Shown here: in pieces, positions 1-25,997 of the stretch
Position numbering within the stretch: position 1 is the stretch's first letter
Layout of the letters: each line of letters starts with the position of its first letter
Source: a virus
Length of the DNA: 25,997 nucleotides
Reading direction: 5' to 3' (one strand)
IMG/VR virus record: IMGVR_UViG_3300042691_026110
Location: 1-25,997 of that record
Notes under the pieces: generated by a model
Told to the model about the DNA's origin: nothing
Seen by the model: the letters and a program-made list of their open reading frames with translations, nothing else
The model's database searches: none
Made by a program: the position numbers and the translations under genes

Positions 1-445
1 TGCCATCTCCGTCACTGTCCGAGCAGTCAACCAGCTGAATCGAGAAGGTCTCATCGCCGCCGATGTTCTCCCGCCACAGATGCGACTTGCCATCAACCTG
101 ATAGGCTTGACCGGCCAGCTTCTCGATATTCTTTTCCAGCTCCCGGCACGGAGCGCACCACTCAGGAGCACTGAACACGATCAACCGGGGAAACTTGCCC
201 TTGGAAGCCTTCGCGGCTTCCTTTTGCTTCAGCTCACACAAGCACTTTTCCAGCTGGAACTTCAGCAGGCGATATTCACCGGCCAGTGATTCGGTCTTCT
301 GCTTCAACTCCTGGAGTTGATCGGATTCCACAGCGTCGACTTGGTTGGCCACGGTGGAACGCAGGTCGTCATTTCGCGGTGTATCCGCAGCCACAAGGAG
401 AGTGGCCACAACCAGCAGGGCTAGAGCAAAGAGAAACGCTTTCAC
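1..445 (-). CDS. Exported thioredoxin-like protein (3' end outside window)
   Basis: The visible 148 residues begin with a hydrophobic signal-peptide-like stretch (residues 2-20, small residues before an Asp-Thr-Pro). A charged coiled-coil-like region follows (about 40-78), then a thioredoxin-like start: a hydrophobic strand, then W-C-A-P-C with Cys97 and Cys100. The gene leaves the window after an Asp/Ser/Gly-rich segment. I chose the GTG at 445-443 because it forms a GTGA overlap with the stop of the upstream papain-like gene and sits 8 nt after AAGGAG; the GTG at 451 would be too close to that site. The family role is thiol-disulfide exchange, and the leader suggests work outside the cytoplasm. 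Coupling to a cysteine protease suggests a joint envelope role, which is an inference. It may be a host-derived moron gene. Confidence 0.75.
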   Translation of the reverse strand, partial: MKAFLFALALLVVATLLVAADTPRNDDLRSTVANQVDAVESDQLQELKQKTESLAGEYRLLKFQLEKCLCELKQKEAAKASKGKFPRLIVFSAPEWCAPCRELEKNIEKLAGQAYQVDGKSHLWRENIGGDETFSIQLVDCSDSDGDG

Positions 446-1254
446 TTCCACAGCTCCTTGGTGAAGTCGACGTTTCGCGGCTTCGCTTCGGCCAGTTCCG
501 AGAGAAGGAAAACGTAGGTGTGCGGGTGGGTCAGCCATTGATTGAACGGCTGTTCATAGAAATCGAACCGGCCCCGGTCGGCGAACTCGATTCCCCACGA
601 GTTCATTCCCCGCGGGTTGCCGTTCCGGAACTCCCCGGGGAAGTACCACGCATGGCCCCCAGCCTGATTGATCTGAAGTTGCCAGACTTGCCCATCCCTT
701 GGAACATTGAACCAAGGCCCGAACGCCATCGCCGCCCAGCGAGCCGCCAATCCTTGCCGGAGCTGCTGCCAGCTCTTGACCCGCACAACCTGCTTCAGTC
801 GCAGCGATGGATTCCCGGGAATCGCCGCGATGTCGCGCCAGTTCACAGGGTAAGACTGGCCCCGATATGGAACTTCCTGCTCGGTCTTGTAACCTTCGAC
901 GGTCGCCAAGTGAATGTGAGCGTTCGCCGTCGATCCACAGTCGCGACCGGCCAGCCCGTCGCGAGACTGAGCCCGGATGTATGCCCACAGCTCGGAGAAG
1001 TCGGGGAGCTTGCCGGTACTCCAGTAGTGGCACACCTGGCCTACACCAACATTCGAATGCCCGCCGCAGCTCCCGATTCGCTCCTGGTTCTTCACCGGGA
1101 GCCAGCCGAGCGCCACATTGTCCGGAACCTTCACGTCCTTGGCGAAGTCCTCATTGACAGAACAGAGGCTCGACAGCGTGGCAAGGCTGGCATGGTCTTC
1201 GCCGTCTCCGTCGTAGCAGAGCGGACGATTCCAGACGGGGTCTATCGCTTGCAT
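442..1254 (-). CDS. Papain-fold (C1-like) cysteine protease
   Basis: This 270-residue protein shows the papain layout. The oxyanion-hole Gln57 and candidate nucleophile Cys63 (K-N-Q-E-R-I-G-S-C-G-G-H) are six residues apart, as in papain. A C-G-S region at 106-108 lies before a helix and a V-P-Y motif. His201 is in G-G-H-A and Asn218 in N-S-W-G. The usual Trp after the catalytic Cys is replaced by Gly64. No signal peptide or pro-domain is visible. The ATG at 1254 follows AAGGGG and overlaps the end of the upstream membrane-protein gene by 13 bp. It lies between small membrane proteins and an exported thioredoxin, which suggests a lysis or envelope-degrading role; a virion-processing or host-directed protease is also possible. 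The fold call is firm, the role is inferred. Confidence 0.82.
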   Translation of the reverse strand: MQAIDPVWNRPLCYDGDGEDHASLATLSSLCSVNEDFAKDVKVPDNVALGWLPVKNQERIGSCGGHSNVGVGQVCHYWSTGKLPDFSELWAYIRAQSRDGLAGRDCGSTANAHIHLATVEGYKTEQEVPYRGQSYPVNWRDIAAIPGNPSLRLKQVVRVKSWQQLRQGLAARWAAMAFGPWFNVPRDGQVWQLQINQAGGHAWYFPGEFRNGNPRGMNSWGIEFADRGRFDFYEQPFNQWLTHPHTYVFLLSELAEAKPRNVDFTKELWK

Positions 1255-1670
1255 GATTGAAGCCCCTTCCGTGTATCGTCAATCGCCGCCTGAAGTTTCT
1301 TCTGATCGAACACGCCATCAGCCTGCAGGCTGGTGAGCCGGTCTGTCAGCGGCTTCCAGGTGTTCTCCTGAATGATCGGCGTCGAAACCTTGATGATGTG
1401 CAGCGCCTGCTCCCCGGTGAGGTCGCCATCGTTCGCGGCTGTCAGCTTGTCGAGCACTTCCGAGCAGACCAGGTCGATGTAGTTGTTGATCACCATCCGC
1501 TCGGTCGCTGGCTCTTGTGAGCCCGGCCAGAACAGCAGGCCGACCCCAGCCGTGATGGAGATCGACACTGCCACCAGAGCACCAATCAGCCCCCATTGAC
1601 GGGGAGTCGCAGGAGCGGCCTTGGGAGCCGCCTTCGCTGGCTTTCGTGTTCTGGTGGGAGTCTTCTTCAT
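1242..1670 (-). CDS. Single-pass membrane protein with basic N-terminus
   Basis: The protein has 142 residues. Residues 1-25 are rich in Lys, Ala and Pro, residues 27-48 form one strong membrane segment, and the remaining ~95 residues are hydrophilic and probably helical, with two Cys (one near the C-terminus). This is an N-in/C-out design. The start ATG overlaps the stop of the upstream holin-like gene as ATGA. Size and topology are compatible with an inner-membrane spanin or another lysis accessory protein, and its neighbours (two small membrane proteins upstream, a protease downstream) point the same way. No family was recognised and there is no lipobox, so the role stays open. Confidence 0.7.
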   Translation of the reverse strand: MKKTPTRTRKPAKAAPKAAPATPRQWGLIGALVAVSISITAGVGLLFWPGSQEPATERMVINNYIDLVCSEVLDKLTAANDGDLTGEQALHIIKVSTPIIQENTWKPLTDRLTSLQADGVFDQKKLQAAIDDTRKGLQSCKR

Positions 1671-1852
1671 TTCTGGTCTGAGTCTTTCGCGAACAGGGCA
1701 CTTCCGAGAGCACCGATTGCCAGGACAATGATTGTCATGCTGGGATTGGTGGCGGGGTCGTTGTCAATCGCCGCCGCCATCTGCTGCAGGAGCACCGCGA
1801 GAGCCGGCACCCCGCCGACCGTGGTTGTCTTCCAATTCTTGAACCAGCTCAT
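1667..1852 (-). CDS. Small two-segment membrane protein, holin-like
   Basis: This 61-residue protein has a short basic N-terminus (W-F-K-N-W-K), a moderately hydrophobic segment (about 11-28), a polar Asp/Asn/Pro turn (29-38), a second hydrophobic segment (39-55) and a charged tail ending K-D-S-D-Q-K. Size and topology resemble small phage holins, and the F-A-K-D tail is common in such proteins. The ATG at 1852 has GGAGA 8 nt upstream, inside the previous gene, so the two genes overlap by 89 nt in different frames. It is coupled (ATGA) to the next membrane-protein gene. Holin function is inferred from topology and context. Confidence 0.65.
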   Translation of the reverse strand: MSWFKNWKTTTVGGVPALAVLLQQMAAAIDNDPATNPSMTIIVLAIGALGSALFAKDSDQK

Positions 1853-2135
1853 CTGAGTCGTCTCCGAAAATTCGATTGTGAATCCGGGTCACCAATGACC
1901 CGTAGTGTTTTTGATCATTCGCCATCACGTGGAGAATGTCCGTCTGAACTGACACGCTCTTTGATGTCGTCCCAAGGAACTCCATCACTGCCGAGACCAG
2001 CTGGCGAATCAGTGGCCCGCAGAACTGCCCCAACCGGTGAGAGATCCAGCCCAGCAATCCGACGATTCCCACAACGACCACAATCGGGAACCCGACGTCC
2101 TGGATGAATTTCGAGAGCCAGTTCGCCCATTCCAT
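1764..2135 (-). CDS. Small membrane protein, possible holin/antiholin
   Basis: The gene encodes 123 residues starting M-E-W-A-N-W. Residues 15-33 form a Val/Ile/Gly-rich membrane segment, followed by an amphipathic helix and a hydrophilic, acidic part. The last ~19 residues are Gly/Arg/Ala-rich and come from the stretch that also encodes the start of the next gene. I start it at the ATG at 2135 because it shares one base (TGATG) with the upstream stop; the open frame continues 29 codons upstream but only as antisense-like sequence within the previous gene. One N-terminal segment plus a charged tail resembles BhlA-like holins. No close family was recognised. Confidence 0.6.
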   Translation of the reverse strand: MEWANWLSKFIQDVGFPIVVVVGIVGLLGWISHRLGQFCGPLIRQLVSAVMEFLGTTSKSVSVQTDILHVMANDQKHYGSLVTRIHNRIFGDDSDELVQELEDNHGRRGAGSRGAPAADGGGD

Positions 2136-2509
2136 CAGATTGAGTCCTTCCACATTCCGGGGAGTTTCGGCAGATTCTCTTCGTGGGCTGGTCCCATGAA
2201 CGGGAAGTTCTCTTCGAGCCACTCCAGACCCGGCTTGTCCTCTGTTCCGCTCAGCTTGGCAGGTCCGATGAGCACCGAATCAGCCGATGGGTCTCGCACG
2301 AAGTAGATGTACTTCTTGAGAGTTCCAACGCGATTCGCCGGAGGTCGACCGCGTGGCGTGTCGCCCTTGCGGTTGCGGATGCTCGCCCGTGCTGTCCGGC
2401 GAACAAAGGCCCCGTATTTCGAGAGAACCTTCAGCTTCGTTCGGTCGACTGCCTGCCTGACCGGCCTATCGAAGAACAGGGCTTTCGCGGCCTTGACTCC
2501 GATCTGCAT
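2135..2509 (-). CDS. HK97 gp10-like head-tail/tail completion protein
   Basis: A 124-residue basic protein. It has the pattern seen in HK97 gp10-like and related neck proteins: an N-terminal helix, a V-R-R-T-A-R-A-S-I helix, a G-(D/K)-x-P-x-G-R-P-P loop near 50-57, then T-L-K-K-Y-I-Y-F and a strand with V-L-I-G-P-A-K-L, ending with a Leu-Glu-x-Leu-Glu segment and an aromatic tail. Such proteins sit at the head-tail interface or complete the tail. It starts one base into the preceding stop (TGATG at 2509) and lies among other small morphogenesis genes. The family call is by pattern only. Confidence 0.6.
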   Translation of the reverse strand: MQIGVKAAKALFFDRPVRQAVDRTKLKVLSKYGAFVRRTARASIRNRKGDTPRGRPPANRVGTLKKYIYFVRDPSADSVLIGPAKLSGTEDKPGLEWLEENFPFMGPAHEENLPKLPGMWKDSI

Positions 2510-2925
2510 CAGATCACCTTCGAGCAGACAACCTTGATGATCGAGGTGAAGACGCCCGCTTCCTGGATGTGCTCGACACTGAACAGCGCGGGACGTGTCA
2601 CGCTCGTGATCTTCCAGCCGTCGCCAACCGAATCACCAACCGTCAAAGATTCGAGGATCTCTTCGACTCTCGCGTCGTGTCGGTCGAGTTCGGCCAGGTT
2701 GTCGGTATCAGTGACCCGAGCCCGGTAGGCCAGGTCGGTTGTCACGTCGTACTTTTGCTGCCCAGCTCGGTTGATCGGCGTTGCTTCGCGAGCCGATGGA
2801 ATCACCGTCAGCTTCGGTTGATCGAGCGTTTTTACATCGATCTTCGTTTTGTACGACGCGTAAGCCTCGACCACCCCCAGAAGGAGCAGGTGCGAAGTCA
2901 GAGCGTCACGAAGTTCGGGAATCAC
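2509..2925 (-). CDS. Putative tail-completion/tail-terminator-like protein
   Basis: A 138-residue protein with an N-terminal helix, then a V-x-V-x-P-S-A strand, a polar loop with Gln-Gln-Lys-Tyr-Asp, an R-A-R-V-T-D strand, a Leu/Glu-rich helix (about 75-95) and a C-terminal strand ending I-K-V-V-C-S-K. The helix/strand order and the ~135-residue size match tail-terminator or minor tail proteins at the same position in many siphophage late operons. The start is a GTG in a GTGA overlap with the upstream adaptor gene. No diagnostic motif is visible, so function comes from position and size. Confidence 0.5.
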   Translation of the reverse strand: MIPELRDALTSHLLLLGVVEAYASYKTKIDVKTLDQPKLTVIPSAREATPINRAGQQKYDVTTDLAYRARVTDTDNLAELDRHDARVEEILESLTVGDSVGDGWKITSVTRPALFSVEHIQEAGVFTSIIKVVCSKVI

Positions 2926-3266
2926 TCGTCAACCCTCAGAGTTCTCAGCATGATCCGGCCCCGGAAGGCGTCGGACTCATCGACATCAAAGATGCGATAG
3001 GTCAGCCCGCCATAGGTGACGGTCCAGTCAATCGCAGGCTCGCCGAGATCCGCGGCTTCCAGGTCACTTCGCAGGATGCTGAAGTCTTTGTCGCTGGTCT
3101 GCGTGTCGATGTCATCGACTGGCTTCGAGCCCCTGACCTGCTTGTCGATCGTAGCCGACAGCTCGCCGGTGTTGCCGTCGAGATCGGTCAGAGTGATGGT
3201 CGAACTCCCGCCCGTTTTCAGGCGGGAGTTGAGCCAATCGTTCCCACGCTCGAAGATGTTGCCCAC
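2922..3266 (-). CDS. Putative head-tail joining/adaptor protein
   Basis: A 114-residue, beta-rich protein with an acidic middle (D-D-I-D-T-Q-T-S-D-K-D) and a C-terminal W-T-V-T-Y-G-G-L-T-Y-R-I pattern like head-tail joining proteins of the FII type. The start is a GTG at 3266-3264, only 3 nt after the TAA of the DUF2190-like gene, with no good ribosome site of its own. Start and stop lie in a small hairpin (see 3264-3280), so it is probably made by translational coupling. The functional name is tentative. Confidence 0.5.
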   Translation of the reverse strand: MGNIFERGNDWLNSRLKTGGSSTITLTDLDGNTGELSATIDKQVRGSKPVDDIDTQTSDKDFSILRSDLEAADLGEPAIDWTVTYGGLTYRIFDVDESDAFRGRIMLRTLRVDE

Positions 3267-3280
3267 GGGTTATGCCCGTG
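3264..3280 (-). promoter_or_regulatory. Start-codon hairpin between DUF2190-like and adaptor genes
   Basis: On the minus strand CACGGG-CATAA-CCCGTG forms a 6-bp perfect stem with a 5-nt loop. The loop ends in the TAA stop of the DUF2190-like gene, and the 3' arm ends in the GTG start of the next gene. Free RNA would hide the start, and a ribosome finishing the upstream gene would open it. The pairing is seen directly; a coupling role is inferred. Confidence 0.5.
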
Positions 3281-3608
3281 CCAGTTCGACAAGCTGGGTC
3301 GTGTCGGCGTCGACGCTCGCGGCGTGCGTGTAGCCGATGCACTTGTTTCCGGAAGAGGTTTCGGTGATGACACTGGAACCGGCAGACCAGTAGACCTTCT
3401 TCCCAGCTGCAATCGCCGTGGTTGACCCGCTGGCCTTCGGCAGCAGGAACAGTCCGCGAGTTGACAAGCTGCCGAGAGTGTTGGCCGCAATCGCCTGCGT
3501 GGCAACGCCCACAGTGTCGCCGACCACGACCACGTCGCCAGCAGCAACCGCCGAACTCGGCGTATACTGCATCCGCCCGCCGTCATCCTTGAAATACGCC
3601 GTCGCCAT
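3270..3608 (-). CDS. DUF2190-like capsid decoration/cement protein
   Basis: A 112-residue protein rich in Ala, Val, Gly, Thr and Ser. Its pattern is that of DUF2190 proteins: Y-T-P-S-S-A-V-A-A-G-D-V-V-V-V-G-D near the start, repeated short beta strands, A-A-G-K-K-V-Y-W about two thirds along, and a final C-I-G-Y region before an acidic, beta-rich end. These are usually found beside the major capsid gene and several decorate or stabilise capsids. Its start has the same GGTGAAC ribosome-site context as the capsid gene. It is separated from capsid by a tRNA gene. The family call is fairly good, the exact role inferred. Confidence 0.72.
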   Translation of the reverse strand: MATAYFKDDGGRMQYTPSSAVAAGDVVVVGDTVGVATQAIAANTLGSLSTRGLFLLPKASGSTTAIAAGKKVYWSAGSSVITETSSGNKCIGYTHAASVDADTTQLVELARA

Positions 3609-3645
3609 TCGTTCACCAGAGAGTGAGGAGAGAGAGAATCAGAAG

Positions 3646-3716
3646 ATCAGGGTGATGGATTCGAACCATCGCTGCTCGGGTACAAGCCGAGTGTCCTGCC
3701 GTTAAACGAACCCTGA
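3646..3716 (-). tRNA. tRNA-Thr(UGU)
   Basis: A 71-nt cloverleaf reads on the minus strand. The acceptor TCAGGGT pairs with ACCCTGA, with discriminator U. The D arm is GTTT/GGAC with weak G-U pairs, the anticodon stem CTCGG/CCGAG, the loop CTTGTAC giving anticodon TGT (codon ACA), the variable region CAGC, and the T arm GATGG-TTCGAAT-CCATC. CCA is not encoded. It lies between the capsid and DUF2190-like genes on their strand, so it can be cut from the late transcript. The first pair is U-A and the D stem is weak, which is unusual but acceptable. Confidence 0.85.
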
Positions 3717-3763
3717 TTGGGCTTTGCCCTACACCTTGCCAATCAATAGCAAGGAAACAACTA

Positions 3764-5836
3764 CTACGCCGTGGCCTTCACTGCTCCGCGCTTCTCGACT
3801 GCGGACACGCCGAAGTCGTAGATGCCGCGATAGACCACGCCGAGCTGATTCGGGTCGGTGTCGAAGCTCTGAACCAGCGGGGTTTCCTGCCCGTCGAGGA
3901 ACAGCACTTCCACGACCGCGATATCGTTCGGGTCGGCCAGCAGATACCAGGTTCCCGCCGTGGTCAGGTAGCGGCTGTAGACGTGCTCGAACTTCCCGGC
4001 GTGCGGGTTGTTCTGCCCGGCTGCCGTGGTCGAACCGTTGGTCAACAGCGTGCTGTTGACGATCTGCCACGCGGTGGCCTTGTCGACAGCAGAGGTCACG
4101 AGGTAGCGGGCTTCCGATCCGAGCGGGTTGCCGTCCGGGTCAACCTGTGCATCGAACAGCCCAGAAGCCGTCGAGAGACCGGCCACGGTAAGAGCCGTGC
4201 TGGCCGACAGGTTCGACTTGAACGCGCTGCCCTTCGTGGTCACAGCGGTTGAGCTGAACGTCACGCTGCCAGACAGACAGCCCCAGACACTGGTATTGAG
4301 CGCCAGAGCACCGCCGCGGCCCATCTTCTGGAACAGGCCAGCCAGGGCCCCGGCATCATCGTTCCGCATTTCTTCGCGGGTCATGACCAGGGTGCGACCG
4401 TAGCTGTCGACCTTGTTGGTGTAGGTCTGGTTCCCCAGATCACCCGACTCGATCTTCCCGCTCGGAGCGACCTTCTTGAAGGTCATGTCACCGTGCAGAG
4501 ACACCTTGGTCATGGTCTTGAAGTCGCGAGCCGATCCGACACGGCAGATCGCCCGCCAGTTCTGCTCGACGGCGTTGAAGGCGTTCACCGCCGACTTGTT
4601 GCCGACGTTCGACAGCACGCCGCCGATCTCGGTGGTCGAGAACGCAGCCTTCAGGTTGCGGGCGATTCCGGTTTCGTCCCGCATTCGCTCATCGCAACCG
4701 TTGCGGGCTCCGTAGTGGGCCACAAGTTCGGTGAGCGAGATCCCGCCGCGATACTGCTTGTCGGCAGCTTCGAGGATCTTCTCATCATAGGCTTCGTCGC
4801 GGTTGGCCAGGCCGATGGTGCGAGCGAACGCCGCCTCGATAACCAGGTCGGTCGAGTCGCTGCCGTCGTCCTTCTTGCTGTGGCTCACTTTCGGAGCCGA
4901 CGCCCTCAGGACTGCCAGCTCCGTCTTCTCGGGAGTCCAGCCTTCCTCAATCGCCTTCGCGTTGATCTCGGGAAACTTGGCAGACAGGCGATTGATCGCG
5001 TCGACACGACGAACTTCGTCGCCGCGAACCTTTCGTTCGCTCGCGAGAACGTCGCCCTGAGTGCTGGCCCCGTCATCGCCAGCCGCATCAACAATCGGCT
5101 TCGAGGAAGCCTTCACTTCCTTGCCTTCGTCGCCTTCCTTGGCTTCCAGTGCCTTCCAGTCGGCTTCGAGAGCAGTGAGAGCCCCGGCTTCGAGGGTCTC
5201 AGGATTCAGGTGACGGGCTTCCAGCCATGCCTTGAACTTGGGGTCCACAGAACGATCCTTCGTAACGAAATGTCGCGCTTCGACGGATGCCGACGTCTGG
5301 CTATCCGCACCCATCGCAACGAAACTGACTTCCTTCAGAACGGACTGACGAGCCACGTAGAGGGGCCCTGTGTGAGTCCGGCCATTGACTTGAACGGTTT
5401 CACCAGCGTCGACGAATGACGCCTTCTGAACACCGGCACCAATGCTCACCTGCCACGGGAATGAGTTCTTCCCCGCCGTGATCACGTCTTGAGCGCCTTG
5501 GCTCGGATGCGATTGCACGCCAGTGACCTTGATTGAGCCCGCGTTGATCTCAACGCTGTTCGTGTGCCCGAGTGGGCTGGAGTGCTCAATCAGAACCGGA
5601 ATCGACTTTGCCCGAACCTTCATCCCAGACAGGTCGACAACCACCGGGTGAGGCCAGCCGCTCACAGGGAGCTTTCCCCCGGTGTAGGCTGTCAACTTGA
5701 AGCTTGGCAGCTTTGCTGCATCACCTTCCGCCGCCTGCAGAATCTCAAAGTCATCGCAGCTCTCAGCGGCTTGGAGGCTCTTTTCCCCGTCGATCTGAAG
5801 CTCTTTGGCTGTCTTCTGGATTGTCTTCGGGGGCAT
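3764..5836 (-). CDS. Prohead protease fused to major capsid protein
   Basis: A single 690-residue open frame joins two head functions. Residues ~45-195 look like a prohead (S78/U35-type) protease: His85 in V-L-I-E-H-S-S, Ser131 in W-Q-V-S-I-G-A-G and the end motif L-K-E-V-S-F-V-A-M-G at 167-176. Residues ~200-320 are charged and Glu/Lys/Ala-rich and may act as a scaffold or delta-like region. From ~330 on, the sequence resembles Mu gpT/HK97-fold capsid proteins. Separate genes are more usual, though such fusions are known. No internal start with a strong ribosome site was identified. The ATG at 5836 follows GGTGAAC and lies 74 nt inside the end of the portal gene. Confidence 0.85.
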   Translation of the reverse strand: MPPKTIQKTAKELQIDGEKSLQAAESCDDFEILQAAEGDAAKLPSFKLTAYTGGKLPVSGWPHPVVVDLSGMKVRAKSIPVLIEHSSPLGHTNSVEINAGSIKVTGVQSHPSQGAQDVITAGKNSFPWQVSIGAGVQKASFVDAGETVQVNGRTHTGPLYVARQSVLKEVSFVAMGADSQTSASVEARHFVTKDRSVDPKFKAWLEARHLNPETLEAGALTALEADWKALEAKEGDEGKEVKASSKPIVDAAGDDGASTQGDVLASERKVRGDEVRRVDAINRLSAKFPEINAKAIEEGWTPEKTELAVLRASAPKVSHSKKDDGSDSTDLVIEAAFARTIGLANRDEAYDEKILEAADKQYRGGISLTELVAHYGARNGCDERMRDETGIARNLKAAFSTTEIGGVLSNVGNKSAVNAFNAVEQNWRAICRVGSARDFKTMTKVSLHGDMTFKKVAPSGKIESGDLGNQTYTNKVDSYGRTLVMTREEMRNDDAGALAGLFQKMGRGGALALNTSVWGCLSGSVTFSSTAVTTKGSAFKSNLSASTALTVAGLSTASGLFDAQVDPDGNPLGSEARYLVTSAVDKATAWQIVNSTLLTNGSTTAAGQNNPHAGKFEHVYSRYLTTAGTWYLLADPNDIAVVEVLFLDGQETPLVQSFDTDPNQLGVVYRGIYDFGVSAVEKRGAVKATA

Positions 5837-7148
5837 TGTTCACCGTGATTTGTGACTGACTGTCGAACTTGATCTCGAACTCTCTTTCGAGTTCGGCCAT
5901 CCTTTTCAGCTCTTTGGCTCGCTGGACCATCTGGGTTTCCCAGTCGAGACCACGCTTTGAGTATTCTTCAGCCCATGTGCTCATGTGATTCGTGAGCCGC
6001 ATGGCTTGTGCCGAAGCTTCCTTCAGCGGGTCAACCGGTGGAGGGGCATCCCAGTAGCACTTGATCGGAGGTGGCGTGCGGTCGAGCCCGCGAAGCAGAG
6101 CCCACTCTTCCCAGAACCAGCCGAACACCCGCTGAGTGATTCGCTCGAAGACGTCCTGCTCAACACTGATGGCAACGAAGAACGTCTGATGATCGAGCCG
6201 ACCACTTGCGAAGTTGTAAGCCGAAGAGTCCCCGAGCATCAGATTGGCGGGAACGTTCAGGCACCGGCCAATCTCAGAGAGAATCTCTCGCTTGAACTCG
6301 GGGTAAGTCGTGGTCGGTTGCTTGGGGTCAATCTGACCCCAGGCGTAACCCTTGGGAAGAATGATCCCGGCCCCGCGTGGAACTTCGATCTTGTCGTATG
6401 TCGCCGGGTCTTCGTCAGCGTCTTCGTCGGTCGGGTTGCTGTTCGACTGGATCACACCAGCCGGACGGGCAGCACTCTCGGCACAGTTGAGGACTGAGAG
6501 CGTGTAGTTTCGGAGCTGGGCGAACAGCGGGAGAGCGGGAGCGACTTCCGGGATCCCCCGGAGCTGGCCAGGTCGGTCGGCCCGGAAGTAGTGAATCACC
6601 TGCGAAGCTTCGACTGTGATCGACTTCCAGCCGATCTCGTCCCGGATTTCGTAGCTGACCGGCTTCCCGCTCGCGTCAACCTTGATTCCGTCCGCTCCAT
6701 CCTGGCCGGTGATTCGATCACACTCAACGGGAACCAGCGTCAAGCTCACGCCATCGCGAGCCTCGAACGATCGGACGAGGAACCCTTCACCAGACTCGTA
6801 CCGAGCGAACCGCAACTGACGGAGCTTTTCAGCGAATCGGTCGTTGGCCATCCACTCCGCGAAAGCCTGCTCGGCTTCCTGATCGTCACCCAAGATCTGG
6901 ACGCGAGGCCCAGTGCCGATGGTGAAGTTGCACAGCGTGTGGCCTACGCCGTTGGCGTAGCTGTTGTTTCGGACCTCGTAGCGGGCTCGATCCCGGTGAA
7001 CCTTGCGGTTACCGAGAGTCGTGAGCATCGCCGGCGTTTCGGCTGTTGCTCGACCCCAGTGATTCCGCGTCTGGTCGTCGTCGCCGATTGCGTCATATCC
7101 GCCGCTCGCTGCGGAGAAGAAGCCAGCGATGCGAGACCAGAGAGACAA
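5763..7148 (-). CDS. Portal protein (lambda gpB-like family)
   Basis: A 461-residue protein of typical lambda-family portal length and pattern. The N-terminus has R-N-H-W-G-R-A, then the region around R-N-N-S-Y-A-N-G-V-G-H-T, G-T-G-P-R-V-Q, E-W-A/F-A-E-W-M, the R-x-(D/E)-G-x-S-L-x-L-V-P-V-E-x-D-R motif, V-I-H-Y-F-R-A-D-R-P-G-Q-x-R-G-(I/V)-P, and Y-P-E-F-K-R-E-I-L-S-E-I-G-R-C-L-N-V-P. The portal forms the dodecameric DNA channel at the capsid vertex. The start is TTG at 7148 with AAGGA about 9 nt upstream. The C-terminal tail overlaps the capsid gene by 74 nt. Unusually, large terminase is not upstream but about 9 kb away. Confidence 0.92.
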   Translation of the reverse strand: MSLWSRIAGFFSAASGGYDAIGDDDQTRNHWGRATAETPAMLTTLGNRKVHRDRARYEVRNNSYANGVGHTLCNFTIGTGPRVQILGDDQEAEQAFAEWMANDRFAEKLRQLRFARYESGEGFLVRSFEARDGVSLTLVPVECDRITGQDGADGIKVDASGKPVSYEIRDEIGWKSITVEASQVIHYFRADRPGQLRGIPEVAPALPLFAQLRNYTLSVLNCAESAARPAGVIQSNSNPTDEDADEDPATYDKIEVPRGAGIILPKGYAWGQIDPKQPTTTYPEFKREILSEIGRCLNVPANLMLGDSSAYNFASGRLDHQTFFVAISVEQDVFERITQRVFGWFWEEWALLRGLDRTPPPIKCYWDAPPPVDPLKEASAQAMRLTNHMSTWAEEYSKRGLDWETQMVQRAKELKRMAELEREFEIKFDSQSQITVNNAPEDNPEDSQRASDRRGKEPPSR

Positions 7149-7203
7149 CGAAAATCCTTTTCAAACACCACGGGGCGTGACGGTCGCGAGGAGGGGCACG
7201 CCG

Positions 7204-7458
7204 TCACGCCCCAGGCATGCGAAAAATCCGGAAGGGCTTCTTGCCCTTCTTCACCGAAGCCTTGTTGGCCACGGCTTCTGCCGCTGCCAACCGATCGGCA
7301 ATCGGGGTTGCTGTCACCGACCCAGCCCCGTTGCTCGCGGACTGAATCCCGTCGACAGCGTCAGCTGCCAGGGCGTCAACGATTTCTTCTGAAGTTGTCG
7401 AAGGCATGGTCTCGGAGGTATCCCGCGCTAGAAACTCGGCACCCGGATGACGTGGCAT
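7204..7458 (-). CDS. Small hypothetical protein before portal
   Basis: An 84-residue protein with an acidic N-terminal half (Thr/Ser/Glu/Ala-rich), an Ala-rich helix I-A-D-R-L-A-A-A-E-A-V-A and a basic tail K-K-G-K-K-P-F-R-I-F-R-M. Position before portal and the Ala-rich helix recall gpW-like connectors, but length and motifs do not match well enough to name it. I use the ATG at 7458, 6 nt after the upstream stop; the ATG at 7407 is an alternative giving 67 residues. Neither has a strong ribosome site. Confidence 0.5.
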   Translation of the reverse strand: MPRHPGAEFLARDTSETMPSTTSEEIVDALAADAVDGIQSASNGAGSVTATPIADRLAAAEAVANKASVKKGKKPFRIFRMPGA

Positions 7459-7464
7459 CCAAGA

Positions 7465-7794
7465 TCATGCCGCCGACAACTTCAGTTCATCTGCAATCCG
7501 CTCTCGCGGCGTTCTGGCTTCGCGGTCGCTCAGGGTGTTGACGCTGCGATCTGACTGACGATCAGGGAAGGCATGAATGCCACGCCGACCGTCTTCGTCA
7601 GCCGGGAGATCAGAGCAGTCCGTAGCGACGAACTCGCGAGGCTGACGGCTTCGCTTCCTGGTCACGAGCTTCTCAACTTCCGATTCGTCGAACCGGTTTC
7701 GATCAACCTCGCGAAGTCTCCCCTTGCCTCGCAAGTGGATCACGTCGGAGATCGAGCATCCAAGTCGTTCAGCAGTCTCGTCAATCGTGAGCAT
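7465..7794 (-). CDS. HTH (excisionase/MerR-like) DNA-binding protein at head of late operon
   Basis: A 109-residue protein. Residues 1-48 form a HTH_17-type domain (T-I-D-E-T-A-E-R-L-G-C-S-I-S-D-V-I, then a basic K-G-R-L-R-E-V-D wing and a F-D-E-S-E-V-E-K-L helix). The rest is charged, disorder-like and Arg/Asp-rich. The ATG at 7794 follows AGAGGG. It is the first gene of the left minus-strand operon and faces the 1 kb control region, so it may act there as a regulator. The place before portal also allows a small-terminase-like DNA-recognition role. Neither can be decided from sequence. Confidence 0.65.
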   Translation of the reverse strand: MLTIDETAERLGCSISDVIHLRGKGRLREVDRNRFDESEVEKLVTRKRSRQPREFVATDCSDLPADEDGRRGIHAFPDRQSDRSVNTLSDREARTPRERIADELKLSAA

Positions 7795-8123
7795 TTCGCA
7801 CCCTCTCTATTCATAAGTATCCGTTTTGCGAGAGTCGCTCATAAGGTGCAATCGACACAAAGCCAGCATGGCAAAAGAATTGCAAGATCAATGTTATGAA
7901 ATCTGAGGCCGTCGCGATTCTGGGAAATTTTCCAAGATTCTCAGAAAAGAAAGATTCTGCAATACTTGACAGTTCCCCTGTGGGGGTTTTACTTATAGTA
8001 CGCGCCCGGAGAACCTATTCGCTATGCTGTTGACTTTCATAAATCATTCGAGTTTAGGAATAGCAAATCGCTCTAAGTCCAAGCTGCACGCCAAGATTGA
8101 GTCACATTGTTATGATAGCATTT

Positions 8124-8152
8124 TTGACCATGCTTTTGCTTAGTTATACAAT
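8124..8152 (+). promoter_or_regulatory. Sigma70-like promoter
   Basis: TTGACC, a 17-nt spacer and TACAAT, each hexamer matching five of six consensus bases. The start site would be near 8159, giving a long leader through the inverted repeat to the first gene at 8797. Confidence 0.6.
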
Positions 8153-8218
8153 AGCTTTGAATGTTTCGTAATGCAATTCGCTTGCAGTATCGCGATTGTG
8201 CTATGTGGATCAGGTGTC

Positions 8219-8378
8219 ATTTTCGAGGTCTTATACACGCACAGACAGTGGGGAGATCACACACACACACACACACGCACGTATAAGTTCATACTCATAT
8301 AAATATAAATATATATATAGATATTATACGCATGTAGATCATTACCCACTGTGTATTCGTGTATAAGACCTCGAAAAT
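8219..8378. repeat. 34-bp inverted repeat enclosing (CA)n and AT-rich tracts
   Basis: Arms at 8219-8252 and 8345-8378 are reverse complements with 21 perfect outer pairs (starting ATTTTCGAGGTC), then 3 mismatches in the inner 13. The 92-nt centre has a 19-nt CA tract (8258-8276), a TA/ATA-rich tract (about 8297-8327) and GATC on both sides. The layout is that of a large cruciform/hairpin, an origin-like structure or a tiny terminal-inverted-repeat element. No coding sequence is present inside. Confidence 0.85.
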
Positions 8379-8532
8379 AGAATTTTTCTCTATAGCAAAA
8401 GATCGGCACAGCAAGGTGTTTTGCACAATAAATGCCATTTGCTATTAACAAAACACAACAACAGGCACTTGCTTTTCTGAAATATAACAAATAGGCGTAG
8501 GCTGTTCTGGACAAACGGCTTATGCCGCTTGT

Positions 8533-8576
8533 GCTATGTATAATGTATTTTGTTGCCTGAAATACAACAACATAGC
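8533..8576. repeat. Two-step inverted repeat (hairpin)
   Basis: GCTATGT and TGTATTT on the left pair with AAATACA and ACATAGC on the right, around a 9-nt loop (tgttgcctg), with a 4/3-nt internal loop between the two 7-bp stems. It may be an RNA hairpin in the leader or an operator-like dyad. No T-run follows, so it is not a typical terminator. Confidence 0.6.
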
Positions 8577-8622
8577 AACAGCATGGGCTACTGTTCCTCA
8601 GGTGCTGTCAATCCACTTATCA

Positions 8623-8666
8623 CGCACTTTCGCTGCACTTTTCCTGCACTTTTCCTGCACTTTTCA
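8623..8666. repeat. Four 11-bp tandem repeats (iteron-like)
   Basis: Units TGCACTTTTCC at 8634-8644 and 8645-8655 are identical, 8656-8666 differs in its last base, and 8623-8633 (CGCACTTTCGC) is a degenerate copy. An 11-bp period is about one helical turn, as in iterons or tandem operators that place protein on one DNA face. They lie about 130 bp before the first plus-strand gene. Confidence 0.75.
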
Positions 8667-8796
8667 TTTTCGGCCTCGATTCACCGCTACCTTTCCGCAA
8701 CGCAATCGAACTCCTGGCTTCGCGTTTGACGCCTTCGATTGCTGGCGTGGCTCTCCGGTCACGTTTCCGATCTGAGTGGCAGGAAGGCGGTGTTTT

Positions 8797-9399
8797 GTGG
8801 CTGTGGTGAAGATTCAAGCGGATGGCGTTCCAACCGAGCTGGCCTACCGTGTGTGCAACGTGGTGAACGATACAACCGGGCATGTCATGTTCGATCCAGT
8901 GATTCAGACGTTCGAGGTTGATGGAGACGAGAATCAGGAGTTTGCTATTCGCAATTTCGAACTTCTGGTGAAGGAGATTCCGAAGATCGGATCGCTCGCG
9001 GATGAAGAGTCACGGAGGGTTGCTGATTTTCGCTGGGGCAAGTATTGCGCTGAGGCATTTATCGATTCTGTCAAGAAAACGTTCGGCCCCGGCGATTGGA
9101 TCGTTTACGGAAACCACTGCCTGACTGTCGACGCGAAGAAATCCGTGATCACTGCTGTGATGCAGATGGTTGATGCCTTTGATGCTGGGATGGAGTTTGG
9201 CAAGTCGGACAACAAAGAGCAGTCGTTCCTGCGAATCCTGAAGAGTGGAATCACCCGCCATCGCGACATCCTTCCCCGCATGGGTATGCGAGCCAGTGAG
9301 TTTGCCAAGCTCGTCAGGCGGATGATTCGCGATCAGAAGATTGAAACCAGCAAGGAAGGCCGGGGCGTCGTCTATGCCATCGCTGAGGTGGCATCGTGA
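8797..9399 (+). CDS. Unknown protein with C-terminal winged-helix-like segment
   Basis: About 200 residues. The N-terminal half has beta-like strands (V-F-D-P-V-I-Q-T-F-E-V-D-G-D) and no recognised domain. The C-terminal ~55 residues look like a winged helix: R-H-R-D-I-L-P-R-M, A-S-E-F-A-K-L-V-R-R-M-I, then K-E-G-R-G-V-V-Y-A-I. The same end pattern occurs in the next gene, so the two are likely paralogous there. The GTG at 8797 is chosen for its AGGAAGG 9 nt upstream; the GTG at 8776 is possible. It is the first gene of the plus cluster, after the iteron-like repeats, so a DNA-binding replication or regulatory role is plausible but unproven. Confidence 0.7.
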   Translation: MAVVKIQADGVPTELAYRVCNVVNDTTGHVMFDPVIQTFEVDGDENQEFAIRNFELLVKEIPKIGSLADEESRRVADFRWGKYCAEAFIDSVKKTFGPGDWIVYGNHCLTVDAKKSVITAVMQMVDAFDAGMEFGKSDNKEQSFLRILKSGITRHRDILPRMGMRASEFAKLVRRMIRDQKIETSKEGRGVVYAIAEVAS

Positions 9400-9773
9400 A
9401 GATCCTCAGGTACAAGACGATTGACGGGCGTGAATTTTGCTTCGTCGCCAACGCCGTTGAGAGAATCACCGACACGCCAGATGGTCCTAGGGTCAAGCTG
9501 AAGTGGGATCGATTCGCAAGGCTTCTCGATGAAGTGACAACCGCTGAAGTTGCTCGCGATGTGAAGCAAAGCATGATCGACAAGCCTGACGAAGTTCAGC
9601 TGAAGATCACTGTGATGATCAACAAGGGTTACGCGAAACATCGTGACCTCTTCTGCTCAATGAGAAGTTCGGCATCGCCTGACGAGTTCCGGACGGCAGT
9701 CGATCATCTCGTCAAGTCAGGAACAATCCTGGCCCACAAGGAAGGCCGGGGAACTGTCTACTCACTGAAGTGA
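9396..9773 (+). CDS. Unknown protein with winged-helix-like C-terminus (paralogous segment)
   Basis: A 125-residue protein. The N-terminal part (K-I-L-R-Y-K-T-I-D-G-R-E-F-C-F) is strand-rich, with no family recognised. The C-terminal part repeats the pattern of the preceding gene: K-H-R-D-L-F, a Ser/Met turn, E-F-R-T-A-V-D-H-L-V, then K-E-G-R-G-T-V-Y-S-L. The GTG start overlaps the preceding stop as GTGA, with GAGG upstream, so the two are translated together. Tandem, coupled and sharing a domain, they may act as a pair on the same site or DNA structure. Confidence 0.72.
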   Translation: MKILRYKTIDGREFCFVANAVERITDTPDGPRVKLKWDRFARLLDEVTTAEVARDVKQSMIDKPDEVQLKITVMINKGYAKHRDLFCSMRSSASPDEFRTAVDHLVKSGTILAHKEGRGTVYSLK

Positions 9774-9784
9774 GCTGAGTGATC

Positions 9785-9976
9785 ATGGCGACTTTGGGAA
9801 CACCGTACGAAGATGGCGGCAAGTGGTATCAGCGATGGTATCCGGTCGAAGGCGACATCAGGCCGGAGGGGCTTGAGCTGAAGACTCACGGCGGTTCGTG
9901 GGTTCCGTCTCCATCTGGTCTCACGGGGTTCACCGTCACCGAGTACGTGGCCGAATTGAAGGAGATAGTCGAATGA
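9785..9976 (+). CDS. Small Trp/Gly-rich hypothetical protein
   Basis: 63 residues, with two Trp-Tyr/Tyr-Gln-Arg-Trp-Tyr clusters near residue 13-20, a H-G-G-S-W turn and an acidic C-terminal helix (E-Y-V-A-E-L-K-E-I-V-E). No domain recognised. It lies 11 nt after the upstream stop, and the next gene overlaps its stop as ATGA. A GTG two codons upstream (9779) is an alternative start. Ribosome-site support is weak; the tight spacing favours a real gene. Confidence 0.55.
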   Translation: MATLGTPYEDGGKWYQRWYPVEGDIRPEGLELKTHGGSWVPSPSGLTGFTVTEYVAELKEIVE

Positions 9977-10284
9977 CCTCCAAGTACGAAAACACCGTCG
10001 TTACCGCTCTGCGCCAAGGCTGGTACATCGAAGAGATCCAGCAAGAGCTGCCGTCGATCGAGGCGATGACCATCCACAACATCGCCAAGCGTCACAACAT
10101 GAAGGCCCGCCACTGCCCGAAGGGCTTCATGCGACTCAAGGCAATGGCAACCACTGAAGGCAAACTCGGGGCTCCTGCAGCTGCTGCCGAATTCCACATC
10201 ACAACAGCCACAGTGAGAGCGAGTGTCTCCCGATATTGGCGACTCGAAAACGAGAGGAAGCAATGTCTCAGATCATCAATGTGA
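9973..10284 (+). CDS. Small protein with two HTH-like segments
   Basis: 103 residues. Residues ~14-46 (G-W-Y-I-E-E-I-Q-Q-E-L, then I-H-N-I-A-K-R-H-N-M-K-A-R) resemble a HTH of the phage 'which x(L) goes with x(A/K)R' kind. A second segment (A-A-A-A-E-F-H-I-T-T-A-T-V-R-A-S-V-S-R-Y-W near 66-88) has the HTH shape too. AAGGAG lies 8 nt before the ATG, the best ribosome site in this operon. The gene ends 22 nt inside the next one. A DNA-binding regulator is likely; its target is unknown. Confidence 0.65.
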   Translation: MTSKYENTVVTALRQGWYIEEIQQELPSIEAMTIHNIAKRHNMKARHCPKGFMRLKAMATTEGKLGAPAAAAEFHITTATVRASVSRYWRLENERKQCLRSSM

Positions 10285-11132
10285 ACGTGACGCCCGCTTC
10301 GTACGGGCTTGACATCGAAGGCATCAAGGCAGCGGTGGGCCAGGTTGCCGAGCTGACCATTGCCGGAGTCGATGACAAGGAAGGATTTGAGCGAGTCCGC
10401 CGTGCCCGCCTCGATCTCAAGAAGGTAAGATGCGAGATCGAGAAGAAACGCAAGGAGCTCAAGGCCGATGCTGTCGAGTTCGGCAGGCGGGTTGACGCCG
10501 CGGCAAAGGAACTCACCGCCCTTGTTGAGCCGACAGAGCAGCTCTTGCTCGGTCGAGAGGAATCGATCGAGAAGGAGATTGCAGCCATCGCAGCCCGCAA
10601 GCTGCAGGGCAGGAAGGATCGATTGACGGAAGCAGGGGCCCTGATCTTCCCCGGCCTCGACAAGATCGCAGACGATGAGTTTGAAGAACTGGTAACCGCC
10701 GCCCAGCTGGCCCACCAGAAGCGTCAGCAGCAAGAGGCCGAGGCTGCACAGGCCCGCAAACTCGAAGAGGAACGGCTCGCCAAGGAACGCGAAGAGCTGG
10801 CCCGGCAACGGAAGCAGCAAGAGGCCGAACGGATTCAAATGTTGGCCCGTATTGAGGCACAGCAGAAGGAACTGGAACTCAATCGAGCCGTGCCATTGCC
10901 TCCAGAAATCGAGCAAATCGCACCAGCTGGAGCTGCAACCACATTCCGCGAAGACACCGACCAGAAGAAACTCCAATCCGTCGTTTCAGCCATGATGTCG
11001 ATCGAGATCCCGGCCTTCTCGATCCCAGGCGTGCAGCAGAACCTCATTCGCGAAATCAAGGAGATGGCGAACTACATCCAGACGACTTACACCAACAAAT
11101 ATTTCGAGCGGCTCGAAGGGGAGGGCAAGTGA
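10263..11132 (+). CDS. Coiled-coil protein, DUF1351-like
   Basis: 289 residues. Residues ~25-95 have the pattern I-A-G-V-D-D-K-E-G-F-E-R-V-R-R-A-R-L-D-L-K-K, then R-x-x-I-E-K-K-R-K-E-L-K-A-D-A, seen in DUF1351-like phage proteins. A long Glu/Arg/Gln/Ala coiled coil follows (about 145-215), then a Pro linker and a C-terminal helical domain. In other phages this family lies next to single-strand annealing recombinase genes, but no RecT, Erf or Sak relative is adjacent here. The ATG at 10263 follows GAGG and overlaps the preceding gene by 22 bp. Confidence 0.7.
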   Translation: MSQIINVNVTPASYGLDIEGIKAAVGQVAELTIAGVDDKEGFERVRRARLDLKKVRCEIEKKRKELKADAVEFGRRVDAAAKELTALVEPTEQLLLGREESIEKEIAAIAARKLQGRKDRLTEAGALIFPGLDKIADDEFEELVTAAQLAHQKRQQQEAEAAQARKLEEERLAKEREELARQRKQQEAERIQMLARIEAQQKELELNRAVPLPPEIEQIAPAGAATTFREDTDQKKLQSVVSAMMSIEIPAFSIPGVQQNLIREIKEMANYIQTTYTNKYFERLEGEGK

Positions 11133-11536
11133 TGCTGATTGATCCCCAAGCCTCGATACCGCTGCCCGCTGGAGCCTGTCGAATGACCCCTTCGCTCATA
11201 GACCTCGTGAAACTCAAGTCGTCACTTCCAAGATCGCCTTCAGTTCAACTGATCGGATTCGAGGGGAAGTTGTATGTTCTCCAGAAACCGACATTTACCG
11301 TTCCGAAGTTCATCGAGCCGAGCTGGGGAGAAGTTCCACGAGCCTTTCGCAATGTGCGACCGATTCACTCCCGAAAACGTGTCAGCCCCTGTGCGATGAA
11401 ACGACGGGCAATGATCATGAAAGAACGAGCCGACTACGCCAAACGAGCAGATGACTTGATGTTCCGCGTGATGAGCGTCATGGAATCGAAGATCATGGCA
11501 ACTGGTAAAGAGTTCGCGATCATGGGGGCATTCTGA
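11132..11536 (+). CDS. Unknown basic protein
   Basis: 134 residues, basic, with a Pro-rich middle (F-T-V-P-K-F-I-E-P-S-W-G-E-V-P) and a long C-terminal helix rich in Met, Lys and Arg (M-K-R-R-A-M-I-M-K-E-R-A-D-Y-A-K-R). No family recognised. GGAGG lies ahead of the start, and the ATG shares one base with the upstream stop (TGATG). It shares a base with the next gene as well. The GTG at 11129 is possible. The C-terminal helix could bind nucleic acid, which is only a guess. Confidence 0.6.
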   Translation: MLIDPQASIPLPAGACRMTPSLIDLVKLKSSLPRSPSVQLIGFEGKLYVLQKPTFTVPKFIEPSWGEVPRAFRNVRPIHSRKRVSPCAMKRRAMIMKERADYAKRADDLMFRVMSVMESKIMATGKEFAIMGAF

Positions 11537-12342
11537 TGATCTCCATCCCCGCCCTCGGTCTCTCGAAGAAAGTCACAGAACGCGCCGCTCGCGTGTTTCG
11601 CGAGTGTGGATTTCAGACCGAGAAAGACCTCTCCCGCGACAAGTTCGAAGCCTGGCTCGGGAAGCTGACCAGCGAGGCCACTCGCACCAGCTACCGCTCT
11701 GCCGTGTCGTCCGTGGGGGCCCGGATGGTTTCGGCGGGACTGCTCCGCAGAAACCCGTTCTCGAACAAGGATCGACAGCTTGCCGGGTCGAAGGCCGCGG
11801 TTCCTCTGCCAGGCGATCTCGACTCACTCGCCGAACGCTTCGTCACAGCCACTGGCAAAGACCGGCAGAAGATCCGGACAGCGATTCGCAAGACGGGTAT
11901 CACGTCGGCCAGTGGGGCTCTCACTGCCAGCCTGACCACTCTCGACAAGCCCCAGCGGCTTTCGTTCCAGGCGTTCCAGCGGTGGCTGGTCGAGGCCAGG
12001 ATCGTCACTCCCAAGGTGACGGAGTTCGACATCCTGCTCACTCAGTGCCAACAGACATGGCACCACGTGGTCAAGTCTCCATCGCCGCGTGAAGCCTTCC
12101 TGCAGCTCGTCAAAGAGAACCCCATCGTAGCCGCCAGTCGGTCGCCCATTCACCTCTTCGTGAGGTCCGGTGACATCGAGTTCCACCTCACCGCCAAGAG
12201 CCTCCACGATGCCAGCAAACGAGCCGAAGAGGTTCACCTGCACTTTGTCGAGCCCGAGCGGCTGAAGAAGCCGGAGGAAGGCTTCCTTTACTGGCCTTTC
12301 GACGTTCAACGTGACGAAGAAATTCTTCACAATCTCGCTTGA
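11536..12342 (+). CDS. Protein with integrase core-binding-like N-domain and no catalytic domain
   Basis: 268 residues. The region ~28-75 (D-L-S-R-D-K-F-E-A-W-L, then T-R-T-S-Y-R-S-A-V-S-S-V-G-A, ending L-R-R-N-P-F) resembles the helical core-binding domain of tyrosine recombinases; the true integrase at 13715 has a similar ...L-I-Q-R-N-P-F end. The rest has no GLR, HxLR or catalytic Tyr box, so no recombinase activity is expected. The C-terminal part (L-F-V-R-S-G-D-I-E-F-H-L) looks like a separate alpha/beta domain. The ATG at 11536 overlaps the upstream stop (TGATG). It could bind recombination DNA, modulate the integrase or be a relic; none is shown. Confidence 0.65.
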   Translation: MISIPALGLSKKVTERAARVFRECGFQTEKDLSRDKFEAWLGKLTSEATRTSYRSAVSSVGARMVSAGLLRRNPFSNKDRQLAGSKAAVPLPGDLDSLAERFVTATGKDRQKIRTAIRKTGITSASGALTASLTTLDKPQRLSFQAFQRWLVEARIVTPKVTEFDILLTQCQQTWHHVVKSPSPREAFLQLVKENPIVAASRSPIHLFVRSGDIEFHLTAKSLHDASKRAEEVHLHFVEPERLKKPEEGFLYWPFDVQRDEEILHNLA

Positions 12343-12393
12343 CCAGTGTACCCACAGCCACTACTGTACACCCATCCAAGACGGACGAACGAA

Positions 12394-12498
12394 ATGAACA
12401 TCAAACTCACACCGGCCACCGATCCCAGGCTCTGCCTAAAGCTGGCCCACCTGAACCAGCATGCGAATGCCTACCGCTCTCGGTGGAAGGTTCGCTAA
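12394..12498 (+). CDS. Possible 34-residue peptide
   Basis: A short frame encoding a basic peptide (starts M-N-I-K-L-T-P, ends S-R-W-K-V-R), 51 nt after the preceding plus gene. Its ribosome site is weak and it overlaps the end of the minus-strand zinc-ribbon gene by 4 bp. Composition is protein-like, but there is no independent support. Confidence 0.25.
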   Translation: MNIKLTPATDPRLCLKLAHLNQHANAYRSRWKVR

Positions 12499-12698
12499 AG
12501 CAGCCTGCCCTTGCCGCATGCTTGACAGCGAAACGGGCGGAACGGAAGCCATAAAACCGAGTAAAGTAGCCAAGGGATGATGAATAGCCCTCCCGTCAAA
12601 ACGGTGAGCAGGCACCCCATTCCGTTGCTCATGTATCGCTTCTCGTGAAGCGTGTAGCGACCGCAGTACTTGCACCACTTGTGATTCTGCTGAGACAC
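12495..12698 (-). CDS. Small zinc-ribbon membrane protein (lone minus-strand gene)
   Basis: 67 residues: C-K-Y-C-G near the N-terminus, a hydrophobic segment of about 24 residues (G-M-G-C-L-L-T-V-L-T-G-G-L-F-I-I-P-W-L-L), then C-Q-A-C-G near the end. Two Cys pairs flanking a membrane stretch is a pattern seen in small phage and bacterial zinc-ribbon proteins of unknown role. I start it at the GTG at 12698 because GAAGGG lies 7 nt upstream; a TTG at 12734 would add 12 residues. It lies alone on the minus strand inside a plus-strand block, which is typical of a moron or lysogeny-expressed gene; a superinfection or membrane-stress role is a guess. Confidence 0.7.
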   Translation of the reverse strand: MSQQNHKWCKYCGRYTLHEKRYMSNGMGCLLTVLTGGLFIIPWLLYSVLWLPFRPFRCQACGKGRLL

Positions 12699-12771
12699 GG
12701 GTTGGCCCTTCGTGTTGTTGAGGAATTTCCGCAAATGTTCCGGAAAACCATCAAGTTTCTAACGATTCGTG

Positions 12772-12799
12772 TTGACCAGTTCAACCGATTCGCTATTTT
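12772..12799 (+). promoter_or_regulatory. Sigma70-like promoter before hairpin-rich leader
   Basis: TTGACC, a 16-nt spacer and TATTTT. The start would be near 12806, just before the first hairpin at 12809. It could drive a structured RNA or the leader of the excisionase/integrase operon at 13090. Confidence 0.4.
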
Positions 12800-12808
12800 G
12801 ATCCACGG

Positions 12809-13004
12809 CTGCGGCCAGGGACTGGTACCCCTGACCGCAGCAGACCCCCGCAGGAACGGAGGCCCGGACGTGGATTGTTGCTGTATTCGTTGCTTGGCGC
12901 CGCTGCGCCGCGAGGCTTTTCCTCGCCCCCCGCCCGCTTGACCCGCTACGGCATTTTCGTTGATGCCTAAATGCGAAGACCCCCGAACGATTGCCGTCGT
13001 TCGG
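12809..13004 (+). other. Hairpin-rich leader or structured RNA candidate
   Basis: Four dyads lie in 196 nt without a gene. At 12809-12840: CTGCGG+CAGGG pairs with CCCTG+CCGCAG, with one mismatch and an 8-nt loop. At 12896-12909: GGCGC-CGCT-GCGCC. At 12910-12926: GCGAGG-CTTTT-CCTCGC, directly abutting the previous one. At 12983-13004: CCGAACGA-TTGCCG-TCGTTCGG. The stems are GC-rich with short loops, and no T-run follows any of them. The stretch 12699-13089 has no convincing coding sequence. It may be a small RNA or a regulatory leader. Confidence 0.45.
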
Positions 13005-13089
13005 AGGCCATTGAATCGCAGCATCACTCCCAGCCCAGTACCACCCGGTCCAGTCGCGATGACTGCGATCGTAGGGAACCTACACGCAC

Positions 13090-13290
13090 ATGTCAACCGG
13101 AAAATCGAAACTCCCGCTGCATTTGAACGCCATCGTGAGCGATGCCCAGCTCGGTGAATTCCTCGGAATCTCGAACGCTGCAGTTCTCGCCCGCACCCTG
13201 AAGAAAATCCCTCACAAGAAGTTCGGACACACGAAGCTCGTTCGTGTCGAAGACTTCTGGAACAGCCTGGAGGGATCAGGCCATGAGTAA
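13090..13290 (+). CDS. Excisionase-like HTH protein
   Basis: 66 residues. The core has D-A-Q-L-G-E-F-L-G-I-S-N-A-A-V-L-A-R, a basic Lys-rich loop (K-K-I-P-H-K-K-F-G) and a final V-E-D-F-W-N-S-L helix, the shape of a HTH_17/excisionase-like winged helix. AGGGAA lies about 10 nt before the ATG. It opens a four-gene operon ending in the integrase, the common place for a directionality factor. The protein is a good Xis candidate, but the repressor of another promoter is not excluded. Confidence 0.7.
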   Translation: MSTGKSKLPLHLNAIVSDAQLGEFLGISNAAVLARTLKKIPHKKFGHTKLVRVEDFWNSLEGSGHE

Positions 13291-13519
13291 CGAACCATGC
13301 CCCATCACTCCTCAGTTGCTCCAGTCTCTCGGCTTCTACAAAGAGGGATTTACCCGCCCGTGGTTGCTCGACTTGCCCGGCCAGCGGCAGCTCGTGGTTT
13401 TCGAGACAGGTGGGATCTACATCCGGAACGGGATCTCGGGACTCATCGGGTGGGCCAGGACGGAGGCCGCTCTCATCAACCTGGTGCGAGCCGTTCAGGC
13501 TGTTCAGGAGGGCGAGTAA
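13283..13519 (+). CDS. Hypothetical protein in xis-int operon
   Basis: 78 residues, beginning at an ATG that overlaps the xis-like gene by 8 bp with GGAGGG 8 nt upstream. The middle has a beta-like stretch (R-Q-L-V-V-F-E-T-G-G-I-Y-I-R-N-G) and the C-terminal ~20 residues form an Ala/Leu/Val helix. No family recognised. Its position between xis and int candidates suggests a recombination accessory or regulator, which is only inference. Confidence 0.6.
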   Translation: MSNEPCPITPQLLQSLGFYKEGFTRPWLLDLPGQRQLVVFETGGIYIRNGISGLIGWARTEAALINLVRAVQAVQEGE

Positions 13520-13711
13520 ATGAGCATGAGCCGCAACTTCTGGGAAAAGAATTGCCTGATGTTCGCCATCCCGTTCGTCAGCCAGAAGATTGGGCGCTGG
13601 CTGATGCGGTCTTACCGCTACATCACGCAGCTTGAACGCGAGAACAGCGAGCTTCGCGAACAGCTCGCCACCATCAGACGCAAATTCAGACGACTTCAAA
13701 GACGAGAGTGA
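13520..13711 (+). CDS. Small Arg-rich coiled-coil protein before integrase
   Basis: 63 residues. A moderately hydrophobic N-terminal half with Phe/Ile/Val-rich segment (L-M-F-A-I-P-F-V), then a strongly charged coiled coil (L-E-R-E-N-S-E-L-R-E-Q-L, then R-R-K-F-R-R-L-Q-R-R-E). AGGAGGG lies 7 nt before the ATG, which follows the upstream TAA directly. The basic tail could bind DNA. It ends 3 nt before the integrase TTG. Confidence 0.6.
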   Translation: MSMSRNFWEKNCLMFAIPFVSQKIGRWLMRSYRYITQLERENSELREQLATIRRKFRRLQRRE

Positions 13712-13714
13712 ACC

Positions 13715-14818
13715 TTGGCCAGCCTCGAAACCGACTCCAGCAAGCGGCACAAGATCCGTTATCTCGACGCCGCGGGCTCCCGCCAGACGATCTACCTCGG
13801 AACCATGCCCGTGAAGCATGCCCGGCAGATCATGCTCTACGTCGAGGGGTTGCTTTCTGCGAAGCTCTCTGCCACCCAGATGGGCCAGGACGTAGCCCGC
13901 TGGGTTGGAGAACTCACCGGCAAGCTGAGAACCCGCCTGGCCGAATTGGGGCTGATCCACGACGTTGAGACAGTTTCGCTGGGGGCGTTCCTCGATCGGT
14001 ACATTGCCGACCACTCGGGAAAGGACTCGACCAAGACGGTCTGGCGACGTTGCCGGAAGCATCTGCTGGCGTTCTTCAAGCCTGGCAAGCTGATCCACGA
14101 CATCGGGAAGTCCGACGCTGTGAAGTTTCGAGCGTTCCTGATTCGCAAGGGGCTCGCGGACAACACCGTCCGCCGAACGTGCGGAGTGGCGAAGCAGTTC
14201 TTCGAGTATGCCTGCGAAGTCGAGCTGATCCAGAGGAACCCATTCCGGCAACGGTCGATCGTCACGACCACCACGGGGAGCCCCAAAGGCCGGAGAGCCT
14301 ACGTCAGTGAGGCCGACGCCCGGAAGGTGTTGGATGCTTGCCCGGATCAGCAGACGAAGCTCCTCTTCGCGTTGGCCAGGTGGGGAGGTCTTCGCGTCCC
14401 CTCCGAGCCTCTGGCCCTGCGATGGGACGACATCGACTTCGAGGCCCGGCGTATCACCGTCACCGTCCCCAAGCTGGCCCACCTGGAAGGCAAGGCCACA
14501 CGAACGATACCGATCTTCCCCGAGCTGCTGGACCTGCTGACGACAGCCCACAAGCTCCGCGAGAGTGATCGAGTCGTCACCATGGCATTGAGCACCGCGA
14601 AGAACTTCCGCACCAGGTTCACCAGAATCATCCGACGCGCTGGCGTTGACCCGTGGCCCAAGCTGTTCCACACTCTCCGAGCCAGCCGTCAAACCGATCT
14701 CGAAGACCGATTTCCCGCTCACGTCGTGTGCGAGTGGATCGGCAACAGCCCCCGAGTCGCTCGCGAGCACTACCTCACCACCCTCGACCGCCACTTCGAT
14801 GAGGCGACCGGAAAGTGA
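13715..14818 (+). CDS. int: Tyrosine site-specific integrase
   Basis: 367 residues. N-terminal ~1-90 holds a strand-rich arm-binding segment and a helical stretch common in planctomycete integrases; 90-180 is a SAM-like core-binding domain ending R-N-P-F; the catalytic domain has Arg227 in G-G-L-R-V, His319-x-x-Arg322 (F-H-T-L-R), Trp341 in C-E-W-I-G-N-S and the nucleophile Tyr353 in A-R-E-H-Y-L. All key residues are present. It starts with TTG 3 nt after the preceding stop, and the starting A-S-L-E-x-D pattern fits relatives. An attP-like site follows directly. It integrates and, with the xis-like protein, probably excises the phage. Confidence 0.93.
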   Translation: MASLETDSSKRHKIRYLDAAGSRQTIYLGTMPVKHARQIMLYVEGLLSAKLSATQMGQDVARWVGELTGKLRTRLAELGLIHDVETVSLGAFLDRYIADHSGKDSTKTVWRRCRKHLLAFFKPGKLIHDIGKSDAVKFRAFLIRKGLADNTVRRTCGVAKQFFEYACEVELIQRNPFRQRSIVTTTTGSPKGRRAYVSEADARKVLDACPDQQTKLLFALARWGGLRVPSEPLALRWDDIDFEARRITVTVPKLAHLEGKATRTIPIFPELLDLLTTAHKLRESDRVVTMALSTAKNFRTRFTRIIRRAGVDPWPKLFHTLRASRQTDLEDRFPAHVVCEWIGNSPRVAREHYLTTLDRHFDEATGK

Positions 14819-14838
14819 TTGTTCGCTATGATTTCCTT

Positions 14839-14892
14839 CAGCGACTTGCGTCAAAAGTGAGTCGCTAACATTGGCGAAATCCTTCGCCAATG
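14839..14892 (+). terminator. Two hairpins after integrase (terminator-like, no T-run)
   Basis: First AGCGACT pairs with AGTCGCT around 13 nt (14839-14865). Then CATTGGCGAA pairs with TTCGCCAATG around 5 nt (14868-14892), a perfect 10-bp stem. A T-run is missing, so ending transcription by the intrinsic route is doubtful; they may instead be protein sites at the edge of attP. Confidence 0.4.
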
Positions 14893-14903
14893 AATCAGCA
14901 AAA

Positions 14904-15094
14904 TGGTGGCACAGGTGGTGGCAGTGCATAGCCGCGTACACGTGCGTGGAGATGCGTGGAGCCACCATTTCTCAGGAAATGAGGCTTTTTCCATGCCAGA
15001 AGTGGGCGATGAGGGACTCGAACGTGTTTGCGTAATGTGTTGACTTGAAACAGTTTGCGGAATCACCGTTTTGCCGTGGTGGCACCAGTGGTGG
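14904..15094. other. attP-like region with tRNA 3' end core and arm-type repeats
   Basis: On the minus strand, 15023-14998 reads as a tRNA end: T-loop TTCGAGT, T-stem CCCTC, acceptor ATCGCCC and discriminator A (then CTTCT). The T-stem's other half is missing, so only the 3' part is present, as in phage attP sites that restore a tRNA gene. The predicted target tRNA starts GGGCGAT. Around it lie two 18-bp direct repeats, TGGTGGCACAGGTGGTGG (14904-14921) and a copy with two changes (15077-15094), plus GCCACCAT inverted at 14961-14968 and a tandem TGCGTGGAG pair (14943-14951, 14953-14961). They look like integrase arm sites. Confidence 0.7.
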
Positions 15095-15134
15095 TAAATC
15101 TTCGAAAATCTGTTTTCAATCTTTGATTTCCGCA

Positions 15135-15162
15135 TTGACAATCAAACCGCTGCCGATAAGAT
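15135..15162 (+). promoter_or_regulatory. Sigma70-like promoter for the coiled-coil gene cluster
   Basis: TTGACA, 16-nt spacer and TAAGAT. The start would be near 15168, which makes the ATG at 15169 nearly leaderless and favours the ATG at 15214 as the real gene start. Confidence 0.45.
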
Positions 15163-15213
15163 TACACCATGCAACGCGACTCACGCGGGGCGAACGACAC
15201 GAGGACGACGAAC

Positions 15214-15543
15214 ATGGGAGCTGCACAAGAACATCGCGGGAACATGGTCATCCGTCGTCAAGCGGACGATCAGGTGGCTCGCGTGGCACCTTCTGTTGAA
15301 AACAGGCATCTCCGCGAAGTGGTGAAGGAGCGTGACGCTGAGGTGTCATTGCTGAAGTCTGATTTGCAGCGAGCACGAAGGTTGATTTCACTGCTGAGAG
15401 CAGAAAAGGCCGCTTTGCAAGAGCGGAACAAGACTCTGCTCGGTGCAGTGGACCGCATTGAAGAATCAATGCGTGGCGTGCATATCGCCCGGAAAGCGAT
15501 GAACGCGGTCATTGAGATCCAGAAAATAAAGTCTGGTGAGTAA
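15214..15543 (+). CDS. Coiled-coil hypothetical protein
   Basis: 109 residues from the ATG at 15214. The middle (about 25-85) is a long coiled coil with heptad-like Leu/Val (H-L-R-E-V-V-K-E-R-D-A-E-V, then L-L-R-A-E-K-A-A-L-Q-E-R-N-K-T-L-L). The 15-codon extension to the ATG at 15169 is possible, but a promoter places transcription start there. GAGG lies about 9 nt before 15214. No domain is recognised. Confidence 0.6.
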   Translation: MGAAQEHRGNMVIRRQADDQVARVAPSVENRHLREVVKERDAEVSLLKSDLQRARRLISLLRAEKAALQERNKTLLGAVDRIEESMRGVHIARKAMNAVIEIQKIKSGE

Positions 15544-15553
15544 CCCAACCCAC

Positions 15554-15576
15554 GCCCCGGAGATTCGCTCCGGGGC
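15554..15576 (+). terminator. GC-rich intergenic hairpin
   Basis: GCCCCGGAG-ATTCG-CTCCGGGGC is a perfect 9-bp stem with a 5-nt loop between two plus-strand genes. The tail TCTTGC has few T residues, so it may weaken transcription or protect RNA rather than end it. Confidence 0.45.
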
Positions 15577-15594
15577 TCTTGCGAGGAGATGAGT

Positions 15595-15870
15595 GTGACG
15601 AAAACGCAGTTTGAAGCACTGAAAAACGGTACTCCAGTTGTTTGGATGCCGACTCGTGAATACGGTCAACTTAAGATTCTCTCCGACCGACTCCGGTTGA
15701 TTACGTGGGATTCTGGAGAAACCACCGTCTTGCGAGTGTTTCAGTACAAAGTTGTCGACGCAGAGGCAAGAACCATTTGGGATAGCTGGTATGAAGAACT
15801 GGACACGCAAGCGGAGTGGGACGCATGCTGTGAAGATGCCAAGAGAAGGACGAGAAAGGCCACCACGTGA
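15595..15870 (+). CDS. Small hypothetical protein
   Basis: 91 residues, with T-P-V-V-W-M, a strand-rich middle (G-Q-L-K-I-L-S-D-R-L-R-L-I-T-W) and an acidic, Trp-rich C-terminal helix (D-S-W-Y-E-E-L-D-T-Q-A-E-W-D). The GTG at 15595 sits 6 nt after GAGGAG, while the ATG at 15589 directly abuts that site, so the GTG is preferred. No family recognised. The next gene overlaps its stop as GTGA. Confidence 0.55.
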   Translation: MTKTQFEALKNGTPVVWMPTREYGQLKILSDRLRLITWDSGETTVLRVFQYKVVDAEARTIWDSWYEELDTQAEWDACCEDAKRRTRKATT

Positions 15871-16085
15871 AGAAGAAACCAACCCGAGGAGGAGCCCGCG
15901 CCGGAGCTGGCCGTCCCGCTTCAGGCCGGAGACAGGTTACCCTGCGACTGTCTGACGCGACCGTCGAGCGGCTGGACAGGATCGTTCCCGAGCGTCTCGG
16001 GCAGGCGAGAGTGATTGACGCTGCGGTGTCGCAGCTTACCGACGAGCAGATAGCGGCTTTCGCCGATTCCAAACTTCCTCACTGA
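15867..16085 (+). CDS. Possible ribbon-helix-helix DNA-binding protein
   Basis: 72 residues. The N-terminus has the basic G-G-A-R-A-G-A-G-R-P motif found in small phage DNA-associated proteins. Then R-R-Q-V-T-L-R-L-S-D-A-T-V-E-R-L-D-R-I could form the strand-helix start of a ribbon-helix-helix fold, and a second helix follows. The GTG start overlaps the preceding stop (GTGA). Its last ~50 nt overlap the end of the convergent minus-strand zinc-finger gene. A regulatory role is plausible. Confidence 0.6.
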   Translation: MKKKPTRGGARAGAGRPASGRRQVTLRLSDATVERLDRIVPERLGQARVIDAAVSQLTDEQIAAFADSKLPH

Positions 16086-16257
16086 TCCCATAAACCCGCC
16101 TGACAGCGTCCGACACCTTCCGCCGCTCTTCGTCGGTTGTCGAGAGATTCCACTCGATTCGTGAGCGGTCCCCGCACTCGTGAGCGTCTCCCAGGAATCG
16201 AATCGAGGCCCCGCAATGTCGGCACTCGCTAACGTACATGTGACTGTCTGGATTCAC
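16036..16257 (-). CDS. Small zinc-finger-like protein
   Basis: 73 residues. [11 protein letters not shown] near the N-terminus and D-A-H-E-C-G provide Cys/Cys and His/Cys zinc ligands at a fitting distance, followed by a charged helix ([14 protein letters not shown]). The GTG start overlaps the upstream stop (GTGA) with AGGAGG 8 nt upstream, so it is likely translated. It is the last gene of the minus packaging operon and overlaps the end of the plus-strand gene by 50 bp. Confidence 0.65.
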
Positions 16258-16415
16258 GCGAACATCCTCCTTTGACGGAATCCGTTGACTGTTACCTCTT
16301 TTCCCATCGCCTCCATGATTCGACGTTTGGCAATCTCGAAATACTTCGGCTCTTTTTCGATGCCAATAAATCGCCGGTTGAGCTGAACGCAGGCCACGCC
16401 AGTTGTTGGTTCCAT
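16254..16415 (-). pseudogene. C-terminal fragment of an N6/N4 DNA methyltransferase
   Basis: 53 residues. The start, [16 protein letters not shown], then [17 protein letters not shown], closely matches the last part of adenine/N4-cytosine methyltransferases: the final part of the G-S-G-T-T-G-V-A motif I and the following strand. The catalytic (D/N/S)PPY part is missing, so no activity is expected. It starts 3 nt after the terminase stop with a weak site, and its end overlaps the zinc-finger gene. It is either a remnant or a shortened protein kept for another use. Confidence 0.72.
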
Positions 16416-16417
16416 CT

Positions 16418-18520
16418 TCACGCTCCGGCCCTCCTTTCTGCCATGACTTCCGCGTATGTGTACTTCCGCTTCTTCTGCTTCGTTGCCTCGGGAGCTGCCG
16501 TCAGAGTCGTACAGCCCAGCGTGGAGGCCCGCATTGTCAGGCCCACCGCGATATCGAGCAGGTGATTCTCCCGGCCCGGCATGAGCTGCCAGACGTTGCC
16601 CGTGTCCCCGTCGACTGTCACGCTTTTCGCAGCTTCGCTCGTGAGATGTTCGGCCAACATGCGATGAGTCGATTGCCGGTCGCCGAACAGCAGCATTGCC
16701 CCCGGCTGGCCCACGGGGATGCGAAAGCGTTCGATGAGGAACGACTTCCAGAAGTTGGTGTCGTAAAGAACGTGCCGCCCTCGGCCTTCGAGCCGGATGC
16801 GCCAGTTGAGCCCCTTGCGGTCTCCCGGCTTGTCCTGCCAGGCCGTAACACGCTTCTGACCGGGCTTGATCCCTTTGCCGTGGCTGGGAATCCAGTCCTT
16901 CCGGTGCGGGCTCCGAGACACTGCCAGGTAGATCGATTCCGTCGATTCGCCGTATTGGCTGTCGATGCAGCCCCCGTCGAGCTTGTGTTCTGTCCCGTCC
17001 TCACCCAGATAGACCCGCGTCGACAGCTCGCCCATCAGATCCGTGAGGCCCTGATACCATGCGTTCTCGCGGGAGCCATTCGGGTACATCTGCAGGAGCG
17101 TGGGGAGCCCGTCAGACAGCCGGAAGTAGGTTCGCGTCGTGGTGGGCCAGAGGCCGTAATCGACAAAGTCACCACTGAATCCGGCGCTCGTGAACGCTCC
17201 AACTCCCCAGAACAGATAATCCTTCTGGACGTCGATCATCGCCGTTAGCACGTTTCGCCCGCGAGCCACCCGGCCACGAGGGACGCGGTTGATCCGTGAG
17301 GCGATGGCATCCATTGAGAGCGGTTGGACCGTGTCAACCTTCTCTTCAATCGGCTCGTTCTGGTATTCCGCAAAGAAGGCCCCTTCGTCCCGGATCTTCA
17401 GATTCATGGCCGACTGCAAAGCTGAGATTTCGTCGGAGTTGTACCGGCCTTCCCAGGCGACAACAGCCCCCGCGTCCATCGCTTCGCGGTTGTTGCGATA
17501 GAACTCGGTCGCTTCTGCATGCGCTCGTGCCTGGTCGCCTTCCACGTCCTTCGAGTAGTTCTTCCTGATGTCGGCGTACTGATCCCACAGCCCGGAGTTC
17601 GTCGGGAATGAGTAGACCAGCTTCTTTCGAATCCCCTGCCAAGCGGGATGCTTCGATCGGTCGAGAATTTGGTCTGCCATGTCTCCGGGATAGATCACCG
17701 TGCAAGGCATCAGCCCGCAGATTTTCTTGCCGGGACCAGCGAGGCCCAACACGTCACCCGAGAGAGTCTTCACACGGTCGGCTGACTGCTCGAAGCTCTT
17801 GGCCGACTCGCGAGTCTGGGGATCGTCGATCAGGACGAACGAAGGCCGCTTCCCCTTGTGCTTCATGCCGCGAACTCGCCCGGTAAGACCTGCGATTCGA
17901 ATCACTGAACCAGAGCTGAGCGACTTGCCATCCTTCCGGCGCGGGCCGTTCCATTCAGGTGGCGGCGTTACGGTGGGGAAGACGATCTGCTTCGCCGTCC
18001 ACTCCATCGCCGTTCGCTCGCCGTTGCAGAGCTGGCCCTTGCAGCGGTTGACGATCCCTTCGAGGCACTGAATCGGGTAGACGGCTTCCGGGTAGTCGGC
18101 CAGGAGCAACTCATTCGATTCAAGGCTCGCCTTGATCGAGTCGAGCATCTCTTCGGCGTGGGGCTCGGTCGCTCCGATCATCACGCCGAACGGATGAAAT
18201 CCGTTCAGGATGGCCCACTCACAGCCGACTTCACACCATGTCGTCTTGCCGCTTCCGCGAGGCATGGCGATTGCCTGCAGGTCACCTTGCAGGACAGCCC
18301 GCTCGATAGAGCGAATCATTTCAAGCTGGTCTTCGCAGGTCTCAAGATAGAGCAGGTCGGAATGGTATGTCTGACCGTGAAGCAGCAGAGACTTCGAGCA
18401 CTCGTACCGGCGTTCAAGGTCTTCGACTGGAGGTATCCCGCCAATCTCCCTGCCCTTGCGAGAAATCGATTCCTCGCGGGCTGCAGATCGCCGCTTCTTG
18501 TCTTCGTAGTCTTGGGTCAC
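16418..18520 (-). CDS. Terminase large subunit
   Basis: 700 residues, long for the family. The ATPase domain has Walker A at 86-94 (M-P-R-G-S-G-K-T-T), Walker B F-V-L-I-D-D at 228-233 and a coupling-like region after it. The nuclease domain starts near Asp430 (A-M-I-D-V-Q-K-D), with D-S-Q-Y-G and a final L-L-D-I-A-V-G as further likely metal-ligand motifs. It packages DNA at the portal using ATP and cuts it. The GTG start overlaps the preceding stop (GTGA). Portal is about 9 kb away on the same strand with the plus-strand integration block between, so packaging genes are split. No small terminase was recognised; the 71-residue gene upstream is a possible but unsupported candidate. Confidence 0.92.
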
Positions 18521-18732
18521 GCTGGGATCTCGGAGAGAGGCTTCGGTTGTGGCTGTGGGCTTGGTGGCTGCATTTCACCGAACTGGATCAATGACAAATC
18601 CTCCATCCGACCCACCCCTACGACTTCCCGATTCGAATTGAGAAGCTGAGCCCACCCGTCCTTTGTTTTGAACTGATGGGCAAGACTGTTCCTCACCGGC
18701 TCGCGACCGTCTCGAAAATGAATCGTCAGCAT
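18517..18732 (-). CDS. Small hypothetical protein before terminase
   Basis: 71 residues with a beta-like N-terminus (M-L-T-I-H-F-R-D-G-R), a F-K-T-K-D-G-W-A-Q-L middle and a Pro/Gln-rich tail (Q-P-P-S-P-Q-P-Q-P). No motif. AGAGG lies before the ATG, and the stop overlaps the terminase GTG, so it is translationally coupled to the large subunit. Position allows a small-subunit or packaging accessory role, but no HTH is visible. Confidence 0.6.
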   Translation of the reverse strand: MLTIHFRDGREPVRNSLAHQFKTKDGWAQLLNSNREVVGVGRMEDLSLIQFGEMQPPSPQPQPKPLSEIPA

Positions 18733-18820
18733 GACCTCTCACCCTTCCTTCTCAATATCCTTTGAACCCCGAACAGCACCCGTCGAATTGCAACAAGCGT
18801 TTCTTCTGGCGGGTCCAGAT

Positions 18821-19273
18821 TCAGCTTTCGACTTCGCCGGTGGGGATGCTTCCGGATGGCTCCCGGTCGCATGTCGTATCTACTGCTTCGCACTTCGGCT
18901 TCTCCTTGTGGCACGGTTTGCAGAGCACCTCGAATCCTTCGGATTCGACGAAAAGACGCTCAGCAAAGCCTGCAAGGTCTCCAAAGCTCCGGAGACTTCC
19001 GCATGGAACGATGTGATCGTCTTCAACGTCTGTTCGAGGGAACCAGCCAAGGCAGCGAGCGCATTGATATTCCCACTTCTGACGAGGATTGGCTCCGGTG
19101 TAAGGTCGACGGGCTCGGTTGATTGAAAGAGACCGCCCTGGCCAACGAAGCGACATTCGCCGGAGTCCAGAACGAAGCCACCCCCAGAATGCTGCCTCGG
19201 TCCACTTCCCACCGGCCCGAGTTCGCTCGACTCGTGAAGTCTTGGGCTTTCGTGTTGTTCGCTTCTTCCCCAT
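18821..19273 (-). CDS. HNH endonuclease
   Basis: 150 residues from the ATG at 19273. After a basic N-terminus comes a region W-T-E-A-A-F-W-G-W-L-R-S-G-L-R-R seen in phage HNH proteins. The HNH core has Cys71/Cys74, D-D-H-I with His87 and a C-terminal C-K-P-C-H-K at 118-123. These are the zinc sites and catalytic His of the nuclease. Such genes next to terminase often help packaging, which is likely here. A 175-residue frame starting at the MTase stop overlaps it (see 18880-19407). The TTG at 19288 is an alternative start. Confidence 0.85.
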   Translation of the reverse strand: MGKKRTTRKPKTSRVERTRAGGKWTEAAFWGWLRSGLRRMSLRWPGRSLSINRARRPYTGANPRQKWEYQCARCLGWFPRTDVEDDHIVPCGSLRSFGDLAGFAERLFVESEGFEVLCKPCHKEKPKCEAVDTTCDREPSGSIPTGEVES

Positions 19274-19407
19274 TCGCAATAGTCCCAATCGTCGTAGTAT
19301 CGAAGACGTTCTTCGAGTTCTTCGATGTCCTGCTCTCGGTCTTCGTGCAGCTGCTGGAGCTGGTTGGAGATTTCACGCTTCGCGTGATGGCGGGTGTTAG
19401 GTTTCAT
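18880..19407 (-). CDS. Coupled frame overlapping HNH gene (possibly short gene with chance extension)
   Basis: The ATG at 19407 overlaps the C5-methyltransferase stop (ATGA). The first ~50 residues look real: a charged helical region I-S-N-Q-L-Q-Q-L-H-E-D-R-E-Q-D-I-E-E-L-E-E-R-L-R-Y-Y followed by acidic/aromatic D-D-W-D-Y-C. From there the frame runs through about 394 nt of the HNH gene in another frame, with composition that looks less natural. Either a small gene reads on by chance, a frameshift removed its proper stop, or both overlapping frames are used. Confidence 0.4.
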   Translation of the reverse strand: MKPNTRHHAKREISNQLQQLHEDREQDIEELEERLRYYDDWDYCEWGRSEQHESPRLHESSELGPVGSGPRQHSGGGFVLDSGECRFVGQGGLFQSTEPVDLTPEPILVRSGNINALAALAGSLEQTLKTITSFHAEVSGALETLQALLSVFSSNPKDSRCSANRATRRSRSAKQ

Positions 19408-20672
19408 GTCGGAAACTCCTCGAGCCACACTCTCAGGAACTGAGCAGCGACTTCCGGGACGATGGCGTTGCCGTAGCCTCGGATCGTGCCGACTCGATGA
19501 CGCTTGGCGAGGGCGATGCACCGCTTAGGACACTCTGCATCAAGACCCAGCTGTGATAACCGGGGAAGAATGTCGGCGTGCTTGGTGGGTATCCCATAAG
19601 CCACCGGGACAATTCCGGGTTCAATACGCCGGGCTTTGAACTGTCCTGGCCGCTTGTCGTCTCGGAACCAGGCGATGGCGTAGTTGGACCAGTGATCGCA
19701 TCCACCGCTTGGCCGGGCAGTTTCTCCCATCCGCCGCCGTACTCCTTGGAGTTCTGATGATCCTGCGACATCGGATTCGCCCAGTTCGTCAGGGCCGCAA
19801 ACGCCTGACGTGGCAGTTGATCGAGACGTGTCCGTGTCGAGCCGTCCGGGTTCGTGCCGGTCGTCGCCATGCCCGAGGTGTCTTTGTGATCCCGTGAGGC
19901 TGGCCCCGCCCACGGCATCAACGATGGCCCAGTAGCATGGCCCGCAGAATTTCCCACCGGACAGCTGTTGAGCCTCTCCTGGTCCGACGTGGTGCATGGC
20001 TCGCCGATCGCAGCGTGGAACATCGCATCGCTCGCCGATGGGGCTGTGTAGAGACTCGCAATCGTCTGCAGCTTCCGACCCGTCATCCCGTGCCCCGCTG
20101 GCTCCGGTCCGCCTTCCGAGTCCGCAGCTCGCGGGCCTGGATAGGTCACGACGGCGGGCTCCCCAGAACAGTCGCTGGCGGATGATCGGCGAGCCAACGC
20201 TCGCAGCTGCAAGATCGACACACCAGACGAAGTAGCCCGCCGCTTCCAGGTCAGACTGCACTCCGGCGAGCCATTCAAGTCCATCCTTGCTTGCAACCTG
20301 CTCTCCAAAGACTTCCGGAGGTCGGAATCGCTGGATCTGTCGATAGGCGTCGGGCCACAAATGACGCTCGTCGTCGGTTCCGAGCCGCTTCCCGGCGTTG
20401 CTGAAGGGCTGGCAGGGACAGGACATGGTCCAGATGGGTCGGTCGTCGGGCCATCCGGCCAGGGCAAGAGCCGCTTGCCAGCCGCCGATGCCCGCGAAGA
20501 AATGACATTGCGTGTACTGGCTGAGATCGACATCAACAGGCACTCCGGCGGGATGCGGTCCGTAATCGGTTCGGTTGAGCAGCACGATCGAGGTCGTATC
20601 GACCGTGGCGTGCGGGTACATCGCGGCCAGGCCGGCGGCGGGGAAGTCGTCCCACTCGTTGAGGTAGATCAT
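19404..20672 (-). CDS. C5-cytosine DNA methyltransferase
   Basis: 422 residues with motifs in order: motif I F-F-A-G-I-G-G-W (59-65), motif IV C-P-C-Q-P-F with catalytic Cys87, an E-Q-V motif VI (124-126) where many relatives have ENV, motif VIII I-R-Q-R-L-F-W and a C-terminal motif X G-Y-G-N-A-I-V-P. The target-recognition region between VIII and X is large and unusual in composition (many Arg, Gly, Asp and Cys). It probably methylates phage DNA against host restriction; the target is unknown. The ATG at 20672 overlaps the stop of the primase-helicase (ATGA). Confidence 0.9.
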   Translation of the reverse strand: MIYLNEWDDFPAAGLAAMYPHATVDTTSIVLLNRTDYGPHPAGVPVDVDLSQYTQCHFFAGIGGWQAALALAGWPDDRPIWTMSCPCQPFSNAGKRLGTDDERHLWPDAYRQIQRFRPPEVFGEQVASKDGLEWLAGVQSDLEAAGYFVWCVDLAAASVGSPIIRQRLFWGARRRDLSRPASCGLGRRTGASGARDDGSEAADDCESLHSPIGERCDVPRCDRRAMHHVGPGEAQQLSGGKFCGPCYWAIVDAVGGASLTGSQRHLGHGDDRHEPGRLDTDTSRSTATSGVCGPDELGESDVAGSSELQGVRRRMGETARPSGGCDHWSNYAIAWFRDDKRPGQFKARRIEPGIVPVAYGIPTKHADILPRLSQLGLDAECPKRCIALAKRHRVGTIRGYGNAIVPEVAAQFLRVWLEEFPT

Positions 20673-22807
20673 CTCACCACCTCATAGCAGACACGGTCAT
20701 TCTCTTTGACAGCTCGAATTCTCTCTGACACGATCAGAGTTTCGATGATGTCCTTCAGTGCCTTGGAAGGCATGTTCACCATCCTGAGAAGCGCCGAGTG
20801 ATCGATAAGAACAGCGTCCTCGATCTTCCGCAGCACCTTCTTCGCGGTTTTGTCCCAGGGGTTGTCGGTGACTCGCTTCGCAGCCAGGTGAAGCAACCTC
20901 TTCGCGTGGGCCCGCATGAACTCGATAGCCCACTCAATCGCCGTCGAAGTGACTTGCGGACTCTCGTGGTTCTCGGAACAGGCGTAGCACAGGGCCATTC
21001 GCTGGGCTTGCTCGCAGGCTCTCGACCAAACGGCTTTCTCCGTGTCTCCTCCGGCGTCCCAGAGCTTTCCGAACTCCTTGCGGGCTGCGTCCCGGCACTT
21101 CGCCGCCGCTTCGGTATACTTCACTTCGCGGGGACTCGGATTCACTGCCTGCAGGTCACCGCCCGGCGAGTAGTCACGCCACCACTTCGCCACGTCAACG
21201 ATTTCGGCGGGAGGCCGAACGGGGCTGGCCGTCTGGCCTTCGCCCCTCGGATCGGCTTCGATGATCAGCATTCGCGACACGAGCCCGCTCGTCAGCTGTG
21301 ATTCGCTCAAAGAGTCGAAGAAGTGATTCGGAACCGCCGTTCCCATCAGCACCAGGTGAGGCTGGACCAATACCGCGTGATCCTTGCCGCTCTTGAGTCG
21401 CATCGGCACTTCGGAATTCGCAGAACTCCAAAGCGTCATGATGATCTTTTGCCAGCTGGCGTAGCGGCTCTCGGCTCCCATCTTCAAGTTCTGGAACATC
21501 TCATCGATTTCGTCCGTCTGAAGCAGCATGCACGGAGCTGTAAACAGCGAATCCTGCAGGCTCTCACCGCTGGCGACCCGGTCGCCATAAGCTGTGATCC
21601 CGGCTTCCCCCAATATCTTGAAGTTCACCTTCCGGGGATGATCCTTCCCGGCTCCCGAGTGGGCCAGAGCGAGGGCGAATAGGTTCGTTCGTCCGTCTTC
21701 CGGGTCAGCCACCTTTCGCCCCGCAAGGAACGCCTGCAGGCACAAGGCTCCAGCGAACGCGAGCGGGACATTCGGATAGGGGGCCGTTCTGAGCGTCAGA
21801 TCCATGACGCTTCGAATAAACCCCGGAACGCTCTCGAACAGATGACGGGGAATCGTCACTTCCTCGTGAGCTGCTGCAGGCGTCGGAGTGGACGCCCGTG
21901 GAACGCTCATTGCCAAGAGGCCCGAGAGATCAACCGCAGCTCGTGCCGCGTCCTGTGGGCTCGCCTGGTTGGCCAGCCAGCCACGCGGTTGACTGTGCGG
22001 CTTCTTCGCCGCCTCATCGACCTTGTGGCGAATCTCCGATTCCGTCCAGGGCGGGACACATCGCGGGTTGTACCGCTCCATCAGGATCAGAAGAGCGAGT
22101 TCTTCGTTCAGCTCGAACCCGTGAACCAGGCTTGTCGCAGCTGCGTAGAGAGCCCCGCTGCCGTTCTGTCCCTGGATGGCCGGAGGCATGGCGTCGAGGT
22201 AGGCAAGAGCCCGTTCTTCGAGAGAGACAGGGCCACGAGCTGGAGCCGTGAACACGGACGGCGGATTCGCCTTGGGCAGCTCGTGGCCCCTGTGTCTAGC
22301 TACCGCTTCCCAGAGTTTCTCGACAGCCGCTTCGATGTCGCGGCGTTCCACCGTCGCCGGTTCGGAGTCTGGCACCACCGCGTAAACGTCGCCGCTTGGA
22401 TGTCGCGACGGACCCGCAACGGTCTGTTGCCCGTTTCCACGGATCTCGACGATGCTCGACCTGTCGAGCGGGTCACGGTATTGCTTGGGAGTGCAGTCGG
22501 AGCACTTGTACCAGCGGTGAGCCCCTGGCCGACCCGAGCGGCCAGACACGCAAGGCGTCGGAGGCAAGTAGTCGTTCGCGAGAGCAACCGCTTCAACGCA
22601 GTCGAGATCGATATTGAGCAGACCGCCAGACGCTTCGCCCAGAATGATTCCGACGTTTTCCCCACCGTGGAAAAGATCATCAATCTCCCCTTCCGAGAGT
22701 CGCAGGTTCTGCCAGCCGGAGCGCGTCGGCCCCTTCGACCCGGCAGCGATCGGGACAACCGACCAGCCACGGGAGGCGTAGTTCTTGGCTTGTGAAACGA
22801 CATCCAC
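20669..22807 (-). CDS. Primase-polymerase/helicase fusion
   Basis: 712 residues. Residues ~1-180 form an archaeo-eukaryotic (Prim-Pol) domain with Asp67/Asp69 in N-I-D-L-D, His97 in P-G-A-H-R-W-Y and V-E-I-R-G-N-G-Q-Q-T-V near 120-130. Residues ~195-270 are a PriCT-like helical domain. Residues ~320-600 form an ATPase/DUF3987-like helicase with a Walker-A-like S-G-A-G-K at 384-388 and D-E-I-D-E-M. The end looks like a winged helix. It primes replication and unwinds DNA. The start is a GTG at 22807 with AGAGG 8 nt upstream. Confidence 0.88.
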   Translation of the reverse strand: MDVVSQAKNYASRGWSVVPIAAGSKGPTRSGWQNLRLSEGEIDDLFHGGENVGIILGEASGGLLNIDLDCVEAVALANDYLPPTPCVSGRSGRPGAHRWYKCSDCTPKQYRDPLDRSSIVEIRGNGQQTVAGPSRHPSGDVYAVVPDSEPATVERRDIEAAVEKLWEAVARHRGHELPKANPPSVFTAPARGPVSLEERALAYLDAMPPAIQGQNGSGALYAAATSLVHGFELNEELALLILMERYNPRCVPPWTESEIRHKVDEAAKKPHSQPRGWLANQASPQDAARAAVDLSGLLAMSVPRASTPTPAAAHEEVTIPRHLFESVPGFIRSVMDLTLRTAPYPNVPLAFAGALCLQAFLAGRKVADPEDGRTNLFALALAHSGAGKDHPRKVNFKILGEAGITAYGDRVASGESLQDSLFTAPCMLLQTDEIDEMFQNLKMGAESRYASWQKIIMTLWSSANSEVPMRLKSGKDHAVLVQPHLVLMGTAVPNHFFDSLSESQLTSGLVSRMLIIEADPRGEGQTASPVRPPAEIVDVAKWWRDYSPGGDLQAVNPSPREVKYTEAAAKCRDAARKEFGKLWDAGGDTEKAVWSRACEQAQRMALCYACSENHESPQVTSTAIEWAIEFMRAHAKRLLHLAAKRVTDNPWDKTAKKVLRKIEDAVLIDHSALLRMVNMPSKALKDIIETLIVSERIRAVKENDRVCYEVVR

Positions 22808-22818
22808 AGGAACGACCT

Positions 22819-23241
22819 CTACTTGTTTCGAAACACGACGACAGCAGACGGAAAAGGCGCTGGGTTTTTGTGGCCGCCGAACTTCAGTCTTCCGCGAATG
22901 AAAGTGATCTCTCCATTCATCGCGTAGTCATGCCACCATTTCGTGTCAGTCCTTGCTGGAGCCAGGCAGCAAACAACAGCCCCTTCACGGGATGATTCAA
23001 AAGCCTTCTTCATCCACTTTCCAATTGATCTTCCGTATGGTGGATTCATCCAGCACCTTCCGGACCATTCATGAGACAAGCCGTCATCCTCTCTCGTGAA
23101 GAACTTCTTGCACTTTGCGTTCTCAGCGGAAGCGCACACGTCAACGTCAAATGGACCGTATTGCGAGTTCATTTTCTCGAAGAAGTCTTCAGGAGTCGGC
23201 CAGTTGTCCGACTCGCTTGAAAAGTGCAGCCTTGAGTCCAT
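22819..23241 (-). CDS. Phage N6-adenine methyltransferase (Dam-type)
   Basis: 140 residues. W-P-T-P-E-D-F-F at the start, D-V-D-V-C-A-S (32-38), the catalytic motif N-P-P-Y at 66-69 (C-W-M-N-P-P-Y-G) and V-V-C-C-L-A-P-A-R-T-D-T-K-W-W match short phage Dam-like enzymes (DAM family). All main motifs are present. GAAAGG lies 8 nt before the ATG. It is one of two complete methyltransferases here, with the fragment at 16254 as a third trace. Likely role is protection from host restriction or DNA regulation. Confidence 0.88.
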   Translation of the reverse strand: MDSRLHFSSESDNWPTPEDFFEKMNSQYGPFDVDVCASAENAKCKKFFTREDDGLSHEWSGRCWMNPPYGRSIGKWMKKAFESSREGAVVCCLAPARTDTKWWHDYAMNGEITFIRGRLKFGGHKNPAPFPSAVVVFRNK

Positions 23242-23262
23242 TCTGTGTGCCTTTCAAAAAGA

Positions 23263-23664
23263 TTAGCCCGGTGTGCGGAATCCGATTCCAGGCTTCATTG
23301 CCTGTCCCTGCTTCGTGTGCTGCTCGATCAGCTTTGCGGCTTCCCCGCTTTGCTTCGGACGATCATCTTCGAGCTTGCCGAGCGACTGAGCGTCAAGAAC
23401 GATTCCCATACAGGCCCGGACGTGGGCCAGGTGGGATACGCCGCTCTCTGGGTCTTCGTTCTGGCCGTCAGCCCACGCGAGCAAGTGGCGCATTGCAGCC
23501 GCCACATAGATCGAGGACCGGATGGCTGACTCTCGCCAGTTGAAGGGCCCATACTTTTCAGCCCCAAGAGCCATCACGACAGATTCGAGGATCTGTGCGG
23601 AAGGCGGTATCAGATTGAGTTGCGGCTTCAGCTGGCCGACAGCGTCCTTCGGGTTACTGCTCAT
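23263..23664 (-). CDS. dATP/dGTP diphosphohydrolase-like protein (DUF5664)
   Basis: 133 residues from the ATG at 23664. The typical opening S-N-P-K-D-A-V-G-Q-L-K-P, N-L-I-P-P-S-A, L-G-A-E-K-Y-G-P-F-N-W-R, and later A-A-A-M-R-H-L-L-A-W, D-P-E-S-G-V-S-H-L-A-H-V match phage proteins annotated as dATP/dGTP diphosphohydrolase N-terminal or DUF5664. Asp/Glu/His in the H-L and E-S-G-x-S-H-L segments could bind metal. Role is inferred as nucleotide-pool control. GGGAGG is upstream, and it overlaps the end of the HTH gene by 11 bp. Confidence 0.75.
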   Translation of the reverse strand: MSSNPKDAVGQLKPQLNLIPPSAQILESVVMALGAEKYGPFNWRESAIRSSIYVAAAMRHLLAWADGQNEDPESGVSHLAHVRACMGIVLDAQSLGKLEDDRPKQSGEAAKLIEQHTKQGQAMKPGIGFRTPG

Positions 23665-23872
23665 CGCTCGCAAACCTCCCTTGCTCAGTCTTCACGGTCA
23701 GCCAGCGTTCCAGCTCTCTCACGTCGTAGATCACAGCCCGGCCAACCTTCACAGATGCGATCTCTCGGGACGACGCGAGGTCAGAAAGGACACGCTCCGA
23801 GATGCTGAGCATCTCCGCGGCTTCCTTCGATTTCACGGCAAGCTTCGTCACTTTCGACACCTCAGTAGCCAC
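23654..23872 (-). CDS. Excisionase-family HTH protein
   Basis: 72 residues. S-K-E-A-A-E-M-L-S-I-S-E-R-V-L-S-D-L-A, then V-K-V-G-R-A-V-I-Y-D-V and R-E-L-E-R-W-L form the HTH_17 pattern. The GTG start at 23872 lies 25 nt inside the end of the metallophosphoesterase gene. It is the third excisionase/MerR-like HTH candidate of the window, and being inside the early operon it is more likely a transcription regulator than Xis. Confidence 0.75.
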   Translation of the reverse strand: MATEVSKVTKLAVKSKEAAEMLSISERVLSDLASSREIASVKVGRAVIYDVRELERWLTVKTEQGRFASDEQ

Positions 23873-24531
23873 GGTTCGAAGTAAGCCTGCTTCCCATTCA
23901 GAACGACACCACAGCCCAGCAGAGGCTTCCGAGCGAACTTGCGTCCGTACTCGAAGGCCAGGGCGTCGGCGTCAATCCCGCAACCCACGGAGAGGCCAAA
24001 GACCCGTGAATCGTTGTTCGCGAACCACTTCACACCGGCCTGTCCGTGGAAGTGTCCAATCACTGTTGAACGGAAGTTGTCTTGAGACTGGAGCCGAGCG
24101 GCATCAATTCCGCCTCGCCCGCTGTCCCCGTGCGAGTAGATCACACCATCGATTTCGAGCTTCTCGAAACGCTTGTGGACCTTCCATCCGATTTGCCAAA
24201 TGTCGTTCTGTGATCGAAGCAGCTCGGGAGGGAGTCCAGCCGTCACTAGCTGGCGCTCGGTCAGGGCGTCGTGATTTCCGATGAGCCAATCGGCTTTCGG
24301 GAACGCCTTCGACAACGTCGAGACCTGCTTCAATGCCCGCTTGTATTCGAGCGTCGGATTCCGAAGCACTGGGTGTTTCTCGTGGTACGAGATCGAGGCC
24401 CAATCGACCAAGTCGCCGATATGAACAACCCGCGTGATTGCGTAGCGGTCGGCCACTCGTTTCAGAAAGTCAACGTAGCCGGTCCGCATGCCAGGGCAGT
24501 GAGTGTCACCGATGATTAGAACGCGAGACAT
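23848..24531 (-). CDS. Calcineurin-like metallophosphoesterase
   Basis: 227 residues with the complete metal motif set: Asp9/His11 (G-D-T-H), Asp40 (H-I-G-D-L-V-D), Asn86/His87 (G-N-H-D), His134 (S-H-G-D) and His160/His162 (G-H-F-H-G). The fold cleaves phosphodiesters or phosphoesters with two metals. In phages such enzymes may act on DNA ends, nucleotides or RNA, and the sequence does not decide which. GAGGG lies 6 nt before the ATG. It shares 25 nt with the HTH gene. Confidence 0.88.
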   Translation of the reverse strand: MSRVLIIGDTHCPGMRTGYVDFLKRVADRYAITRVVHIGDLVDWASISYHEKHPVLRNPTLEYKRALKQVSTLSKAFPKADWLIGNHDALTERQLVTAGLPPELLRSQNDIWQIGWKVHKRFEKLEIDGVIYSHGDSGRGGIDAARLQSQDNFRSTVIGHFHGQAGVKWFANNDSRVFGLSVGCGIDADALAFEYGRKFARKPLLGCGVVLNGKQAYFEPWLLRCRK

Positions 24532-24540
24532 AGGAGACCC

Positions 24541-24816
24541 TCACTTCCTTTTGCGAGCGTCCAACCGCCTCCAACCGTCTGCCCAGACGATCTTGGAAAG
24601 AACCTTCCCAGCTTCGTCAACCTGGCATTCCGTAGCCTCAGGGAACAACGCATGCAATACCTCGTGCAGAAGGATTTCGAGCCGAAATTGCCTACGGCAG
24701 TTCTTCAGGCTCGTGTGAATCGTGATAGTCCTTGCGGACCAGTCGCACTCACCGTAAAGCCCCTCCCGGTCTTCGTGATGAATTTGCCATCGTCGACCGT
24801 GGATTCTGGGGATCAT
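24541..24816 (-). CDS. Small HExxH zinc-metallopeptidase-like protein
   Basis: 91 residues. The helix L-E-I-L-L-H-E-V-L-H-A-L carries His51-Glu52-x-x-His55, the zinc site of gluzincin-like enzymes; a Glu at 63 or 68 could be the third ligand. The strand before it, T-I-T-I-H, and the short N-terminus match small phage HExxH proteins of SprT/ImmA-like type. Substrate unknown. The ATG overlaps the upstream stop (ATGA). Confidence 0.75.
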   Translation of the reverse strand: MIPRIHGRRWQIHHEDREGLYGECDWSARTITIHTSLKNCRRQFRLEILLHEVLHALFPEATECQVDEAGKVLSKIVWADGWRRLDARKRK

Positions 24817-25049
24817 CCTTCAAAGCCCTCCCCGTAGTCCGGCTCGAAGTTTTCCAGCATCCAGGCCGCAAACGCCTTCGCGTCGACGTCAGGAGCGTGC
24901 GAGAGCAGTGAGAGAGCCGGGAAGCCCAGAACGGTCAGCTGATTGATTGCAGCTCCGATCCAGAGCTTTCGGTTCTCTTCATTCACTGGCAGCTTCTCGG
25001 CGATCTTCTGCCAGAACTGCGGGTCATTGGGGGAGAGTGATTGAGGCAC
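24813..25049 (-). CDS. Hypothetical helical protein
   Basis: 78 residues, helix-rich, with a Pro/Asp start (S-L-S-P-N-D-P-Q-F-W-Q-K-I), a moderately hydrophobic middle (W-I-G-A-A-I-N-Q-L-T-V-L-G-F-P-A-L) and an acidic, aromatic end. Starts with GTG at 25049, with AAAGGA 9 nt upstream. No family recognised. Position in a run of nucleotide-metabolism genes gives no firm hint. Confidence 0.6.
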   Translation of the reverse strand: MPQSLSPNDPQFWQKIAEKLPVNEENRKLWIGAAINQLTVLGFPALSLLSHAPDVDAKAFAAWMLENFEPDYGEGFEG

Positions 25050-25069
25050 TTTGGAGAATCCTTTCTCGG

Positions 25070-25441
25070 TTACAGACCGGCCAGCACCTGGCCCACACGA
25101 GACAGCTGCGTTAGCTTTTCGACAGCCTCTTCGGGCTCTTGGCTTTCGAGATGCAGCACAGGAATTCCGTGCTGCAGTGCATAAGACACTTCGATATCGG
25201 CACCCTGGCTCGGTCCGGGAATCCGGACAACGATGGCACAGTTGTCGATCACTCGCAGGTCATACTCAATCCACCAGCTGTGCGAGTGTGGCTTGACAGT
25301 CTGCCAGAGCGTCGACAGGTGAGGAACGAACGGAGTGAACCCAGCCGACACGAGAGCGTCCGCAATCTGAATTGCGAAGTGAGTGTTGGATGGTGGGTCC
25401 GGAAGAGTGATCGGACCTGCGAGATAAATGAGAGATGACAT
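25070..25441 (-). CDS. Nucleoside 2-deoxyribosyltransferase-like protein (DUF4406)
   Basis: 123 residues. It begins L-I-Y-L-A-G-P-I, has a helix and S-A-G-F-T-P-F-V-P, then W-I-E-Y-D-L-R-V-I-D-N-C-A-I-V-V-R and G-A-D-I-E-V-S-Y-A-L-Q-H-G-I-P-V, the typical Rossmann-like and acidic motif of DUF4406. The likely role is nucleotide or base exchange, or binding of nucleotide-like ligands. The ATG shares one base with the helicase stop (TGATG). Confidence 0.75.
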   Translation of the reverse strand: MSSLIYLAGPITLPDPPSNTHFAIQIADALVSAGFTPFVPHLSTLWQTVKPHSHSWWIEYDLRVIDNCAIVVRIPGPSQGADIEVSYALQHGIPVLHLESQEPEEAVEKLTQLSRVGQVLAGL

Positions 25442-25997
25442 CAGAACGGAACCTCCTCGGTTTCGAGATCGGGAACGGTGAGCGACTTGGGCGGGATCTC
25501 ACCGCACTCAACCCGCAGAATCTTCGGCCACTGCTCGCCGCTGATCTTCCGCGTGAACACCTTGACCGGGTGGGCCAGTGCTCCGGCGTTCGCCAGTTTC
25601 ACGGCGTAGTCAGCGTCATATGGGAACTCGTGAGCCGACCGACCGGCCCACCACTTCTTCGCCTGCTGCTGAGCCCAGCCCGTGTGCTCAATGCAGATCC
25701 ATTCGCTGATTGAGTCCCAAGGATTGAAGCGATAGATCACACGCAGCGTCTTCGGGGCATCGTCCGCGGCTCCCCGCTTGCGATGCACCGCATACTCGAC
25801 CGACTCAACCTCGTGTTCCTCATCCTCGACCACGCCAGACAGCACGGGGACGCCTGCTGACGTGTGGCCGAGCTTGTCGCTCTCGGTCTGGGGGAACTCG
25901 TGTCCACAATCGGGGCACACGGCGTACCCCGAGAAAATCACGCTGTGACAGGTCGGGCACTCCTTGCCGGGAGCTTCTCCGCTTCCGCCGCGAGAGC
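25441..25997 (-). CDS. C-terminal part of phage DEAD/DEAH-type helicase (5' end outside window)
   Basis: The frame runs open to the window edge. The visible ~185 residues begin with a Gly/Ser/Arg stretch, then a zinc-ribbon C-P-T-C-H-S and C-P-D-C-G-H-E-F-P. The later regions S-E-W-I-C-I-E-H-T-G, A-K-K-W-W-A-G-R-S and A-L-A-H-P-V-K-V-F-T-R-K match the C-terminal end of phage SF2 helicases. The ATG/GTG near 25941 is inside the zinc-ribbon and not a real start. It is probably involved in replication or repair. Confidence 0.68.
   Translation of the reverse strand, partial: SRGGSGEAPGKECPTCHSVIFSGYAVCPDCGHEFPQTESDKLGHTSAGVPVLSGVVEDEEHEVESVEYAVHRKRGAADDAPKTLRVIYRFNPWDSISEWICIEHTGWAQQQAKKWWAGRSAHEFPYDADYAVKLANAGALAHPVKVFTRKISGEQWPKILRVECGEIPPKSLTVPDLETEEVPF

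Follow-up and report, generated by a model that had tools for sequence, protein, structure and literature searches.

A protease and exported-thioredoxin gene cassette that probably opens the host envelope in tailed phages of planctomycetes

The window analysed here, an IMG/VR virus record taken over its whole length of 25,997 bp, carries five overlapping minus-strand genes at positions 1-2135, on the 3' side of the head genes (Table 1). Successive genes share 89, 4, 13 and 4 bp in the order of transcription. The gene calls bear out an earlier note on this DNA, which had described five overlapping minus-strand genes with two or three small membrane proteins among them. The complete form of the last gene, which encodes a thioredoxin-like protein (redoxin), was supplied by two other contigs of the same phage (L002 and L003/L009), whose papain is 100% identical. 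One of these, L009, runs about 10.9 kb beyond the protease into the tail genes; past the redoxin it encodes, in order, an 86-aa membrane protein, a 146-aa protein, the tail tube, the tape measure and the fibres, followed by more structural-type genes and then an AAA ATPase.

Table 1. The five-gene locus and two further features of the window
Feature	Position	Strand	Remarks
Membrane protein, 123 aa	1764-2135	minus	Amphipathic/TM segment at N-terminus followed by helical tail; holin-like candidate
Membrane protein, 61 aa	1667-1852	minus	WKTT..G...LFAKD pattern; holin-like candidate
Helical protein with N-terminal membrane anchor, 142 aa	1242-1670	minus	Directly 5' of papain
Predicted C1A papain-type cysteine protease, 270 aa, without signal peptide	442-1254	minus	Gln57, Cys63, His201, Asn218
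Predicted-exported thioredoxin-like protein, W-C-A-P-C	1-445	minus	3' end cut by contig end; complete in L003:2045-2674
Single ORF, 690 aa	3764-5836		Phage_capsid_4 domain and long N-terminal region; may be prohead protease
Short array of 3.8 tandem GCACTTTTCCT copies	8624-8665		Intergenic, ahead of plus-strand genes

By its predicted fold, the product of the fourth gene is a C1A papain-type protease, with putative proteolytic activity. The four catalytic residues are invariant across 19 aligned relatives and stand in the order and spacing of papain; the earlier note had read a papain layout from them, and its positions were exact. Against the Pfam C1 profile (PF00112) the protein scores 16.1 bits, for a cut-off of 20.7, and three members of its clade (L064, L067 and L102) reach 40.1, 40.2 and 50.6 bits. 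An AlphaFold2 model (15 sequences, pLDDT 83) finds its best solved match in xylellain (3ois; Foldseek E 5e-12, TM 0.65, about 16% identity), with chymopapain, cathepsins and papain itself among the further matches; from xylellain through chymopapain to the cathepsins, E runs from 5e-12 to 1e-8. Such a model had been suggested in the earlier note, where a non-papain fold was named as the outcome that would speak against its reading; what emerged was the C1A papain fold. Xylellain and other bacterial C1A peptidases share the same catalytic layout and include the best structural match, but they are not phage lysis proteins. Light-chain antibody matches returned by phmmer were discarded as spurious. 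In a table of hydrophobicity and lipoboxes, the N-termini of the papains are not hydrophobic, a single one (L105) being borderline; those of the redoxin and of the protein upstream of the papain are.

One might instead take this enzyme for an endolysin built on a papain scaffold, a peptidoglycan-peptide endopeptidase acting on stem peptides or cross-links; the thioredoxin would then hold its active site in the reduced state. Papain-superfamily enzymes of the CHAP and NlpC/P60 types do cut peptidoglycan (PMC10318531), and other phage papain domains occur in a protein named endolysin from Alicyclobacillus phage MMB025 and in a peptidoglycan binding-like protein (BFVD A0A6J5MXS7). However, Pfam gave no CHAP or NlpC match and the top structural matches are C1A enzymes; on the fold comparison a CHAP or NlpC assignment was dropped in favour of a protein peptidase. 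Pfam likewise detects no peptidoglycan-binding domain within the 270 residues. We regard this alternative as unlikely.

Once its 3' end had been completed, the redoxin passed the Pfam cut-offs for both Thioredoxin_2 (29.9 bits; cut-off 27) and Thioredoxin (26.0 bits; cut-off 23.5), upholding the earlier description of a signal-peptide thioredoxin-like protein with a W-C-A-P-C motif. Its N-terminus is strongly hydrophobic (KD15 3.05) and its counterparts carry a signal peptide or a lipobox, the latter in several; on these sequence features the redoxin is predicted to be exported. The redoxins of L064, L066, L068, L076 and L103 miss Pfam Thioredoxin and were therefore assigned by their CxxC, export signal and position. 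A search of viral contigs with profile HMM A3 found no redoxin, because these proteins are too divergent for that profile. Two genomes combine domains within a single reading frame. In G582 (L105:2302-3765) an exported thioredoxin is fused to a trypsin-like domain directly after the papain (Trypsin_2 1e-10, Thioredoxin 2.5e-8, both above cut-off), a fusion that ties disulfide reduction to proteolysis. In G605 (L102:1366-2931) papain, a TM segment and a CxxC redoxin domain lie in one ORF; seen in one genome, this could be a natural fusion or an assembly indel artefact. Were the ORF not an artefact, its TM segment would hold the papain on the cytoplasmic side, which counts against a role in lysis. 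The redoxin could equally well serve to hold the active-site cysteine of the papain reduced.

No holin was clearly recognised among the small TM proteins, the one PHROG holin match, that of the 123-aa protein, being weak (E 0.041). This protein has a counterpart in L004 and one of like topology in provirus G198. The 61-aa protein matches a PHROG without known function (phrog_29636, 1.7e-4) and nothing among named phages; a small protein resembling it stands in the corresponding cassette of provirus G540 (L106). The anchored helical protein directly upstream of the papain is conserved (alignment A7), its counterparts bearing a signal anchor or a lipobox, and a protein of about 100 aa with a C-terminal membrane helix commonly lies close to the cassette. 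When a spanin pair was considered, anchored helical and TM-coiled-coil proteins were found to be present; the model of the 142-aa protein is helical and of low confidence (pLDDT 59).

Close-homology scans with single window proteins reached no further than the window phage itself and one relative at 87%, in which the gene order is kept, and an exact active-site pattern scan of genome contigs gave only chance DNA matches and no papain; one of these chance matches, in a planctomycete MAG, served as the entry point to that phylum. The wider relatives came from alignment and profile searches of viral contigs and Planctomycetota genomes. In a tree of 34 C1 peptidases, 22 form one clade (support 99/99), its members coming from a variety of phages, from proviruses of planctomycetes and from a small number of host chromosomes; the other 12 are outgroup. 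An exported redoxin follows the papain in 19 of the 22 and in none of the 12, a distribution that rules out chance neighbours; the fewest-changes count for the partner is four (bootstrap range 4-4) and fits one gain and three losses. In L064 the redoxin lies two genes further downstream, and the three exceptions (L070, L075 and L104) keep an exported partner without CxxC. The earlier concern that the gene order might not be conserved in related phages is answered by the recurrence of the series membrane protein, anchored protein, papain, redoxin. Exported partners in L064 (6806-7522), L070 (10807-11463) and L104 contain a W-T-[YH]-P-G-x-I-x-x-H-L ... H-x-x-x-H domain; such proteins come with or without CxxC, and those of L064 and L070 have no Pfam match. 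A like papain adjoins an exported upstream protein and membrane-type genes in an uncultured huge phage of 595 kb (L140, LR756511.1). Another phage group (L071, L074, L077, L078) has C1 peptidases (GSCVGHS) that no redoxin accompanies; the peptidase is followed by small holin-like membrane proteins in L077 and L078, hinting that papain-type lysins are possibly more widely spread.

The cassette shifts between genome positions as one unit. In the window phage it has head-tail connector genes on one side and tail-tube genes on the other; it lies upstream of the terminase and head genes in G198, immediately upstream of the terminase in L069 and beside baseplate-type genes in L075. Since its place varies among phages, it behaves as a functional unit and not as a structural gene. 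Its setting in the window phage could be taken to mean that the protease matures virion proteins, or that protease and thioredoxin are virion parts used in entry. We consider this highly improbable: the position is tied to no single structural gene, the signal peptide or lipobox of the redoxin is mismatched with virion assembly in the cytoplasm, and separate head protease-type genes exist in the form of the 690-aa window ORF as a candidate, a Clp-type gene in G198 and an S49 gene in G401.

Provirus relatives in Planctomycetia support the planctomycete host supposed in the earlier note and speak against a host outside the planctomycetes. The window-phage terminase matches G709 at E 1.4e-135 and G605 at 1.5e-108, against 5e-21 for the best named phage, in databases that differ in size; the portal of G605 resembles that of the window phage as well (1.1e-49). 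Four cassettes are present in G709, two of them adjoining terminase, portal and capsid genes close to those of viral contig G398 (E <=1e-239). The provirus of G198, about 44.8 kb long, is bounded by an exact 46-bp direct repeat whose right copy falls within a tRNA-Arg gene, and is ordered integrase, replication genes, cassette, then terminase, portal, capsid and tape measure. Between its cassette and terminase, directly after the former, lies the gene for a 1065-aa protein with a signal-peptide-like start (L032:1697-4894).

Three Planctopirus-type genomes (G325, which we take to be P. limnophila, G287 and G689) hold a stand-alone cassette among host genes; in G325 the locus occupies joined positions 17100-23752 of L029 and L030, on a contig of 5,423,075 bp. 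In the two examined, G325 and G287, a gene for an ABC-type ATPase comes after the cassette, and so, about 2.5 kb downstream, does a terminase-like gene (E 6e-13), the one neighbour of that kind. The stand-alone form may be a remnant or else a lysis unit that has been domesticated, perhaps that of a gene-transfer-like element. Its retention in three chromosomes lends some weight to a non-lytic action on the envelope, be it remodelling, superinfection exclusion or the shaving of receptors while infection or lysogeny is under way, or else a slow release of virions, and so does a planctomycete phage of 21.9 kb that is reported to be released without lysis (PMC10945688). The papain, however, has no export signal, and the cassette travels with late, structural and holin-like genes, so that a non-lytic role seems distinctly unlikely to us.

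The earlier note had recognised no endolysin in the window and had named one beyond its ends as a point that would count against its reading; none was recognised in the 10.9-kb extension either. The window phage together with its extension (about 37 kb) matches 25 Pfam families, among them no peptidoglycan hydrolase, and its tail region yields none in PHROGs. The unassigned ORFs of G401, a phage contig of 41.5 kb, and of the complete provirus G198 match 15 Pfam and 21 PHROG families, with no peptidoglycan hydrolase or named lysis family; the assigned genes of both are for replication, packaging and structure. Contig G398 is nearly closed, its ends being bridged by L068 within 0.4 kb, and has no peptidoglycan hydrolase among the matches listed (25 of 30 Pfam families). 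These scans, against Pfam and PHROGs, covered mostly ORFs of at least 65-80 aa, and enzymes of unknown families would escape them. Just ahead of the cassette on L075, a viral contig of 172 kb, lies a gene (8206-9108) whose product was assigned by eye as peptidoglycan-binding-like and zinc-protease-like (HExxH). A canonical lysis cassette is defined by its muralytic enzyme, and our search for one found none; we therefore do not class the unit as such a cassette, though its working may still resemble one.

Since the 1980s there has been debate over which of two materials, peptidoglycan or Cys-rich protein, holds the planctomycete wall (PMC8567305, PMC10632474). The Cys-rich YTV proteins are found in envelope preparations and are confined to this part of the phylum, and most Planctomycetales are without peptidoglycan genes (PMC8567305); in P. 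limnophila most genes for peptidoglycan synthesis are non-essential, and YTV proteins have been suggested to affect wall rigidity (PMC10632474). YTV proteins are encoded in all 12 cassette hosts examined, which agrees with the Cys-rich envelope proteins invoked in the earlier note and described in the literature (PMC8567305, PMC10632474). Of 392 genomes drawn from across the phylum, 37 are strongly positive for YTV proteins, and all four of the cassette genomes in the draw are among these; the co-occurrence has P = 7e-5, or 7e-4 with a close pair counted once, uncorrected for kinship. Kinship confounds it, because the cassette and the YTV proteins are alike features of the class Planctomycetia, and the co-occurrence is only consistent with the lysis reading.

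MraY and MurC homologues are present in 9 of the 12 hosts and absent from G605, G709 (one 6.5-Mb contig) and G542, among which is one holding a relative of the window phage. In the nine, peptidoglycan may therefore still need cutting, and the cassette is also used by phages whose hosts can probably make it; their MraY is a further point for the peptidoglycan endopeptidase considered above. Against it, the other three carry the cassette with neither gene, and a peptidoglycan target alone therefore fails to explain the cassette. Nor does a protein-only wall in every host explain it. The earlier reading thus stands as regards the papain fold, the gene order, the host, the lack of a recognised endolysin and the Cys-rich proteins; its purely protein wall was too simple for a set of hosts most of which keep MraY and MurC.

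We propose, with a probability of roughly 0.6, that the five-gene unit serves tailed phages of planctomycetes to open the host envelope, as a lysis cassette that combines a protease with an exported reductant. Late in infection the papain-type protease would accumulate in the cytoplasm, like a classical endolysin, because it is without an export signal, and the small holin-like membrane proteins would let it cross the inner membrane. By then the thioredoxin, exported or lipid-anchored, would already sit in the periplasm, where it may reduce the disulfides of a Cys-rich (YTV-type) layer, keep the catalytic cysteine of the protease reduced, or both. The protease would digest the protein layer and the cell would burst. 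Holin action, periplasmic release of the papain, its substrate and lysis are all things that we infer. A wider proposal, which we would put somewhat short of an even chance, is that many Planctomycetia phages dropped muralytic endolysins and lyse by means of a protease and an exported disulfide reductant; theirs would then be the first lysis system of phages to target an envelope of disulfide-linked protein.

By analogy, the closest known systems appear to be the holin-endolysin-spanin cassette in organisation and PeiW/PeiP in principle. The former likewise consists of overlapping late genes that move as a unit and encode small membrane proteins, exported or anchored accessories and, in the cytoplasm, a hydrolase that has no export signal. 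Here, in contrast, no peptidoglycan hydrolase is recognised and the hydrolase is a protease of C1A papain type; its exported thioredoxin partner is near-constant, and the holin and spanin genes are candidates. PeiW and PeiP, pseudomurein endoisopeptidases of family C71 from methanogen phages, are also cysteine enzymes of the papain-like superfamily, and they lyse hosts that have no ordinary peptidoglycan wall (PMC10318531). They differ in peptidase family and in substrate. To our knowledge, they have no exported thioredoxin partner. SAR endolysins of the P1 Lyz type offer a further parallel, as phage lysis enzymes whose control lies in periplasmic thiol-disulfide exchange. Lyz, however, is a lysozyme that carries a signal anchor of its own, whereas here a separate exported redoxin stands beside the protease. 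We found no account of such a protease-thioredoxin cassette in the open-access literature.

Phages must cut what holds the cell together, and their lysis enzymes therefore report on the wall. A conserved cassette that also occurs in proviruses whose hosts lack MraY and MurC makes the debate on the planctomycete wall testable at the bench, and it would provide enzymes for opening lysozyme-resistant cells. If lysis by protease and exported reductant is indeed aimed as we propose, the disulfide-linked protein envelope would be the wall that bears the load, at any rate in hosts that lack MraY and MurC.

Follow-up and report, generated by a model that had tools for sequence, protein, structure and literature searches.

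A seven-gene operon that probably belongs to the early region of a temperate tailed phage

Organization of the locus

The window analyzed here spans an entire IMG/VR virus record (25,997 bases, linear class), the outer 300 bases of which have no 20-mer in common between the two ends. This record, a fragment, holds 26 kb of a temperate tailed phage, and its features are listed in Table 1. Head, packaging, and replication genes of the phage surround an operon of seven plus-strand genes, G1 to G7. An earlier note on this DNA had described seven tiled plus-strand genes at 8797-12342 that look co-translated; all seven open reading frames are present at these coordinates, and the start-stop overlaps GTGA, ATGA, and TGATG that join genes bear out the described arrangement.

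Table 1. Features of the 25,997-base window
Feature	Position	Strand	Details
Head decoration, capsid, portal genes		minus	
TerL, cytosine methylase, Prim-Pol primase, Dam, metallophosphoesterase		minus	
G1-G7, then X1-X3, integrase, three small genes	to 16085	plus	
HTH protein, excisionase/regulator-like, divergent from G1	7465-7794	minus	phrog_66 E=5.5e-5; phrog_7735 E=3.3e-4
Noncoding AT-rich control region	7795-8796		38% GC at 8001-8500
G1, 200 aa	8797-9399	plus	GTG start after AGGAAGG; in-frame alternative GTG 8776
G2, 125 aa	9396-9773	plus	GTGA overlap with G1
G3, 63 aa	9785-9976	plus	alternative start GTG 9779
G4, 103 aa	9973-10284	plus	ATGA overlap with G3
G5, 289 aa	10263-11132	plus	22-nt overlap with G4; GAGGAA upstream
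G6, 134 aa	11132-11536	plus	TGATG overlap
G7, 268 aa	11536-12342	plus	TGATG overlap
79-aa protein, two cysteine pairs and a hydrophobic stretch	12495-12734	minus	sequence; weak phrog_10322
X1, small HTH protein, putative excisionase by position	13090-13290	plus	weak HTH matches only
Tyrosine recombinase (integrase)	13715-14818	plus	PF00589 E=3.4e-10; phrog_1 E=1.2e-33
attP-like site	14904-15094		core 14999-15024, 180 bp past integrase
Helicase, C-terminal 184 codons	25441-25997	minus	frame open to record end; homologous to L196, L050, L005, and L102 helicases

The third-position GC content of G1 to G7 (0.59 to 0.75) is similar to that of the phage's certain genes (0.69 to 0.80). The longest plus-strand open stretch spans 324 codons, compared to a mean of 182 and a maximum of 337 in shuffled sequences, and raw ORF length alone is weak evidence for genes here. 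The seven genes are considered real because of their tiling, their start-stop overlaps, the homology of G5, the paralogy of G1 and G2, and the recognized domain of G7. No locus related to the operon in its entirety was identified; its DNA had no match in phage records, and relatives of G1 to G4, G6, and G7 were absent from the neighborhoods of related planctomycete integrases (19 regions, E≤0.05).

The control region upstream of G1 contains a 34-nt inverted repeat (8219-8252/8345-8378), an arm of which was not found in other viral contigs, as well as the repeats TTTGCTATT / TGTGCTATGT. Promoter signals for the operon did not rise above chance, and the one gene that turned up in the search for a repressor encodes an HTH protein, the excisionase/regulator matches of which are weak. 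Downstream of G7, the plus-strand run is broken by a minus-strand gene (12734-12495) and restarts at 13090 with an HTH gene and the integrase; the position of the minus-strand gene between G7 and X1 counts against the early-operon reading given below.

Small genes of the operon

The local alignment of G1 and G2 scored 83, compared to a maximum of 54 in 1,000 shuffles, and the two proteins have a C-terminal winged-helix-like domain in common, their C-termini being paralogs. G4 has a weak HTH match (PF13384, E=0.001, under the family cut-off). The general HTH parts that the earlier note had pointed out are borne out. The HTH calls are weak for both G4 and X1. No relatives of G1 were identified by pattern scans of viral contigs or in 392 Planctomycetota genomes (E≤0.01), and a sequence search against solved structures returned nothing significant. 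Pattern scans of viral contigs likewise gave no relatives of G2. In tblastn searches of phage records, G2 and G6 had no match (E≤1), while G1 and G4 had chance-level matches only (E of 0.6 to 0.8). G6 was also without a match in the family libraries, among which G3 had a single weak match, from PHROGs.

The G5 family and its genomic neighborhoods

G5 is a coiled-coil, helical protein and belongs to a phage family that occurs near recombination genes and is distantly tied to DUF1351. In total, the family was found at 80 viral loci, in three phage records, and in 1 of 392 planctomycete genomes (L169); the G5 alignment had no match in genome contigs. Pairwise comparison with L001/L002 gave an E value of 1e-29 across the conserved core, and what the family members have in common is a charged, helical core in which the residues from R56 to E92 are nearly invariant. 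The predicted model of G5 is almost entirely helix, and its matches in the PDB are long-helix matches only, without meaning. Two PHROG families (phrog_16469 and phrog_21091) match G5 directly at a weak level (E of about 0.002 to 0.003) and match its relatives strongly.

The earlier note had called G5 DUF1351-like. A direct match to DUF1351 (PF07083) is lacking even at E≤10, and none is listed by hmmscan at E≤1, whereas the assignment by type holds indirectly, in that 3 of 63 G5-family members match PF07083 (best E=2e-6). The wider DUF1351 label for G5 was reduced on these grounds to a distant tie. DUF1351 genes adjoin RecT, Erf, or Sak4 genes in Firmicutes phages, and a role like that of Mu Gam-like neighbors has been proposed for them from position (survey, PMC8093625). 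G5 resembles the DUF1351 (PF07083) proteins, which adjoin SSAP genes, in being helical; it differs from the DUF1351 proteins of annealing modules in having neither a PF07083 match nor an adjacent SSAP in the window.

The ORFs located up to 4.5 kb from 74 G5-family members were clustered and counted. The neighbors included YqaJ-type nucleases (26), DUF669 proteins (15), AAA_24 (Sak4) proteins (14), and ERF-like proteins (9); Pfam supplied the names of the exemplars for YqaJ, AAA_24, and DUF669, and the ERF-like and SSB-like clusters were judged by the look of their sequences only. A YqaJ, ERF, Sak4 (AAA_24), DUF669, or SSB gene was present near the G5-family gene at 53/74 loci compared to 0/69 TerL controls, an imperfect control set made up of relatives of one terminase with shorter flanks. 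When flanks were at least 6 kb, recombination genes were found at 38/53 G5-family loci and 0/21 TerL controls. Approximately 30% of the G5-family loci carry none of the counted recombination genes, and the closest relatives of G5 are spread over several module types.

The core-binding domain of G7

Eight matches to G7 were found in the 392 Planctomycetota genomes, all of them inside aa 3-122, and the frames of these eight loci read as tyrosine recombinases. A profile built from the eight integrases matches G7 at aa 11-79 only, with 45.6 bits. The predicted G7 model is confident over aa 1-80 and of low confidence past aa 81, and over the former stretch it superimposes on the core-binding domains of lambda Int and the Brujita integrase with a Z score of 9.2 and an rmsd of 1.9 to 2.0 over 75 to 76 residues. 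Residues 1-81 of G7 thus have the core-binding (SAM-like) fold of tyrosine recombinases, in agreement with the core-binding-like part claimed earlier from the operon's sequence.

The catalytic domain (R...HxxR...Y) could not be recognized in G7: past aa 79, the full-length integrase profile yields one negative-scoring stretch, and the catalytic half has no match in Pfam. The last ∼188 aa have no match, no listed family, and no reliable model. Nothing significant was retrieved for G7 by pattern scans of viral contigs, by tblastn of phage records (E≤1), or by sequence search of solved structures. The similarity of G7 to the phage's own integrase is not above that of shuffled sequences, and G7 is therefore not a recent partial copy of the integrase. 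MpsB of Salmonella genomic island 1 (SGI1) is similar to the tyrosine recombinase core-binding domain but lacks the catalytic portion (PMC6414798). Compared by description, MpsB and G7 are both lone core-binding-like proteins; MpsB, however, works with MpsA at a conjugative oriT, whereas G7 has a further 188 aa and sits in a phage.

Integrase, attachment site, and host

Relatives of the integrase (E≤1e-20) occur in 50 of the 392 Planctomycetota genomes. The core of the attP-like site matches the 3′ ends of tRNA-Val genes in 6/294 planctomycete genomes with one or two mismatches, and it is flanked by TGGTGGCAC arm-type repeats at 14904-14921 and 15077-15094. An integrase with an adjacent attP-like site, as in a temperate phage, is thus present. 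Since the attP looks intact, it is unlikely that the record derives from an integrated form cut at its att sites. The closest TerL relatives are planctomycetal, and others are in Proteobacteria and Verrucomicrobia bins. The integrase, tRNA-Val, and TerL matches point to Planctomycetota as the probable host phylum.

The truncated helicase and the seemingly missing recombinase

The minus-strand helicase gene at the right end of the record is cut. Where a helicase-bearing relative can be read further, a DUF669 gene lies directly upstream, usually with Sak4/AAA_24 and often with RusA. The gene order Sak4, DUF669, (RusA), helicase is found in L001/L002, L015, L050, and L102; L005 has DUF669 upstream of its helicase, preceded by a different gene, not Sak4. 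The planctomycete prophage G362 (L196) carries capsid, portal, TerL, Prim-Pol, Dam, helicase, RusA-like, DUF669, Sak4, and PDDEXK-like genes, which adjoin an HTH gene, an excisionase-like gene, and an integrase, with the RusA-like, PDDEXK-like, and excisionase-like labels given by sequence appearance. Its capsid, portal, TerL, helicase, and integrase are 38 to 44% identical to those of the window. No G5-like gene was found in the stretch of G362 that was read, and G5 and the Sak4/DUF669 module are therefore not always together. In published neighborhoods, Sak4 is found beside DUF669 and a helicase (PMC8093625), and HK620 Sak4 has a single-strand annealing activity that its cognate SSB, a protein of the DUF669 family, enhances (PMC5928155).

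The earlier note had argued that no known annealing recombinase is nearby and that the operon might hold a recombination system of an unknown kind. Because the record stops inside the helicase gene and the relatives' module is directly upstream of that gene, the absence of a recombinase is not shown; most likely, to judge by the relatives, the seemingly missing recombinase lies just beyond the cut end of the record. The suggestion of an unknown kind of system likewise loses its footing, given a known DUF669/Sak4 module at the relatives' helicase, where the window is cut.

Interpretation of the operon

G1 to G7 are probably a lambda-pL-like early operon and not a new recombination system. In a temperate tailed phage, the seven genes would constitute that half of the early ("left") operon which is nearer the promoter, with transcription running, as from lambda pL, from the AT-rich control region through G1 to G7 to the excisionase, integrase, and attP. 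The operon would yield a single transcript, with G1, G2, and G4 as putative small DNA-binding regulators. G5 may be an accessory of phage annealing recombination, at the place that a DUF1351, Mu Gam-like, or gp157 gene takes in other phages, and the annealing protein is predicted to be a Sak4 (AAA_24) with a DUF669 SSB just past the right end of the record. For G7, DNA binding via the integrase-type core-binding domain is proposed, with no recombinase activity in the protein itself.

As in lambda pL-type operons, a divergent regulator-like gene is followed by early genes with a recombination accessory and then by an excisionase-like HTH gene, integrase, and attP, all in one direction. Unlike lambda pL, the operon here lacks an exonuclease or annealing gene, is interrupted by a minus-strand gene, and is part of a block located between terminase and portal. 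In Cylindrospermopsis phage Cr-LKS3 (OM373202), a gene of the G5 family is similarly part of a long operon that runs in one direction towards an excisionase; only in Cr-LKS3 is that gene followed within 2 kb by a YqaJ nuclease and an SSB, and the integrase placed on the other strand, and no window gene beyond G5 is common to the two phages.

The membership of G5 in a recombination-associated family could also be taken to mean that the operon is a new recombination or annealing system in which G5 is the accessory and G6/G7 (or G1/G2) include an unrecognized annealing protein. All of G6 and most of G7 are without known relatives, and both genes follow G5 immediately, at a place that is taken up in Cr-LKS3 by genes for proteins of 62 and 281 aa and by the YqaJ nuclease. 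We regard this as improbable: G7 opens with an integrase core-binding domain and not an annealing fold, and a module of known type is expected beyond the truncated end. Comparisons of G1, G6, and G7 to single RecT-like, ERF-like, Sak4, DUF669, YqaJ, and Cr-LKS3 g36 sequences gave nothing clear beyond shuffles, and none of the Pfam families of RecT, Erf, Rad52, Sak3, Sak4, and Gp2.5 is listed for G1 to G7 at E≤1, leaving no Pfam annealing-family match. An accessory operon for anti-defense or host takeover, unrelated to recombination and containing G5 by chance, is very unlikely. Small, fast-evolving early-operon proteins without relatives often have such roles, which counts for this explanation, but G5-family neighborhoods hold recombination genes, and PADLOC, which covers defense and not anti-defense proteins, gave no useful match.

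The location of the operon calls for a different comparison. TerL and portal are 0.3 to 5.6 kb apart in 56 relatives (median of 507 bp), with no integrase between them, whereas the distance here is 9,273 bp and the whole lysogeny block lies inside. The 9-kb block (G1 to G7 and the integrase) might therefore be a satellite-like mobile element nested in the packaging module, with the operon serving the element, and the block does come with a divergent regulator, an integrase, and an attP-like site of its own. Such nesting is nevertheless doubtful, as no att-type direct repeats above chance were found at the block borders, the single tRNA-Val core lies within the block, where it is flanked by genes and has the form of an unused attP, and related integrases serve whole phages, such as prophage G362. 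We take the block to be a relocated lysogeny and early module.

Under the early-operon reading, most of the locus is ordinary phage biology, an early operon from a phage group about which little is known, in which G5 provides the one family-level tie to recombination and G7 is the one unusual protein. The novelty is modest and consists of an integrase block in an unusual place, between terminase and portal, and of a core-binding-domain protein without a catalytic part. A more specific proposal, which we hold only tentatively and consider unlikely, is that G7 is a catalytically empty integrase relative, made of a core-binding domain and a new domain, that acts on phage DNA in concert with G5 and the small regulators. 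If that were true, G7 could be, for example, an integration/excision switch or a recombination loading factor, and the operon would be a new type of accessory module linking recombination to lysogeny control. The locus illustrates how a cut contig can make a known recombination system seem missing. The coiled-coil accessory family now reaches probable planctomycete phages, the early genes of which are nearly all uncharacterized, and G7 offers a small test case of how core-binding domains are employed without a recombinase.

Lysogeny block and its repeats

The portal and terminase genes are separated by a median of 507 bp in 56 relatives, and the lysogeny block occupies that place in the window. 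The core of its attP-like site corresponds to the 3′ end of tRNA-Val and carries arm-type repeats, TGGTGGCAC, on both flanks. The 79-aa protein has cysteine pairs and a membrane-like stretch. Elsewhere, a minus-strand tRNA-Thr (TGT) gene (3645-3716) adjoins the capsid gene.

Features of the lysogeny block
Feature	Position	Strand	Context
Lysogeny block with integrase	7459-16417		Between portal and terminase
Inverted repeat	8219-8378		Shortly 5′ of G1, first of the seven plus-strand genes
79-aa protein gene	12495-12734	-	Between G7, last of the seven, and the excisionase-like gene
attP-like site	14904-15094		Core and flanking repeats

In the related prophage of planctomycete genome G362 (L213 coordinates), the TerL match is interrupted by ∼475 bp (15444-15919), perhaps an intervening sequence. 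An ORF in its tail region (5235-6917) appears reverse transcriptase-like from its sequence.

The inverted repeat has 34-nt arms with 91% complementarity, perfect over the outer 21 nt, around a 92-nt AT-rich spacer containing (CA)n, and its folding is much stronger than in shuffled sequences (z = -7.3). It may represent an origin, an operator region, or a small mobile repeat.
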